From assembly GCA_902609885.1 (NCBI GenBank), contig CACLTT010000002.1, forward strand, positions 1-64,000: a stretch of 64,000 nt of DNA, read 5' to 3'. The stretch's first letter is position 1. Each line of letters starts with the position of its first letter. The notes beneath the pieces are model-generated. The model saw only the letters and a list, made by a program, of their open reading frames with translations, made no database searches and was not told the origin of the DNA. This DNA is from an uncultured Candidatus Hydrogenedens sp. (GTDB lineage Bacteria > Desulfobacterota_D > UBA1144). Of this stretch, positions 1 through 64,000 are shown one piece after another. A program made the translations under genes and the position numbers.

Positions 1-6
1 ATTGTT

Positions 7-720
7 TTATTCATTTTTCTCATTCAAAAATTTCTTAAAAAAACTTACTGCTAAATAAAATATAGGCGTATCAATCACTGCTGCAAAAAATTTAAATAGA
101 TATGCATAAAAAATTAATGTTAACAATCCCATAAACTCCGATTTATCTTGAGGAAGTGGTATAGAATATGTTAAGAAATGTGTAATCAATATCACAGCAG
201 ATGTATCGATAAGTTGACTAACCATTGTTGATCCATTATTTCTAATCCATAAATATTTTCCACCTGTTAGGTTTTTTAAATAGTGAAAAACTGTTACGTC
301 AACATATTGCGCCAAGAAATAAGCAATCATCGAGGCTGTAATTGTACCTAGTGCCAAATGTCTTATTGTTAAAAATGCATTATTGGTATCAATACTTTCT
401 TTAGAAGTTGTAAACTCGGGTACTATCCCACCTAACCACAATATTAGACCTAACCATAAATTTACAATTAAACCTGTCCAAACTATTATAGTTGCTTTCT
501 TTTTTCCAAATATTTCTGAAATTAAATCTGTGCAAAGAAAAGTTATAGGATAAGGTAAAACTCCAATTGCAACTATTAAAGGAAAGCTAAAACCAAAAAT
601 ATCAAAACTTAGATCAATAAACCTTGAAGTTCCTAAAATGTTTAGCATAGTCATAGATGATATGAAGATGCCTGCTAGGACAATATAGGTTATTATTTTT
701 CTTGTGGTATTTAAATCCAT
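7..720 (-). CDS. yhhQ: Queuosine precursor transporter (YhhQ/VUT family, DUF165)
   Basis: This is a 237-residue, almost wholly hydrophobic inner-membrane protein with about six membrane segments. The family signature is the TDLISEIFGKKKA stretch near residue 65, which matches the conserved TD-x-x-x-E-x-x-G-x-K/R segment of the YhhQ/VUT family. Characterised members import queuosine precursors such as preQ0/preQ1 for tRNA modification; substrate choice here is inferred from the family. The length is close to the usual 220-235. The gene is complete, with ATG at the right end and TAA at 7-9. It is divergent from the tRNA gene at 786. I looked for a preQ1 riboswitch in the short leader and saw none. 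Confidence 0.85.
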   Translation of the reverse strand: MDLNTTRKIITYIVLAGIFISSMTMLNILGTSRFIDLSFDIFGFSFPLIVAIGVLPYPITFLCTDLISEIFGKKKATIIVWTGLIVNLWLGLILWLGGIVPEFTTSKESIDTNNAFLTIRHLALGTITASMIAYFLAQYVDVTVFHYLKNLTGGKYLWIRNNGSTMVSQLIDTSAVILITHFLTYSIPLPQDKSEFMGLLTLIFYAYLFKFFAAVIDTPIFYLAVSFFKKFLNEKNE

Positions 721-744
721 TTTAATATATTTATATTAACATTC

Positions 745-772
745 TTGAAACTATTTGATGACATGATAAACT
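745..772 (+). promoter_or_regulatory. Candidate sigma-70 promoter for the CAT tRNA at 786
   Basis: TTGAAA (745-750) is followed after 16 bp by TAAACT (767-772). The expected start is about 7 nt further on, just ahead of the tRNA 5' end at 786. In so AT-rich a genome the -10 match alone is weak, but the -35 and the spacing support it. Confidence 0.45.
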
Positions 773-785
773 CAAAAACTTAATT

Positions 786-857
786 GGCCGCGTAGCTCAG
801 GGGTAGAGCGACGCTCTCATAAGGCGTATGTCGGTGGTTCGAATCCACCCGCGGCTA
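786..857 (+). tRNA. tRNA with CAT anticodon, probably elongator tRNA-Met
   Basis: The cloverleaf can be folded by hand: a 7-bp acceptor (786-792 with 850-856, first pair G-U), D arm, anticodon stem 811-815/823-827 with loop CTCATAA (anticodon CAT at 818-820), and T stem 833-837/845-849 around TTCGAAT. The discriminator is A857 and no CCA is encoded. The paired first base argues against initiator tRNA. A second CAT tRNA at 59438-59511 looks more like the lysidine-modified Ile2, so this one is more likely elongator Met; the assignment is inference. The tRNA ends 3 nt before the stop of nadA on the other strand. Confidence 0.9.
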
Positions 858-860
858 GAA

Positions 861-1793
861 TTAGCCTATTTCAATCATTCTGTCAATTGCAGTTTTTGCT
901 TTTAAGGCTAATTTTATTGGAACTTTAATTTCAGGGCTTTCTGTTTTTAGAGAATTATAAACTTTTTCTACAGTTATCATTTTCATAAAATTACATTTTG
1001 AGGTCCTATTTATAGGAATAAAATTTTTTTCAGGACAGGCTTTTTTCATTTTATGGATTATCCCTTCCTCAGTTGCTACAATAACATTTTTACTTTTACT
1101 CTCTTGTGATTTTCCTATCATTGCTTCAGTAGATAAAAAATGTATTGATTTGTCATTATTTCTTTCAGCCATAAGCATAGCTTGTGATCCACATGCGCAT
1201 TCTGGATGAATTAAAACTTCTGAATCAGGATATTCGTCTTTTAAATTTTTAATCTCTTCAAATTTCATAGCAGCATGGACATGACACTCTCCAGGCCAAA
1301 TTTTTATTTTTTTGTTAGTTTTCTTTTGAACATAGGCTCCAAGAAACATATCAGGTAAAAATAGAATATCTTTTTTATCATCTATTGATTGCACAATTTG
1401 TAATGCATTTGAAGAAGTACAGCAGTAGTCACTTTCTGCTTTTATATCAGCAGTTGTATTTACATAGCTAACAACAACTGCATCTGGATTTTTTTTCTTC
1501 CAGTCTATAAGTTGTTTAACATTAATTGAGTCAGCAAGTGAACAGCCTGCATCTAGATCTGGAAGTAAAATTTTCTTTTCAGGAGATAATATTGATGCTG
1601 TTTCAGCCATAAAATGAACACCACAAAATACAATTATTTTAGCTTTAGTTTTAGCAGCTATTCGAGATAGTCCTAACGAATCACCAACAAAATCTGCTAT
1701 GTCTTGAACTTCAGGTATTTGGTAATTATGAGCTAAAATTATGGCATCTTTTTTCTCCTTTAAGTTTTTAATTTCTATTAAATAATCGAGCAT
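861..1793 (-). CDS. nadA: Quinolinate synthase NadA
   Basis: NadA condenses iminoaspartate with dihydroxyacetone phosphate to quinolinate, the second step of NAD synthesis from aspartate, using a [4Fe-4S] cluster. The protein of about 310 residues shows the N-terminal AHNYQ motif, a cluster cysteine in FCGVHFMAET (Cys57), the CACGSQAM cysteine region and a final cysteine in RTSKCNFMKM. I chose the ATG at 1793 (MLDYLIEIKN) because 18 further upstream residues would overlap nadC and have no family counterpart. nadC ends 17 nt upstream, so the two are surely cotranscribed with korA-korB. The stop lies 3 nt from the convergent tRNA. Confidence 0.95.
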   Translation of the reverse strand: MLDYLIEIKNLKEKKDAIILAHNYQIPEVQDIADFVGDSLGLSRIAAKTKAKIIVFCGVHFMAETASILSPEKKILLPDLDAGCSLADSINVKQLIDWKKKNPDAVVVSYVNTTADIKAESDYCCTSSNALQIVQSIDDKKDILFLPDMFLGAYVQKKTNKKIKIWPGECHVHAAMKFEEIKNLKDEYPDSEVLIHPECACGSQAMLMAERNNDKSIHFLSTEAMIGKSQESKSKNVIVATEEGIIHKMKKACPEKNFIPINRTSKCNFMKMITVEKVYNSLKTESPEIKVPIKLALKAKTAIDRMIEIG

Positions 1794-1810
1794 TTCTATC
1801 ACGTAAAAAT

Positions 1811-2653
1811 TTATTTTACCACAAGCATTGATATATCTAGAAAACATGCAGAATGAGTTATTTTGCCAACAGAAATAAAATCGATATCAAGTTTTTTAAT
1901 TTTTTCTATTTTATTAATAGTCATTTTTCCAGAAACCTCAATTTCACTTTTTATATTATTTCTTATAAGTTGAACTGATTTTTCGATATTGGCAACACTA
2001 AAGTTATCAAGCATTATTCTTTTGGGTCTAAATTTTATTGCCACTTTCAGCTCTCTTATATTTGTAACTTCAATTTCAGACACTCTGATTTTTTTATTTT
2101 TTTTTAATTTTTTTAAAGTGGTTTCAATATTATTATTTAAAAAAATATGATTTTCTTTAACTAGTATTTGATCTTTTAAATTTGTTCTATGATTTAATCC
2201 ACCACCAATCCTAACAGCATATTTTTCTAGCAATCTCCAACCTGGAATGTTTTTCCTAGTATCTAGAATTTTAATTTGGGTTTCTTTTACAATTTTCGAA
2301 TATTTTTCGGTTAAAGTAGATATTCCACATAGTCTTTGCAAAAAATTCAGAATAATTCTTTCCAAAGAAATTATATCTTTTGCTGGGCCATAAATAGTTC
2401 CAACTTTTTCAAATTTTTTAATTTTGTCACCATTTTTATGTCTCCACTTTATAAAAATTTTATTATTATATTTTTTTATTAAATGATTAATTATATCTGT
2501 ACCTGATAAAATACCTTTTTCTTTAAAAACTACATCGGCTTTAATTTTTTTATTTGTTAGTGTTAAAGATGATGTTAAATCAAGCTTGGTTTGGTCTTCG
2601 TTAATTGCTAAATCTAGGATTCTGTCAACACTTTTTTTTAAAGCATTGTTCAT
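1811..2653 (-). CDS. nadC: Quinolinate phosphoribosyltransferase NadC (decarboxylating)
   Basis: NadC converts quinolinate and PRPP to nicotinate mononucleotide, CO2 and pyrophosphate. The 280-residue length is normal. The family signature is clear around residues 125-165: the TRKNIPGWR block, the GGGLNHRTNL stretch and the KENH active-site segment, followed by a barrel with an EIEV strand. It sits between korB (9 nt upstream) and nadA (17 nt downstream) on the same strand, so the NadA product passes to an enzyme of the same transcript. Nothing is unusual apart from very high lysine and isoleucine content, as expected for this base composition. Confidence 0.95.
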   Translation of the reverse strand: MNNALKKSVDRILDLAINEDQTKLDLTSSLTLTNKKIKADVVFKEKGILSGTDIINHLIKKYNNKIFIKWRHKNGDKIKKFEKVGTIYGPAKDIISLERIILNFLQRLCGISTLTEKYSKIVKETQIKILDTRKNIPGWRLLEKYAVRIGGGLNHRTNLKDQILVKENHIFLNNNIETTLKKLKKNKKIRVSEIEVTNIRELKVAIKFRPKRIMLDNFSVANIEKSVQLIRNNIKSEIEVSGKMTINKIEKIKKLDIDFISVGKITHSACFLDISMLVVK

Positions 2654-2662
2654 ATTTACTTT

Positions 2663-3676
2663 CTATTTTACTTCCCAAGTATCACCAGCTTCAATTAGTT
2701 TCTTGAGATCTGGTTTAAATTTATCTTTAGCCATTGTTATTTGTTCGCGAACTACATCTTCAAATATTGGAGCTTCAACTCTCTTGATAATTCCCATTGG
2801 GACTGGACTATCTGGGAATTCTAAATCCTTAATCATTTTAATCAGAACGGGGTCAGTTTCATCATATATAACGATATTATCAGGAATTTTGTTTGGTTCA
2901 AATTCAACTATATCAAATTTTCCATAGCCCATAACAAGGCCCTTGTTGAGCTCTTTCCCAAAAATTAAAGGTTTCCCATGTTCCACTTTTACATTGTTAT
3001 CGTCTCGAATTTCTCTGTTAGTAAAACCATCAAAAGCACCATTATTATATATATAGCAGTTTTGATAAATATGAACAAATGACGTTCCTTTGTGGTTATA
3101 GGCTTCTATTAACACATCAACCAACTCTTTGACATAAGTAGCTGATATTTGTGCAATAAAAGTTGCTCCTGACTCGATAGCTAATCCTAATGGATCAACA
3201 GGAGTTTCTATAGTTCCGTAGGGTGCAGTTTTATTAACCATTCCTTTAACGCTTGTTGGAGAGTATTGACCTTTGGTAAGACCGTAAATTCTATTATTAA
3301 AAAGCAAAATATTTAAGTCAGAGTTCCTTCTTAAAGCATGAATTAAATGATTTCCGCCAATAGACATTCCGTCGCCATCACCGGTAACTACCCATACCGC
3401 TAATTCAGGGTTTGACAATTTTAGTCCTGTCGCAATAGGCAGAGCTCTACCATGAATAGTATGGAAGCCATAAGTACTCATATAATATGGAAACCTTGAT
3501 GAGCATCCAATACCTGATACGACAGCATGTTCATGTGTGGGCCTGCCAATTTTAGCCATAGCTGTTTGAACTGCCTTTAATATTGCATAATCCTCACATC
3601 CAGGACACCATCTTGGCTCAGCTGCAGATTTGAAATCTGTAGCTTTATATTTTATTTGATTTGTTTCTGTGCTCAT
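2663..3676 (-). CDS. korB: 2-oxoacid:ferredoxin oxidoreductase, beta subunit (KorB-like)
   Basis: This 337-residue subunit carries the thiamine diphosphate and the catalytic [4Fe-4S] cluster. Cluster ligands are visible as CPGC (Cys24, Cys27), Cys58 in GIGCSSRFP and a later cysteine in the QNCYIYN stretch. The TPP/Mg motif is GDGD at 99-102, ending near the FNNRIYGLTKGQ segment. With the alpha subunit 12 nt upstream it forms a two-subunit enzyme that decarboxylates a 2-oxoacid and reduces ferredoxin. 2-Oxoglutarate is the likely substrate by similarity to aerobic KorAB enzymes, but pyruvate cannot be excluded from sequence alone. Confidence 0.88.
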   Translation of the reverse strand: MSTETNQIKYKATDFKSAAEPRWCPGCEDYAILKAVQTAMAKIGRPTHEHAVVSGIGCSSRFPYYMSTYGFHTIHGRALPIATGLKLSNPELAVWVVTGDGDGMSIGGNHLIHALRRNSDLNILLFNNRIYGLTKGQYSPTSVKGMVNKTAPYGTIETPVDPLGLAIESGATFIAQISATYVKELVDVLIEAYNHKGTSFVHIYQNCYIYNNGAFDGFTNREIRDDNNVKVEHGKPLIFGKELNKGLVMGYGKFDIVEFEPNKIPDNIVIYDETDPVLIKMIKDLEFPDSPVPMGIIKRVEAPIFEDVVREQITMAKDKFKPDLKKLIEAGDTWEVK

Positions 3677-3688
3677 AACAAAAGTATA

Positions 3689-5551
3689 TTAATGCTCCTT
3701 TAAAGAGTCTAACTCCTTATTAATAAATTCTATCATTTCCGTAACTGGGATTGGTTGCCCTGTCACCCTGCCTAGAAAAGCAGTATCAATCATAAATTTA
3801 GATCTTATAATCATGTTTAAATGGCCCAAATTAAGCTCTACAACAACAACCTTTTTAAAACTCCTTAATATATCGCCAAGGTTTTTAGGTAAAGGGTTTA
3901 AATATCTTATATTAATCATTGCAACTTTCTTGCCAGATGCCTGAACAACCTCCATTGCTGCTCTCATGCTACCCAAAGTACTTCCCCAGCCAACCAATAA
4001 AAGATCAGCATCTTTATCACCGATAATTTCTATATCAGGAATATCATTGCCAACCTTTTGGGTTTTTTCATATCTAAGTCTTGTCATTAAATCATGATTT
4101 TCTGGATCTTGAGTTATGTTTCCAGTTTCATTTGTTTTTTCTAGTCCCCCGATTGTGTGCTCTAATCCAGGAGTACCAATTTTGACCCAATCTCTTGCCA
4201 AAGTCTCTTTATTTCTTTTATATGGCAAATAGCCTTCAGGATTAATTCTAAATGGTGCTTTCATTTCAGGAATATTATCAATATCAGGAATTTTCCAGGG
4301 CTCTGAAGAATTGATTAAGAAACCTTCAGACAAGACTATTACAGGGGTCATATATTTAGTGGCAAGTCTGACTGCCTCAATAGAAATCCAAAAACAATCT
4401 GAAGCTGAAGAAGGGGCTAGGACTATTAAATATGAATCAGATGGTCTCCCATAGAGAGACATTAATAAATCGCCTTGCTCTGTTTTTGTAGGCATACCGG
4501 TTGAGATACCCGATCTCATAAAATCAAAAATTATTAAAGGTAACTCTGTCATGACCGCTAAGTTAATAGCCTCTACTTTTAATGCAATACCAGGACCTGA
4601 GCTTCCTGTAATTCCGAGCTTTCCTGCATAAGCCGCACCAAGTGCCATTGTAACAGCAGCTATCTCATCTTCAGTCTGTATTGCCGCTACATCAAATTGT
4701 TTTAAAGCTGCAAGTGTATGAAGTATTTCACTAGCAGGAGTAATAGGATATCCTGAAAAAACAATTGGGATATCAATTTTTTGGGATGCCACTAAAAGGC
4801 CATAGGATGTTGCAAGAGAACCGTTAATGTTTCTGTATGTTCCTGGCTCAAGCTTTGCTGGCGGAACTTTATACATAATAGGAAATATTTCCATAGTGTC
4901 ACATATATTAAATCCAGCATGAAGAACTTTTAAATTTGCTTCAAGGACTTGAGGTTTTTTTCCAAATTTTTTATTTAAAAATTTTTCAATCGGCTCTAAA
5001 GGTCTAGAAAAAAGCCATGATACAACTCCAAGCGCTAAAAAGTTTTTACATCTAAGTTTGTCGCCATGTCCCATATCCATCTCGTCCAAAGCCTGAAGAG
5101 TTAAGGTTGTTATTGGAATCTTATGGACCCTGAAATCTTTTAATGTTTCACTTGTAGGATCAAGTGGATTTCCATCAAATCCAGCTTTTTTCAAGTTTTT
5201 ATCTGTAAATTCGTCTTCGTTAACAATTATTAGACCGCCTTTATTTACAACATCCAAATTGACTTTTAATGCCGCAGGATTAAAGCATACTAAAACCTCG
5301 GGAGTATCACCTGGGGTGTAAATATCTTTAGCTGCGAATTGTATTTGATAAGAAGAGACGCCATAAGTTGTACCAAGTGGTGCTCTAATTTCTGATGGAA
5401 AGTCTGGGAAAGTAGCAAAATCATTTCCAGCGAATGCTGTTGTATTCCCAAACTGATCTCCAGTTAGTTGAATTCCATCACCAGAGTCACCAGCAAACTT
5501 AACGGTTATAGTATCAACTTCATTTAATTCAACTTGTTTTTCTACAGTCAT
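3689..5551 (-). CDS. korA: 2-oxoacid:ferredoxin oxidoreductase, fused gamma-alpha subunit (KorA-like)
   Basis: The 620 residues form two parts. The gamma domain at about 10-200 begins VKFAGDSGDGIQLTG, and the alpha (pyrimidine-binding) domain at about 235-600 contains the GYPITPASE motif and the TEDEIAA segment that completes the TPP site. No ferredoxin domain is attached, so an external ferredoxin is needed. This fused arrangement is typical of the KorAB enzymes of aerobic bacteria that run the 2-oxoglutarate step with ferredoxin. It leads the korA-korB-nadC-nadA run, with 192 nt upstream that should hold the promoter. No Shine-Dalgarno sequence is apparent before the ATG. Confidence 0.88.
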   Translation of the reverse strand: MTVEKQVELNEVDTITVKFAGDSGDGIQLTGDQFGNTTAFAGNDFATFPDFPSEIRAPLGTTYGVSSYQIQFAAKDIYTPGDTPEVLVCFNPAALKVNLDVVNKGGLIIVNEDEFTDKNLKKAGFDGNPLDPTSETLKDFRVHKIPITTLTLQALDEMDMGHGDKLRCKNFLALGVVSWLFSRPLEPIEKFLNKKFGKKPQVLEANLKVLHAGFNICDTMEIFPIMYKVPPAKLEPGTYRNINGSLATSYGLLVASQKIDIPIVFSGYPITPASEILHTLAALKQFDVAAIQTEDEIAAVTMALGAAYAGKLGITGSSGPGIALKVEAINLAVMTELPLIIFDFMRSGISTGMPTKTEQGDLLMSLYGRPSDSYLIVLAPSSASDCFWISIEAVRLATKYMTPVIVLSEGFLINSSEPWKIPDIDNIPEMKAPFRINPEGYLPYKRNKETLARDWVKIGTPGLEHTIGGLEKTNETGNITQDPENHDLMTRLRYEKTQKVGNDIPDIEIIGDKDADLLLVGWGSTLGSMRAAMEVVQASGKKVAMINIRYLNPLPKNLGDILRSFKKVVVVELNLGHLNMIIRSKFMIDTAFLGRVTGQPIPVTEMIEFINKELDSLKEH

Positions 5552-5606
5552 AATACAGTTTTAAATCCAATTTAATTTTAATGTAATAAGTTAATAACAG
5601 TTTAAA

Positions 5607-5615
5607 AATATAGCA
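5607..5615 (-). promoter_or_regulatory. Candidate extended -10 element upstream of korA
   Basis: Read on the minus strand this is TGCTATATT, an extended -10 motif (TG-n-TATATT), giving a leader of roughly 50 nt before korA. I see no good -35. It is the best candidate in the 5552-5743 gap; the assignment is inference. Confidence 0.3.
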
Positions 5616-5714
5616 TCTTTTCTATATAATGAAATAGCTATTTAAAAAATTTATAAATTTTTTTGGACAAATTTTTATATAATTCTTTGACATTTAATAT
5701 CATATTTAAAAAAG

Positions 5715-5727
5715 TACCAATTTGGTA
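5715..5727. promoter_or_regulatory. 13-bp palindrome between nadB and korA
   Basis: TACCAA-T-TTGGTA is a perfect inverted repeat with a one-base centre. It lies just past the nadB stop and about 165 nt before the korA start. The stem is too short and lacks a T-run for a terminator on either strand, so a protein binding site for the korA promoter region is possible. No regulator is identified. The rest of the 192-nt gap is AT-rich with nothing else recognisable. Confidence 0.3.
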
Positions 5728-5743
5728 TATGATTTACAAATTT

Positions 5744-7357
5744 TTAATGATTTGTATAAGAAAATCTTAATGTCCCCGATGATATCTTCCAGTTTATATG
5801 TTTCAGCCATTTGTTATTTTTTGAAGAAAAATCCTCTCTCATATGACAACCTCTAGATTCTTCACGTAATAAGGCAGATTTTGTCATTAAATAGGATAAT
5901 GTTTTGAGATTAAGAATTCTATTATCAATTATATCTTTATTGTCTAGATCTTTCTTTTTTATTGAGGATATTTCATCCAAAGCTAATAATAAATCTTTTT
6001 TATTTCTAAGTATTCCAACATGATTATTAATAATTTGAGAAATAGACATTCTTAGATTTAAATATTTTTCCAATTTTTTTTCTGAAGGAATCAAAGATAT
6101 TTGCTCAGATATTTTTAATATTTTTTTGGGTATCTTTTTAATTTTTCTAGAGAACTCAAGAGCTGAATCAACAGCTCTTTTGGAAAATACCAGACATTCA
6201 AGTAAAGAGTTACTCGCTAATCTATTTGCTCCATGTGCACCCGAACATGCTACTTCACCACAAGCGTACAAATTTTTAATATTTGTTCTAGCATAAATAT
6301 CGGTCTTTATTCCACCAATTAAGTAATGAGCTGCAGGAGCAACTGGTATTTTATCATTTGTTATATCTACCCCTTCACGGAGACAAAGTTCATAAGTATT
6401 TTTAAATCTAGTCTTAATTAAGCTTTTATCAAGATGTTTTAATGTCAAAAAAACATTTTTCTCTCCATTAGTTTTCATTTCATTGAATATCGCTTTTGAG
6501 ACTATATCTCTTGAAGCCAATTCTTTATTTGGGCTGTAATTCTTCATGAACTGTTTACTTGAATGATTAATTAACTTTGCACCTTCTCCTCTCAAAGCTT
6601 CGCTAATCAAAAAATTTTTGGCGCCATCTTTAAAAAAAACTGTTGGATGGAATTGAACAAATTCCATATCAACAACAGTTGCGCCAGCATTAATACCCAT
6701 TATTATCCCGTCCCCAGAGGTTGCAGAAGGATTGGTGGAATTATAATAAATTCCACACGCACCTCCAGTTGCCAATATTGTAGACCTAGAATTTATAACA
6801 ATTTTTTTCTTAACTTTGTCTGATTGAACTAAGCACCCATAGCATTCTTTGCTATCAGAGAATAGCTCAATAACAGATGTATTTTCTAAAATTAAAATAT
6901 TTTTTGTTTTGTAAATCTTTTCAGATAAAAAATCTACAACAGCTTTACCGGTTTCATTACCTAACGCGTGCAAAATCCTTCTGTTACTGTGACCTCCTTC
7001 AATTCCCAAATCAAAACCCGATGAATCTGAATCAAAAACCATACCCATTTCAACTAATTCTTTAACTCTGTCGAAACCTTCTTGGACCATAATGTTTACA
7101 GCCTCTGAATCATTTAATTCAGCCCCCGCAGAAATGGTATCTTCATAATGTGAGTCAATAGAGTCTTTTGTATCAATTGCGGCCGCAATTCCACCCTGCG
7201 CCCAATACGAGTTACTTTCTTCTATTGATGATTTTGTTACAATACAAACACTACCAAAATTAGATGCGTATAAAGCTGAATAGAGTCCAGACAGACCGGT
7301 TCCAATAACTAAGAAATCACATGAAATTGGTTCTTTAAAATAATTAGAATTTTTCAT
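5744..7357 (-). CDS. nadB: L-aspartate oxidase NadB
   Basis: NadB oxidises L-aspartate to iminoaspartate, the first step of bacterial NAD synthesis. The 537-residue flavoprotein belongs to the succinate dehydrogenase/fumarate reductase family. It has an N-terminal FAD-binding GTGLSGLYSA motif near residue 18, the SYWAQGGIAAA segment, the substrate loop around EALRGEGAKL, and the HGANRLASNSLLE stretch that marks NadB and SdhA. The ATG overlaps the glnD stop as ATGA (7354-7357), so the two are translationally coupled. It lies upstream of the kor-nadC-nadA run on the same strand, separated by a 192-nt gap. Confidence 0.95.
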   Translation of the reverse strand: MKNSNYFKEPISCDFLVIGTGLSGLYSALYASNFGSVCIVTKSSIEESNSYWAQGGIAAAIDTKDSIDSHYEDTISAGAELNDSEAVNIMVQEGFDRVKELVEMGMVFDSDSSGFDLGIEGGHSNRRILHALGNETGKAVVDFLSEKIYKTKNILILENTSVIELFSDSKECYGCLVQSDKVKKKIVINSRSTILATGGACGIYYNSTNPSATSGDGIIMGINAGATVVDMEFVQFHPTVFFKDGAKNFLISEALRGEGAKLINHSSKQFMKNYSPNKELASRDIVSKAIFNEMKTNGEKNVFLTLKHLDKSLIKTRFKNTYELCLREGVDITNDKIPVAPAAHYLIGGIKTDIYARTNIKNLYACGEVACSGAHGANRLASNSLLECLVFSKRAVDSALEFSRKIKKIPKKILKISEQISLIPSEKKLEKYLNLRMSISQIINNHVGILRNKKDLLLALDEISSIKKKDLDNKDIIDNRILNLKTLSYLMTKSALLREESRGCHMREDFSSKNNKWLKHINWKISSGTLRFSYTNH

Positions 7358-9879
7358 TTAATAACATCCATTATATTTTTTCTAATATTTTCTATTTCGT
7401 TGATATTATATATTTTACCTTTAGATCCTTTTGTTACATAAAAAACATCTTCCACAGACTCTCTTTTTGTTGAAATTTTTACAAACCTTATCCTTAATCC
7501 TAAATTTTTAATAGTTCGTAGAATTGAATATAGCATCCCTGGTTTATCCCCAGCAGTTAATTCAATTATTGAAAATTTGCTTGATAAGTCGTTGTCAATT
7601 TTTACTTTGGCTTTCAATGTTGTCTTATAATTGGAATTCAAAAGATGATTTTTTTCATCTCCGGCAACACCTTTATTTTTAGCTTTTATATTTTTTTTGA
7701 TTGTATTCCATATTTTTCTATCATTGAAAGTTGAGTTTCCAAATCTGTTTACTTCCAGTGTATAAACATGCAGATTACTTTTAAGTTCCGCGAGTCTAGC
7801 AGAAAATATATTAATACTCTCAGAACTTAACTCTTTGCAAATATCAATAAAGCCGATTCTTTTTGTTCTAGACCAAAATGTTAGATAATCAATTTTTCTT
7901 TTTTGACTGTATCTAATTCCCATTACTAAGTCATCAGAAGATTTTTCAAGAATTTTTAATTGATACTCAACTTCATCAGATGAATAAACCTCAAAATACT
8001 GCTTATGAGCTTTACCAACCATATTCTCAATCTCAACAGATGTATAACTTAATTTAATATTTTTTAAATTCTTTGAACTTTTCTTTTGTGTTTTTTTTGT
8101 CATCATACTAAATGTCTTTTTATATAAAAGTCTCAACAGGTTTCCTTTCCAGTCTGACCATACATCCGAAGCTACACTTCTAAGATCACAAAAAGTTAGA
8201 ATAAAAAGGTAGTCTAATTTCTCTATTGTTTTGATTCTTTTTCTAAATTCATCTATTAGTTCCATATCATCCATATCACGTTTTTGTGAGAAGCCAGACA
8301 TAGTTAGGTGCTCTTTAATTAAAAAGTATATTAATTCTTTAGAATCCTCATTATATGAAAACCTTTCACAGATTGTTTCAGACATTACGGCACCTCTGTC
8401 GGAGTGTCCTTTTCCAAAACCTTTTCCTATGTCATGTAGTAGTGCTGCAACAGAGAATAAATCCTTCTTTTTAATTTTTTTTGCAATTTTAGTTTCAAAA
8501 GGAAATTCATCAATATATTCATTATTTATAAGCTTTTCAAACTCTTTAATTAGAAAAATAGAATGAACATCAACAGTGTATATATGAGATGGATCAGCTA
8601 GAGAAAGATTTCGTATTTTATCAAATTCTGGAATAAAGAAACTTAATATATTAGCTTTGTTTAATTTTTCTATGAAGTTTGATACACTTTTACACCTTTT
8701 TATGGTTTCTGCAAAAGAGAATAAAAATAATATTTTATCATTCTTTGTTATTTTAGTTTTTGTCAGCTTTTTACATTCATTCATAACATCATCAGCAATT
8801 TCAATATTATTGTTTGATGAAAGTTCAAAAGCTTTTAATATATTTTCTGGATCCTTAGCGATGAGACTAGGGTTTATAGCTTTAAGCAAGCCTCTGTGAA
8901 TTATGTAAAAATCATTTAGATTCTGAATTCTTTTTGATTGAAAAATATCTTTATCTGTAATTCTACTAATTATTTTGTCAGTAATATCATAAATTTGGTT
9001 TCTGTATTCATTGAAAATTTTCATCAATATATTTTCTTTAGTTAAAAATTTCTCATTCTTAATATCAAAAAACTTGGCAACTTCTTTTTGAGAATCATAA
9101 TCAAAAACATCAATATATGAACTTTTAATAACGTGAAGGTGATTTCTTAATTGAAGAAAAAATTCTTGAGCTTCATTTATCAAAATTAAATCTTCTTTTG
9201 TGATAAATTCATTTGATATTGATTTATCAAGGTCAATATCACATATATTTGCTCTAAGTATCCAAAAAAGACTGTGAATATCTCTCAAACAACCTTTACC
9301 TTCTTTTACATCAGGCTCAATAAGGTATGTTGGTGTGCTGAATTTTCTATACCTTTTTTTTCTTTCTAATAGTTTTTCATTTATATAATTTTGAGAAATA
9401 TTTGGCAATAATTTTTTATTAATGTTATTTTTTAGTTTAATACACAAGTTTGAATCTCCAGTTATTGCTCTTAAATCCATCATTGATGATAAAATTGTTG
9501 AATCCTGCATGCTTGCTAGCTCTAAGCATTCATCAATTGATCTCAATGAGTTTCCAACTTCTAACCCTGTATCCCATAGCTTGTACAAAATATTTTCAGC
9601 TTGGAGCTTGGCCTGTTCAAATTTAGGAGTCTCATATAGGATTAAAATATCAATATCTGATTTGATGCATAATTCTTTTCTACCATATCCACCCAGAGCT
9701 AAAATAGCTATTCCACTTGACCTGTAATTAATATCAATCTCGCTTGATATAAGTTTATCTATTTCATTAGAAAATTTATTTACCAATTCCGAAGAGCTTA
9801 TTGATTTAGAAAGATGTAAATTTTTTATATTTTCATAAGATTTTTTAAATCTTTTTGAAAATTTGTCATTTGAAGTCAT
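7354..9879 (-). CDS. glnD: [Protein-PII] uridylyltransferase / uridylyl-removing enzyme GlnD
   Basis: GlnD senses glutamine and uridylylates or deuridylylates PII proteins. At 841 residues it shows the full family layout. A nucleotidyltransferase domain has GGYGRKEL (63-70) and SDIDILI (74-80). An HD hydrolase domain has LLHDIGKG and HSDRG. Two C-terminal ACT domains follow, the last starting near the AGDKPGMLYS segment. No glnB/glnK target is in the window. The start overlaps the cobalamin adenosyltransferase stop by 4 nt and the stop overlaps nadB by 4 nt. GlnD is mainly a proteobacterial protein, which helps narrow the host lineage. Confidence 0.92.
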   Translation of the reverse strand: MTSNDKFSKRFKKSYENIKNLHLSKSISSSELVNKFSNEIDKLISSEIDINYRSSGIAILALGGYGRKELCIKSDIDILILYETPKFEQAKLQAENILYKLWDTGLEVGNSLRSIDECLELASMQDSTILSSMMDLRAITGDSNLCIKLKNNINKKLLPNISQNYINEKLLERKKRYRKFSTPTYLIEPDVKEGKGCLRDIHSLFWILRANICDIDLDKSISNEFITKEDLILINEAQEFFLQLRNHLHVIKSSYIDVFDYDSQKEVAKFFDIKNEKFLTKENILMKIFNEYRNQIYDITDKIISRITDKDIFQSKRIQNLNDFYIIHRGLLKAINPSLIAKDPENILKAFELSSNNNIEIADDVMNECKKLTKTKITKNDKILFLFSFAETIKRCKSVSNFIEKLNKANILSFFIPEFDKIRNLSLADPSHIYTVDVHSIFLIKEFEKLINNEYIDEFPFETKIAKKIKKKDLFSVAALLHDIGKGFGKGHSDRGAVMSETICERFSYNEDSKELIYFLIKEHLTMSGFSQKRDMDDMELIDEFRKRIKTIEKLDYLFILTFCDLRSVASDVWSDWKGNLLRLLYKKTFSMMTKKTQKKSSKNLKNIKLSYTSVEIENMVGKAHKQYFEVYSSDEVEYQLKILEKSSDDLVMGIRYSQKRKIDYLTFWSRTKRIGFIDICKELSSESINIFSARLAELKSNLHVYTLEVNRFGNSTFNDRKIWNTIKKNIKAKNKGVAGDEKNHLLNSNYKTTLKAKVKIDNDLSSKFSIIELTAGDKPGMLYSILRTIKNLGLRIRFVKISTKRESVEDVFYVTKGSKGKIYNINEIENIRKNIMDVIK

Positions 9880-10433
9880 TTTTTGAAATTAACAGGTACT
9901 TCGCCTTCTCCAACAGAAATATTTTCATGTCTAGCAAGAACAAACAAAAGGTCCGAAAGCCTGTTTACATATATTTGAGCTTTAGGATTAACCCATTCTA
10001 TTTTTGACAAAGATACAATTTTTCTTTCTGCTCTTCTACATACTACTCTAGATAAATGAAGGCAAGTTCCTGTAAAACAACCAGCTGGGAGAATAAATTC
10101 TTTTAAGGGTCCTACTATTTCTACGTATTTATCAATTTGCTTTTCTAACCATGAAATTTTAGAACCAGTAATTCTTGGCACTTTCACATCTTTTGTAGAT
10201 GCTAGATCTGCTCCTAAAATAAACAAATCATTTTGGATCTTATTGAGCACTTTAATGCAGGATTTAGATATTTCACCAGTCAATACTAAGCCTATACATG
10301 AGTTTAATTCGTCTATATCCCCATAGCTTTCTACTCGAATAGCATCTTTGGGTACCACTTCTCCGCCCACAAGCATTGTATTGCCCGCATCACCAAATTT
10401 TGTATATACCTTATTTATTCTATTCTTTGGCAT
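9876..10433 (-). CDS. ATP:cob(I)alamin adenosyltransferase, PduO type
   Basis: The enzyme transfers the adenosyl group of ATP to cob(I)alamin to make coenzyme B12. The 185-residue protein has the PduO-type N-terminus (KVYTKFGDAGNTMLVGG), which binds ATP, and the VCRRAERK helix that carries a conserved arginine and glutamate. A start 15 residues further upstream is possible, but the ATG at 10433 (MPKNRINKVYT) aligns with the usual start. It heads the adenosyltransferase-glnD-nadB run, overlapping glnD by 4 nt. The upstream gap of 75 nt is too short for a cobalamin riboswitch. It implies at least one B12-dependent enzyme elsewhere in the genome. Confidence 0.88.
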   Translation of the reverse strand: MPKNRINKVYTKFGDAGNTMLVGGEVVPKDAIRVESYGDIDELNSCIGLVLTGEISKSCIKVLNKIQNDLFILGADLASTKDVKVPRITGSKISWLEKQIDKYVEIVGPLKEFILPAGCFTGTCLHLSRVVCRRAERKIVSLSKIEWVNPKAQIYVNRLSDLLFVLARHENISVGEGEVPVNFKK

Positions 10434-10508
10434 TATGTATTTTAACTTAGAACTAAAAAGTAAACAATTTATCAACATTCTTGTATTTTTTTAAAATATA
10501 ATATTGTT

Positions 10509-11528
10509 ATGGAAGATATGTATTTTGATGACTACATGAGACATAAGTCATATGGTAGTGGAGGATATTACAAATCATCACTTTCTGTAAATGAGAAAAA
10601 GGATTTTATTACCTCACCAAATATTTCAAATTTTTTTGGCAATGTTATCGGTAAATTTATAGCAGAAAAAATAAATAAAAGATTTAACAAAGAGAGTTTT
10701 AATATTATTGAAATTGGGTCAAATGATGGAACCCTTTCTTTACACATACTTGACTATCTTTCAAAATTTAAAAATAAAATATATCAAAAGACCCACTTCT
10801 TTTTAGTCGAACAAAACTCAAATCTTGAAAAAAAAATAAGTAAGAATCTTTATAAGCATAAAAATAAATTTACTATTTGTTCAAAATTAGAAGAGATAAA
10901 TTCAGAAAATAAAAATTCTTTTATATTTTGCAATGAATTGTTTGACTCATTACCATTTCATAGATGTGTTTTTAGAGAAGACAAGTTGTATGAAATTTTA
11001 ATTTCAAAAACCAACACTAAATATATTGAAATTGAAGTTGAAGCACGAACTAAATTAAAAGAAAAAATCATTTCATTAAATATGGATATTGAGAGTAATT
11101 TTTTTTTCGAGTTCCCAAGTGATGAATTTTTTGAAATGGTTAAATCCATAAATAATATCGATAATAATATTTTATTTTTATCTTTTGATTATGGTGATAA
11201 AAAAAATATTTTAGGAACATCTAAGTATCCAAATGGAACAGCTAGAACGTTTCACAACAATAAAGTCGGAGATAGTTTTTACAATAACAATGTTGATATA
11301 ACTTATTCAATAAACTTTGAGCTTCTTTCTAAAGAATTTATTTTTTATGGTTTTAATGAAGAGTTATTTGAAACTCAGACTAAGTTTTTAATAGATAATT
11401 CATTTTTAGAAATCATAAACGATAATATTAAGTCTTCGTCTCTTGACAATGTAAAACTAAAAAATCTTATCTCACCTGCTTTTATGGGCGAAGCTTTTAA
11501 GGTTGTTTTTTTTAGCAAGATTATTTGA
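10509..11528 (+). CDS. SAM-dependent methyltransferase, MidA/NDUFAF7 family (DUF185)
   Basis: The 339 residues start like the family: MRHKSYGSGGYY, then KKDFITSPNIS near residue 35. These match the conserved YGPGGYY and DFxTAPE segments of MidA/NDUFAF7. A Rossmann SAM-binding motif follows (NIIEIGSNDGTLS; the family normally has E-x-G-x-G). The mitochondrial member methylates an arginine of a complex I subunit during assembly. The bacterial target is unknown, and no complex I gene is in this window. It is divergent from the cobalamin adenosyltransferase gene, and dapL follows after 33 nt on the same strand. Confidence 0.75.
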   Translation: MEDMYFDDYMRHKSYGSGGYYKSSLSVNEKKDFITSPNISNFFGNVIGKFIAEKINKRFNKESFNIIEIGSNDGTLSLHILDYLSKFKNKIYQKTHFFLVEQNSNLEKKISKNLYKHKNKFTICSKLEEINSENKNSFIFCNELFDSLPFHRCVFREDKLYEILISKTNTKYIEIEVEARTKLKEKIISLNMDIESNFFFEFPSDEFFEMVKSINNIDNNILFLSFDYGDKKNILGTSKYPNGTARTFHNNKVGDSFYNNNVDITYSINFELLSKEFIFYGFNEELFETQTKFLIDNSFLEIINDNIKSSSLDNVKLKNLISPAFMGEAFKVVFFSKII

Positions 11529-11561
11529 AGTAATATTTTTTTACGTTAAAGTTATCGGGTT

Positions 11562-12731
11562 ATGAATATTAGCTGGGCAGATAGAATCAATAATTTACCA
11601 CCTTATTTATTTGCTGAAATTGACGCAAAAAAACAAGCTCTAATAGATAAAGGAGTCGACGTAATAGACCTAGGTGTTGGAGACCCAGATATTCCAACAC
11701 CCGAGAGAATAATTAAAGCTCTAAATTTATCTGCTCAAAATCCGTCTAACCACAGGTATCCGTCATACGCAGGCATGGCTTCTTTTAGATCAGAAGTAGC
11801 CTCCTGGTATAAAAGAAGATTTGATGTAACAGTTGACGGTGATAAAAACGTAATAATTCTTATTGGTTCAAAAGAGGGTGTAGCACATGCGCCTCTCGCA
11901 TTTATTAATCCAGGTGATATTGCGCTTGTTCCTGACCCTGGATATCCAGTATATAACATTGCTACTGAATTTGCTGGTGGAACTCCGTATTTAATGCCGC
12001 TTCTTGAAGAGAATGGATTTATGCCTGATTTAAATGCAATCCCAAACGATATTTTGAAAAAATCAAAAATTATGTTTTTAAATTATCCTAACAATCCAAC
12101 ATCTGCCTTTGCTTCTGATGATTTTTTTAACAAGGCTATTGAATTTGCAAATAAAAATAACATTTTAATATGCCATGATGCTGCATATACAGAAGTCTAT
12201 TTTAATGAAAATAATAAACCAAAAAGTTTTCTAGAATACGACGGCGCTCTAGAGGTTGGATTAGAATTTCACTCTTTATCAAAAACATTTAGCATGACAG
12301 GATGGAGACTTGGTCACGTTGTTGGTAATGAAAAAGCTGTAGCAGGAATTGGTAAGGTTAAAACAAATATTGATTCAGGAGCATTTCAAGCCGTTCAAGA
12401 GGCAGGAATTGAAGCTCTAAGAAATTATGAAGATGGATTACAGGAAAGGACAGAGATTTATAAAAAAAGAAGCATGCTGCTATCAGAAGGCTTAAAAAAG
12501 ATTGGGATTGATGTGATAACACCTGAAGGAACTTTTTATGTTTGGTTCAAAAATCCAAATGGCCTCAAATCTTCAGAATTCGCGAATTTGCTTTTAGAAA
12601 AATCTGGCATAGTAATGACACCTGGTACCGGATTTGGAATTTATGGCGAAGGATATACGAGAGCCTCTGTAACCTTAGATGATGAACAACTAATTGAGGC
12701 TGTTTCAAGAATTGAGAAACTTGCTATTTAA
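11562..12731 (+). CDS. dapL: LL-diaminopimelate aminotransferase (DapL-type class I aminotransferase)
   Basis: This PLP enzyme has 389 residues. Its N-terminus ([14 protein letters not shown], then [14 protein letters not shown]) matches the DapL group that turns tetrahydrodipicolinate directly into LL-diaminopimelate in lysine and cell-wall synthesis. The PLP lysine is Lys241 in [14 protein letters not shown], and the NYPNNPTSA motif is present near residue 172. Other class I aminotransferases share the fold, so the substrate rests on the N-terminal similarity. The 3' end overlaps the convergent leuS by 8 nt. DapL is scattered among deltaproteobacteria, Nitrospirae, Chloroflexi and related lineages and is a useful lineage hint. 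Confidence 0.82.
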
Positions 12732-15165
12732 TTATTAAATTTAAAATTTTATTTTCTATATATATACTTTTTAAAATTTCTTTATCTTTTAAATATTTAT
12801 TAATTGATTCAATTTTTTCTAATTTTTGTTTTATAATTTTTTCACTAATATCTTGATTTTCAAATTCTACAACTCCTCTCGTCTTTCCATTGATTTGTAT
12901 TACAACCTTGATTATGTCTCTCATTAAAATATTTTTATCCGCCTTAATCCATAATTTATTTATATCTTTGTTTTTAAAATTTGATTTACTCCAGAGTTCA
13001 TTAGAAAGATGAGGAATGAGTGGATTGAGCAAAATAATCAAAATATAAACAAAAAACCCAAAGAGTTTTTCATCTGCATTATTGTTTTCTTTGTATTTGT
13101 AAGCATGGTTTAATAGCTCCATCATACTCGCAATAGCAGTATTGAATTGCATCCTATCTAAGTCGTTAGTTGCTTTATCTATAGTTTTATGAATTTTAAT
13201 CAAAAATTCTTTATTTTTATGGGATAGTTCCTCCAAATCAGATTTATATTCATCTTGAATACTACTAATATTTTCTTCTATTATTTTCCAAATTCTTTTT
13301 ATAAACCTGTTGGACCCATCAATTCCTTCATCACTCCATTCTAAATCCTTTTCAACCGGTGCAGTAAATAAAACAAAAATTCTAACAGTATCAGCTCCGT
13401 AAATTTTAATTATCTCTGTTGGGTCAACTGTATTTCCAAGGGACTTGGACATTTTTGCACCATCTTTTAATACCATGCCTTGAGTTAAAAGGTTCTTAAA
13501 AGGTTCTTTAATATTACAATATCCCATTTTCTTCATTGCATGAAAGAAGAATCTAGAATAAAGAAGATGTAAAATTGCATGCTCTATACCACCTATATAT
13601 TGATCAACTTGCATCCATTTATTAAATTCTGTTTCATCAAAGATTTTTTCTGATTTTGGTGAAGTAAACCGAGCAAAATACCAAGAAGACTCAAAAAACG
13701 TATCAAAAGTGTCGGTCTCTCTAATAGCAGGTTTTCCTGAATAGGGACATGTTGTATATTTCCATGTTGGGTGATTTTCCAATGGATTTCCAGGCTGATC
13801 TAAATCAATATCGTCAGGCAATTCAACTGGTAAAGAAGATTCAGGTAGTGGAACCATAGTTCCATCTTTTAAATAGATAACAGGTATGGGACATCCCCAA
13901 TATCTTTGTCTGGAAATTCCCCAGTCACGCAATTTAAATTTGATTGAACTAGTTGCAACAGATTTTTTTTCTAGCTCTTTGATAACTTTGTTTTTAGCTT
14001 CTTGAATATTTAAGCCATTAAGGAAATCGGAATTTATAATTTTGCCGTTTTCTACAAAGGCTTCTTTTAAATCATATTCATTTCCATCTTTTGAAACAAC
14101 TTGAATGATATCAAGTTGATATTTCTTAGCAAAATCAAAGTCTCTTTGATCATGTGCAGGACACCCGAATATTGCCCCTGTTCCATAATCCATAAGTATA
14201 AAATTCGCTATATAAACTGGTATCTCTTTTCCTGTAAAAGGATGTAAAACTTTCATGCCCGTATTTATTCCAATCTTATCAGCTTTTTCTAAAGCCTCTG
14301 TTGTTGATGAAGTTTTCTTACATTCCTGTATAAATTTACTAATTTCAGAATTTTTGTTTGATAAATCATTACTAAGCGGATGTTCAGGAGAAAGTCCTAT
14401 AAAAGATGCACCAAAAATTGTATCAGGCCTGGTAGTAAAAACATTAATAGAAATTCCATTTTTTGTTTTAAATTTAATTTCCGCACCTATAGATTTACCA
14501 ATCCAGTTTTCTTGCATTGATAATACTCTTTTTGGCCAACCATATAAGTTTTCTAGTTCTTTCACTAAATCATCAGCAAAATCTGTTATTTTTAAAAACC
14601 ATTGCGATAATTTTTTTTGAACTACTTCAGCACCAGATCTCCAGCCTTTTCCGTCTATAACTTGCTCATTGGCCAAAACTGTACAATCAACAGGGTCCCA
14701 ATTAACATATGATTCTTTTTTATAAGCAATATTATTTTTTAAAAAATCTAAAAACAATTTTTGTTCATGCATATAATAATTTTTGTTACAAGTTACTATT
14801 TCTCTATTCCAATCATATGAAAGCCCGAGCTGTTTGAGTTGGGCTTTCATTATTTCTATATTTTTATAAGTCCAATCCCTTGGATGGACCTTATTTTTAA
14901 TTGCTGCATTCTCTGCTGGCATTCCAAAAGCATCCCAGCCCATAGGATGCAAAACATTATATTTTTGGCACCTTTTTAATCTTGCTACAACATCTCCTAT
15001 GACATAATTTCTAACGTGCCCCATATGTATTTTTCCAGAAGGATATGGAAACATTTCTAAGACATAAAATTTTTTATCATCCTTGATAAATTGTGCTACA
15101 AAGGATTTTTTATTTTCCCACTCTTCTTGCCACTTGGGTTCAATCTCTGATGGTATATAATTCAT
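12724..15165 (-). CDS. leuS: Leucyl-tRNA synthetase
   Basis: This class Ia synthetase of 813 residues has the HIGH-box variant HMGH at 47-50 in [11 protein letters not shown], a CP1 editing domain (TTRPDTIFG, then [12 protein letters not shown]) and the KMSKS loop near residue 572 ([10 protein letters not shown]). The C-terminal domain ends in the usual small alpha-beta module with the NGKTRG motif. The length is normal for bacteria. It reads towards dapL with an 8-nt overlap and starts 41 nt from the divergent udg; the two must share an AT-only promoter region. Confidence 0.96.
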
Positions 15166-15206
15166 TTTATATTAATAATAATTATTTTAATTAAAATATA
15201 TATATA

Positions 15207-15902
15207 ATGAATCAAGTTATAAAGAAAAATTTTGAAATTAATAAAACTAAGGCTGAAAAATTAAGGTCAATGGGTATTTCTGGCTTATTCATGCCAATTG
15301 ATAAAAAAACGGATCAAGGTCCATCTGAGACATCTGAAAATATCAATAATTTAGATATTAATGAGGTAAAAAATATTGTTCAAGAATGTAGATCTTGCGA
15401 ATTACATAAAACAAGAAATATGTCGGTTTTTGGTGAAGGAAATGAAAATGCCGAAATAATGTTCATTGGAGAGGCTTCTGGAAAAGATGAGGACTTAACT
15501 GGGAAACCCTTTGTTGGTAAGGCAGGCCAACTACTTGATAGAATAATTCAAGCAATGAAGATGAAAAGAGAAGATATTTATATTTGCAATACTGTGAAAT
15601 GTAGACCGCAGGATAACAGAAAACCCTCAATTGATGAAATAAAATCATGTACTACTTTTTTAGATTTTCAGATAAAAAAAATTAAACCAAAAATTATAGT
15701 ATGTCTAGGTTTGGTTGCAGCTGAAAGCATTTTGGGTGAAAATGATAAACTAAAAAATTTGAGAGGAAAATTTTATGAAAAGTATGGCGCCAAAATATTA
15801 ATTACTTACCACCCAGCAGCCTTGTTGAGGGATCCAAGCAAAAAAAAACTAGTATGGGAGGACATGCAAATCGTAATGAGGGAGGTGGGAATATATGTCT
15901 AA
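15207..15902 (+). CDS. Family 4 uracil-DNA glycosylase (Fe-S)
   Basis: The enzyme removes uracil from DNA. The 231-residue protein has the water-activating motif GEASGKDED (88-96) and the C-terminal THPA-like YHPAALLR motif. The Fe-S ligands are Cys61 and Cys64 (CRSC), Cys132 in KCRPQDNR and Cys148; the 16-residue gap between the last two is typical of family 4. About 50 residues precede the first cysteine pair, a longer N-terminal tail than in the smallest members. Its stop overlaps the next gene by 8 nt, so they form an operon. Confidence 0.9.
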   Translation: MNQVIKKNFEINKTKAEKLRSMGISGLFMPIDKKTDQGPSETSENINNLDINEVKNIVQECRSCELHKTRNMSVFGEGNENAEIMFIGEASGKDEDLTGKPFVGKAGQLLDRIIQAMKMKREDIYICNTVKCRPQDNRKPSIDEIKSCTTFLDFQIKKIKPKIIVCLGLVAAESILGENDKLKNLRGKFYEKYGAKILITYHPAALLRDPSKKKLVWEDMQIVMREVGIYV

Positions 15903-17973
15903 TAAATTAAAAAATGAAAATAGCCCGTACTTGCTCCAACATTCCGAAAATCCCGTTAATTGGTACTCTTGGTCTGATGAAGCTTTTAGGATTGCTAATG
16001 AAAATGATATTCCAATCTTTTTATCTATAGGGTATTCGACTTGCCATTGGTGTCATGTGATGGAGCATGAATGTTTTGAGGATGAAGAAGTAGCAAAAAT
16101 TTTAAATGAAAGCTTTATATCAATTAAGGTTGATCGTGAACAGAGACCCGACATTGATAGCATTTACATGGCAGTATGCCAGATGATGACGCAAAGAGGT
16201 GGATGGCCATTGTCAATTTTTATGACTCCTGATAAAAAACCTTTTTTCTCTGGCACTTACTTTCCAAAAAAATCAAAAGGTGGAATGGTTGGTTTTCTTG
16301 AATTGTTACCTAGGATTGCTGATGTTTGGAAAAACAATAGAAATGATATAAAAAAATCCGTTGATACTATAGTATCTACATTGAAGGATGTTTCAAACCC
16401 TAAGATATCTGCTAATTTTGTTTCCGAAGAAGATATGAATGAAATATTTGAAAGCTTGAAAGATTTTTATGACGAAAAGCATGGTGGATTCGGCGAGGCG
16501 CCAAAATTTCCATCACCGCAAAATATTATTTTTTTAAGTAATTTTTATGATTTTTTCAAAAATAAAGATGCGCTACATATGATTAATCAAACACTTTCTT
16601 CAATTGCGCTTGGAGGTATTAATGATCATATAGGGGGAGGGTTTCATAGGTATTCAACTGATGTAAAGTGGCAAGTACCACACTTTGAAAAAATGCTCTA
16701 TGACCAAGCTAATTTATTAGAGTCTTTTTATGAATCATACTTGGTTTCTAACAAAGAAATATATTTAGATTCCATTGAGAAGACTATTCATTATTTAAAA
16801 GAATCTATGTTATCTAAAAGTGGAGCTTTTTATTCTGCAGAGGATGCCGATTCCGAGGGAGAAGAGGGATTATTTTATTTATGGGAGGAGGATGAACTTA
16901 AAAAAATTTTAAAAAGTGATGAATTCGAATTTTTTAAACTCTTATATAATGTAGAAACTGAAGGAAACTTCTTGGAGGAAACTACTAAGCAAACAAATGG
17001 AAAGAATATTATTTTTCTTAAAAATGAAATTGAAAGTTTTTCAGAAATATTATCATTAGATATAGATATGATTAAAAGTGAATCAATTCGCATTAAAGAA
17101 AAATTAAAAAAAATCAGAGATAAAAGACCTAAGCCATTATTAGATGACAAAATTTTAACTGATTGGAACTCCATGTTAATTTCCAGCTTATCAAAAGTTT
17201 CCAGAATATCTAATAACTTTGATATTCTTGATTTAGCAATAGAATGTAATTCTTTTTTGAAAAAAAATATGGTTGATAATTATGATTTACTTCATTGTTA
17301 TAGAGATGGAATCGCTTCTATTGATGGCATGCTTGATGATTATTCTTTTTATTCTAAATCTCTTATTGATCTTTATGAGACAACTCTTGATCCAGATTAT
17401 TTATTGGATTCATTTAGAGTGTGTGAAAAGATGATTTTTTATTTTTGGGATAATGATGATGGATTATTTTTTTCATCAAAGAAAGGCATAGATGATTTGA
17501 TTGTAAGACAAAAAAATCTGCTTGACGGAGCATCTCCTTGTGGTAATTCCACAGCACTATATTCAATAGCTAAATTATCGAATTATTTTTTTGATGATAA
17601 TCTGAATAGAATATCAAATACTTTATCTTCAAAGTTGGGTGAATTGGCTAAAAAATTTCCAATTAATCTAGGTATGTTTCTTGCGAACCAATTCTTGTTA
17701 TATAAAAAACAAACTCAAATAGTTATAACATCTCGGGATGAAAAATTAGATCTGTCAAACGAAATGGTAAATTATGCAGTTAATTTAAAAACTATAAATA
17801 AATCTATATTTCATATAAACTCATCTTCTCAAAGGGATAAATATATTAATTTTTCTGAAAAATATTCTTTTTTGCCTCAACCTTCAGAGGATGTAAAAGT
17901 TTATGTGTGTTCTAATTTTACTTGTAATTTACCTAGTCAGAATTTAGATGAGCTTTTAAAAATATTAATCTAA
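15895..17973 (+). CDS. Thioredoxin-domain protein of the YyaL/SPATA20 family (DUF255)
   Basis: The 692-residue protein starts with the family block NSPYLLQH-x4-NPVNWYSW and a thioredoxin-like domain whose active site reads CHWCHVME near residue 52. This is followed by KVDREQRPD and [11 protein letters not shown]. The rest is an alpha-toroid resembling N-acylglucosamine 2-epimerase-like (six-hairpin) folds, including [10 protein letters not shown] and [10 protein letters not shown]. The molecular function of the family is not established. It overlaps udg by 8 nt and the convergent mnmG by 9 nt. Confidence 0.88.
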
Positions 17974-19848
17974 ATTTTTTTGAATGTCATTTTTTTTTAT
18001 ATGTATCATTAAAATATTTAAAGCCGCTGGTGTTATTCCAGATATTCTAGATGCTTGACCAATTGTAGATGGCTTTATTCTTTGAATTTTTTGTTTTAAT
18101 TCATTTGATAGACCTGAAATGATTCCAACATCCAAATCATGAGGTATATGAATATCTTTATATTTATCAATCTTTTCTATTTCTTCAAATTGGCGTGAGA
18201 TGTACCCCTCATATTTAATTTCATTTCTAATTAAGTTTTTTATAACTTCATCCTCGGGTATCGAAATTTTGCTATCAATTTTTTTAAGTATCTCAAAATC
18301 AATATTTTGTCTTTTTAATAAATCTTTAATACTGTATTGTTTTTTCAATTCTTCTAACCCAATGTCTTTAAATATTTTCATATTTTTTTTGCTTGGGGAT
18401 ATTTTGGTTTCTTCATAATGTTTTATTAAATCTCTATACTTTTTTTCTTTCATTACGAAGTTTTTGTAATCTTCTTTATTTACTAGTCCTATTGAGTAAC
18501 CTTTTTCAGTAAGCCTTAAGTCCGCATTATCATCTCTTAACAAAAGTCTATGCTCAGCTCTTGATGTAAACATTCTGTAAGGCTCATCAACGCCTAAAGT
18601 TACTAAATCATCTATGAGAATTCCAATATAAGATTCTGATCTAGAGAGAACAAACTCATCTTTCTTTTGAATTTTCATAGAAGCGTTTATCCCAGCAATT
18701 AATCCCTGGGCTGCTGCCTCTTCGTATCCAGTTGTTCCATTTATTTGACCTGCTAAAAAAAGATTGGATACTATCTTACTTTCAAGTGTTAAATATAAAT
18801 CCTGAGGATTACAGTAATCATATTCTACTGCATAACCAGGCCTCATTATTCTTGCATTTTCAAGACCATCAATACTTTTAATTATTTCAACTTGTACTTC
18901 CAATGGCAAGCTAGTCGATATTCCGTTAGGGTAAATTTCATTTGTATCTAAACCCTCTGGCTCAAGAAAAATTTGATGTCTTAGTTTATCAGCAAATCTG
19001 ATTACTTTATCCTCTATTGAAGGACAATATCTTGGGCCTATACCTTTGATTTCGCCTGAGAACAAAGGAGATTTATCAATATTTGATTTTATAATGTTAT
19101 GCGTTTTTTCATTCGTGTAAGTTATGTGACACGGAAGTTGTAGATTAGATACTTTTTTAGTTTGATATGAAAAAAAAGCAGGTAAAGAGTCTGGATTTTG
19201 AACTTGGGTTTTTGACCAATTAATAGTATTTTTATCAAGTCTTGGCGGAGTACCTGTTTTTAATCTTCCCACATCAAGTCCTAACATTTTAAAAGAATTT
19301 GAAATTTCCTTAGTTGGAGGCTCGCCAGCTCTACCAGCCGAATTTTTTTCTTTACCTATATGAATTAAACCATTTGGGAATGTACCAGGAGTAATTATGG
19401 TTGTTTTTGAATAAAAACTTTCGCCTAAATTAGTTTTTACTCCTAAGATTTTGCCATTCTTAAATATAAGCGAATCAATAATTCTCTGAAATATAATTAA
19501 ACTTTGTTGATTTCCAAGAGTTTTCCTCATATAAGTTCTATATAAATTTCTATCTGCTTGAATTCGTGTTGCCTGAACTGCAGGTCCTTTTCTAGTATTT
19601 AATCTTCTATACTGAATCGATGAATAATCAGCAGCTTTTGCCATTTCACCTCCCAAAGCATCAATTTCTCTTACTAAATGACCTTTACCCACTCCGCCGA
19701 TCGATGGATTACAAGACATAATTCCGATAGTATCAATGTTAGCAGTAATTAAAAGTGTTTTTGAGCCTAGTCTTGCCGATGCTAAAGCTGCTTCACATCC
19801 AGCGTGGCCACCACCTACAACAATCACATCATATTTTTCTTCAGACAT
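17965..19848 (-). CDS. mnmG: tRNA uridine-5-carboxymethylaminomethyl modification enzyme MnmG (GidA)
   Basis: MnmG, with MnmE, installs the cmnm5 group on wobble uridine of tRNAs using FAD, NADH and methylene-THF. The 627-residue protein shows the FAD motif [14 protein letters not shown] at the start, [14 protein letters not shown], the catalytic-region [10 protein letters not shown] and RFADK segment, and the [16 protein letters not shown] block. A C-terminal MnmE-binding helical domain ends in TPAALNIL. The length is normal. mnmE and rsmG, common neighbours, are not here. Confidence 0.96.
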
Positions 19849-19923
19849 AATTTTCTAATGTTATATGATTTACTAAAAAATAAAAGCGTTTAAATATAGA
19901 AAAAAATAAACAATAATTATTAT

Positions 19924-20589
19924 ATGAAAAATTCGATAGTTGGAATAACATCTGATATAAAAGGAAAATTTTATGAAGTCGAATCTTTTTACTTTGAAAG
20001 TTTACTAAAGGTGGGTGCTATTCCTGTAATGTTACCAATGACAACAAATAAAAATGACATTAGAAAAATATCGAAAAAAATAAATAGTTTATTAGTTTCA
20101 GGAAGTAGAGACATTGATCCTAAATTTTATGGACAAGTTAAAAAATTCAAAATTAATTCTTTGGATATTAATAGAACAATAAGTGAAATAAATTATATTG
20201 AAGAGTTTGCAAAACAGAAGAAAAAAATTCTTGGTATTTGCGGTGGCATGCAGTTAATAAATGTATATTTTGGAGGAAGTTTAATTCAGGATATTAAATC
20301 ACAATTAAAGAGCAAAATTAATCATTCAAAAGCAAAGTATCATAAAATAAAAATTTTAAAAAATACTTTAATCAAGAAAATAACTAGCTCATCAGAACTT
20401 AGAGTCAATACTTTTCATCATCAATGTATCGATAAGCTGGGAGGTAGTCTGATAGCATCCTCTAGATCCTCAGATGGAATTATAGAATCATTTGAATCTT
20501 TAAATAGAAAAATTTTAGCAGTTCAATGGCATCCGGAGCTTATGAAAGATAGAAAAAATCAAATGATTTTTAATTGGTTAAAGAGTTAA
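19924..20589 (+). CDS. Class I glutamine amidotransferase, gamma-glutamyl-GABA hydrolase-like (peptidase C26)
   Basis: The 221-residue protein has a class I amidotransferase triad: Cys in GICGGMQLINVYFGG near residue 104, and His and Glu in AVQWHPE near 204. The VSGSRDIDPKFYG segment near residue 62 and the VNTFHHQ motif match the PuuD group, which hydrolyses gamma-glutamyl-gamma-aminobutyrate in putrescine breakdown. No other puu gene is nearby, so the substrate is uncertain. uvrA follows 30 nt downstream on the same strand. Confidence 0.78.
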   Translation: MKNSIVGITSDIKGKFYEVESFYFESLLKVGAIPVMLPMTTNKNDIRKISKKINSLLVSGSRDIDPKFYGQVKKFKINSLDINRTISEINYIEEFAKQKKKILGICGGMQLINVYFGGSLIQDIKSQLKSKINHSKAKYHKIKILKNTLIKKITSSSELRVNTFHHQCIDKLGGSLIASSRSSDGIIESFESLNRKILAVQWHPELMKDRKNQMIFNWLKS

Positions 20590-20619
20590 AATTAAATTTA
20601 AAGCTGTTAAATTAAGATT

Positions 20620-23409
20620 GTGGACAAAATTGTTGCTAAAGGAATCAGAGAAAATAATCTAGATAACATTAGTATAAGTATACCAAGAGGAAAAATAACG
20701 GTTTTTACTGGTGTTAGTGGTTCTGGTAAATCAACATTGGCTTTTGATACTATTTTTGCAGAAGGCCAAAGAAGATATCTTGAGTCATTATCAAGCTATG
20801 CTAAGCAATTTGTTGATAAGTTCAAAAAACCAGATTTGGATTATATCTCTGGTCTATCACCATCTGTATCAGTTGATCAAAAAACCTTTATGAGAAATCC
20901 TAGGTCCACTGTTGCAACTATTACAGAAATTTATGACTTTATTAGGCTAGGTTTCTCAAAACTTGGCGTTCCTAAGTGTTATCAATGTGGTAGTGAAATG
21001 TCTTCTGGCTCTGTTGAAACTGTGTTAGATCGCTTGGAAAAAGAAAATTTATTGAATAAAAGTATCGATATCTTCTACCCAATTTCAATGGGTAAAAAAG
21101 GGGAATTTAAAAAGGAAATTGAATTTGCTTCTAGATTTTTTACTATTGCTAGAGTGGAGGGTAAAACTGTTGATATTTCACAAATAAAACCATTAGAAAA
21201 GCAAAAAAAACATAATCTTGAAATATATATTGATTCTATTAATTCACCCAAGAAAAGTTTAAAAAAACTTAAATCCTCTTTAGATGTTGGATTCTTGTAT
21301 GGTGAGGGAATTGTGATAGTTGAAGCCGATGATAAAAGATTTATTTTTAATTCTGAGCTAACTTGCAACAAATGTGGAATTAGCTACCCGGAAATCTCCC
21401 CTAGACTTTTTTCATTTAACAGCCCTTATGGTTGTTGCAATCATTGCGAAGGTATAGGTCAATTTGAATTTGTTGATGAGAATCTAGTTATCAATTTTGA
21501 TAAATCGATAAATGATAATGCAATTTTACCTTTTATATCTTTATCTCAATATAAAAAGCAAGTTAAAGAATTTGCTATAGAAAATTCAATAGATTTAAAG
21601 AAAACCTTCGCTAAATTATCAAAAAAGCACCAGAATTTAATTCTTTATGGACATGAATCAACAAATGTATCTGATTATCTAAAAAATTATAATAAGGCCA
21701 GCAAAGATTTTCCCGGTGTTATAAATATATTACAAACCTGGATTTTGAAATCCAAAACCGAAGACTCCTTTGAGGCTCTTTCAAAATACATCTCAATCAA
21801 AAAGTGTGATTTTTGTGAAGGTACAAGACTAAGAAAAGAGGCAAGATATATATTTATCAACGGTAAAAATATATCGGAATTTTGTAGTTTAAATATTTCA
21901 GAGGCTATGAATTTTGTTGATGATGTAAAATTTTCGGGAACAAAAAAAGAAATATGGAAAAAAATTAAACCTGAGATAAGATCAAGATTAACTTTTTTGA
22001 AAGATGTTGGTTTGTCATATTTAAATCTTGATAGAAGCGCTCCCACATTGTCTGGTGGAGAAGCACAAAGGATAAGGTTAGCCACTCAATTGGGTGCCAA
22101 TTTAACTGGTGTTACTTATGTTCTTGATGAGCCAACAATAGGCTTACATCCTAGAGATAATTCAAGACTTGTTGGTGCTCTTAAATCTTTAAGAGATAAA
22201 GGTAATACTGTATTGGTAGTCGAACATGATGAGGATACAATAATGAATGCTGATAATATAGTTGATATCGGACCCAAGGCAGGTATAAACGGTGGTAAGA
22301 TTGTCTATGCCGGAAATTTAAGCGGCATTAAAAAATCTAAGAATTCACTAACTGGTAAGTATTTAAATCGAGAGAAAAAGATTATACAAAACATTAAAGA
22401 TTTTAAATCCGATACGAAAACAATTTCAATATCTAATATTACAAAAAATAATCTAAAAAATATAAGTATTGATCTGCCGTTGGGCCATGTAATATGTGTC
22501 ACAGGCGTTTCTGGATCTGGAAAAAGTTCTTTAGTGTCGCATACTATTTTTCCACTATTATCAAAATATATAAATAATCCTAACAAAAAAAGTAACGCTA
22601 AAGAGGCTATAAGAGGTGTGGAGAATATTGATAAGGTGATAAATATTGATCAGTCTCCAATAGGTAGGTCTTCACGTTCAAACCCCGTTACTTATACTGG
22701 AATTTTTTCAACAATTAGGGATATTTTTTCATCTTTACAAATATCTAAAATGAAGGGGTATGGCCCCGGTAGATTTAGTTTTAATGTAAAAGAGGGTAGT
22801 TGTAGTAGTTGCTCTGGAGCCGGCTTCAATAAAATTGAAATGAGTTTTTTACCAGACGTTTCTGTTATATGCGAGGAGTGTCAAGGGAAAAGGTTTGATG
22901 AACAGACCTTAGAGGTTTTATATAATGGTAAAAATATAGCCGAAGTACTAGATATGACATTTGAGGAAGCAGAAACTTTTTTCGCAGGTTTTCCAATACT
23001 CAGCTCAAAAATCTCAGTTTTAAATTCCGTTGGTCTTCATTATCTTAAATTGGGCCAATCAGCCACAACTCTTTCAGGTGGAGAAGCTCAAAGAATCAAA
23101 TTATCTAAGGAGTTAATTAAAAAAAATACAGGTCAGACTTTTTATATTTTAGATGAACCAACAATAGGATTACATTATCAGGATGTAGATAACTTAATGA
23201 GTGTTATCTATAAGCTTAGAGATTCAGGAAGCACTATATTAATAGTTGAACATAATTTAGATGTTATAAATTGTTCAGATTATATTATAGACCTTGGACC
23301 CGAGGGTGGTGAGGGTGGTGGCTACTTGCAGTTTATGGGACAAAGAAATGATTTTATATCTTCTGGATCTGGAGAAACTCTTGATTATTTGAAAAAGCAT
23401 ATTTTGTAA
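20620..23409 (+). CDS. uvrA: Excinuclease ABC subunit UvrA
   Basis: UvrA is the damage-recognition ATPase of nucleotide excision repair. The 929 residues hold two ABC modules. Walker A sites are GVSGSGKST (31-39) and a second GVSGSGKSS near residue 630; ABC signatures LSGGEAQRI occur in both halves. Zinc-binding clusters include CYQC, CNKC, CCNHC, CDFC and CSSC/CEEC pairs. The start is GTG at 20620, where the protein begins MDKIVAKGIRENNL as in the family. The length is near the usual 940. Mfd, the coupling factor, is encoded 22 kb away in this window. Confidence 0.97.
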   Translation: MDKIVAKGIRENNLDNISISIPRGKITVFTGVSGSGKSTLAFDTIFAEGQRRYLESLSSYAKQFVDKFKKPDLDYISGLSPSVSVDQKTFMRNPRSTVATITEIYDFIRLGFSKLGVPKCYQCGSEMSSGSVETVLDRLEKENLLNKSIDIFYPISMGKKGEFKKEIEFASRFFTIARVEGKTVDISQIKPLEKQKKHNLEIYIDSINSPKKSLKKLKSSLDVGFLYGEGIVIVEADDKRFIFNSELTCNKCGISYPEISPRLFSFNSPYGCCNHCEGIGQFEFVDENLVINFDKSINDNAILPFISLSQYKKQVKEFAIENSIDLKKTFAKLSKKHQNLILYGHESTNVSDYLKNYNKASKDFPGVINILQTWILKSKTEDSFEALSKYISIKKCDFCEGTRLRKEARYIFINGKNISEFCSLNISEAMNFVDDVKFSGTKKEIWKKIKPEIRSRLTFLKDVGLSYLNLDRSAPTLSGGEAQRIRLATQLGANLTGVTYVLDEPTIGLHPRDNSRLVGALKSLRDKGNTVLVVEHDEDTIMNADNIVDIGPKAGINGGKIVYAGNLSGIKKSKNSLTGKYLNREKKIIQNIKDFKSDTKTISISNITKNNLKNISIDLPLGHVICVTGVSGSGKSSLVSHTIFPLLSKYINNPNKKSNAKEAIRGVENIDKVINIDQSPIGRSSRSNPVTYTGIFSTIRDIFSSLQISKMKGYGPGRFSFNVKEGSCSSCSGAGFNKIEMSFLPDVSVICEECQGKRFDEQTLEVLYNGKNIAEVLDMTFEEAETFFAGFPILSSKISVLNSVGLHYLKLGQSATTLSGGEAQRIKLSKELIKKNTGQTFYILDEPTIGLHYQDVDNLMSVIYKLRDSGSTILIVEHNLDVINCSDYIIDLGPEGGEGGGYLQFMGQRNDFISSGSGETLDYLKKHIL

Positions 23410-23416
23410 AAAATAA

Positions 23417-23668
23417 TTATAAAGGGTTTGTTATCAAAGATGCTAAAATGCTTAATATTATAAAAACTCCAATAAATGTAATCATTATGTAGCAATGCTT
23501 GTAAGTAGTGCCTTTATGAACATTGGGAACTCTATCTGGGTATGGTAAGACTTTATGTTCATTTTCAGGTGACATATCCTCATTTACATCACTACTAGAA
23601 TCAGAGATTGTTTCTTTAATTTGTGTGTTTTCAGCTTCCGAAGCTTGCTCTTTAATTTCCTCACTCAC
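23417..23668 (-). CDS. Small acidic single-pass membrane protein, function unknown
   Basis: I do not recognise this 83-residue protein. Its first 45 residues are acidic and hydrophilic (many Glu, Ser, Asp and Asn). A short conserved-looking stretch follows (KVLPYPDRVPNVHKG), then a membrane segment from about 60 to the end (MITFIGVFIILSILASLI). The frame opens with GTG and no Shine-Dalgarno is visible. It is convergent with uvrA (7 nt gap) and divergent from the rhodanese gene. Coding potential is supported by the coherent soluble-plus-transmembrane layout, but homologues would be needed to be sure. Confidence 0.5.
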   Translation of the reverse strand: MSEEIKEQASEAENTQIKETISDSSSDVNEDMSPENEHKVLPYPDRVPNVHKGTTYKHCYIMITFIGVFIILSILASLITNPL

Positions 23669-23710
23669 ATTTAAAAAATATCATAACTTCATTTTTATGC
23701 AATGAATTTC

Positions 23711-23738
23711 GTAGTAGTTACTTTTTTTATACTACTAC
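23711..23738. repeat. Inverted repeat with 8-bp arms upstream of the rhodanese
   Basis: GTAGTAGT (23711-23718) and ACTACTAC (23731-23738) are perfect inverted arms separated by 12 nt that include a run of T. It is not followed by a T-run in a position that would make a terminator for either neighbour. It lies in the divergent gap between the 83-aa gene and the rhodanese. Confidence 0.4.
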
Positions 23739-23746
23739 CCAAATAG

Positions 23747-23765
23747 ATATTCTAATATAGAATAT
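23747..23765. promoter_or_regulatory. 19-bp palindrome, putative operator of the rhodanese gene
   Basis: ATATTCTA-ATA-TAGAATAT is a perfect inverted repeat with 8-bp arms. It covers the region where the -35 of the rhodanese promoter would sit, if TATTAT at 23771-23776 is the -10. It contains the half-sites ATTCTA and TAGAAT, which recur in inverted order at 23783-23797. Confidence 0.42.
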
Positions 23766-23770
23766 ATCAC

Positions 23771-23776
23771 TATTAT
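23771..23776 (+). promoter_or_regulatory. Candidate -10 element for the rhodanese gene
   Basis: TATTAT matches the consensus in five of six bases and sits between the two palindromes. The hexamer 17 bp upstream (TATTCT) is a poor -35, which would fit a promoter needing an activator at the upstream palindrome. This is inference. Confidence 0.3.
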
Positions 23777-23781
23777 TTTTT

Positions 23782-23798
23782 TTAGAATTTTATTCTAA
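23782..23798. promoter_or_regulatory. 17-bp palindrome just upstream of the rhodanese ribosome binding site
   Basis: TTAGAAT-TTT-ATTCTAA is a perfect inverted repeat with 7-bp arms. It is followed directly by a strong Shine-Dalgarno GGAGG (23800-23804) and the ATG at 23812. Its centre is 34 bp from the centre of the first palindrome. In RNA it could form a 7-bp hairpin in the leader. Confidence 0.42.
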
Positions 23799-23811
23799 CG
23801 GAGGAAAGAAT

Positions 23812-24654
23812 ATGGCAGAATACGCAAATCCAGATGTATTGGTAAGTACAGAATGGGTTCAAGAAAATATAGGTAAAGATGGAATTAAAATTATCGAATC
23901 TAATGAGGATATTTTACTTTATGATATTGGTCACATTGAAGGAGCAATTAAGTTAGATTGGGAGACTGAGCTTCAGGATAAATTGGTTAGAGATTATATT
24001 GATAAAGATAATTTTGAAAAGCTAATGTCTTCAAAAGGGATATCTCGTGATGACACAGTTGTTTTTTATGGAGATAAAAGTAATTGGTGGGCATGTTACG
24101 CACTTTGGACATTTAAGGTTTATGGCCATGAGAAATGTTTAATAATGAATGGTGGAAGACAAAAATGGATTGATGAAAAAAGAGATATTACTAAAGATGT
24201 AGCAGATTACTCAACTACAAATTATAAAGTCGATTCAACAAATGACGAAATTAGAGCATTTAGAGATGAAGTAAAAAAACATAGTGATTCGGGGTTATTG
24301 CTAATTGATGTAAGGTCTCCAAAAGAATATTCTGGTGAATTATTACATATGGAAGCATATCCTCAAGAAGGTGCGCTTCGAGGTGGGCATATACCTAATG
24401 CTAAGAGTGTTCCCTGGGCTACTGCCGCAAACGAGGATGGTACTTTTAAAAGTGCTGATGAATTGACTGCAATTTATAAAGAAGGTGCAGGTCTTGATCC
24501 AAATCAAGATATAATTGCATATTGTAGGATTGGCGAAAGATCTTCTCATACATGGTTTGTTTTAAAATATTTACTTGGCTATGAAAGTGTCAAAAACTAT
24601 GATGGGTCGTGGACCGAATGGGGAAATTTAGTTAAAGCCCCTATTGAAAAGTAA
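23812..24654 (+). CDS. Thiosulfate/3-mercaptopyruvate sulfurtransferase (tandem rhodanese)
   Basis: This 280-residue protein has two rhodanese domains. The C-terminal one is catalytic, with Cys238 in the [13 protein letters not shown] loop. The N-terminal one has Asp in place of the cysteine ([10 protein letters not shown]), as is usual for the inactive half. It transfers sulfane sulfur from thiosulfate or mercaptopyruvate; the CRIGERS loop resembles thiosulfate-type enzymes, but that is inference. It has a very good ribosome site (GGAGG, 7-nt spacer). Next downstream is an Fe-S scaffold gene, so a role in sulfur supply for clusters is plausible. Confidence 0.9.
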
Positions 24655-24697
24655 TATACTTTATTTTAATTTAACTTTAAGTTACATTATGAATTCT

Positions 24698-24740
24698 AAG
24701 CAAATCAGTTAAAAAAACTAATTTGCTTAGTTTTTATTTT
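24698..24740 (+). terminator. Terminator-like hairpin plus T-tract, ending 4 nt before sufU
   Basis: AAGCAAAT (24698-24705) pairs with ATTTGCTT (24721-24728). After one C-A mismatch AGT pairs with ACT, leaving an A-rich loop. AG and a run of TTTTTATTTT follow on the plus strand. This is the only intrinsic-terminator-like structure I found in the window. It would end the rhodanese transcript, yet it leaves only 4 nt before the sufU ATG and no room for a promoter or Shine-Dalgarno behind it. Confidence 0.6.
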
Positions 24741-24744
24741 AATT

Positions 24745-25179
24745 ATGGCTCAGGATAAACAAGAATTAATGGATTTCATATTGGATCACTACGAGAATCC
24801 AAGAAATGCTGGTACTATCGAAGGCTCAGATAAAAAATTGATCAGCGATGCTGACATCTGTCAAAATGGAGGAAATCCCGGATGTGGAGATATTGTTACA
24901 ATTTGTCTGAAAGTTGATAACGGCAAAATCGTGGATATTAAATTTGAGGGAGAAGGTTGTATCGTAAGCCAAGCTGGAACTTCAATTATCACCGAGAAGG
25001 TATTAGGTAAGGATTTAGACGATGTTTTAGCCATGGGCCCCGAGATGATGACTGAAATATTGGGAGAAGAGCTAACGTTATCAAGGCCTAAATGTGCTAC
25101 ATTAGGATTAGCTACTGTAAAATTAGCTATTACTCAGCTCAGAAGGAGTGAAATGAAGAAGGCTAACAATATAGAATAA
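24745..25179 (+). CDS. Fe-S cluster assembly scaffold, IscU/SufU (NifU N-terminal) family
   Basis: The 144-residue protein starts with the family block MDFILDHYENPRNAG and has the three conserved cysteines: Cys47 in NPGCGD, Cys72 in EGEGCIVSQAG and Cys117 in PKCATLG. The CATLG ending is SufU-like, but it lacks the long insert that SufU has before the third cysteine, so its subtype is intermediate. Extra cysteines lie at 39 and 54. No cysteine desulfurase is adjacent; the rhodanese upstream is the only sulfur-transfer gene nearby. There is no visible Shine-Dalgarno because a hairpin and T-tract end 4 nt before the ATG. Confidence 0.85.
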   Translation: MAQDKQELMDFILDHYENPRNAGTIEGSDKKLISDADICQNGGNPGCGDIVTICLKVDNGKIVDIKFEGEGCIVSQAGTSIITEKVLGKDLDDVLAMGPEMMTEILGEELTLSRPKCATLGLATVKLAITQLRRSEMKKANNIE

Positions 25180-25206
25180 TATATTTTTTATATAACTTTT
25201 TTTGTT

Positions 25207-25212
25207 TATAAT
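25207..25212 (+). promoter_or_regulatory. Candidate -10 element for the 451-aa gene
   Basis: A perfect TATAAT lies 35 nt before the ATG at 25242, in the 62-nt gap after sufU. The -35 region is only A/T. A clear GGGAG ribosome site follows at about 25230-25234. Confidence 0.35.
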
Positions 25213-25241
25213 ATACTCTAGACCAATATGGGAGAATAATA

Positions 25242-26597
25242 ATGGCAAAGAAAAATGGTAAAAATGGAAATGGAAAAATTAATTATGATGCAGCTTTAAA
25301 TTATCCTTTATTTGAAGCTATCTTTAATCGTAGATCTAGAAGATTTGGAGCAGGTATGGAGCTTCCTTCTGATAGTAGCCTAGGACATAAGTCTGAAATT
25401 CCTCCAATAGCTTTGACTGAATTTCAAGAGGCTATGTTAGTATGGGCTGGCACTGGACTAACAGGACTGTGTTTGGCTGACTTACCACCAGAAAATGGAA
25501 TTGATTTATTATGTCAGTGGACTGGTAGAACTTGGCCCTCTGCATGTAATAATCATGGAACGGAATTATTTTTTACTAACGATTCAGGTTTATATTGGGT
25601 AGATGTTAAAAACATGCTTCCTAAAGATAAAGAGCTAGATATGTTTTTTAAACTTGATCGAGATGATAAAATTGACAGATTATTAGAATTATATAGAGAT
25701 GGACTTGTTAAATTGGAGGATGGAAGAGCCAATTTGCCTGATAAAATGCCTGGTCTTTTTGATTTCAATCAATGGAATACAAATAAGCCTGGCACTACAA
25801 CTTTTATTCCTGTTACAGATATAACTGAAGAATACTTAAATTTATTAACCTTATATTGCAGTAGCACATATGCATTTAACATTTGGGATGAAAAACATAA
25901 CAGGTCCTGTGGCCAAGATAAGTGGATCAAATCTGGAAGAATTAAAGAAGAAGTTAAAATGTCCTTATATGATCTTGAGGTTAGAATTTTAACAGGATTA
26001 AATGTTGAGCAGGCATTTATTTGTCAAAATATGTCCCTTGCATTACAAGCACTTGGCTTGGGTGGATGGACTTTTACAGGTCTAATTCCTAGATTTACAT
26101 TGGGTTCAAATCCCGAACTTTTTAAAGGTTTAGGTTTTAGATTTGAGCAGCCTAAATCCGGACCAACTAGGCCTGTTGGTAGAGATGGAGTTTTTCAAGG
26201 ATATTGTCCTCCATATTATAAATCAATGTCAGAGGCTTATAATGCCATGGATTCTCATAAATGGGCAGCTTGGGATAGTAGCAAAAAACCTTTTCCCTAT
26301 GAGGAACCCGACAAGCATTTAGTTAAGGCTCCTAGACCTACTGATACCACAAGTGAAATTGTGAAATCTGTTGCAGATTATATTTATGATGCTTATGGAT
26401 CATTTCCAGCTTTTGTTGACCCTATGTATATGAGATTGGTTTTTCAAGCTCAAAACTTAGATCTAGACTTCTATGATAAGTACTACCCACCTGGATCATA
26501 TACCGATCAACATGTTAATACCTTTAAGTATTTTCAACCTGAAATTAAAAATCCTTATTCCCAAAAACCTTCAAAAAAATACCCTTGGGATAAGTAA
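25242..26597 (+). CDS. Uncharacterised protein with a nitroreductase-like N-terminus
   Basis: The 451-residue protein is not one I can assign. After a Lys/Gly/Asn-rich start, residues 17-45 (YPLFEAIFNRRSRRFGAGMEL) resemble the RRSxR opening of flavin nitroreductases. The WAGTGLTGLCLADLPPENG segment near 72 is compatible with that fold. Later parts are rich in Trp, Tyr, Phe, Pro and Gly (GLGGWTFTGL, GYCPPYYKS, YYPPGSYTDQH), with no signal peptide or membrane segment. It has a good ribosome site and its own likely promoter. The length is about double that of a plain nitroreductase. It could be an oxidoreductase, but cofactor and substrate are unknown. Confidence 0.6.
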   Translation: MAKKNGKNGNGKINYDAALNYPLFEAIFNRRSRRFGAGMELPSDSSLGHKSEIPPIALTEFQEAMLVWAGTGLTGLCLADLPPENGIDLLCQWTGRTWPSACNNHGTELFFTNDSGLYWVDVKNMLPKDKELDMFFKLDRDDKIDRLLELYRDGLVKLEDGRANLPDKMPGLFDFNQWNTNKPGTTTFIPVTDITEEYLNLLTLYCSSTYAFNIWDEKHNRSCGQDKWIKSGRIKEEVKMSLYDLEVRILTGLNVEQAFICQNMSLALQALGLGGWTFTGLIPRFTLGSNPELFKGLGFRFEQPKSGPTRPVGRDGVFQGYCPPYYKSMSEAYNAMDSHKWAAWDSSKKPFPYEEPDKHLVKAPRPTDTTSEIVKSVADYIYDAYGSFPAFVDPMYMRLVFQAQNLDLDFYDKYYPPGSYTDQHVNTFKYFQPEIKNPYSQKPSKKYPWDK

Positions 26598-26608
26598 AAT
26601 TTATAGAA

Positions 26609-28300
26609 TTAAGAATTGAGAGAGTCCCAGGTGTCAGCAGTGACACCTTCTTCTCTTAATTTAGCTTTTTGAACCCTGTTAGTTGGAGTTTTTGGTAAAG
26701 ATTTACGGAATTTTATAAATCTAGGTATCATGAATTTAGGCATAATTGGCTTTAGAAATTCTATTATTTCTTTAGGATCTAAATTTTCGCCATCTTCTTT
26801 GACTATAACAATCATTACTTCATCCTCAGAATATCTACCTTCCTCATCGACCTTCACGGCAATTGCAGCAGCTTCATTTATTTTAGGATGTGAAGAAACC
26901 ATATTCTCGACTTCAAATGAGCTAATATTTTCACCCCTACGCCTTATATAATCTTTAACTCTATCCATAAAAAAGATATATCCATCATCATCTTTTCTAC
27001 ATAAATCTCCCGTATGGAACCAGAAATTTCTGAAATCAGATACAGTTTTTTCGGGCATTTTATGATAATAATGCAAACAAATATTTGGTATTCTGGGTCT
27101 TAGTACAAGTTCACCAGGAGTGTCAGGAGATAATTCCTCATCTGTATCAGGATTAACAATTTTTATTTCATATCCTGGGGATTCTTTTCCACACGAACCA
27201 ATTCTAAATGGTTCACCAGGTCTCATGAATGTACATTGTCCTACTTCAGTTAATCCGTACCCTTCCATAAATTTAATGCCAAATCTTTCCATGAAATCTT
27301 CAATAATATCGTGTGGTGCAGGACTTCCTAATACAAGTTTAACTTTGTGCTCTTTTTCCTCAGGCACAACAGGTGCATTCCACATAAAATATGACATGAC
27401 GCCAACTAAATTAAATTTTGTAATCTTAAAATCTTTCATCCATTTCCAAAAATTACTTGCTGAATATTTTTCTTCAACAACGACTTTGGCCCCTTGAATC
27501 ATTGCGGGATATACTCCCATAACCATTGCATTAGAATGGAATAATGGTAAACAAGTAAAAATTACATCATCAGGAGTAATGTCCATTATCAATGAATAAT
27601 TCATTGCCGATGAATAATCTGCAGCACATGGCCTCACGACTCCTTTAGACCGCCCAGTCGTTCCCGATGTATACATGAGTCTTGCGTGATCTAAATGTGT
27701 TATTTCGACATCTGGCTCATTTTTATCGCCTGATTCGACAAATTCTTTCCATGAATATGTTTTTGCTTTACCTTTATAATCCATTAGATCCAATGAGCCT
27801 TTTTCTTCTCTAGGCCATACAATAATATTTTCGATTAAAGGAATCCTATCTTCAATATTCTTTAGGCGATCCATATATTCTTCGGCAATTATAATTATTT
27901 TAGAGTCAGAACTTTCTATTATGTACTGTAAAAAATCCATAACATATGCAGTGTTTATCGGAACCATTACTGATCCATTTTTCAAAATACCAAACCACGA
28001 TAGGCATAATTCTAATGAGTTTGGCATATATACTGAAACTTTCTCTCCTTTCTCTATACCTAATTTATTTAAGGAATTTGCAATTTGATTAGCCAAGGTA
28101 TTAACTTCAGAATAAGTTAAAGGATTATTATAGCTATATTGAAGAAAATCTTTAGCACCATTTTTTTCGGACTGCTCTTTTAATACTTTTGGTAAAACCC
28201 ATTCTTTTTGATCGCTTTTTGTATTCCAAAAATAATCAAAATTTGTTTTCCATTCATAATCTACAGTATGTTGCAAGTCTTTTTTTTCAAATTTTTTCAT
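26609..28300 (-). CDS. AMP-dependent acyl-CoA synthetase/ligase (CaiC-like)
   Basis: This is a 563-residue member of the ANL superfamily. The AMP-binding P-loop is YTSGTTGRSKG (210-220). GYGLTEVGQ, the WFHTGDLCRKDDDGY block and the hinge RRRGENISSFEVE follow in order, and the C-terminal catalytic lysine region is TPTNRVQKAKLR. The profile is closest to crotonobetaine/carnitine- or carboxylate-CoA ligases; the acid is unknown. Its ATG shares one base with the stop of the upstream MaoC gene (TAATG), so they form an operon. It ends 11 nt from the convergent 451-aa gene. Confidence 0.85.
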   Translation of the reverse strand: MKKFEKKDLQHTVDYEWKTNFDYFWNTKSDQKEWVLPKVLKEQSEKNGAKDFLQYSYNNPLTYSEVNTLANQIANSLNKLGIEKGEKVSVYMPNSLELCLSWFGILKNGSVMVPINTAYVMDFLQYIIESSDSKIIIIAEEYMDRLKNIEDRIPLIENIIVWPREEKGSLDLMDYKGKAKTYSWKEFVESGDKNEPDVEITHLDHARLMYTSGTTGRSKGVVRPCAADYSSAMNYSLIMDITPDDVIFTCLPLFHSNAMVMGVYPAMIQGAKVVVEEKYSASNFWKWMKDFKITKFNLVGVMSYFMWNAPVVPEEKEHKVKLVLGSPAPHDIIEDFMERFGIKFMEGYGLTEVGQCTFMRPGEPFRIGSCGKESPGYEIKIVNPDTDEELSPDTPGELVLRPRIPNICLHYYHKMPEKTVSDFRNFWFHTGDLCRKDDDGYIFFMDRVKDYIRRRGENISSFEVENMVSSHPKINEAAAIAVKVDEEGRYSEDEVMIVIVKEDGENLDPKEIIEFLKPIMPKFMIPRFIKFRKSLPKTPTNRVQKAKLREEGVTADTWDSLNS

Positions 28301-29451
28301 TACTTGAATGCACCTTGTTTTGGAATAGCAACTAGCATTTCCATTGTTAAAACTCTAATCTTATCATCTTTAATATTTACAACTCCTTTAAACCCAGCTT
28401 TTTCAAAAGCTTTCATTCCGGCCTCTGTTACAATTTTTTCACCAATTAATTCTATTTTTAGAATTCCTAAATCATTTCTATTATTAATTTCCATCATTTC
28501 TTTAACAACAAAGCTGCCAAGGATTTTTTCATCATCATTATTTTTAGAATTAAAAAGACTTTGAATAATATTTCCCGGATAGGTTGGCGCATCATGTGAG
28601 CCGCTTAACATTCCTAAAAAATAAGCATGAGGCATGTGACAACTTATTTCACCTTCTACAGTAGATTTAATTGCACCACCATATCCAATAAAGTTTGAAT
28701 TAGGATTATGGTGCACACTTGCGTCATTTAAAGTGGATATTTGTAACCATGAAAAATCAACTAAATTAATAGATTTTTGAAAATTGCCATGATATTTTTC
28801 GTTAACTTTAAAGTCTTCAAAGGCTTTACCTTCATTACCTAAAGAATCTTTATTTAAATTTTTAAATTCCTTTGGTAGGACTAGCAAATTTAAATCAATA
28901 TCTTTGGGTTGAATTTCAAGGTTCGATATTGCATTCATTTTCACACCCGGAGTTGCTCTTAACAAAACCTGCCTAACATATTCTATAACAACTTCATCAC
29001 GTTGATTTATTATGATTGTTTTAACTTGAACCGAACCATTTGAGGCCCCATCTTTTTTAACCTCTATGCCAATCACTTTTGACTTACCAAAGAGCACATC
29101 ACCTTCGTAAACAGGTTCCCCATATTTTAAGTTTTTATAAGATAAATTTGCAATAGCATTAAAAGAAATATCATGAACACTTAATCCAAAGCCAACATTA
29201 AACAAGTATCCTTGACTTACTACACCTGGTTTCTCTATATTGAATTTATTTAATTTTATATTTTGTTCTGGATCTGTATAACCACTAGATTCAGCAAAAT
29301 CATTGTCAGCTCCTAGCAAAAAACCTTTTTGAAATTTTTTTATATATTCTTTATTTCTGTAAGGTGTTATTTGAATACAACCATGATGAAGTTCTTCACC
29401 AATGATAAATTCATCAATATATTTTGAAGAAATTAGATTTTGGATATTCAT
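28300..29451 (-). CDS. MaoC-like (hotdog) dehydratase/hydratase family protein
   Basis: The 383-residue protein appears to be a double hotdog. The first half has YLFNVGFGLSVHDISFN and a KYGEPVYEGDVLFGKSKV strand that matches MaoC-type enoyl-CoA hydratases, including mesaconyl-CoA hydratase-like proteins. The second half has DASVHHNPN and GEISCHMPHAYFLGMLSG. I cannot assign the acyl-CoA. It is cotranscribed with the CoA ligase (one-base overlap), suggesting that an acid is first activated and then hydrated or dehydrated. The ribosome site is AAGGGGG, 5 nt before the ATG. Confidence 0.7.
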   Translation of the reverse strand: MNIQNLISSKYIDEFIIGEELHHGCIQITPYRNKEYIKKFQKGFLLGADNDFAESSGYTDPEQNIKLNKFNIEKPGVVSQGYLFNVGFGLSVHDISFNAIANLSYKNLKYGEPVYEGDVLFGKSKVIGIEVKKDGASNGSVQVKTIIINQRDEVVIEYVRQVLLRATPGVKMNAISNLEIQPKDIDLNLLVLPKEFKNLNKDSLGNEGKAFEDFKVNEKYHGNFQKSINLVDFSWLQISTLNDASVHHNPNSNFIGYGGAIKSTVEGEISCHMPHAYFLGMLSGSHDAPTYPGNIIQSLFNSKNNDDEKILGSFVVKEMMEINNRNDLGILKIELIGEKIVTEAGMKAFEKAGFKGVVNIKDDKIRVLTMEMLVAIPKQGAFK

Positions 29452-29460
29452 TTTGCCCCC

Positions 29461-29470
29461 TTGTTAACAA
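29461..29470. promoter_or_regulatory. 10-bp palindrome before the MaoC/CoA-ligase operon
   Basis: TTGTTAACAA is a perfect palindrome directly upstream of the ribosome site of the minus-strand MaoC gene. On the minus strand it follows a TATATT that could be a -10, so it could be an operator near the transcription start. Chance occurrence in AT-rich DNA is quite possible. Confidence 0.25.
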
Positions 29471-29504
29471 TATAAAGGTTACATCATTAGCATTTCATAT
29501 CAAT

Positions 29505-30227
29505 TTAATCAGAGTTTAATTTTGCTATTATTATGCCAATTTCATAAAAAACTATTAAAGGTACTAGCATAAAAAGCATTGAAATTACATCTGTTGTTGG
29601 AGTTAAAATCGCAGATAAAATAGTAGATATTAAAATAGCATATTTTCTTTTAGAAGCTAAAAAACTTGAGGATGTAAGCCCTATTTTGGAAAGTAGATAA
29701 ATTACAAGCGGGTACTCAAAAATTATACCAAAACTCAAAACCAAAGACATTAGAAATCCTATGGTATCCGAAATATTTGGAAAAGCTGTTATGATTTCAT
29801 TAGTATATTCATTCAACAAAAATTTAAATGCAACAGGTGCAACAAAAATAAAACAGAATGCAGCACCGAGAAAAAATAGAGATGACCCAAAAAAAATTAC
29901 TATTGCAGTAAATTTAATTTCTTTTTCATATAGCGCAGGTTTAATAAAGGACCATATTTCGTAAATTATTATCGGTGTAGTTATTATAAAACTTGATAAA
30001 AATGCTAGCTTTATATTTGTTGAAAGCCCTTCTGTAGGTTTTGTGAAAATAATTTTTGAGTCCATAGGTAAATTTTGAATTATAGGATATAGAGAAAGTT
30101 CCATTAATAGGTCTCTAAAATAAAAAGCTGGGATAAAAAAAACTATTAAAAGAAGAATAATTTTAATAAAACTTTTTCTTAAGACACCAAAATGCTCAAT
30201 AAAAGTTAACTTTTGATTTTCGCTCAC
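29505..30227 (-). CDS. tatC: Twin-arginine translocase subunit TatC
   Basis: The 240-residue protein has six membrane segments. The N-terminal cytoplasmic motif (FIEHFGVLRKS, family EHLxELRxR) forms the signal-peptide site. IYEIWSFIKPALYEKE covers the first loop, and FGIIFEYPLVI carries the conserved membrane glutamate. It starts at GTG with an AGGA ribosome site 7 nt upstream. No tatA or tatB gene lies nearby. It is followed after 53 nt by the MaoC/ligase operon on the same strand. It implies export of folded cofactor proteins. Confidence 0.94.
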   Translation of the reverse strand: MSENQKLTFIEHFGVLRKSFIKIILLLIVFFIPAFYFRDLLMELSLYPIIQNLPMDSKIIFTKPTEGLSTNIKLAFLSSFIITTPIIIYEIWSFIKPALYEKEIKFTAIVIFFGSSLFFLGAAFCFIFVAPVAFKFLLNEYTNEIITAFPNISDTIGFLMSLVLSFGIIFEYPLVIYLLSKIGLTSSSFLASKRKYAILISTILSAILTPTTDVISMLFMLVPLIVFYEIGIIIAKLNSD

Positions 30228-30273
30228 ACTTAAATCCTATATGTTGAAATTATTTTATCAATTTACTTAAAAA

Positions 30274-30302
30274 TTGACATATACCTATTGCTAAAATATA
30301 TT
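30274..30302 (+). promoter_or_regulatory. Sigma-70 promoter for serA-hisZ-purA
   Basis: TTGACA (30274-30279), a 17-bp spacer and TATATT (30297-30302) form a near-consensus promoter. The expected start near 30309 leaves about 20 nt of leader with GGAGG at 30318-30322. It also rules out the upstream TTG at 30288 as a translation start. Confidence 0.7.
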
Positions 30303-30329
30303 TTTATTTTACATTCTGGAGGCCCTATT

Positions 30330-31928
30330 TTGAAAATTTTAATTACAGATGGTCTTTCTCAAGAAGGGCTGGATCTTTTTGCAAATCATAGTCAAATAAG
30401 TCTAGACGTCAGGAAAAAAACTGAAAGAGAAGAATTAAAAAATATAATTAATAATTACCAAGGTGTAATTATAAGAAGTGCAACAAAGATAGACAAAGAG
30501 ATCATAGAACTCCTTGATAATGATTTTAAGTTAATAGGCAGAGCAGGAATAGGTGTTGATAACGTTGATGTCTCTGAAGCCTCAAAGAAAGGAATCATAG
30601 TTATGAATACTCCTTCTGCTAATGCAATCACTACAGCTGAGCATACAATTGCATTGCTCTTATCTTTAGCAAGAAATACTCCACAAGCTTTTCTCTCAAT
30701 GAAAGAAAAAAAATGGGAAAGATCTAGTTTTCAGGGACGTGAATTATTTGGTAAAACTTTTGGTTTAATAGGTCTAGGTAATATTGGTAGACTTGTAGCA
30801 GATAGAGCGATTGGACTAAAAATGAAAGTTATTGCCCACGATCCATTTATATCAAAAGATACAGATTTAAATATGCCAATAGATTTAGTCGACATGGAAG
30901 ATGTTTTTAGAAACTCTGATGTTATATCTGTTCACACTCCACTTACTGAAGGAACAAAGGATCTCATTTCTAAAGGATCAATTGATATTATGAAAGATGG
31001 TGTATTGATTATTAACTGTGCGAGAGGCGGAATTGTTAATGAATCAGATATTGCAGATGGAATAAAATCCGGTAAAGTTGGTGGTGCTGCGATTGATGTT
31101 TTTGAGCCAGAACCACCAGATTTTACCTCACCAATTTTTAATCCTGATAAGAACATAGTGCTTACTCCTCATTTAGGTGCTTCAACTAAAGAGGCTCAAA
31201 CAAAAGTAGGAATTGCTATGGCAGAGCAAGTCATAGAGTATGCAACAAATGGTGTAGTAATGAATGCAGTTAATATGCCTTCTATGAATTTAGAGGTTTT
31301 ATCAAAAATTCAACCGTATGTAGAATTATCAGAAAAATTAGGAAATTTTATGGGACAAGTTTGTAAGGCAGGGATTAAAGAAATTAATGTTAAATATAGT
31401 GGACTCGTAACTGAGAATGATCTAAATCCCCTAACAATGTCCGTGCTAAAGGGTTATTTGTCCCCAATTATGGATGCTCCAGTTACATTTGTTAATGCTC
31501 CATTAATAGCTGAAGAAAGAGGAATTGAAATAACAGAAACTAAAGAATCCTCTACATCAGATTTTACCAGCCTAATAACTGTTAAAATAATTGATGAGAA
31601 TTCTGAGTATCATTTATCAGGATCTATTTTTGGTAAAAAAGAGCCAAGATTCACTTCATTTAACAGTAGAAAAATTGATGTAATTCCAGATGGAAATATA
31701 TTAATTATAGAAAATGATGATAAACCAGGTGTTATAGGTCTTTTAGGAAATTCTTTAGGTAAAAAGGATATTAATATAAATAGGCTTTATCTATCAAATC
31801 CCCAAGATAAAGGATCCAAATTTGCCCTATCTTTTATATCAGTTGATTCTCCTGTGACACAAGATACTCTAGAATATATAGCAAATATGGATGAAGTTAA
31901 TAGTATAGAGCAAGTGATTTTAGATTAA
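30330..31928 (+). CDS. serA: D-3-phosphoglycerate dehydrogenase (long form with ACT domain)
   Basis: SerA catalyses the first step of serine synthesis. I place the start at TTG 30330 because GGAGG lies 7 nt upstream and the promoter at 30274-30302 excludes the earlier frame opening; this gives 532 residues, the usual length. Motifs in order are GRAGIGVDNVDV, NAD-binding GLIGLGNIGR, NCARGGIVNE and the catalytic histidine in LTPHLGASTKEAQ. A substrate-binding-like domain follows, then a C-terminal ACT domain (NDDKPGVIGLLG) that usually gives serine feedback. hisZ starts within the stop codon (TAATG). Confidence 0.95.
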   Translation: MKILITDGLSQEGLDLFANHSQISLDVRKKTEREELKNIINNYQGVIIRSATKIDKEIIELLDNDFKLIGRAGIGVDNVDVSEASKKGIIVMNTPSANAITTAEHTIALLLSLARNTPQAFLSMKEKKWERSSFQGRELFGKTFGLIGLGNIGRLVADRAIGLKMKVIAHDPFISKDTDLNMPIDLVDMEDVFRNSDVISVHTPLTEGTKDLISKGSIDIMKDGVLIINCARGGIVNESDIADGIKSGKVGGAAIDVFEPEPPDFTSPIFNPDKNIVLTPHLGASTKEAQTKVGIAMAEQVIEYATNGVVMNAVNMPSMNLEVLSKIQPYVELSEKLGNFMGQVCKAGIKEINVKYSGLVTENDLNPLTMSVLKGYLSPIMDAPVTFVNAPLIAEERGIEITETKESSTSDFTSLITVKIIDENSEYHLSGSIFGKKEPRFTSFNSRKIDVIPDGNILIIENDDKPGVIGLLGNSLGKKDININRLYLSNPQDKGSKFALSFISVDSPVTQDTLEYIANMDEVNSIEQVILD

Positions 31929-33136
31929 TGAAAAGTATCCCTTTACCCCCAGGAATTAGAGACTACACCTCTGAGATAGTAAGAAAGTTTGATCACATTA
32001 ATGACATCTTCTTTCAAGAAACAGAAAGCTGGGGATTTAATAAAATTTATACACCAATTATAGAGAATATTGAGTCTTTAACTTCAGATTCTGCTCAGAG
32101 TGACAGTAAAAATATCTTAAAATTAATTGACCCCCTTAGTGGTGAAATACTAGGAATCAAATCGGACATAACACCACAGATAGCAAGATTTGTTAATTCT
32201 AATTATTCTTTATCGTCTTTACCAATTAGATTATCTTATGCGGAAAGAGTTGTAAGGAATAAAATAAATAATAATGGTGATTCACGAGAGTTTTTCCAGC
32301 TGGGCTGTGAATCTATCGGAACGGAAGGGATTTTAAATGATATTGAAATTATTCAATTAGCATCTTCTTTGATAAAAAAAATGGGATTCCCAAATCAAGT
32401 TATAACTTTAAGTTCTTCATTAATTGTAAATTTTATTTTATCTAAATTGATAAAATCTAATGAAAAAATTAGAGATCTGTTTTATAAGAAAAATTTTTCT
32501 GAAATTGCTAAAATTTCTAATGACATATCTTTCCCTCAAAAAGAGAGAAATTTTATAAAGTCTGTGGTTATACCATTTACAAAAAATAAAATACCAAAAA
32601 ATTCTTATCTTTCATCAAATATATTAAAAGAAATTGAGAATTTAAAAATAATTAGTAGAGAATTAATTAAAATTAATCCAGAAACTAAATGCATAATCGA
32701 TTATTTAGATGTAAAAGATTTTCAATATTATTCTAATATCACTTTTGAAATAAATGTCCCTAAAATTAAATCATCGCTCCTGAATGGAGGGAGGTATGAC
32801 AACCTATTTAATAAGTATGATTTAAATATTCCAGCAATAGGATTTGGCCTGAACTTGTTAACTTTAGTTAAATATATAAAGGTTGATAACTCAGCTCGTC
32901 CAACAGCACTTATAATTATAGATTCTAATACATCAATTTTTGAGTCTTTTCAGATTAGAGATTTTCTCGTAAATCAAGGTTTTATTACAAGATTTTCTAA
33001 CAAAAAATTATCTAATAATTTTCAACAGATTATTGTTAAAATGAGTAAAACCAAGCAAGTCAACTTGTATGATGGAAAAATGAATAAGATTGCAAAATTT
33101 AAATCGTTGAAAGAATTTGTTGAGGAAGAAATCTAA
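31928..33136 (+). CDS. hisZ: ATP phosphoribosyltransferase regulatory subunit HisZ
   Basis: HisZ is a class II histidyl-tRNA synthetase paralogue that pairs with short-form HisG in histidine synthesis. The 402-residue protein begins PLPPGIRDYTSE and has the motif 2-like segment PIRLSYAERVVR and REFFQLGCESIG. The C-terminal LLNGGRYDNL and PAIGFGLNLL fit HisZ and HisS alike. Against HisS, the anticodon domain is reduced. HisZ next to purA is common in Proteobacteria. It overlaps serA by one base, and purA follows directly. Confidence 0.88.
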   Translation: MKSIPLPPGIRDYTSEIVRKFDHINDIFFQETESWGFNKIYTPIIENIESLTSDSAQSDSKNILKLIDPLSGEILGIKSDITPQIARFVNSNYSLSSLPIRLSYAERVVRNKINNNGDSREFFQLGCESIGTEGILNDIEIIQLASSLIKKMGFPNQVITLSSSLIVNFILSKLIKSNEKIRDLFYKKNFSEIAKISNDISFPQKERNFIKSVVIPFTKNKIPKNSYLSSNILKEIENLKIISRELIKINPETKCIIDYLDVKDFQYYSNITFEINVPKIKSSLLNGGRYDNLFNKYDLNIPAIGFGLNLLTLVKYIKVDNSARPTALIIIDSNTSIFESFQIRDFLVNQGFITRFSNKKLSNNFQQIIVKMSKTKQVNLYDGKMNKIAKFKSLKEFVEEEI

Positions 33137-34414
33137 TTGAATAAAAATAAAAACGTAGTCGTAGTCGGCGCGCAATGGGGTGATGAGGGAAAAGGGAGAA
33201 TTATCGATCTTTTGTCAGAAAAATTTGACATAGTTTCTCGATTTCAAGGTGGTAGTAATGCGGGCCATACAATTATTATAAAAAATAAAAAAATTATACT
33301 GCATCACATACCCTCCGGAGTATTAAGAAATGGAAAAATATCTGTTATAGGAAATGGCGCTGTTATAGATCCTGACATAATTGTGGATGAAATTAAAGCT
33401 TTAAGGAAGAAAGGATATAAAATTACAGGGAAAAATCTTAAAATTAGTGAGTTAGCACATTTAATATTGCCATTTCATAAACTTATTGATATTGGTCGAG
33501 AGATAATAAAAGGAAAAAATGCAATTGGAACTACTGGCAGAGGCATTGGGCCTTGTTATGAAGACAAGATATCAAGACAAGGAATTAGATTTGTTGATTT
33601 ATCTAATAAAAAAATATTAAAAGACAAACTTAAAATTACATTAAAGGAAAAAAATAAAATTCTTTCATTGGTATTCAATCAAAAAAAAATAAGTATTAAT
33701 ACATTGGTCGATGATCTAATGAAAAGGTACAAATTTTTAAAAGAATTTATAGTAAATACTGAATATTTCTTAAATAAATCTGTGGTTCAAGGTAAAAGTA
33801 TTCTATTTGAGGGTGCGCAAGGTGTCATGTTAGATATCGATTTTGGTACTTATCCCTTTGTAACTTCTTCATCCACTATATCCTCAAATGCTTCCTCTGG
33901 TACTGGTGTTCCTTATAAAAAATTTGGGAAATCTATAGGTATTTCAAAAGCCTATGCAACAAGAGTTGGATATGGCCCTTTTCCAACTGAAATGATTGAT
34001 GATGAAGGCTTAGCCCTAAGAGAGTTTGGTGATGAATATGGAGCAACAACAGGAAGACCGAGAAGATGCGGTTGGTTGGATTTAATAGCCCTTAAGCATT
34101 CTGTAGAAATATGTGGTTTAGATGAGATAGTATTAACAAAAGTTGATATTTTATCAATGTTCAAGACCATAAATGTTTGTATCGCATATAAGTATAAATC
34201 TCAAAAATTGAAGAAGTTTCCCATGGATAATAATATTATTGAAAATGTTACACCTATCTATAAAACTTATAAATCATGGGATATTAAAGATCTTAAAAAT
34301 AAAAAATTACCATCGAGTTTGGAATCATTTATAAAGTACATTGAAAAATTTTTAAATGTTAAAGTATCAATGATTTCTATTGGACCAGAGAGAGAACAAG
34401 TAATTTATTTGTAG
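33137..34414 (+). CDS. purA: Adenylosuccinate synthetase
   Basis: PurA joins IMP and aspartate with GTP in AMP synthesis. The 425-residue protein has the N-terminal GTP/IMP motif GAQWGDEGKGRIIDLL, the catalytic histidine in GGSNAGHTI, GTTGRGIGPCYEDK near 135 and the switch arginines in TTGRPRRCGWLD. The start is TTG at 33137, immediately after the hisZ stop, with GAGGA about 10 nt upstream. The tail overlaps the convergent phoH by 10 nt. Confidence 0.96.
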   Translation: MNKNKNVVVVGAQWGDEGKGRIIDLLSEKFDIVSRFQGGSNAGHTIIIKNKKIILHHIPSGVLRNGKISVIGNGAVIDPDIIVDEIKALRKKGYKITGKNLKISELAHLILPFHKLIDIGREIIKGKNAIGTTGRGIGPCYEDKISRQGIRFVDLSNKKILKDKLKITLKEKNKILSLVFNQKKISINTLVDDLMKRYKFLKEFIVNTEYFLNKSVVQGKSILFEGAQGVMLDIDFGTYPFVTSSSTISSNASSGTGVPYKKFGKSIGISKAYATRVGYGPFPTEMIDDEGLALREFGDEYGATTGRPRRCGWLDLIALKHSVEICGLDEIVLTKVDILSMFKTINVCIAYKYKSQKLKKFPMDNNIIENVTPIYKTYKSWDIKDLKNKKLPSSLESFIKYIEKFLNVKVSMISIGPEREQVIYL

Positions 34415-35361
34415 GCGTCTAAAATTTCTTTTACTAATGGATGGCGAACTATATCATCGTTATTGAAATTTACAAAACCAATTCCATTGATATTTTTAAG
34501 TAGTGATATACTTTCAACCAAGCCAGATTTAATATTTTTATCTAAATCAATCTGTGTCGTATCCCCTGTAACAATAACTTTTGAATTAAAACCAAACCTG
34601 GTTAAAAACATTTTCATTTGAGTTGTGGTAGTATTTTGCGCCTCATCTAAAATTATAAAAGCATCATTTAATGTTCTACCTCTCATAAAAGCCAAAGGGG
34701 CAATCTCAATTATAGATTTATCAATCATTCTATTAATTCTATCTGAATCAATCATATCATTTAATGCATCAAATAATGGCTTTAAATAAGGATCAACTTT
34801 TTCGCTAAGATCGCCTGGCAAAAACCCTAGTTTTTCTCCTGCTTCAACAGCAGGCCTAGTTAATACAATTCTTTTTACTTTTTTCAAATTTAGATATGAA
34901 ACTGCCATTGCAACAGCCAAAAAAGTTTTTCCGGTTCCTGCAGGGCCAACACCAAATACAACATCACTTTTTCTAATTGAATCGATATATATTTTCTGAT
35001 TTATACTTTTAGGGGCAATTGTTCCTTTATCAGTAGAAAGGCAAATTGTATCTAAAAAAATTTCTTCAATGCTATGTGAGTTATTGTTAATTATTTTAGA
35101 TCCCAATTCAAAATCACTAAAGTTAGGAATATAACCTTTTTGAATAATTTTGTAAAAACTTTTTATAAGCTTGATAGACAAATTAACTGATCCTTTGAGA
35201 CCACTAAAGTGAAGTTCATTCCCACGTGAATCAATTTTTATATCATATATTTTTGAAATAAATTTTAAGTTTCTATTTTCAACACCTACAAGGGTATTAA
35301 GAGAATTATTATCATCAAATTTTATAATTTCTTCTGATACTGGCTCTAATATGACATTCAT
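34405..35361 (-). CDS. PhoH-like ATPase (YbeZ family)
   Basis: The 318-residue protein has an N-terminal KH-like region and a P-loop ATPase domain with Walker A GPAGTGKT (139-146), Walker B FIILDEAQN and the TRPAVEAGEKLGFLPGD block typical of PhoH/YbeZ. The family acts in RNA metabolism, usually next to the RNase YbeY, which is absent here; instead it overlaps a cation exchanger gene by 4 nt. It is the last gene of purC-exchanger-phoH and overlaps purA by 10 nt. Confidence 0.92.
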   Translation of the reverse strand: MNVILEPVSEEIIKFDDNNSLNTLVGVENRNLKFISKIYDIKIDSRGNELHFSGLKGSVNLSIKLIKSFYKIIQKGYIPNFSDFELGSKIINNNSHSIEEIFLDTICLSTDKGTIAPKSINQKIYIDSIRKSDVVFGVGPAGTGKTFLAVAMAVSYLNLKKVKRIVLTRPAVEAGEKLGFLPGDLSEKVDPYLKPLFDALNDMIDSDRINRMIDKSIIEIAPLAFMRGRTLNDAFIILDEAQNTTTTQMKMFLTRFGFNSKVIVTGDTTQIDLDKNIKSGLVESISLLKNINGIGFVNFNNDDIVRHPLVKEILDAYK

Positions 35362-36284
35362 ACTTTAAATACAAAGATAATATAAAGCAAAAGTAAAAAT
35401 ATTCCACAAAATTTAGGAATCGACTTTCTTTTTCTGAATATTATTATAAATGCAAATAATACTAATTCAGCAATTAAAATTAAACTCAAAGAGGATATAG
35501 CGAAACTTGGTAATGGTATTAGAAATATTAAATTAATGATTGAAAATATTGTAAAATTTGCAATATTGCTGCCAATAATATTTCCCAATACAAAATCATT
35601 CTTACCGTATTTAATCATAGATATTAAACAGGCTACAATTTCTGGAAAGGACGTGCTCAAAGCTAAAAAAATACTTCCAACTAGGGCGCTAGATAGTCCT
35701 ACTTGTTCAATTATTTTAAGACCTGTCATTGTAATCCCATCAGCAGCAAACCATATAGCGACAGGCCCAAAAACTAGATAAATAATGATCAAAACATTTG
35801 ATAAATTATTGTCAATGTTGTCTGAATCCCCAGAATTTCCTGAAAAATAAAATAATATGGATAATAAAATAATCATCAGGCATATTGCTGTTGCGTTTAT
35901 TATTCCAAAAGAAAAAAAACAAAATAAAAATGTCGAAAGTATAATTAATGCATATTTGAGATTTAAATTTTGTAATTTGTATCTGAATTCTTTTTCAAAA
36001 CTCAATATAAGAGTGAGGCCTAAAATTAGACATGTATTAGCCATATTACTTCCCAGAATAGTTCCATAGATTAAATTATTAGAGTAGTTTTTTATATAGG
36101 CAGATTTAAATAAAACAAAAAATTCTGGTAATGATGTTCCAATTGCTATGGCTGTCATTCCAATAAAGAAATCTGATAATCCCATTTTTTTTGAAAGTTT
36201 TACTGATCCAGAAACTAATGAACTAGCACCAGCCCAAAGCAAAACAGCATATGCAATAAAACTAAAAAAAAGAGTTAGATTCAA
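35358..36284 (-). CDS. Sodium/calcium exchanger-family antiporter (CaCA, YrbG-like)
   Basis: The 308-residue membrane protein has about ten segments and two alpha repeats. Repeat 1 has AIGTSLPEF and GTILGSNMANT; repeat 2 has ALSTSFPEI and GNIIGSNIANF. The paired glutamates and asparagines are the ion ligands in CaCA exchangers. The two half-molecules are joined by a short loop with an acidic GNSGDSDNIDN stretch. Calcium-for-sodium exchange is inferred from the family. The start overlaps purC and the stop overlaps phoH, both by 4 nt. Confidence 0.9.
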   Translation of the reverse strand: MNLTLFFSFIAYAVLLWAGASSLVSGSVKLSKKMGLSDFFIGMTAIAIGTSLPEFFVLFKSAYIKNYSNNLIYGTILGSNMANTCLILGLTLILSFEKEFRYKLQNLNLKYALIILSTFLFCFFSFGIINATAICLMIILLSILFYFSGNSGDSDNIDNNLSNVLIIIYLVFGPVAIWFAADGITMTGLKIIEQVGLSSALVGSIFLALSTSFPEIVACLISMIKYGKNDFVLGNIIGSNIANFTIFSIINLIFLIPLPSFAISSLSLILIAELVLFAFIIIFRKRKSIPKFCGIFLLLLYIIFVFKV

Positions 36285-37177
36285 CTGGTTAAAAGATCCA
36301 ATACTTCTATATACTTTTCTGTTGTTTTAGTGGAAATATCACTAGGCAATTCAGGTGCAGGAGGTTTTTTATCCCAGCCAATAGATGTTAAGTAGTCACG
36401 CACAAATTGCTTGTCATAGCTTTGCTGACCTCTTCCAGCCTCATATAATGATTTTGGCCAAAATCTTGATGAATCAGGAGTCAAAACCTCATCGATTAAA
36501 ATTATTTCGTCGCTATCAAGTAGTCCAAACTCAAATTTGGTATCTGCTATTAAAATACCTTTCGACTCAGCATAATCTCGAGCCTTGGAGTATATTTTTA
36601 TCGATAAATTTTTAACTTTATTTGCTATTTCTTCACCAACAATTTCAGAACATTTTTCAAAGCTTATATTTTCATCATGCTCACCTTGCTCAGCTTTAGT
36701 AGAGGGTGTAAAAATTGGCTCTTCTAGTTTTTCAGATTCATTTAAACCCTCTTTAAGTTTTAATCCACAAACTGTTCCTTGCTTTTTATATTCTGACCAA
36801 CCCGACCCTGTAATGTATCCTCTGACTATACATTCTATTGGCAAAGGCTTAGCCTTTTTAACGACCATTGATCTACCCATTACTTGATCTATTTCATCAT
36901 TTAAACTTGGATACATTTCATTAACTTTTTCAGTAATAAAATGATTTTGTACAATATCCTGAGTAAGAGAAAACCAAAACTTAGATAATTTTGTTAACAC
37001 CTCTCCTTTTGCTAATATACCAGTCGGTAGAACTGCATCATAAGCAGAAATTCTATCTGATGAAACAATTAAAAGGTTGTCCCCAAGATCATAAAGATCT
37101 CTAACCTTCCCACGATTAATTAGTGGGAAGCTTTTGAGATTTGATTCTAATATAATATTTTTATTTTCTATTTCCAT
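36281..37177 (-). CDS. purC: Phosphoribosylaminoimidazole-succinocarboxamide synthase (SAICAR synthetase)
   Basis: PurC joins CAIR with aspartate in purine synthesis. The 298-residue form is the longer yeast-like type, with NRGKVRDLYDLGD near residue 19, SDRISAYD, ECIVRGYITGSGW near 105, and IADTKFEFGL and DEVLTPDSSRFW towards the end. The frame stays open upstream through the tRNA-Val gene, but the ATG at 37177 (MEIENKN) is the only sensible start and lies clear of the tRNA. No Shine-Dalgarno is seen. It heads the purC-exchanger-phoH operon. Confidence 0.94.
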   Translation of the reverse strand: MEIENKNIILESNLKSFPLINRGKVRDLYDLGDNLLIVSSDRISAYDAVLPTGILAKGEVLTKLSKFWFSLTQDIVQNHFITEKVNEMYPSLNDEIDQVMGRSMVVKKAKPLPIECIVRGYITGSGWSEYKKQGTVCGLKLKEGLNESEKLEEPIFTPSTKAEQGEHDENISFEKCSEIVGEEIANKVKNLSIKIYSKARDYAESKGILIADTKFEFGLLDSDEIILIDEVLTPDSSRFWPKSLYEAGRGQQSYDKQFVRDYLTSIGWDKKPPAPELPSDISTKTTEKYIEVLDLLTS

Positions 37178-37218
37178 ATACAAATTATAATAAATTATTG
37201 ATAAATAGTCGACAAAAT

Positions 37219-37246
37219 TTGATTTATGATTTGATGTATTTACAAT
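37219..37246 (+). promoter_or_regulatory. Candidate sigma-70 promoter for tRNA-Val and thrS
   Basis: TTGATT (37219-37224), 16 bp, TACAAT (37241-37246). Transcription would start near 37253, a few nt ahead of the tRNA 5' end. Confidence 0.5.
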
Positions 37247-37257
37247 ATTTCCTTTAC

Positions 37258-37329
37258 GAGCGCGTAGCTCAGGGGGAGAGCGCTTGCTTGACATGCAAGA
37301 GGTCGGTGGTTCAAATCCACTCGTGCTCA
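37258..37329 (+). tRNA. tRNA-Val (GAC anticodon)
   Basis: The acceptor stem pairs 37258-37264 with 37322-37328 (one G-U), with discriminator A37329. The anticodon stem CTTGC/GCAAG (37283-37287, 37295-37299) encloses loop TTGACAT with anticodon GAC at 37290-37292, and the T arm has the standard TTCAAAT loop. CCA is not encoded. The thrS ATG follows only 10 nt after the 3' end with no promoter between, so the tRNA must be cut out of a longer message that goes on to thrS-infC-rpmI-rplT. Confidence 0.95.
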
Positions 37330-37339
37330 TGAGTTTTTT

Positions 37340-39247
37340 ATGAAATATTATGTTGATAGTAAAATCTTAGAATCTGATAAGCCTTTAAGTTTGGGGGAAA
37401 TATTTAATAAATTAGAACTTGGTTCTAACGTATTGGGTGCAGAAGTAGAAGGGGAAGTAAAAGATTTCTATTTTAACCCTGCAGATGAATCAAAAATTTA
37501 TCCAATTTTTTTGGATAATGAAAAAAGTCTTACTTTAATAAGACATTCAGCCGCGCATATTTTAGCGCAGGCTGTACAAAGCATATATCCTGATACAAAA
37601 GTCACAATTGGCCCTGTTATTGATGATGGGTTCTATTATGATTTTTATACTGATAGAAACTTCACTGAAGATGATCTAAAATTATTCGAAAATAAAATGC
37701 ATGAGATATTAGAAAAAAATGTTTCATTTGAAAAAGAGGTTATCAATAAAAATGAAGCGTTAAAAATTTTTTCAAATATGGGAGAAACTTTTAAAGAAGA
37801 AATAATAAATGATTTAGATGAATCTCAAGAAATTTCTCTTTATAAACAAGGTGATTGGTTCGACTTATGTCGAGGACCTCATTTGCCAAATTCTACTTTT
37901 ATAAAATCTTTTAAGCTTCTCAGTGTAGCTGGTTCATATTGGAGAGGTGATGAGACTCGTGAATCCCTTCAGAGAATCTATGGAACTGCTTTCTCAAATC
38001 CTAAAGATCTAAAAAAACATTTAAAAATAATTGATGAGGCAAAGAAGAGAGATCATAGAAAATTGGGCAAAGAATTAGACCTGTTTTCAATAAATGATGA
38101 AATCGGTCCTGGCCTTGTTCTCTGGCATCCTAATGGGTCAGTTATTAGAAACATTATTGAAAATTACTGGCGTGAAAAACATATTGAATCTGGCTACCAA
38201 ATCATCTATACACCTCACATAGCTAAAGCAAATTTATGGGAAACCAGCGGCCATTTGGAATTCTATAGTGAAAATATGTTTTCACAGATGGAGATTGATA
38301 CAAATAAATACCAAACTAAACCTATGAATTGCCCTTTTCATATAATGATTTATAAAAACGGGCTAAGAAGTTATAAGGAATTACCAATTAAGTATGCGGA
38401 AATTGGGACTGTATATAGATATGAGAGATCAGGTGTTTTGCATGGGTTGTTTAGAGCTAGAGGATTTACTCAAGATGATGCTCATATTTTTTGTTCATTA
38501 GATCAAATTGAACAGGAAGTTAATGATGTAATTGATCTTACGACAGAATTCTTAAAAAAATTTGGTTTTTCTGAATATGAAATTTTTGTATCTACAAAAC
38601 CAAGTAAATATGTAGGCAGTGATGACGAATGGAGTTCAGCCACAAATTCATTAAAAAAATCATTAGATAATAAATCTTTGAAATATTCAATTGATGAGGG
38701 CGGTGGTGCATTTTATGGACCCAAAATAGATCTTAAAATTAAGGATGTCTTAGGAAGATCTTGGCAGTGTTCAACAGTGCAGGTTGATTTTAATCTTCCA
38801 AAGAGATTTGACCTTGAGTATATTTCGAGTAATAATCAAAGACTTCAGCCCGTGATGATTCATAGAGCTATTTTTGGTTCCTTTGAGAGGTTCTTTGGTA
38901 TTTTAATTGAACATTATGGGGGCGCTTTTCCTACTTGGCTAGCTCCCTATCAATTAAAATTACTTAGTGTTTCTGATGAACAGGTTGAATATGTTAATGA
39001 TATAGCGGATAATTTAAGGTCTGCTGGTATTAGAGTTGATATTGATAACAGGAATGAAAAATTGGGCTTGAAAATAAGAGAGAGTGAAATATCCAAAGTT
39101 CCATACATAGGAATTGTTGGTAAAAATGAATTAGAAAACGAAACGATAAGTTTAAGGAAATATGGAGGTAAGCAAATAGGAGAATTAAAATCAAATAAAT
39201 TACTTGAATTAATAAATGATGAGCTGTCTGGGAGGGTTGACTCATAA
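37340..39247 (+). CDS. thrS: Threonyl-tRNA synthetase
   Basis: This class II synthetase of 635 residues has a TGS-like N-terminus, an editing domain with RHSAAHILAQAV and YYDFYTDRNF, and the zinc-site core (Cys in MNCPFH, His in DDAHIF, a late His in MIHRAIFGSFER). The anticodon-binding domain begins near LAPYQLKLLSV. Only a weak GAG ribosome site is available because the tRNA-Val ends 10 nt upstream. The stop codon region contains the infC start. The thrS-infC-rpmI-rplT order is the classical bacterial one. Confidence 0.97.
   Translation: MKYYVDSKILESDKPLSLGEIFNKLELGSNVLGAEVEGEVKDFYFNPADESKIYPIFLDNEKSLTLIRHSAAHILAQAVQSIYPDTKVTIGPVIDDGFYYDFYTDRNFTEDDLKLFENKMHEILEKNVSFEKEVINKNEALKIFSNMGETFKEEIINDLDESQEISLYKQGDWFDLCRGPHLPNSTFIKSFKLLSVAGSYWRGDETRESLQRIYGTAFSNPKDLKKHLKIIDEAKKRDHRKLGKELDLFSINDEIGPGLVLWHPNGSVIRNIIENYWREKHIESGYQIIYTPHIAKANLWETSGHLEFYSENMFSQMEIDTNKYQTKPMNCPFHIMIYKNGLRSYKELPIKYAEIGTVYRYERSGVLHGLFRARGFTQDDAHIFCSLDQIEQEVNDVIDLTTEFLKKFGFSEYEIFVSTKPSKYVGSDDEWSSATNSLKKSLDNKSLKYSIDEGGGAFYGPKIDLKIKDVLGRSWQCSTVQVDFNLPKRFDLEYISSNNQRLQPVMIHRAIFGSFERFFGILIEHYGGAFPTWLAPYQLKLLSVSDEQVEYVNDIADNLRSAGIRVDIDNRNEKLGLKIRESEISKVPYIGIVGKNELENETISLRKYGGKQIGELKSNKLLELINDELSGRVDS
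39231..39235 (+). promoter_or_regulatory. Strong Shine-Dalgarno that places the infC start at AUA 39244
   Basis: GGAGG (within GGGAGGG) lies 8 nt before ATA at 39244. No ATG, GTG or TTG exists in the infC frame near here. This is the sequence evidence for an AUA initiator. Confidence 0.65.
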
Positions 39248-39825
39248 GAAAAAAGAATTTTTCAAGGTCTAGAAAGAAAGCTAATAGGATCAACTCAGAA
39301 ATAAGAGCGAACGAGGTAAGATTAATTGGTTCAGATGGTGGGCAACTTGGTATAGTTGCTTTATCAGAGGCTCTCAATCAAGCAAGAAATAATTCTACTG
39401 ACTTGGTAGAAATTTCTCCGGATTCAAAACCACCTGTTTGTAAATTAATGGATTATGGAAAATTCATGTATGATAGCAAAAAGAAGCAATCAGCTCAAAA
39501 GAAAATTAAGGCTCAAGTGCTCAAAGAGATTAAATTTAGACCTAATATTGGAGAAAATGATTTTAATGTTAAAATAAATAGGCTCAAAGACTTTTTAAGT
39601 GATGGGCATAAGGTAAAAATAAGGCTTTGGTTTAAGGGTAGAGAGATAGTACACAAACAAATTGGTGAACAACTAGTTGAGAAAATTGTTGAAAGTGTAT
39701 CTGAATCAGGTGAACTTGATAATGAACCAAAGTTTGAAGGTAAGAATCTAACAATGATGGTTCTTCCGAAAAAAATAAAGGTGGTAAAAAAAGCTAATGG
39801 CAGCGCAAAAAATGAAATCCAATAG
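39244..39825 (+). CDS. infC: Translation initiation factor IF-3
   Basis: IF-3 checks the start codon and keeps the ribosomal subunits apart. In frame, the conserved N-domain block RINSEIRANEVRLIGSDGG begins well before the first ATG at 39403, so the ATG-initiated version would lose half of the N domain. Extending up to ATA 39244 gives 193 residues, which fits the family, with an ideal Shine-Dalgarno 8 nt upstream. This ATA overlaps the thrS stop (ATAA). A non-standard initiator is typical for infC because IF-3 represses its own message through it; E. coli uses AUU. The C-domain is normal (KEIKFRPNIGENDF). It overlaps rpmI by 29 nt. Confidence 0.88.
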   Translation: MRKKNFSRSRKKANRINSEIRANEVRLIGSDGGQLGIVALSEALNQARNNSTDLVEISPDSKPPVCKLMDYGKFMYDSKKKQSAQKKIKAQVLKEIKFRPNIGENDFNVKINRLKDFLSDGHKVKIRLWFKGREIVHKQIGEQLVEKIVESVSESGELDNEPKFEGKNLTMMVLPKKIKVVKKANGSAKNEIQ

Positions 39826-39997
39826 AAGTGCAGCAAAAAGATTTAAGCTGAAACCTAATGGTAAGTTAAAGAGAATCAAAGGCAGTAAACATCATTGTAA
39901 TGTACACAAAGCCCAGTCTAGGATTAGAAGGTTGAAAGAGGCTGGTACAGTAGATGGAAAGAAAGCTGCAAATTTAAGAAAAGTAGTTTTTGTATAG
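39797..39997 (+). CDS. rpmI: Ribosomal protein bL35
   Basis: The 66-residue basic protein has the L35 core KMKSNRSAAKRFKLKPNGK and a conserved HHCNVHKAQSRIRRLK region. The start at 39797 gives two residues more than the usual MPKMK N-terminus. A GGTGG about 12 nt upstream could serve as the ribosome site. The 29-nt overlap with the end of infC suggests coupled translation, as expected between infC and rpmI. Confidence 0.95.
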   Translation: MAAQKMKSNRSAAKRFKLKPNGKLKRIKGSKHHCNVHKAQSRIRRLKEAGTVDGKKAANLRKVVFV

Positions 39998-40005
39998 GTT
40001 TTTAA

Positions 40006-40347
40006 ATGAGAGTTAAAACATCAGTTGCAAGTAAAAGAAGAAAAAAAAGACTTTTAAAGCAAACAAAAGGTTTTTGGGGTCAAAGAAAAAATGTCTATCG
40101 AAGGGCAAAAGAGACACTATTAAGATCTCTTGCTTTTTCTTATAGAGATAGAAAAGTAAAAAAGCGTACGATGCGTTCTTTATGGATATCTAGAATTAAT
40201 GCGGCTCTTAGAGAAGAAGGGTTAACTTACAGTAAATTTATTCACTCACTTAAAGTTAAAGAAATAGACCTTGATAGACGTGTTTTGGCTGAATTAGCAA
40301 TAAATCATCCTGATAAATTCAAACAACTTGTACAATCAATTAATTAA
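40006..40347 (+). CDS. rplT: Ribosomal protein bL20
   Basis: The 113-residue basic protein has the L20 hallmarks: a helical N-terminus with KQTKGFWGQRKNVYRRAKE, RDRKVKKRTMRSLWISRINAA in the middle and the C-terminal RRVLAELAINHPDKF. L20 binds 23S rRNA early in assembly and, in several bacteria, represses rpmI-rplT; no such structure is obvious here. It is 8 nt after rpmI and ends the thrS operon. The 49 nt to gcvT hold no clear terminator. Confidence 0.97.
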   Translation: MRVKTSVASKRRKKRLLKQTKGFWGQRKNVYRRAKETLLRSLAFSYRDRKVKKRTMRSLWISRINAALREEGLTYSKFIHSLKVKEIDLDRRVLAELAINHPDKFKQLVQSIN

Positions 40348-40396
40348 TTTTTTTACTTTAAAAATTTCTTATATTTTTGGGTAAAATATATACTAT

Positions 40397-41506
40397 ATGA
40401 AAGTTACTCCCTTATATAAAACTCATGAGAAGCACGAGGCAAAGTTTACTGAATTCAATGGTTGGAATATGCCACTTTGGTTCTCATCTCTAGAGAATGA
40501 GCACCTTCAAGTTAGAAATGATTCTGGAGTTTTTGATGTAAGTCATATGGGAGAAATAGTAATTGAAGGTACAGATGCTTTTTCTTTTCTCAATCTTACA
40601 TTTACAAACAAGATATCCGCATTAAAAAATGGACAGGCCAAATATGGATTTTTCTGCGATACTAATGGAAATGTTATTGATGACATAATTGCCTATAAAT
40701 TAGATAAAAATAGATATTTTTTATGTGTTAATGCGGGAAATATTGATAATGTTTTCAATTGGTTGGTCAATAACTCAAAAGGCTTTGAGGTCGAAATAAA
40801 AAATCTTAGCACTTTTTACGGACAATTGGCTATTCAGGGCCCTAATTCTTTAAAATATCTTTCAAAAATTTTTCCAATAACTTTTTCTGAGGATTTTAAA
40901 AAATATACTATTGTTAATATCACGGATTTGGACAAGAAATATGAATGTAAATCTTCATTTGATTCCCTAATTGAAAACAATTTTTTAATAGCTAGAACTG
41001 GCTATACAGGAGAAGATGGTTTTGAACTATTTCTGCCGAATGAATTAATAATTGAGATTTATAAAAACATTTTAGAAAATTGCCCGAATATAAAACCTTG
41101 TGGCTTAGGTTCAAGGGATACTCTTAGAATCGAGAAAGGGTTTCCTCTGCATGGAAATGAATTTATAGAGGGCACATCTCCTTCTGATTTCAATTTAAAT
41201 AAATTTATAGATAATTCAAAAGATAATTTTATTGGAAAAGATGCAATTTTAAAAAAAATTTCCGACAATGAATTTTCATTTGTTGGCTTTCAAATGGAAG
41301 ATAATTCTATAGCAAGAAATGGTTATGAAGTCTTCAACGATGGTTCCAATATCGGTAAAGTCACAAGTGGAACATATTCGCCCATTTTGAAAAAAGGAAT
41401 AGGTTTGGCATTAATAAGTTCAGACTTCTCGGAATTGAGAAATTTTGACATAAAAATTAGAAAAAATTTTAGAAAAGCTGTAAAGGTAGATTATCCATTT
41501 TTATAG
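40397..41506 (+). CDS. gcvT: Glycine cleavage system T protein (aminomethyltransferase)
   Basis: GcvT passes the methylene group from aminomethyl-lipoyl GcvH to tetrahydrofolate, releasing ammonia. The 369-residue protein has the family opening (FTEFNGWNMPLWF, VFDVSHMGEI), the folate site with the catalytic aspartate, ARTGYTGEDGFEL near 200 and the C-terminal GKVTSGTYSP segment. The order gcvT-gcvH-gcvP with gaps of 14 nt and -11 nt is a standard operon. I looked for a glycine riboswitch upstream and the 49-nt gap is too small. Confidence 0.95.
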   Translation: MKVTPLYKTHEKHEAKFTEFNGWNMPLWFSSLENEHLQVRNDSGVFDVSHMGEIVIEGTDAFSFLNLTFTNKISALKNGQAKYGFFCDTNGNVIDDIIAYKLDKNRYFLCVNAGNIDNVFNWLVNNSKGFEVEIKNLSTFYGQLAIQGPNSLKYLSKIFPITFSEDFKKYTIVNITDLDKKYECKSSFDSLIENNFLIARTGYTGEDGFELFLPNELIIEIYKNILENCPNIKPCGLGSRDTLRIEKGFPLHGNEFIEGTSPSDFNLNKFIDNSKDNFIGKDAILKKISDNEFSFVGFQMEDNSIARNGYEVFNDGSNIGKVTSGTYSPILKKGIGLALISSDFSELRNFDIKIRKNFRKAVKVDYPFL

Positions 41507-41520
41507 GAGGAATTTAAATT

Positions 41521-41907
41521 ATGTCAGAGGTTAAAAAAGATTTAAAATATACTGAAGAGCATGAATGGGTCATGATTGATGGTGAGCAAATGCTTATAGG
41601 AATCACAGATCATGCTCAAGACTCTTTAGGTGAAATCGTATATTTAGAACTTCCGTCAGTAGGCGATAATCTCTCAAAATCCTCTACCTTTGGTGCCGTT
41701 GAGTCTACCAAGTCAGTCTCCGATTTGTACACACCGGTCGATTGCGAAGTTGTTGAGGTCAATTCAAGTGCTGAAAATTCCCCTGAAGTTATTAATCAAA
41801 GTCCGTATCAAGAAGGATGGTTAATTAAGGTCAAGCCAACAAACACAGGTGATTATGATGATCTTCTTTCTCCAGAGGACTATGAGAGTTTGATAAATGA
41901 AAAATAA
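41521..41907 (+). CDS. gcvH: Glycine cleavage system H protein (lipoyl carrier)
   Basis: The 128-residue lipoyl-domain protein carries the modified lysine at Lys64 in the GAVESTKSVSDLY hairpin and the family start KYTEEHEWV. It shuttles the aminomethyl intermediate among GcvP, GcvT and the L protein (dihydrolipoyl dehydrogenase), which is not encoded here. The ribosome site is a strong AGGAGG, about 8 nt from the ATG. The last 11 nt overlap gcvP. Confidence 0.97.
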   Translation: MSEVKKDLKYTEEHEWVMIDGEQMLIGITDHAQDSLGEIVYLELPSVGDNLSKSSTFGAVESTKSVSDLYTPVDCEVVEVNSSAENSPEVINQSPYQEGWLIKVKPTNTGDYDDLLSPEDYESLINEK

Positions 41908-44797
41908 ATTTGATATAAGCTCTTCGATAAATGAACTAAATGAAACCCCATCTTTCATCAACAGGCATATTGGTAGTTCAGATGATCAAGTTAAAGACTG
42001 TTTAGATTTTTTAAATTATGAATCTTTAGACCAATTAGTAATGGAAACATTACCTAATCAAATTGTATTGGATGTTGATGTAGATCTTAAAAAAAGAATG
42101 TCAGAAGATGATGCATTAAAGTATCTTCAGAACATTGTTAGTAAAAATAAGCTATATAAAAATTACATTGGTATGGGATATTATGATACTAAAACTCCAT
42201 CTGTAGTTTTAAGAAATATTCTAGAAAATCCTGGTTGGTATACAGCTTATACTCCTTATCAACCCGAGGTATCTCAAGGCAGACTGGAAATGCTTTTAAA
42301 TTTTCAACAAATGATAATGGATTTAACTGGACTGGAGGTTTCTAACGCGTCACTATTGGATGAAGGAACTGCTGCTGTTGAATCTATGCTTGTTGCTTTT
42401 AGGTTTTGTAAAAATAACAAAAATGTTTTTCTTGTTTCCGAAAATTGTCATATTCAGACAATTAAACTTTTGGAAACCAGAGCTGAACCATTAGGTATAG
42501 AAATTAAAGTCGGAAATTTAGAAACCCTCTTTGATGAAAATAAAGATAGTTTTTTTGGTTTTATTTCCCAATATCCCGACACTTTTGGCTCTGTAAAAGA
42601 TCATGAGTTTTTAATATCTTCTGCTAAATCTCAAAAAGCTGTCTCAATCTTGGCTTGTGATTTAATGTCTTTATTATTATTAAAATCACCTGGTGAAATG
42701 GGTTGTGATATGGCCATAGGTTCATCTCAAAGATTTGGCGTTCCGTTAGGTTTTGGTGGACCACATGCAGCTTTTATATCTTGTAAAGATGAGTTTAAAA
42801 GACTTTTGCCAGGAAGAATAATAGGGATTTCGATTGATAAAAATTCTGATGTTGCCTATAGAATGGCTCTTCAAACAAGAGAACAACATATCAGAAGGGA
42901 AAAGGCTACCAGCAACATTTGTACAGCCCAATCCTTATTGGCGATAGTTGCCGCATCCTATGCAATTTATCATGGCCCAGAGGGGTTAAAAAAAATATCG
43001 CTTAAAATACACAGAACCGCAAAATTAATAGCTAGACAATTACAAAATAATGATTACAAAATTTTATACAATAACTTTTTTGATACTATTTGTATAAAAA
43101 CAACAAAAGCTAAGCAATCTTTAATCAAAAAAAGAGCTTTGAAGAAGAAAATCAATTTTAGATACTACTCAAAAGAAATAATTACTATATCAATTGATGA
43201 GAAAACAACATTTGATGATATCCATGAAATATTTTCTTGTTTTGGTATAAAAATAGAATCTTTAACATCATTAGATTCTGAATTGGATAATAATATTATT
43301 TCTTTACCAAAAAGTATTTTAAGGAAAACGAAATACTTAGAACACGAAGTTTTTAATTCTTATAGATCTGAGACAGATTTCCTAAGATATATTAAGAGAT
43401 TAGAAGATAAGGATATTGCATTAAACAAATCTATGATACCACTAGGTTCCTGTACTATGAAACTTAATGCTACATCAGAAATGATTCCTATAAGCTGGCC
43501 CAAAATAAATTCTATTCATCCTTTTGCCCCCAAGTCTCAAACTTTAGGATATAAATTTCTGATTGATGATTTAAAAAAAATGCTGTGTTCCATAACCGGA
43601 TTTGATGAAGTTTCACTTCAACCAAATGCAGGAGCGCAAGGTGAACTAGCTGGACTATTAACTATAAGAAAATTTCTATTCGCAAGAGGAGAAGAACAAA
43701 GAAAAATTTGTTTAATACCCAGCTCTGCACATGGAACTAATCCTGCAAGCGCAGTTTTGGCTGGTATGCAGGTTGAAATTATCAAATGTGATGAAAATGG
43801 TAACATTGATACTAAAGACTTAGCAGATAAAATTCAACAATTTCCAGATAAAATTGCAGCATTAATGATAACTTATCCATCTACCCATGGAGTTTATGAA
43901 GAATCAATTTCCAAAATTTGTAATATGATCCATGATGCTGGTGGACAAGTGTATATGGACGGCGCTAATCTAAATGCACTTGTAGGTATATCTAAACCTG
44001 GCCATTTTGGTCCTGATTTATGTCATATTAATCTTCACAAAACTTTTTGTATTCCACATGGGGGCGGAGGTCCTGGAGTTGGACCTATTGCTGTTAAAGG
44101 ACATTTATCTAATTTTATTCCAAATCATCCTCTTAATAGTGATGCAGGCCCTAAATCTGGATTCGGCCCTGTATCATCATCTCCTTGGGGTAGTGCATCT
44201 ATTTTGCCTATTTCTCTGATGTATATTTATATGATGGGAAGCGAAGGAATAAAGAAGTCAACTCAGGTAGCCATATTAAATGCTAATTATGTTGCTAAAA
44301 AGATACAAGATCATTTTCCTATTCTATATACTGGAAGGAATAATAGGGTTGCTCATGAATGCATAATTGATATTAGGCAGATTAAAAAAGATCATTTAGT
44401 TAGTGAGGAAGATATTGCAAAAAGATTAATTGATTATGGATTTCATGCGCCCACAATGTCATTTCCAGTTCCTGGTACCCTAATGATTGAACCAACTGAG
44501 AGTGAGTCAAAGGGTGAGTTGGATAGATTTTGTAATGCGTTAATTGCTATAAAGAAAGAGATCAAAAAATATAGTAACATTGAAAATATTGCTGATTCTC
44601 CATTGAAAAATTCTCCTCATACTTTTAAGGATATAGTAGATAAAAATTTTAATTATTCTATTTTGGAAGCTTTTCCCACACAGCTAATTGATAAAAGTTT
44701 TAAATATATTTCCCCGGTTGGAAGAGTTAATAATGCTTTTGGTGACAAGAATTTTGTTTGCAGCTGTCTCCCTTTGGATTTTTACGTAGAGAAATAA
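41897..44797 (+). CDS. gcvP: Glycine dehydrogenase (decarboxylating), single-chain P protein
   Basis: This PLP enzyme decarboxylates glycine. It is the one-chain form (966 residues): an N-terminal half starting FINRHIGSSDDQ and a C-terminal half with the PLP lysine near residue 715 in CHINLHKTF, then PHGGGGPGVGP. Many deltaproteobacteria, Firmicutes and archaea split this protein in two, so the fused form is a lineage clue. The start overlaps gcvH by 11 nt. The stop is 1 nt from the stop of the convergent surA-like gene, leaving no terminator space. Confidence 0.96.
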   Translation: MKNKFDISSSINELNETPSFINRHIGSSDDQVKDCLDFLNYESLDQLVMETLPNQIVLDVDVDLKKRMSEDDALKYLQNIVSKNKLYKNYIGMGYYDTKTPSVVLRNILENPGWYTAYTPYQPEVSQGRLEMLLNFQQMIMDLTGLEVSNASLLDEGTAAVESMLVAFRFCKNNKNVFLVSENCHIQTIKLLETRAEPLGIEIKVGNLETLFDENKDSFFGFISQYPDTFGSVKDHEFLISSAKSQKAVSILACDLMSLLLLKSPGEMGCDMAIGSSQRFGVPLGFGGPHAAFISCKDEFKRLLPGRIIGISIDKNSDVAYRMALQTREQHIRREKATSNICTAQSLLAIVAASYAIYHGPEGLKKISLKIHRTAKLIARQLQNNDYKILYNNFFDTICIKTTKAKQSLIKKRALKKKINFRYYSKEIITISIDEKTTFDDIHEIFSCFGIKIESLTSLDSELDNNIISLPKSILRKTKYLEHEVFNSYRSETDFLRYIKRLEDKDIALNKSMIPLGSCTMKLNATSEMIPISWPKINSIHPFAPKSQTLGYKFLIDDLKKMLCSITGFDEVSLQPNAGAQGELAGLLTIRKFLFARGEEQRKICLIPSSAHGTNPASAVLAGMQVEIIKCDENGNIDTKDLADKIQQFPDKIAALMITYPSTHGVYEESISKICNMIHDAGGQVYMDGANLNALVGISKPGHFGPDLCHINLHKTFCIPHGGGGPGVGPIAVKGHLSNFIPNHPLNSDAGPKSGFGPVSSSPWGSASILPISLMYIYMMGSEGIKKSTQVAILNANYVAKKIQDHFPILYTGRNNRVAHECIIDIRQIKKDHLVSEEDIAKRLIDYGFHAPTMSFPVPGTLMIEPTESESKGELDRFCNALIAIKKEIKKYSNIENIADSPLKNSPHTFKDIVDKNFNYSILEAFPTQLIDKSFKYISPVGRVNNAFGDKNFVCSCLPLDFYVEK

Positions 44798-44798
44798 A

Positions 44799-45701
44799 TT
44801 AAAGTCTTTGAGAGATATACATACTTTTTCTTAAATCGCTAAACCAACTATCTAATAATTTAATTGATTTATTTTTATATATAGTATCGATTATATCTTC
44901 TTTAGCCATTAAAAAGGAAGCATCTGAGTAAGTTCTATCAAGTATTATAAAAAAATTTGCTTCATCTTGAATCTTAATTGGTCCAACAGCTTCACCAATT
45001 TTTGAGTTGATTGTCTCATTATAAATTACTGATGATAATTCTTTTGGGTTTACATATCCTAAGTTTTTAGGCTTATCTTTGATGTAGCCTCTTTCTTCTA
45101 ACTTTACAAGTTTAATATCCAATTTATCCTCACCATTATTAAATATATCTAAAATTTCATCAATAAATTTTTTATCTTTGGCACGAATATTTAATATCTT
45201 AATTAAATTTTGTTTTTTTATAGTGCCAATATTTCTTTCATAATATTTCTCAATTTCTTTTTCACTAATTATGATTTTATTTTTTAAGACTACTCTTGAG
45301 ATATTTTCTTGAAGCATTTGTATAGTTAGTTCGAATCTTAACCTATAAAGATTTCTATTTGATTTTGCTAATTCTTCATTAAATTTTTTTTCTCCATTAT
45401 TTTTGATTATTTCAGCTACTATTTCATTTAGTTTTTCATTTGTTAGAACGATACCCATTCTCTTACCTTGAATTTCTAGAATTTTTAAATCCATTAATTC
45501 TTTTAAAAATTCATCCCTATCTTTATCCAATTTGATATCTTTTTTACTTTGAATAATATGATTTTCTAATTCAGTAAGCAAAATTATTTCATCGTTAACA
45601 ACTCCTACGATACCCTCAGTTATTTTGGTATTCGATTTACAGTCATTTGTTAAGGTAAAAAATATTAAAATTAAAAAAATTGTTAAATAATTAAATTTCA
45701 T
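44799..45701 (-). CDS. SurA-like periplasmic chaperone/peptidyl-prolyl isomerase
   Basis: The 300-residue protein has an N-terminal hydrophobic signal (residues 1-19) and a SurA N-domain start (GIVGVVNDEIILLTELENH). After a helical region comes a parvulin-like segment (NLGYVNPKELSSVIYN, then GPIKIQDEANFFIILDR) that looks degenerate. It lacks a second parvulin domain, so it is shorter than E. coli SurA. A role in outer-membrane protein folding is inferred. It is the last gene of the long minus-strand run and starts 1 nt after the mfd stop. Confidence 0.75.
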   Translation of the reverse strand: MKFNYLTIFLILIFFTLTNDCKSNTKITEGIVGVVNDEIILLTELENHIIQSKKDIKLDKDRDEFLKELMDLKILEIQGKRMGIVLTNEKLNEIVAEIIKNNGEKKFNEELAKSNRNLYRLRFELTIQMLQENISRVVLKNKIIISEKEIEKYYERNIGTIKKQNLIKILNIRAKDKKFIDEILDIFNNGEDKLDIKLVKLEERGYIKDKPKNLGYVNPKELSSVIYNETINSKIGEAVGPIKIQDEANFFIILDRTYSDASFLMAKEDIIDTIYKNKSIKLLDSWFSDLRKSMYISQRL

Positions 45702-45702
45702 T

Positions 45703-48700
45703 TTATTTTTCCAAATTAATTATAAACTTATTATTTTCAAATTTTGAGAATTTTTCAATATATTTTTCTATATTCTCTATTTTATCAAATACTTTTTTTG
45801 CTGAATCTATTTTACCATCAAAATTATTAAAAAATATTTTAAAATTTTTTAATTTTTGAATACCACCTATCTTTAAAATCATGTTGGTTTGATTCATTTG
45901 AAAATCACTGATATCTAACTTTTTTAATTTAATTTTTAATTCTGACAATTTTATCAATTTGCTAATTTCATCAGGAATTAAGCCAAATAAATCAATAAGT
46001 TCTTCTATGATTCCAACCGATTCTTCAGTATCTTCAATACACGATATTCTTTTATAATAATAAATTCTTTTTTCAGCAGAGGTTATGTAGCTCGTTGGTA
46101 TATTTATTTTATCCTTCGTATTAATTTCAATATTTATTTCGTTGTCTATTACAGAGTTATTAATTTTTCTAATTTCTGAATCTAGGAGATCCAAATAAAA
46201 TTCAACACCAACATCGTAGACATTGCCTGACTGGTCTGTTCCAAAGAGGTTCCCAGCCCCTCTTATTTCTAAATCTTCCATAGCTACATTAAATCCTGAG
46301 CCCAGAGAGGATAATGTTTTGATTGCATCAAGTCTTTTAATGGCGTTTTTATTTAATTTTTTATTCTGCTCTAAGATTAGATAGGCATATCCTTTTTCAG
46401 AACCCCTGCCAATCCTGCCTCTTATTTGGTATAAATCTGATAGGCCAAATTTATTTGCATTATTAATTATTATCGTATTTGCTTCTTTAATATCAATTCC
46501 AGATTCAATTATAGTTGTTGTAATTAAAACTGATATTTCTCCATTTATAAAATCTAAAATATTATTTTCTATAATACTATGCTTCATTTTACCATGAATA
46601 AAAGCCATTTTTGCTTTAGGGAGTAATTTCTTTAGGGAAGCATATATTTTTTCTATTGATTTTATTTCATTATGTATAAAATAAACTCTTCCATTTCTAT
46701 TGAGTTCAAAATTAATTGCATTTTTAATTACTTCTTCATTATATAAATGTATTTGAGTATCAATTGAAAATCTATCTAAGGGTGGAGTAGCTATTATACT
46801 AATATCCTTAATTCCGCTAAGTGATAATTGTAAGGTCCTGGGTATTGGTGTAGCTGATAAGGCAAGATAGTCTAAACCAAGTCTGATTTCTTTAATTTTT
46901 TCTTTATGCCTTACTCCAAACTTATGTTCTTCATCTATAATTACTAATCCTAGATTTTTAAAAATTAATTTCTCACTGAGAAGCCTATGTGTTCCAATCA
47001 ATATATCAATTTTAGAATTTTTTAATTCCAAAACTATATTTTTAAACTCTTTCAAGGATGTATTTCTGGATACACTTTTAATATTAATTGGAAAATCTTT
47101 AAATCTTTCTAAAAAGGTGTTTAAATGTTGGTTAACAAGTAAAGTCGTGGGGGCTATTATTGCAACTTGCTTACTATTCATTGAGGCTATATACGCTGCC
47201 CTTAGTGCTATTTCAGTTTTTCCAAACCCAACATCACCACATATTAATCTATCCATTGGGAAGTTTCTTTTCATATCATGGTATACATCATTTATTGCTT
47301 TTAATTGATCAGGGGTTTCTTGGTATTCAAAGTTTTTTTCAAACTCATTTAGTTCAATCGGATTAAAAATAAATGAAAACCCTCTAATAAGTTTTCGTTT
47401 TGCATAAAGAGCTAAAATTTCTTTTGCTACTTTTTCTGCAATCTTTTTTGCTTTTGTTACTTTTATCTTCCAGGTTTTACTTCTAAGAGAATCAATATTT
47501 ATTTCATTTTTATTACCCACATATTTTTGTAATAAATCAATCTTGGTACTTGGAACAAATAAGTAGTCATCATATTGGAATTTACATTTAACAAACTCAA
47601 TTATAGTATTATTTATTTCTTTTTGAATTAGGCCATTATATAAACAAATCCCATATTTTTTATGAACTATAAAATCATTCATTTTTAATTCTGAAAAATT
47701 TCTAAATTTATATGTAAGTTTTTTAAATTCATCAAATTTATTTACAATTTTTTCTTCAGACTTTTTTAGAGATATAAATATTTCTTTTTTATTTTTTACT
47801 ATAAATGTTTTTGAATGGTCATCATGATATATGTTATATGATAGATTTGGAATTTCATCTTTGATTTGATTTATATCTTTTTCATTCGATATTAAAAAAG
47901 TAAGTTTATTATCTTTATATTTCTTAATTAATTGTTTAATACAATTAAATGATTTTTCATAATATTGCATCTCTGGATATTCAATTTTTAGGCTTTGTAA
48001 TTCACTACCTAATTTTATTAGAGGGTTTAAAAATATAGTTATGTTTTTTTTAGAAATCTTTTTAATAATCTCTTTATTTTCATTATTCCATTGGTGGTCA
48101 AAGATAATGAAAGAATTTTCAGGTATCAATTCGGTTATGGGTTTTTTATCAACATCTTCGCTATGGTTATACTTATATATATCAAAATTATTTATAATTT
48201 TTTCTATACTTTTCATATTATCTAAATCGAAGTAACTGGCAGATTTAATTTTTTCTTTATAGAATTGAATTCGGATGGGTTTTTCAAAATTTTGACTAAA
48301 TAAATCTAAAACTGACCCACGAACTGAAAAATCTCCAAAACTATTTACAAATTCTGTCCGAGTAAAGTTAAATTCTATGAGTTTTTCTATTATTTTATCT
48401 TGCTTTATATCAGCATTTTCAAGATTGATTTTAAATCTTAGGCTTCTTTTATCTATATTAATGTTTTTATTTATTTTAATCGAATCAAATATTACAATTC
48501 TATTAGATTTTCTTGAAAAATTATTAAATATCTCAGAAATTAAAGGTAGTTTTTCTAAACTTATTAAATCTTCAAAAAAACTGTCATCCAAATAATTTAT
48601 TTCTGAATCAGAATTTTTTGATAAAATATCAAATTTTACTTTTGATTCTTTTGCATCCTCTGTAAAATAAAAAATATTTTTTTTAATTAATAGTTCCTTA

Positions 48701-48783
48701 AGTAAAACAGATTCTAGCAAATTATTGATGCCATATATCGAATATATGCCATTCTTTTTAGGTATTTCAGAAAATATATTCAC
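45703..48783 (-). CDS. mfd: Transcription-repair coupling factor Mfd
   Basis: Mfd removes stalled RNA polymerase and recruits UvrA. The 1026 residues hold a UvrB-like region (SVRGSVLDLF), the RNA polymerase-interacting domain (DFIVHKKYGICLYNG), and a RecG-like translocase with Walker A GDVGFGKTE near 513, DEEH, SATPIPRTL and GRIGRGSEKGYAY. The C-terminal TRCF domain follows. It is about 120 residues shorter than the E. coli protein, mainly in the UvrB-like part, in keeping with a slim genome. The start is GTG with no visible Shine-Dalgarno. Confidence 0.93.
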   Translation of the reverse strand: MNIFSEIPKKNGIYSIYGINNLLESVLLKELLIKKNIFYFTEDAKESKVKFDILSKNSDSEINYLDDSFFEDLISLEKLPLISEIFNNFSRKSNRIVIFDSIKINKNINIDKRSLRFKINLENADIKQDKIIEKLIEFNFTRTEFVNSFGDFSVRGSVLDLFSQNFEKPIRIQFYKEKIKSASYFDLDNMKSIEKIINNFDIYKYNHSEDVDKKPITELIPENSFIIFDHQWNNENKEIIKKISKKNITIFLNPLIKLGSELQSLKIEYPEMQYYEKSFNCIKQLIKKYKDNKLTFLISNEKDINQIKDEIPNLSYNIYHDDHSKTFIVKNKKEIFISLKKSEEKIVNKFDEFKKLTYKFRNFSELKMNDFIVHKKYGICLYNGLIQKEINNTIIEFVKCKFQYDDYLFVPSTKIDLLQKYVGNKNEINIDSLRSKTWKIKVTKAKKIAEKVAKEILALYAKRKLIRGFSFIFNPIELNEFEKNFEYQETPDQLKAINDVYHDMKRNFPMDRLICGDVGFGKTEIALRAAYIASMNSKQVAIIAPTTLLVNQHLNTFLERFKDFPINIKSVSRNTSLKEFKNIVLELKNSKIDILIGTHRLLSEKLIFKNLGLVIIDEEHKFGVRHKEKIKEIRLGLDYLALSATPIPRTLQLSLSGIKDISIIATPPLDRFSIDTQIHLYNEEVIKNAINFELNRNGRVYFIHNEIKSIEKIYASLKKLLPKAKMAFIHGKMKHSIIENNILDFINGEISVLITTTIIESGIDIKEANTIIINNANKFGLSDLYQIRGRIGRGSEKGYAYLILEQNKKLNKNAIKRLDAIKTLSSLGSGFNVAMEDLEIRGAGNLFGTDQSGNVYDVGVEFYLDLLDSEIRKINNSVIDNEINIEINTKDKINIPTSYITSAEKRIYYYKRISCIEDTEESVGIIEELIDLFGLIPDEISKLIKLSELKIKLKKLDISDFQMNQTNMILKIGGIQKLKNFKIFFNNFDGKIDSAKKVFDKIENIEKYIEKFSKFENNKFIINLEK

Positions 48784-48818
48784 GCTATAAATATTTATCC
48801 AAATCTATCACATTAAAT

Positions 48819-49898
48819 TTAAAATATTTTTTTTATATTGTTCAATATAGAATCTCCCATTTCATCACAATTAAGTATTTTTTGATTGTTCGACCCAATA
48901 TCTTTTGTTCTTAATCCGCTATCTAGAGTATTTGCAACAGCTTGTTCAATTATATTAGAAATACTATCTAGATTAAAGCTGTATTTATACATCATTGATA
49001 ATGAAAGAATAGCTGCAATAGGATTTGCTATATTTTGACCTGCAATGTCAGGAGCGCTTCCATGGACTGGTTCATAAATTGCTTTATTTTCTCCAACTGA
49101 GGCTGACGGCAACATGCCTAAGGACCCAGTTAATTCCGCAACTTCATCGCTTATTATGTCTCCAAATAAATTACTAGCAAGTATTACGTCAAAAGACGAA
49201 GGTCTTTTTATAACTTGCATCGCGGCATTATCTATATATAAATGCTCGAGTTCAATATCTTGGTAATCTTTATTATGAACTTCTGTTACAACATCTCTCC
49301 ATAATTGCATAACTTCTAAAACATTTGCTTTATCGAGTGACGTAACTTTATTTTTTCTTTTCCTAGCTATATCAAATGCAACTTTTGCTACACGAACTAT
49401 TTCATCCTCATCGTAAACTAAAGGATTTGAGGCAACCCTTTTTCCATCCACTTTCTTGGAAAATCTGGGTTCACCAAAATAAATACCTCCTGTTAACTCT
49501 CTAACCACAAAAATATCAGTATCTTTTAACACCTCTGGCTTTAAAGATGATGCATCTGAAAGTGATTTAAAAACTTTACCAGGTCTTAAATTCGCATATG
49601 TCTGCAATTCTTTTCTAAGTTTTAATAATCCGCTTTCAGGTTTTACTTCATGATCTAAATTTTCCCACTTGGGCCCACCTACAGCACCTAACAAAATAGC
49701 ATCTGCGTCTAATGCTTTGTTAAGTACAATATCATTTAAAGGTTTTCCATTATCATCAATAGATGCGCCACCAAATAAATCTTTTTCATATTCAATTTTC
49801 GAATATGCTTGATTGTTAAAAAAATCTATAATATTTATACATTGTTTTATAACCTCTGGGCCAATACCATCACCTGGCAAAATAAGTAATTTTTTCAT
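48819..49898 (-). CDS. leuB: 3-isopropylmalate dehydrogenase
   Basis: LeuB oxidises and decarboxylates 3-isopropylmalate in leucine synthesis. The 359-residue protein has LLPGDGIGPEV at the start, the substrate arginine region VRELTGGIYFGEPR, the metal-site segment LEHLYIDNAAMQ and the NAD site EPVHGSAPDIAGQ (His-Gly-Ser-Ala, NAD-type). The ribosome site AAAGGAG is excellent. leuC and leuD are absent from the neighbourhood; the gene sits inside a mixed run with truA and mfd. Confidence 0.95.
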   Translation of the reverse strand: MKKLLILPGDGIGPEVIKQCINIIDFFNNQAYSKIEYEKDLFGGASIDDNGKPLNDIVLNKALDADAILLGAVGGPKWENLDHEVKPESGLLKLRKELQTYANLRPGKVFKSLSDASSLKPEVLKDTDIFVVRELTGGIYFGEPRFSKKVDGKRVASNPLVYDEDEIVRVAKVAFDIARKRKNKVTSLDKANVLEVMQLWRDVVTEVHNKDYQDIELEHLYIDNAAMQVIKRPSSFDVILASNLFGDIISDEVAELTGSLGMLPSASVGENKAIYEPVHGSAPDIAGQNIANPIAAILSLSMMYKYSFNLDSISNIIEQAVANTLDSGLRTKDIGSNNQKILNCDEMGDSILNNIKKIF

Positions 49899-49910
49899 TA
49901 TTAAACTCCT

Positions 49911-50639
49911 TTATCTGAAACATAATTCAACAGGATTACTAGTTTTTCCTAAACCTTCAATATTTACACTAACTAAATCATTTTCTTCAAGTTGTCCTAC
50001 GCCCCCTGGTGTCCCAGTTAGTATAATATCGCCCCTATTGAGAGTCATAATTTTGCTTATAAAACTGACTAAAAAATCAATTTTATGAATCATCAAATTT
50101 GTATTAGAATTTTGTTTTAATTCTCCATTTAAATAAGTCCTAATTTCAAGGTTTTGATAATCGATCTCATCAGATATATAGGGACCTATAGGACAAAAAG
50201 TGTCAAAATTTTTTCCTCGTCCAAACTGTATATCAATAGCTTGTAAATCTCTAGCTGTAACGTCATTTACACATATACCACCCAGAATATAATTTTTTGC
50301 TTCATTAGTATTCACCCATTTAGCCTCTTTTTTAATAACAATTCCAAGCTCTCCTTCATAATCTACTTTAGAGCTCATATGATTCGGAAGCATTATAGAA
50401 TCTTTAAACGATATTAATGATGAGGGGGATTTTAAAAAAATCATAGGCTCGATAGGTAGTTTTTTCTTCATTTCCTCAGCATGGTCATAATAATTTAATC
50501 CAACTGCAACAATTTTAGAGGGATTAATGTATGGAATTATATTTTCTGATAAATTGTCAGAATCTTTTTGATAATCCTCTAAAGATTTATAAGTTTGATC
50601 AATTTTTTTTTGATCTTCCAACTTTGACATAAATATCAT
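49911..50639 (-). CDS. Fumarylacetoacetate hydrolase (FAH) family protein
   Basis: The 242-residue protein has the FAH fold signature: VGLNYYDHAEEM, PMIFLKSPSSLI, and metal ligands in DYEGELGIVI and the GGICVNDVTARDLQ block, ending with GDIILTGTPGGVGQ. Members act on acyl-pyruvates, oxaloacetate or 2-hydroxyhepta-diene-dioates; the substrate cannot be read here. Two ATGs three codons apart are possible and I take the first. It sits 1 nt after the truA stop and 12 nt before leuB. Confidence 0.85.
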   Translation of the reverse strand: MIFMSKLEDQKKIDQTYKSLEDYQKDSDNLSENIIPYINPSKIVAVGLNYYDHAEEMKKKLPIEPMIFLKSPSSLISFKDSIMLPNHMSSKVDYEGELGIVIKKEAKWVNTNEAKNYILGGICVNDVTARDLQAIDIQFGRGKNFDTFCPIGPYISDEIDYQNLEIRTYLNGELKQNSNTNLMIHKIDFLVSFISKIMTLNRGDIILTGTPGGVGQLEENDLVSVNIEGLGKTSNPVELCFR

Positions 50640-50640
50640 A

Positions 50641-51375
50641 TTAATATTTTACCTTAATTAAATATAAACCCTCTGCTGGTACTGAATAATTTCTCGGTAA
50701 CGGCTTTGAACTAAAATTTAAAGCATTGATAATTTGTTCCTCTTTTAAATTTCCTTTACAAAAATTTATCATTGACCCAACTATTAATCTAACCATACCT
50801 CTAAGAAAACCATTTCCAGTAATTTTAATATCTATATAAGAACCTTTCTTGGATATTTTTATACTTTCAATTTTTCTAACCGCAGATTCTCCTGAGTAAC
50901 CCTTTTTGCAAAAATTAATAAAATTTTTTTCACCTAAAAAATGTCTCGCAATTTTTTTTAATTTTTTAGTGTCAAGACTATTATTATAAAAAAAAATTTT
51001 ACCTCTTTCAAAAACACTTGGATCATTTATTGATTTAATTTTATATAAATATGTTTTTTGTAATGATGAAAATTGAGAGTGAAAATTATTAGACACTTTT
51101 TTACATCTTTTTATTTTTATATCATTAGGTAATAATTTATTTATATTCATTTTTAAACCTTGTAAATTAATTTTTTTTTGTAATGTAAAATTTGCAATCT
51201 GAGATTTTGCATGAACACCTGAGTCAGTTCTTCCAGAACCGATTATAATCACTTTTTCGTCAGTTAATTTGAAAATTGTATCTTCTAATATCTGTTGAAT
51301 AGTTAAAGAATTTCTTTGTTTTTGCCAACCGCAATAATTTGTACCAATATATTCTACCTCAATTTTAATATTCAT
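50641..51375 (-). CDS. truA: tRNA pseudouridine(38-40) synthase TruA
   Basis: TruA makes pseudouridine in the anticodon arm. The 244-residue protein has the catalytic aspartate Asp51 in GSGRTDSGVHAKSQ, the N-terminal YIGTNYCGWQKQ block, and the late NGFLRGMVRLIVG segment. It overlaps the permease gene upstream by 11 nt. truA in one run with leuB is a pattern seen in other Proteobacteria. Confidence 0.95.
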   Translation of the reverse strand: MNIKIEVEYIGTNYCGWQKQRNSLTIQQILEDTIFKLTDEKVIIIGSGRTDSGVHAKSQIANFTLQKKINLQGLKMNINKLLPNDIKIKRCKKVSNNFHSQFSSLQKTYLYKIKSINDPSVFERGKIFFYNNSLDTKKLKKIARHFLGEKNFINFCKKGYSGESAVRKIESIKISKKGSYIDIKITGNGFLRGMVRLIVGSMINFCKGNLKEEQIINALNFSSKPLPRNYSVPAEGLYLIKVKY

Positions 51376-52288
51376 CGATCTTGACTCTTTTATCTAAGAT
51401 TGGGTAAAGAAAATCAATAAGTGTATTGATTGTTAACAAGACAACAGTATAAAAAAGTGTTAGACCGCATATAACTGTATAATCTCTATTTATTACTGAT
51501 AAAATAAAAGCTTTACCAGTTCCAGGTATTGCAAAAATGCTTTCCACAACAAATGAACCGGTGATCATGAAAGCTGTAATTGGACCTAGCGCTGTAACTA
51601 AAGGTATCAAAGAATTTCTAAGAATATAATTAAGAATATAATTATATTTATTAATTTTATTTATTCTCGCTACTCTAGAAAACATTTTGCTTTTTGTCTC
51701 ATTCATAGACTCTAATAATAGATTAGTAAGATAAGATATTGATGGAAGTGAAAGTGTAATGATTGGCAAAATGTAGTCTGCCGGTTTTGAGATTAGTCCG
51801 AAAGTTATAAATTTAAATTTGACTGTAAATACAATAATTAATATTGCACCAATTAAAAAGGTAGGTACGCCAACAAATAGGTATAATGAATTTTTAACTA
51901 GCAAAGAAATAAAAGATGAATTATTAAATAAATAAATTGATAGCAATATTGTAGATATAAATGTAAATAGAATTGACAAAAGACCTATTTTTAATGATAT
52001 TCCCGCTGATTCAATAATTATTTCTTTGACTGATCTATCCGGATATGAATATGACATGCCAAAATCACCTTTTAATGAATTTTTTACATATTTTAAATAT
52101 TGCTCAATTAATGGTTTATCTAAATTATATTTTTTTTCTATATTTTGTTTAATCTGAGGAGGTAATCTTTTATCTTTATCAAAAGGTCCTCCTGGTAAAA
52201 GCCTTAAAAGTAAAAAAGTAAGAGTTAAAACTATAAATACAACTGAAAGAAAAGATGTAATTTTTAAAATTAAAAAATTAAGTTTCAT
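51365..52288 (-). CDS. DppB/OppB-like ABC transporter permease without visible partners
   Basis: The 307-residue membrane protein has the family start (LTFLLLRLLPGGPFD), the periplasmic loop YNLDKPLIEQYLKYVKN and GDFGMSYSYP, and the EAA-type coupling loop around NETKSKMFSRVARINK. It ends with SIFAIPGTGKAFILSVINRDY, typical of DppB/OppB. Peptide or nickel import would need a DppC, a binding protein and ATPases, and none is in this window. It overlaps the S41 protease gene and truA by 11 nt each. Confidence 0.85.
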   Translation of the reverse strand: MKLNFLILKITSFLSVVFIVLTLTFLLLRLLPGGPFDKDKRLPPQIKQNIEKKYNLDKPLIEQYLKYVKNSLKGDFGMSYSYPDRSVKEIIIESAGISLKIGLLSILFTFISTILLSIYLFNNSSFISLLVKNSLYLFVGVPTFLIGAILIIVFTVKFKFITFGLISKPADYILPIITLSLPSISYLTNLLLESMNETKSKMFSRVARINKINKYNYILNYILRNSLIPLVTALGPITAFMITGSFVVESIFAIPGTGKAFILSVINRDYTVICGLTLFYTVVLLTINTLIDFLYPILDKRVKIDEY

Positions 52289-55061
52289 CGCGGGTTATAT
52301 AAAAATTCTTTGCTGTTTTGAAGTCATTTTTGTCAATTGCGATTATTGAAATTTTATTTCTTCCTGTGTCTAATTTTGAATCGATATAAATTTTTTCACT
52401 AATTAGATTAGTTTCTTTAACTCCAATCTTTTTATCATTAATATAATAATTAATAATTTTTAATTTACTTTTATCCTTGATTTCATAGATTAATCTTTCC
52501 TTGGAATTATTTATAAGTCTAATTTCAGGAGGAATATCACTTTTTTTAATTATTTTTGCTTTAATAAAGTTTGCCTCTTCTTTAAGACTAATTTCTTCAA
52601 CTGCATCTTTTGGTATCCAAAAATTATTATCAGACTGTTTCACTAGTATAAAATTGTCTGTGTTACCATGAGAGTAAATAAGGTTACCTTCTTTGAGATT
52701 GCTAAGTATGGTTTCGGAGTAGCTGGGCTCAGAGTAAATTATATCACGCTTTTTAATTATAAATGATTTTGGTTGTTCATTTTTTACATATGATAATAAT
52801 TCACTTTTATTAATTTCTATATCTTTATCGAAGTAATCATTAGTATTTTCATCATGAAATCTAACAGTAAACTTGATTTGTTCAGCTATATTTTTTTCTC
52901 TAATCTTAATTTTTGAGATTCCATTATAATTCTCATCAGATAAGTTCTCAATTTGAATATTTCTTTGGGATATGGATAAATTTTTGTCTCTTGAAAATAT
53001 TTTCAAGTAGCATTCGTCGCATTTTTGCTCAGTTTTTTTTAAATCAAAACTTATTACTATCTCTTTCTGCTTTGGATCTAAATCTATATTATAAAATAAC
53101 TCTGGAAATTTATAATTTGATTTTTTAATTTCTAAATCAAGCATCTCATTTCCAAGCTCTATCAACTTAGGTTTAAGAATATTATTAAAATTTAGTTTCA
53201 CTAAAGAAAAATTAATTTTCTCATTACCTGATTCTAACCACTCAGGTATTTTAAGTTCAATTTTTACGGTTTTATTTTCAAATTTCTTTATATCATCTAT
53301 AAAATAAAATCTATTATTTAGTGTCTTATTATCAGAAGTTAGCTTTATAAAAACATTTTTGATCTTTGTAGAATTTTTATTATCAACATTGAATATAATT
53401 TCTTCTTCTGCACCAGAATTTAATGATCTCTTGGCATTATTCGTAAATTCAATATTATTTATAACTTCTTTATAGATATCATTTTCATATTTATCTATTT
53501 TATTAAAAAAATTTCCAAGATACTCTTCAGCTTCATTTTTTAACAAATCTTCGCTGATAACCAAAAAATTTTTAATATTTTCATTAAAGCTTATTTTGTT
53601 AATAAAATTTGATTCTAATATTTTTTTGGAAAGTATAAATTTTTTATCTTCTTCTATCTTTATTTCTTTACTGGCATCAGAATTTGTATCCACAGAAAAA
53701 ATTTTATAATTTTCATTATAATTTAATTGCTCCTCAAATTTTTCCATGAAGAAAATTTCATTATTTTCAACCTTCACGCTAATAAATTCAACATCAGGTT
53801 TAACACCGTTTTTATGAACCTTATAATCATTGGGGTTCAAATATTCTGCGATTGTTAATTTTATAGCAGATCCATCATTTTGTTCATATACTTCTTGAAC
53901 TGTCCCTTTCCCAAAACTATTTTCACCAATAATTATTGCTCTTTGGTTATTTTTTAATGCTCCAGCAACAATTTCAGAAGCACTAGCGCTACCACTATCT
54001 ATTAAGACAATAAGCGGCCCAAAGTATTTTGATACATACCCAGACTGCGTGAAAAAATCCATATCCATTCTCGAATCTTTGCCTCGAGTTGAAACTATAA
54101 GTTTATTTGATAATAAAACATTTGAAATTTTAATTGCTTGGTCTAGCAACCCTCCTGGGTTACCTCTCAGATCAAGTATTAGGCCCTTGATCCCCACCAA
54201 TCTTAATTCATCTAAATTTTTGACGAAATCGTTGTAACTATTAACTTGGAACGAATTAATTTTTATATATCCAATATCGTCAATTTTTTTTGATGTAACA
54301 CTTTTTACTTTTATTATGTCTCGAATTATTTTGAATTTTATTAAGTCATTAACACCTTCTCTTTCAACATATAAAGTTACAGATGTTCCTTTCTCTCCCC
54401 TTAATAATTTAATTGCTTGATTCAACGACAGACCATTGGCATCAACTGAATCAATACCTTTTATAATATCATTAGCTTTAATCCCAATTTTAGAGGCGGG
54501 AGTATCCTCAATAGGAGAGATAACAGTTAATTTATTTTCACGAACACCAATGACAATTCCTAGTCCTCCAAATGTCCCTTTTGTTTCTACCATAAATTCT
54601 TCCATTTCATCTGGTAGGATCAATGAAGAGTATTCATCAACTTCAGCAAGAATAGCATTTGCTACCATATATTTAAGTAACTCAATATCTTGAGAGTTAA
54701 TATTTTGTTCTTCAATAACTTTGACAATAGTATTTAAATTTTTAGTTATTCCCTTTAATCTATTATTATTTTTTAGAGATAAAATTTTAGTTGAGCCGTT
54801 ATCGATAATTTTAACTTTTATAACACCACTATTTGATCTAGATTCATAACTTATTAGAAGATCCTCTGAAAAATTATTTATTGAATTTATCCCAGCTTCA
54901 AAAATTTTATTGATAGCCTTTTCATCAAAAAAATAGCCATTGCTTTTGATATATCTCCCTGTAGATCCTATTATATCGTTTGTTTGTGCAAGATTTGCAT
55001 GGGAGTATGAAAAAAATAGGGTAAAAACTAATATTAAATATCTAATTATTTTAAAAACCAT
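52278..55061 (-). CDS. Large periplasmic S41 (C-terminal processing) protease, MXAN_5808-like
   Basis: The 927-residue protein has a signal peptide (1-25), a PDZ domain near 160-240 (GLGIVIGV, SPIEDTPASKIGIKANDII) and an S41 domain with the strand DLRGNPGGLLDQA, the catalytic serine in DSGSASASEIV near 364 and the lysine in GENSFGKGTVQE near 389. Ordinary CTPs end soon after; here about 450 more residues follow. An Asn/Lys-rich region carries beta-sandwich-like segments, then an SH3-like module (EPSYSETILSNLKEG near 770) and an Ig-like tail. This layout resembles a family named from Myxococcus. It leads the minus-strand run to surA. Confidence 0.82.
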   Translation of the reverse strand: MVFKIIRYLILVFTLFFSYSHANLAQTNDIIGSTGRYIKSNGYFFDEKAINKIFEAGINSINNFSEDLLISYESRSNSGVIKVKIIDNGSTKILSLKNNNRLKGITKNLNTIVKVIEEQNINSQDIELLKYMVANAILAEVDEYSSLILPDEMEEFMVETKGTFGGLGIVIGVRENKLTVISPIEDTPASKIGIKANDIIKGIDSVDANGLSLNQAIKLLRGEKGTSVTLYVEREGVNDLIKFKIIRDIIKVKSVTSKKIDDIGYIKINSFQVNSYNDFVKNLDELRLVGIKGLILDLRGNPGGLLDQAIKISNVLLSNKLIVSTRGKDSRMDMDFFTQSGYVSKYFGPLIVLIDSGSASASEIVAGALKNNQRAIIIGENSFGKGTVQEVYEQNDGSAIKLTIAEYLNPNDYKVHKNGVKPDVEFISVKVENNEIFFMEKFEEQLNYNENYKIFSVDTNSDASKEIKIEEDKKFILSKKILESNFINKISFNENIKNFLVISEDLLKNEAEEYLGNFFNKIDKYENDIYKEVINNIEFTNNAKRSLNSGAEEEIIFNVDNKNSTKIKNVFIKLTSDNKTLNNRFYFIDDIKKFENKTVKIELKIPEWLESGNEKINFSLVKLNFNNILKPKLIELGNEMLDLEIKKSNYKFPELFYNIDLDPKQKEIVISFDLKKTEQKCDECYLKIFSRDKNLSISQRNIQIENLSDENYNGISKIKIREKNIAEQIKFTVRFHDENTNDYFDKDIEINKSELLSYVKNEQPKSFIIKKRDIIYSEPSYSETILSNLKEGNLIYSHGNTDNFILVKQSDNNFWIPKDAVEEISLKEEANFIKAKIIKKSDIPPEIRLINNSKERLIYEIKDKSKLKIINYYINDKKIGVKETNLISEKIYIDSKLDTGRNKISIIAIDKNDFKTAKNFYITRDET

Positions 55062-55098
55062 TAAAATATTATAGATTATTTCTTTATAATTTAATAAT

Positions 55099-56724
55099 AT
55101 GAAAAATGATTTAAAAATATGTATGTCTCAATTAAATTTTAAAGTAGGGGCAATAGAGAGTAATACTAGCAAAATTATTGAAGTTATTAAGAGCTGTAGG
55201 AAAAAAAAGGTTGATATTGTATGTTTTCCCGAACTATCCATATCCGGATATCCGCCTGAAGATTTGCTAATTAATAAGTTTTTTATAAAAAAGATAAATT
55301 CTAGTTTGAAAAGAATAGCAGATGAAACTAGAAATATTTGTTGTGTTATTGGACACCCACATAGAGTAAAAGAAAATTTATATAATTGTGCAAGTGTTTT
55401 TATAAACCAGAAAATATGCGGGAGATATTATAAAAATCATTTGCCCAACTATGGTGTGTTTGACGAGAAAAGATATTTTCAAACTGGCAATGAATTTTTT
55501 TCTTTTGAATTCAAAAAAATAAAGATAGCTATATCAATTTGTGAAGATATATGGGTAAACGACAAAAAGTTTAAAAAATATTTAAAGGATAATCCTTCGA
55601 AATTATTAATAAATATTTCAGCATCTCCATATTCAATTAAAAAAGAAAAGCTGAGATTTAAAAAGGTTAGCAACTTTGCAAAAAAAAACCAAATTGATGT
55701 TTTATATTGTAATTTGATTGGTGGACAAGATGAACTCATTTTTGATGGATCTAGTATGGCGATTTCAGAGCAAGGAAAATTAATTGATAAAGCTTTTTCT
55801 TTTAAGGAAGAGAATAAAATTATCAATTACCCGTTTAGGTCTAAAATAATAAGAAAAATTCCTTCAAATAATATAGATAGCATTTTTAATGCATTAGTCT
55901 TGGGAGTTAGAGATTATGTTTTAAAGAACAACTTCACTAAAGTTATTATTGGGATATCAGGCGGAATTGACTCTGCTTTAGTATCTGCAATATCAAAAGT
56001 TGCACTGGGAGGAAAAAATATTTATGGATTCGCACTTCCTTCAGAATATAACTCTCACGAAAGCTTGAAATTAGCTAGGAATTTGTCAGATAACCTTAGG
56101 TTTAAACTTGGTGAGTTAAGTATTGAGGAAATTTTTAATGCAAATATTTCACTTTTATATTCAACTCTTTTTAAAAATTTGAAATGGAATATTACGGAGG
56201 AAAATCTACAATCAAGAATAAGGTCTAATCTGCTCATGGCAATATCAAATAAATTCAATTATTTGCTATTATCAACAGGTAATAAAAGCGAAATGAGTGT
56301 TGGCTATTCAACTATCTACGGTGATTTATCAGGTGGACTAGCTCCGTTAAAAGATATTCCAAAAACATTAGTTTATAAAATTGCTAAATTTTATAATAAA
56401 AAATATCCTAATAATAAAATCCCTGCAGGAATCATCTACAGAGAGCCTAGCGCAGAATTAAGACCAAATCAAAAAGATTCTGATTCATTACCACCATATA
56501 AAGATTTAGATAAAATACTTAATTTATATGTAGAGAACTTTTTAAGTATTAATGAAATTTATATAGCTACTAAAATTCAAAAAAGAATAATAAAAAAAAT
56601 AGTCGATCTTATAGATAAAAATGAGTTTAAAAGAAGGCAAGGACCTCCAGGTATAAAAGTTACCAATGTTGCTTTTGGAAAAGATCGAAGGTTTCCTATA
56701 ACTAATGGGTTTAAAAATTATTGA
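55099..56724 (+). CDS. nadE: NAD+ synthetase, glutamine-dependent (nitrilase-NadE fusion)
   Basis: NadE amidates nicotinate adenine dinucleotide. The 541 residues contain an N-terminal nitrilase-type glutaminase with Glu in CFPELSISGYPPEDLL, Lys in RYYKNHLPNYGVF and Cys in ISICEDIW. The C-terminal synthetase has the P-loop SGGIDSALV near 287, STGNKSEMSVGYSTIYGDLSG and a PSAELRPNQKD segment. It can therefore use glutamine. It stands 37 nt from the divergent protease gene and is followed after 36 nt by tyrS. Confidence 0.96.
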   Translation: MKNDLKICMSQLNFKVGAIESNTSKIIEVIKSCRKKKVDIVCFPELSISGYPPEDLLINKFFIKKINSSLKRIADETRNICCVIGHPHRVKENLYNCASVFINQKICGRYYKNHLPNYGVFDEKRYFQTGNEFFSFEFKKIKIAISICEDIWVNDKKFKKYLKDNPSKLLINISASPYSIKKEKLRFKKVSNFAKKNQIDVLYCNLIGGQDELIFDGSSMAISEQGKLIDKAFSFKEENKIINYPFRSKIIRKIPSNNIDSIFNALVLGVRDYVLKNNFTKVIIGISGGIDSALVSAISKVALGGKNIYGFALPSEYNSHESLKLARNLSDNLRFKLGELSIEEIFNANISLLYSTLFKNLKWNITEENLQSRIRSNLLMAISNKFNYLLLSTGNKSEMSVGYSTIYGDLSGGLAPLKDIPKTLVYKIAKFYNKKYPNNKIPAGIIYREPSAELRPNQKDSDSLPPYKDLDKILNLYVENFLSINEIYIATKIQKRIIKKIVDLIDKNEFKRRQGPPGIKVTNVAFGKDRRFPITNGFKNY

Positions 56725-56760
56725 TTATAGACCAAATTTTAAAGTAGTATATTTGTAATA

Positions 56761-57954
56761 ATGAGTTTTTTGAACCCAAGTGAACAATTACAAATAATTA
56801 AAGAAAACGTTGAAGAGATAATTCCCGAAGAGGAGCTTTTTGGTAAATTAAAAAATTCTTATAATGAATCTAAACCTTTAAAGATTAAAGCCGGATTTGA
56901 TCCTACATCTGCAGATTTACATTTAGGCCATACTTTATTAATAAAAAAATTAAAAATTTTTCAAGATTTGGGACATGAAATAAATTTTTTAATTGGTGAC
57001 TTTACTGCAAGAATTGGTGATCCAACAGGCAGAGATAAAACCAGGCCACCTTTAAGTGAAGAAAAAATAATTTCAAATTCGAAAACATATGAAAAACAAC
57101 TTTTTAAAATTTTAGATAAAAATAATGTCAATATTTTATATAATTCAAAATGGTTTGATAAATTCGATCTAAAAAAATTAATAGAACTATCATCAATGGA
57201 AAACGTAGCGCGAATTTTAGAGAGGGATGATTTTAAAAATAGGTATAGTTCTGGCGAAAGTATTACACTTACTGAATTTCTATATCCATTATTACAAGCA
57301 TATGATTCTGTTTATCTAGAATCTGATGTTGAGCTTGGTGGTACAGATCAAAGATTTAATATTTTACTTGGTAGGCAAATTCAAAAAGCTTTTGGAAAAG
57401 ATTTGCAAGTAGCTATCTTTCTTCCAATTCTTGAAGGTATTGATGGAAATTTGAAAATGTCCAAAAGTTACAAAAACTATATTGGTATTAATGAAGAACC
57501 AAGTGATATTTTCGGTAAAATTATGTCAATTTCGGATGAATTGATGGAAAGGTACATCAAAATACTTTTTTCAAATAATAAAGAACTTTTTAGAAATATT
57601 TCCTCTCCATTTGATAGAAAGAAAAAGTTAGCGATCTCGTTAATAACTGATTATCACAATGAAAAAGCAGCGTTAAAAGCAAAAAATGATTTTGAAAAAA
57701 CATATTCTAATAAAGATTTTCCTAATAATATAAAAAAACAAGTCATTAGCCTTGATTCCAAAAATATAATTGAATTGATTGAGGAGTTTACATCGAGATC
57801 ATTGACAAGATCTGAAATCAAAAGATTAATTAAAAGCAGTTCAATACAAATGAATGATTTGAAAATACCAAATTTGGATTTCATACCAAAAAAAGACTTA
57901 ATTTATGAAATTAAAATCGGTAAAAGAAAATTTTACAAAGTTAAATTTAAATGA
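56761..57954 (+). CDS. tyrS: Tyrosyl-tRNA synthetase
   Basis: This class Ic synthetase of 397 residues has the HIGH-type motif HLGH (54-57) in [25 protein letters not shown], the tyrosine-site GGTDQRFN and the KMSKS loop at about 232-236 (LKMSKSYKN). A C-terminal S4-like RNA-binding segment ([17 protein letters not shown]) follows. The stop is 2 nt from the 3' end of the convergent RNase P RNA gene. Confidence 0.96.
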
Positions 57955-57956
57955 AT

Positions 57957-58298
57957 GAGTGGATTAATAAGCCGAATTCTGTTCTATGTGATCATTTATC
58001 TAGATCTAAAATTACTTTCAGATTCAAGCGACCTACCCAGAAGTAATTGCTAGGGATAACAACTTCTTTATTTGGTCTTGCTCCAGATAGGGTTTGCCTT
58101 GCCTTTCTTTGTCACCAAAAAAAGCGGTAGTCTCTTACACTGCCTTTTCACCCTTACCATCAACATCATATGTTTATTAATGGCGGTTATTTTCTGTGGC
58201 ACTTTCCATTGCTTCACAGCATCTGGATGTTATCCAGTATCTTTCCCTATGGAGTTCGGACTTTCCTCTTGCTACGCAAGCGATCACTCAATCCACTC
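57957..58298 (-). ncRNA. rnpB: RNase P RNA, bacterial type A
   Basis: On the minus strand the RNA begins GAGTGGATT and ends AATCCACTC, which pair as helix P1. The 5' part of the core carries GAGGAAAGTCCGAACTCC and CATAGGG (P4/J region), followed by the GGTAAGGGTGAAA block. Near the 3' end come CAAACCC, GGGTAGGTCGCTTGA and ACAGAATTCGGCTTAT, all diagnostic. The length of about 342 nt is normal. The 3' end lies 2 nt from the tyrS stop, and the start is 10 nt after the rnhA stop. Any open frame over this region is spurious. Confidence 0.95.
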
Positions 58299-58305
58299 AG
58301 TAATT

Positions 58306-58334
58306 AATTTAATTTCTAATTCCATTCTTTGCAA
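58306..58334 (-). promoter_or_regulatory. Candidate rnpB promoter inside the 3' end of rnhA
   Basis: On the minus strand TTGCAA (58329-58334), 17 bp, TAAATT (58306-58311), then 7 nt to the first base of rnpB. Both hexamers match four of six consensus positions, but spacing and start distance are right. Confidence 0.4.
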
Positions 58335-58716
58335 GCTCATCCGCAATTTTATTTTCTTCACGTGGAATTGAAGTCAGGATTATTTCAGTTGAAATTTTAC
58401 TATAGATAACGTGAGCTTTCTCTAGCAAAGACTTTAAATTTTGATCTTTACATTTCCATTTTTTATTAAATTGCATACACACAAGTTTGGAGTCAGAAAA
58501 AATTTTAATTTGTTTAAAGCTATTATATTTTTTTAATATTAAATCTAACGTAAATATTAGTGCCTCATACTCCGCAATATTATTGGTGACAATTCCTTCC
58601 AGTGGTAGCGAAAATTCTTCTCTTATTTCTTTACTATTAATAAAAATTCCAATTCCACCATTTCCTGGATTTGGTTGGCAGGCGCCATCAATAAATATTT
58701 TAAGATAATTATTCAT
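58309..58716 (-). CDS. rnhA: Ribonuclease HI family protein
   Basis: The 135-residue protein cleaves RNA in RNA-DNA hybrids. The metal ligands are visible as Asp10 in FIDGACQPNPGNGG, Glu49 in NNIAEYEAL, Asp75 in IFSDSKLV and a late Asp in KIADELAKN. It is the short form without the basic protrusion of E. coli RNase HI. Its start overlaps the zinc-ribbon gene by 8 nt; a zinc-ribbon gene next to an RNase H gene is a recurrent bacterial arrangement. Its 3' end probably contains the rnpB promoter. Confidence 0.88.
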   Translation of the reverse strand: MNNYLKIFIDGACQPNPGNGGIGIFINSKEIREEFSLPLEGIVTNNIAEYEALIFTLDLILKKYNSFKQIKIFSDSKLVCMQFNKKWKCKDQNLKSLLEKAHVIYSKISTEIILTSIPREENKIADELAKNGIRN

Positions 58717-59422
58717 CTGAATTTTCTTCAGGAATTAAAATTTTTCTGCAGTGTGGACAACTTATAACTTCGGTTTTTTGTAAAACTTTGATGTATGTCT
58801 GCGGGGGTATTGTGAGACAGCAATAACTACATGTTTCCCCAATTGCGGGAACTATTACTGGCGGATTATCAACCATCAAAGACTCATAACGAATCAAAAA
58901 ATCTTGATCTAAAGTTTTTGTTTTACTATCTCTCTCAATAGATAGCTTATCTTTTTTATCAGTATATTCTTTCAATTTAGATTTTAATGTTTCTATTTGA
59001 CTTGTTAATGGCTCGATTTCACTAAGAAAAAATTGCTCCATTTCAGTAAGTGCTTTTTTTGAATTGTCCGTCGATTCCATTGTTTTTATTTGTGAATCTT
59101 CAATCTCTAACTTGAGTCTCTTTAGGTCACCAGTTTCTTTCTGTAATGCTTCAAATTCTTTTGTTGAGTTTATAGAAAATAATTTCTCTTCTTGCTCATT
59201 TATTTTATTATCAATAGAATCAATTTCATTATTATAATTTTTCATTTCTTTCTCAAGTTCATTGATTTTTTCTTTAAGATTATTAATTTTTATATTTTCG
59301 GAATCTATTTTCGTTTCCATAGCAGATATTTCTTTTGGTAGATTTTCAAAAGACTTTTCGAATTCAGCTATCTCTATATCAATCTTTTGAAGTTTTAAAA
59401 ATTGATTAATTTTATCCTGCAT
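58709..59422 (-). CDS. Coiled-coil protein with C4-type zinc ribbon (DUF164/CsgI-like family)
   Basis: The 237-residue protein has a long coiled coil over residues about 10-170, rich in Glu, Lys, Ile and Leu. The C-terminal zinc ribbon has CSYC and CPHC pairs about 28 residues apart. The biochemical role of the family is not settled. I take the ATG at 59422 (MQDKINQFLK); eight further codons upstream would run into the tRNA gene. It starts 15 nt after that tRNA on the same strand, so the two are cotranscribed, and it overlaps rnhA by 8 nt. Confidence 0.85.
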   Translation of the reverse strand: MQDKINQFLKLQKIDIEIAEFEKSFENLPKEISAMETKIDSENIKINNLKEKINELEKEMKNYNNEIDSIDNKINEQEEKLFSINSTKEFEALQKETGDLKRLKLEIEDSQIKTMESTDNSKKALTEMEQFFLSEIEPLTSQIETLKSKLKEYTDKKDKLSIERDSKTKTLDQDFLIRYESLMVDNPPVIVPAIGETCSYCCLTIPPQTYIKVLQKTEVISCPHCRKILIPEENSDE

Positions 59423-59437
59423 CAAAAACCACCTATT

Positions 59438-59511
59438 TGGGCCCAACTGGGTTCGAACCAGTGACCGCCCGGTTATGAGCCGGGAGCTCTGACCAGCTGA
59501 GCTATGGGCCC
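59438..59511 (-). tRNA. tRNA with CAT anticodon, probably tRNA-Ile2 (lysidine-modified)
   Basis: On the minus strand the 5' arm GGGCCCA pairs fully with TGGGCCC, discriminator A. The D arm is GCTCAGCTGGTCAGAGC and the anticodon stem is a strong CCCGG/CCGGG around CTCATAA, with anticodon at 59475-59477. The GGNCC acceptor and CGGCTCATAACCG arm resemble tRNA-Ile with k2CAU from other bacteria, so I call it Ile2, with elongator Met as the alternative. No CCA is encoded. The gene heads the zinc-ribbon/rnhA transcript. Confidence 0.88.
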
Positions 59512-59529
59512 TATAATAAACAAGACCTA

Positions 59530-59558
59530 ATCCTATTTAATTAAGCTTGTAATGTCAA
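59530..59558 (-). promoter_or_regulatory. Sigma-70 promoter for the minus-strand CAT tRNA
   Basis: On the minus strand TTGACA (59553-59558), 17 bp, TAGGAT (59530-59535). The -35 is perfect and the -10 has the invariant TA...T. The start would be about 10-15 nt before the tRNA. Confidence 0.65.
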
Positions 59559-59587
59559 CAAATTTTATTTTACACCCTAATCAACGA

Positions 59588-59615
59588 TTGACACAATTCT
59601 TCTTCTATTTATAAT
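59588..59615 (+). promoter_or_regulatory. Consensus sigma-70 promoter of the sco-cox operon
   Basis: TTGACA (59588-59593), 16 bp, TATAAT (59610-59615): both hexamers are perfect. The start near 59622 leaves a leader of about 17 nt before the sco ATG. It is back to back with the tRNA promoter at 59530-59558. Confidence 0.75.
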
Positions 59616-59638
59616 TTATTTCACCCCTATGGTTAAAT

Positions 59639-60415
59639 ATGAGACTTTTATTTTTTTTAATTATCCTAACTTTCGAAGCTTATTCAATAAGTGACGTAAA
59701 TGATATTAGAAACAATGTAGGATGGGATGAAAAATATGGCAAATCAATTGATTTAGAGTCCCAAATTGTATCTATATCAGGTGAGAAAACAAATCTCAAC
59801 AATATTTTAAATAAAGATATTCCAACAGTTTTCGTTCTAGCTTATTACTCTTGTCCAAAAATGTGTTCTTTTATATTAGATGGTGTAAAAGATGTTGTTC
59901 AAGCATCAAATAAAAGACCTGGCATTGACTATAACCTAGTAACCTTAAGTTTTAATTCCAGAGATAGTTTTGAATCATCAAGGGTATTTGAAAATAAATA
60001 CAGTTCCATATTAAATGCTGATGAAAGTTGGAATTTTTATACATCAGATGATATAAGCATTGAAAAAATTACTAAATCAGTTGGATTTAAATTTCAACCA
60101 GATGGGGATGAATTTGCTCATCCTGCAGGTATAATATTACTAACAAATGATGGAATAGTATCAAGATATCTATCCGGTGTTATTTATGATCCTAGAGATT
60201 TTAAATTAGCTATAATTGAAGCTTCTCAAGGAACTACTGGAACAGTATCTCTAAGTGACAAGGTATTATTATATTGTTTTGATTTTGACCCCGTAGGTAA
60301 AAAGTATGCACTCAGAGCTTTAAACGTTATGAAGTTAGGTGGTGCTATTACACTTTTTGCCATTATAATAATGATGGGGTTTTTGTGGTTAAGAAAAAAC
60401 AAGGGGGAACAATAA
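59639..60415 (+). CDS. SCO1/SenC-family copper chaperone for cytochrome oxidase
   Basis: SCO proteins help load CuA in oxidase subunit II. The 258-residue protein has an N-terminal signal (1-16), a thioredoxin-like domain with the copper-binding CPKMC (Cys72, Cys76) and the ligand His161 in DEFAHPAGI. A C-terminal membrane helix (GGAITLFAIIIMMGFLWL) with a basic tail follows. This C-terminal anchor, rather than an N-terminal one, suits the signal peptide seen. It is the first gene of the cox operon, 5 nt from coxB. Confidence 0.9.
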   Translation: MRLLFFLIILTFEAYSISDVNDIRNNVGWDEKYGKSIDLESQIVSISGEKTNLNNILNKDIPTVFVLAYYSCPKMCSFILDGVKDVVQASNKRPGIDYNLVTLSFNSRDSFESSRVFENKYSSILNADESWNFYTSDDISIEKITKSVGFKFQPDGDEFAHPAGIILLTNDGIVSRYLSGVIYDPRDFKLAIIEASQGTTGTVSLSDKVLLYCFDFDPVGKKYALRALNVMKLGGAITLFAIIIMMGFLWLRKNKGEQ

Positions 60416-60420
60416 TATAA

Positions 60421-61371
60421 ATGGATTGGCTACCTACTTCTGCGTCAACATTTGCACCACAGGTGGATAGTATATTATGGTTGGTAACCATAATTTCTGT
60501 TGTTTCCTGTATTTTAGTTGGTTTTTTATTAATATACTTTGTTGTAAAGTACAGAAGGCGTTCTGATAATGATCAAACACCAGCAATTACTCATGACAGT
60601 TTTTTAGAAACACTATGGACAGTAATACCCACAATACTATGTATTCTCATTTTTATTTATGGCTATGTCTATTATGATAAATATACTACACCGACCAAAG
60701 GGGCTTATGAAATCAATGTTACAGCTCAAAGATGGTCATGGTCTTTTGCTTACCCTAATGGAAAGAAGACTTTTAATGAATTATATGTGCCTATCAATAA
60801 ACCTGTAAGGCTTGTCATGCAATCTAAAGATGTCTTGCATAGTTTTTTTGTTCCTGCGTTTAGAGTAAAACAGGATGTTATTGGAAATAGATATACTTTT
60901 ATCAATTTTACTCCAACCAAGGAGGGGGTTTTTGATATTTATTGTACGGAGTATTGTGGTATTTCACATTCAGATATGTTGGCCAAAGTTCATGTAGTTT
61001 CCGATATTGAATATGCTAAATGGGAGTCGGGAGATTCTGCTGATGTGGAAAATGCATATGCAGGTATGGCACCTGATAAAATTGGTGAACAATTATACTC
61101 ATCAAAAGGTTGTGTAGCTTGCCACAGTATTGATGGAGCAAATGGAGTTGGACCTAGCTGGAAAAACCTTTTTGGTCTGGAACGAGAATTTATAGATGGA
61201 ACTAAAGAGATAGCTGATGAAAATTATATTAAAACATCAATACTATATCCAGTTAATCCGCCACAAGGAAAGGTGGTTAAAGGCTATGCTCCGGTAATGC
61301 CTTCATATCAAGGACTTTTGTCTGATTCTGAGATTACAGCAATTATCGAGTATATTAAAACTATTAAGTAG
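60421..61371 (+). CDS. coxB: Cytochrome c oxidase subunit II with fused cytochrome c domain
   Basis: The 316-residue subunit has two membrane helices near 20-40 and 60-85. The CuA site has a histidine in KDVLHSFFVP and the CTEYCGISHSDM loop (Cys175, Cys179, His183). A C-terminal heme c domain has CVACH (231-235) and an axial methionine probably in APVMPSYQG. The fused heme makes this a caa3-type oxidase fed by cytochrome c or a membrane donor. The first residues (MDWLPTSAS) contain no clear cleavable signal. Confidence 0.94.
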   Translation: MDWLPTSASTFAPQVDSILWLVTIISVVSCILVGFLLIYFVVKYRRRSDNDQTPAITHDSFLETLWTVIPTILCILIFIYGYVYYDKYTTPTKGAYEINVTAQRWSWSFAYPNGKKTFNELYVPINKPVRLVMQSKDVLHSFFVPAFRVKQDVIGNRYTFINFTPTKEGVFDIYCTEYCGISHSDMLAKVHVVSDIEYAKWESGDSADVENAYAGMAPDKIGEQLYSSKGCVACHSIDGANGVGPSWKNLFGLEREFIDGTKEIADENYIKTSILYPVNPPQGKVVKGYAPVMPSYQGLLSDSEITAIIEYIKTIK

Positions 61372-61380
61372 GAGTTTAAA

Positions 61381-62979
61381 ATGACAGATCATCATGATTT
61401 TGACAAAAATTATTTAGAGAATGGAAAGGGCTTTAAATCCTGGTTTTTTACTGTAGATCACAAAAGACTTGGAGTAATGTACCTTTGGGCGATTGGTGTC
61501 TTTTTTGTATTGGCAGCGATTGCTTCTTTTTTGATTAGATTTGAACATCTTAGCCCAGGTCAAACAATTATTAGTGCTCAAACATATAATGTTTTATTTA
61601 CACTGCATGGAGCTGTAATGGTTTTTCTTTTTATTGTTCCCGGCGTTGCAGCAAGTTTTGGTAACTTTTTAATACCATTAATGATTGGAGCACGTGATGT
61701 TATTTTCCCGAAACTTAATTTATATAGCTTCTGGATTTATTGTGCCGGTTCTTTGATTTTATTGTTATCCTTAGCTGCGCCAGTCGATACAGGATGGACA
61801 TTTTATACACCTTATTCTATTGATACTGGTACAAATGTAATACTGGTCACGTTTGGTGTTTTTGTATTAGGATTTTCTTCTATACTTACAGGAATTAATT
61901 TTATTGTAAGTATGCACAAGCTTCGTGCGCCAGGTCTAACTTGGGACAGATTGCCCTTGTTCTGTTGGGCTGCATACGCTACTTCACTTCTTCAAGTTTT
62001 AGCAACCCCTGTCGTAGGAATCACTCTATTGTTATTAATAGGAGAAAGGTATTTTGGTTTAGGCTTCTTTGATCCGGCTAAAGGCGGAGACCCTGTTTTA
62101 TTTCAACACTTCTTTTGGTTTTATTCTCATCCAGCCGTATATATTATGATACTTCCTGCTATGGGTATTATTTCAGAGGTAATACCTGTATTTTCCAGGA
62201 AACCGATTTTTGGTTATAAAGCCATTGCATATTCAAGCCTTGCAATTGCTCTAATTAGCTTTTTGGTTTGGGGACATCATATGTTTACCAGTGGACAGTC
62301 AAAACTTATAAATATTATTTTTTCAGTCATAACATTTGCTGTTGCTGTGCCAACAGCTATAAAAGTTTTCAATTGGTTGTGGACAATGTATAAAGGTTCA
62401 GTAGAACTAAGTGCTGCCATGCTATATTCTCTTGCTTTTATTTTTCTTTTCACAATTGGTGGTCTAACAGGATTATTTTTAGGAGCTTTAGCTGCGGATG
62501 TTCATTTACATGATACTTATTTTGTTGTAGCACATATGCATTATGTAATGATTGGTGGAACCGTATTCGGATTATTTTCTGCGATTCATTTCTGGTATCC
62601 AAAAATGTGGGGCAAAATGTTTGACGAATTTAAAGCAAAAATTGCATTTACACTAATATTTATTGGATTTAATATTGTTTTCTTCCCTCAATTTATACTT
62701 GGTACACAGGGCATGCCAAGAAGATACTTCAACTATGCCCCTGAGTTTGAAACCCTTCATCAGCTATCCACCTATGGAACTTGGATACTTGGAGTTGGAT
62801 TTATTTATATGCTTTATACATTATTTAAACCCGTTGGAGCTGCAGACTCTAATCCTTATAGATCTGTCTCTTTAGAGTGGCAAATGCCGTCACCCCCGCC
62901 GACTTTAAATTTTAAAGAGATACCAACGGTAACAACATCAACCTATGATTATGGCACTAAAGTGGAGCAGGAGGCTTAG
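61381..62979 (+). CDS. coxA: Cytochrome c oxidase subunit I
   Basis: The 532-residue heme-copper core has about 12 membrane segments. Heme a ligands lie in [11 protein letters not shown] and the late [11 protein letters not shown], and the CuB/heme a3 centre in [11 protein letters not shown] (His-Tyr cross-link pair), GHHMFTSG and [11 protein letters not shown]. The HPAVY sequence puts it in the A-type family. The ribosome site AGGAG is 6 nt from the ATG. coxC starts 4 nt after the stop. Confidence 0.97.
62969..62974 (+). promoter_or_regulatory. Shine-Dalgarno that sets the coxC start at GTG 62984
   Basis: AGGAGG sits 9 nt before GTG 62984, an ideal distance, but 18 nt before the first clean ATG at 62993. 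It lies within the last codons of coxA. Confidence 0.55.
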
Positions 62980-62983
62980 GTTA

Positions 62984-63628
62984 GTGCAGATTATGAAGTT
63001 TATTAAATCTTTAGCTTATCCTTCAGAAATGCTTCCTCCTATTGTTGAAGAAGAAAGTCATTTCGATCCTGAAACAGAGCATTCTGCTGCCAAACTAGGT
63101 ATGTGGCTTTTTCTTGCTACTGAATTATTGTTGTTTGGTGGATTATTTGCAGCTTATGCAATTTTCAGAGCAAAATACCCGGTTATGTTTGCTGAAGGGT
63201 CCGCAAATCTTGATGTTGTTTTAGGGTCTGTTAATACAGTAATTCTTATTTTTAGTAGCTGGACAGTAGCTGTTGCAGTTACCGCAATTCAAGAAAACAA
63301 AATAAAATTAGTCCAAGTTATGTTATGGATAACTTTAATATGTGCAGCAATTTTTGGTATTAATAAATATTTCGAATATTCATATAAACTTAGCAATGGA
63401 ATTGGCCCAGGTACAGATATTTTTTATTCTATTTATTTTGCTGCTACTGGTGTTCATATGTTGCATGTCTTTATTGGTATGGCTGTTCTAGGAGTCATTC
63501 TGAAGAGAACCTATGAAGGAAGATATTCTAAGGAGAAATTTACAGCAATTGAAATTGGTGGTTTGTATTGGCACCTCGTTGATCTTATTTGGATTTATTT
63601 GTTCCCATTGCTGTATCTAGTTGGTTAA
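62984..63628 (+). CDS. coxC: Cytochrome c oxidase subunit III
   Basis: The 214-residue subunit has five membrane helices, as in short bacterial forms without the first two helices of the mitochondrial protein. Typical segments are LGMWLFLATELLLFGGLFAAY near residue 37, the ATGVHMLHVFIGM block and the final IGGLYWHLVDLIWIYLFPLLY. I start it at GTG because of the AGGAGG 9 nt upstream; the ATG three codons later is the alternative. A longer frame into coxA has no family support. Confidence 0.92.
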   Translation: MQIMKFIKSLAYPSEMLPPIVEEESHFDPETEHSAAKLGMWLFLATELLLFGGLFAAYAIFRAKYPVMFAEGSANLDVVLGSVNTVILIFSSWTVAVAVTAIQENKIKLVQVMLWITLICAAIFGINKYFEYSYKLSNGIGPGTDIFYSIYFAATGVHMLHVFIGMAVLGVILKRTYEGRYSKEKFTAIEIGGLYWHLVDLIWIYLFPLLYLVG

Positions 63629-63637
63629 GGAGTTATT

Positions 63638-63919
63638 ATGGCGAGTGCAAATCCATATAAAACATATTTAAATATTTGGTTATTGTTAATGTTCTTAACT
63701 TTTATTACTGTTTATGCCGCAGAGTTTGATTTTGGTGCGTTAAATGTCCCAATTGCTCTTCTTATAGCTTCAGTTAAAGCTGGCGTAGTAGCCTTACATT
63801 TTATGCATCTAAAATATGAAGACTCAATGACATGGATCTTTGCAATATACCCCTTATTCTTACTATTTTTATTAATAGCCTTTTCTGCAACTGATATTTT
63901 CACAAGAGTTGCTAATTAA
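63638..63919 (+). CDS. Cytochrome c oxidase subunit IV (prokaryotic type)
   Basis: The 93-residue protein has three membrane helices and the short family motif VKAGVVALHFMHLKYED near the middle. It matches the small subunit IV that accompanies caa3-type oxidases. The ribosome site (AAGGAG) is good and it lies 9 nt after coxC. Confidence 0.85.
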   Translation: MASANPYKTYLNIWLLLMFLTFITVYAAEFDFGALNVPIALLIASVKAGVVALHFMHLKYEDSMTWIFAIYPLFLLFLLIAFSATDIFTRVAN

Positions 63920-63930
63920 GCAGGAAGTAT

Positions 63931-64000
63931 ATGGGTAAACTTGAAAAGCTAACTCTAGGATCATTAATTATATTATTAATTTGGGGAAATATGGTTAGTG
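63931..64000 (+). CDS. 5' end of a probable heme A synthase (CtaA/COX15), cut by the window edge
   Basis: An ATG at 63931 with AGGA 7 nt upstream opens a frame of at least 23 codons to the end. The residues LGSLIILLIWGNMVS match the first membrane helix of CtaA/COX15, where W-G-x-x-V/T-S/R-x-T-G-S-G normally follows. Its place right after the oxidase subunits supports a role in heme A synthesis. Only 70 nt are present, so the call is tentative. Confidence 0.6.
   Translation, partial: MGKLEKLTLGSLIILLIWGNMVS

Follow-up and report, generated by a model that had tools for sequence, protein, structure and literature searches.

A predicted leader hairpin beside the Shine-Dalgarno sequence of a rhodanese gene from a probable Dadabacterium, and a possible SAM- and cysteine-reading leader in sister genera

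The start codon of a rhodanese (sulfurtransferase) gene in the genome of an uncultured bacterium, very likely a member of the Dadabacteria (G000; 984,991 bases in 11 contigs), is preceded by two mirrored palindromes that are built from the same half-site, which raises the question of whether these are binding sites for a regulatory protein, structures of the leader RNA, or coincidences of base composition. The stretch of DNA that was analysed, 64,000 nucleotides in length, is referred to below as the window. An earlier note on this DNA had described the two palindromes with 3-nt centres that lie 34 nt apart, around a TATTAT and directly before a GGAGG. On re-reading of the sequence the palindromes were exactly at the coordinates it had given, with centres at 23756 and 23790, TATTAT at 23771-23776 and the ATG at 23812. 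The features of the locus are the following.

23417-23668, minus strand: divergent frame of 83 codons, acidic at its start and hydrophobic towards its end (by eye), with no family match.
23717-23739, plus strand: promoter element GTTACTTTTTTTATACTACTACC, common to the promoter of an SBP56-family gene, including a -10-like TATACT at 23728-23733.
23747-23765, no strand assigned: palindrome 1, ATATTCTA-ATA-TAGAATAT; Watson-Crick pairs, counted by eye, are 8 of 8 in G000, 7 of 8 in G002, 6 of 8 in G001 and 4 of 8 in G004.
23776-23783, plus strand: run of eight T on the 5' side of hairpin 2; the minimum-energy fold predicted for the G000 leader pairs it with the Shine-Dalgarno (SD) region.
23782-23798, plus strand: palindrome 2, TTAGAAT-TTT-ATTCTAA, a predicted leader hairpin that ends 1 nt on the 5' side of the SD.
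23800-23804, plus strand: SD sequence GGAGG, read from the sequence.
23812-24654, plus strand: two-domain rhodanese of 280 aa, matching PF00581 in two stretches, with the mercaptopyruvate sulfurtransferase model below its cut-off.
24745-25179, plus strand: IscU/SufU-type Fe-S scaffold protein of 144 aa, matching PF01592, with TIGR01994 below its cut-off.

A 451-codon frame on the 3' side of the scaffold gene (25242-26597) matched nothing in Pfam or NCBIfam at E 0.001.

The window contains 52 perfect inverted repeats of 6 nt around a 3-nt centre, its shuffled versions 43.8 on average, and single palindromes of this kind are therefore ordinary in a window so rich in A and T. Palindromes 1 and 2 are the one pair in the window that shares a half-site within 60 nt; a pair of this kind was found in 1 of 100 dinucleotide-shuffled windows when the centre was fixed at 3 nt; with centres of 3-8 nt admitted, it was found in 3 of 40. 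The possibility that the shared half-site is a chance match in AT-rich DNA, and that palindrome 1 has no function, is evenly balanced, and it is compatible with the explanation preferred below for palindrome 2. It draws on the abundance of single palindromes, on the pairs that appear in shuffles when the centre length is free, and on the absence of four of the eight pairs of palindrome 1 in G004, against which stands the retention of 8, 7 and 6 of the 8 Watson-Crick pairs in three close species, in one of them by way of a two-sided change.

The palindromes had been guessed to be paired operators bound by a repressor that senses sulfur or redox state. Half-sites that mirror each other exactly, at a spacing of about three helical turns, would suit such a pair, as would its rarity in shuffles with a 3-nt centre (1 of 100), and the two-sided change in palindrome 1 of G001 preserves a symmetry that also fits a dimer site. 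However, an exact search of the 985-kb genome placed ATTCTAnnnTAGAAT at one position and TAGAATnnnATTCTA at two, the second of which lies within a 586-codon frame, so that there is one intergenic place per motif, with no second intergenic exact copy of either, and a genome-wide regulon of the exact motifs was rejected on this ground. Copies with up to two mismatches, sought in the 64-kb window, were not enriched over shuffles for either motif (9 copies versus a shuffle mean of 15.5 for one, and 15 versus 16.7 for the other). The sharing of the half-site between the palindromes decays within the genus: G000 has it exactly, G002 with one differing letter, and G001 and G004 have lost it. Palindrome 1 reads ATATTCTG-ATA-TAGAATAT in G002 and resembles ATATTTTG-ATA-TATAAAATAA in G001, where one pair is changed on both sides, one has become G.T and one is broken; four of its eight pairs are broken in G004, the rhodanese protein of which is 85% identical. 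The sequence of palindrome 2 does not vary among G000, G001 and G002, and reads TTGAAATTATTTTTTAA in G004, where one two-sided change (G-C to A-T) is accompanied by a change of A-T to G.T and by loss of the innermost pair. Conservation upstream of orthologous rhodaneses, which the earlier note had proposed as a check, is not what an operator pair would show, the half-sites being nearly intact in G002 only. The palindromes were not seen, by eye, at the SBP56-family gene that has the same promoter element, and palindrome 2 adjoins the SD, which also tells against an operator. A pair of operators is, on this evidence, quite improbable.

The other possibility raised for palindrome 2, a leader hairpin directly before GGAGG, was borne out by the orthologues, which have a stem at the same place with complementary changes. 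A search of the 14 family genomes recovered a rhodanese orthologue in 13, an order-level search having returned the same 14 genomes, and the 30 nt upstream of each SD were compared in stability with 300 dinucleotide shuffles per locus. In 11 of the 13 family loci the 3' arm of the hairpin stops 1-3 nt short of the SD, with wider gaps in G006 (8 nt) and G013 (12 nt), and the letters of the arms differ but remain complementary. Stability against shuffles was significant at p <= 0.05 in nine of the 13; that of G000 is a weak hairpin (-3.0 kcal/mol), with p values of 0.027 and 0.035 in two runs, p was 0.07 in G001 and G007, and the G004 hairpin is weaker still at -0.6 kcal/mol (p 0.61). Among the 19 window genes with a recognisable SD, five have p <= 0.05, and in two a fold at least as stable as -3 kcal/mol lies no more than 4 nt from the SD; the rhodanese is among them each time. 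The G000 hairpin alone is therefore not rare in the window, and what speaks for it is that relatives have one in the same position, not how stable it is. For arms picked by eye and chosen for their pairing, which are illustrative, shuffles reached the number of two-sided changes in 208 of 2000 and the number of pair types in 977 of 2000, so that neither exceeds the shuffled background. The minimum-energy folds of the G001, G002 and G004 leaders are not two tidy hairpins. A simple search with uncurated starts recognised no SD in 25 of 44 window frames; the rhodanese has GGAGG.

The remainder of the phylum supplied 37 rhodanese loci from outside the family, of which 35 were start-matched (L113 and L171 excepted) and 34 entered the hairpin test (without L176, the start of which was mis-called). 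Genus g17 of family f7 has a hairpin that ends 4 nt before the SD in all 13 of its loci, with p <= 0.05 in 12. This hairpin is GC-rich and stands before CGGAGG (L106, L108, L161-L165, L167, L168, L170 and L178-L180). In the g17 alignment 89% of cells pair, several of them as G.U, versus 24-42% when the arms are slid by 1-3 columns; L167, which is off register by one, was scored as unpaired in places. With the letters of the 3' arm shuffled, 10 of 500 trials reached the paired percentage and 350 of 500 the count of additional pair types. At the 21 loci outside family f1 and g17 (one of them from f7), p <= 0.05 was obtained once, for a fold of -0.2 kcal/mol, and a stem lies within 4 nt of the SD in three. 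The rhodanese of G044, a genome from the same class as that of the window, is at C76:4556-5395.

From the anatomy, positions and distribution of these sequence elements, which are observed directly, we infer an RNA function for the leader and a direction for its control. Palindrome 2 is probably, though by no great measure, a 5'-UTR stem-loop that tunes translation rather than an operator. Adjoining the SD of the rhodanese mRNA, the stem-loop would set the start of translation and perhaps the stability of the message, palindrome 1 would be a second, less conserved stem in this leader, which would measure some 72 nt given a transcription start near 23740, and transcription would be controlled jointly with that of another probable sulfur gene through the upstream element at 23717-23739.

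The same leader might instead be a temperature-sensitive or alternative-pairing switch, in which the T run masks the SD and the four shared arms form mutually exclusive stems. As such a switch would have it, the minimum-energy fold of G000 joins the T run to the SD region, the SD is unpaired with probability 0.45 in G000 and 0.33 in G004, and by sequence arm 1 and arm 4 are each able to pair with either arm 2 or arm 3. The SD is unpaired with probability 0.57 in G002 and 0.66 in G001, however, the arms are not common to both palindromes in G001 and G004, and no Rfam thermometer was found in the window at gathering score, all of which makes a switch unlikely. With regard to a FourU-type thermometer, the U run pairs with the SD in part of the G000 fold ensemble, and the window has no Rfam match.

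For control of transcription, the element upstream of the palindromes is a better candidate than the palindromes themselves. The pattern GTTACTTTnTTTATACTACTAYC matches at 23717-23739 without mismatch, and the shuffle mean is 0.01 matches per window at up to three mismatches. A looser pattern, searched through the genus at up to three mismatches, gave 13 matches, versus one for the reversed-pattern control. Eight of the 13 have no mismatch or one, and of these four precede the rhodanese gene and four the SBP56-family gene; the five with three mismatches include three frames that were named by eye, two of them orthologous and porin-like and the third otherwise outer-membrane-like. Fragments of the element showed no enrichment in the window. 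TATACT at 23728-23733 is identical in the four genus genomes in which the rhodanese was found (five were searched), whereas the TATTAT between the palindromes reads AATTAT in two of the four and is not the best candidate for the rhodanese -10. Transcription would begin near 23740. A sigma-70 and terminator scan of this stretch of the window gave the same number of sites as in shuffles. The partner gene matches PF05694 at 562 bits and falls far below the cut-off of the NCBIfam methanethiol oxidase model; its product is therefore only methanethiol-oxidase-like, with a putative function. Of the sulfur-responsive control suspected in the earlier note, a link to sulfur gains indirect support from this shared element and from the leaders of sister genera described next, and the operator pair is unsupported.

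In the six genomes of genera g2 and g4, the rhodanese leader comprises a SAM-II-like match, a short frame with cysteine runs, a U-rich stretch, a hairpin and GGAGG. The matches to RF00521 cover model positions 1-79 and score 25.2-35.8 bits, below the gathering score of 36, which is reached in none of the 14 order genomes (best 35.8 bits) and none of 14 control genomes. Below this cut-off there are 27 places in the 14 order genomes: 6 before rhodanese, 6 before sulfite reductase (identified by NF010029 above its cut-off), 3 before the SBP56-family gene and 12 before threonine synthase, the last in 11 of the 14 genomes (two in G005). A stricter filter of E <= 0.001 retained 12 of 57 phylum genomes, namely 11 of the family and G049. 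The matches in the sister leaders look like a SAM-II-like riboswitch, with predicted binding of the ligand. The window's genome keeps a match only before threonine synthase, directly upstream of the gene at G000:C3:69449-69522 (L124; 25.0 bits, under the cut-off). The window has no match to RF00521 at gathering score, and at the rhodanese of its genus (L004-L007) none was found up to E 1.

The short frame of these leaders, of which MVKTLFVLLVSEVDTCCCNFSNLCCCNYK is an example, has its own SD (read by eye). An ATG frame with at least three consecutive Cys codons is present in all 13 fully read leaders, of 15, that precede rhodanese, sulfite reductase or SBP56-family genes, and in 3 of 3000 shuffled leaders; in the L135 leader it is present if N is set to A, and the L118 leader, with two unread letters, reads ...SCCNFSNLCCCNYR with X. 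The 12 SAM-II-like leaders of threonine synthase, which are short (about 70 nt), have no such frame. At 80 named loci, a short upstream frame with a CC pair occurred in nine. One of these, in a member of the Anaerolineae (L039), has CC and CCC in a short frame that ends 209 nt before the rhodanese gene, and another, in a member of the Micrococcales (L068), has CC; at these two, the loci of the 80 that were searched for a SAM riboswitch, there was no match up to E 0.1. The 35 start-matched loci of the phylum outside the family have a CC frame in two cases and a CCC frame in none. A double Cys-run pattern occurs in 17 of 57 phylum genomes and its reversed control in 12 of 57, so that the pattern alone proves little. 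No terminator was found between the upstream frame (uORF) and the gene in the three leaders scanned (L012, L013 and L126); in L012 a terminator-like site closely follows the aptamer, and L013 and L126 have no terminator.

The rhodanese of the window genus has no frame with at least three Cys codons in up to 400 nt upstream in four members (348 nt in G004). A 14-codon frame of G000 at 23702-23746 was considered as a leader ORF and discarded, as it is interrupted in G001. A parallel is found in the SBP56-family leaders of g2 and g4, which have both aptamer and uORF in three of six cases: the leader of G011 (L194) has a truncated aptamer and broken Cys runs and looks decayed, and those of G012 (L192) and G005 (L193) have neither element. 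The hairpin before the SBP56-family SD is kept in G011 (by eye) and G012 (-8.5 kcal/mol), and none was seen in G005. The window genus, with neither SAM-II-like element nor uORF at its rhodanese, may have lost them or may never have had them.

In the sister genera, abundant SAM would halt translation of the uORF, and a shortage of Cys-tRNA would stall the ribosome within it. A more far-reaching and tentative proposal, one that falls somewhat short of an even chance, is that in some marine Dadabacteria a SAM-II riboswitch gates a poly-Cys uORF and stalling in the uORF governs the SD of the main gene, so that the rhodanese, sulfite reductase and SBP56-family enzyme would be produced only when SAM and cysteine are both low; the window genus would have retained only the last hairpin and would use the shared promoter element instead. 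SAM should act on the uORF because the SD of the uORF is the first SD after the aptamer, and the terminator-like site of L012 means that transcriptional control may also take place. When six sister leaders were folded with a ribosome at three Cys codons or at the stop codon, accessibility of the SD was nearly equal in the two states; it exceeded that of the idle RNA in G005 only, and equally so with the ribosome at the stop codon. Either this folding model is too crude or the coupling is of a different kind, and simple opening of the SD is unsupported.

A SAM-II element is able to hide an SD (PMC9373788), and scarcity of cysteine has been proposed to stall a leader uORF in mycobacteria (PMC1262725; PMC13236596). 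Like the poly-Cys leader peptides of mycobacterial cys operons (PMC1262725; Canestrari 2020 as cited in PMC9094748 and PMC13236596), the uORF of the sister genera is short, has its Cys runs near the stop codon, and precedes sulfur genes with no obvious terminator; unlike them, it carries an SD of its own, comes after a SAM-II-like element, and stands before a rhodanese, sulfite reductase or SBP56-family gene. The window's rhodanese differs from the mycobacterial systems in having no Cys-run uORF. Tandem Cys codons are shared with the uORFC-8-2 motif before cysS in Rhodobacterales (PMC8632094), which has two Cys codons and an intrinsic terminator at its end, whereas the sister leaders have at least three consecutive Cys codons in 13 of 13 fully read cases and no terminator between uORF and gene in the three scanned. 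The SAM-II/SAM-V tandems of SAR11 (PMC9481103, PMC5069961) are similar in that SAM-II is the first of two elements, at sulfur genes of streamlined marine bacteria, but the second element of the sister leaders is a putative leader peptide that would read Cys-tRNA and not a second SAM aptamer. The SAM-II (SAM_alpha) regulons (PMC4239095, PMC9373788) likewise have full-length matches to the aptamer model before sulfur genes; their reported Proteobacterial targets include metY, metA, metX, metC, metW and hom, in contrast to the threonine synthase, rhodanese, sulfite reductase and SBP56-family targets found here in another phylum with scores just below the Rfam cut-off. The combination of SAM-II and a poly-Cys uORF was not found in the literature searched, which had most subscription papers outside its reach.

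The palindromes themselves amount to a modest leader hairpin, and the comparison with relatives matters more. The sister leaders seem to read SAM, by a riboswitch, and then cysteine, by a leader peptide, in series at three sulfur genes in genomes of about 1 Mb; the genomes of pelagic Dadabacteria are about 1.22 Mb according to PMC8115339. We infer this sensing of ligands from the leader sequences, and if it is true, SAM-II-like elements would extend to the Dadabacteria and the acquisition of sulfur would follow a two-input logic.

A sulfite reductase match (E <= 1e-30) is absent from G000, G001, G002 and G004, four of the five genomes of the window genus, in which assembly gaps are possible, whereas the remaining 10 of the 14 order genomes have one. 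This suggests dependence on reduced sulfur in the four; the habitat of the window's organism is presumably marine. Upstream of SBP56-family or sulfite reductase genes in genera g1 and g3 (L196, L197 and L187-L189), repeats resembling GTTACTTTTTAG were seen by eye at a spacing of about 20-22 nt, and are perhaps activator sites.
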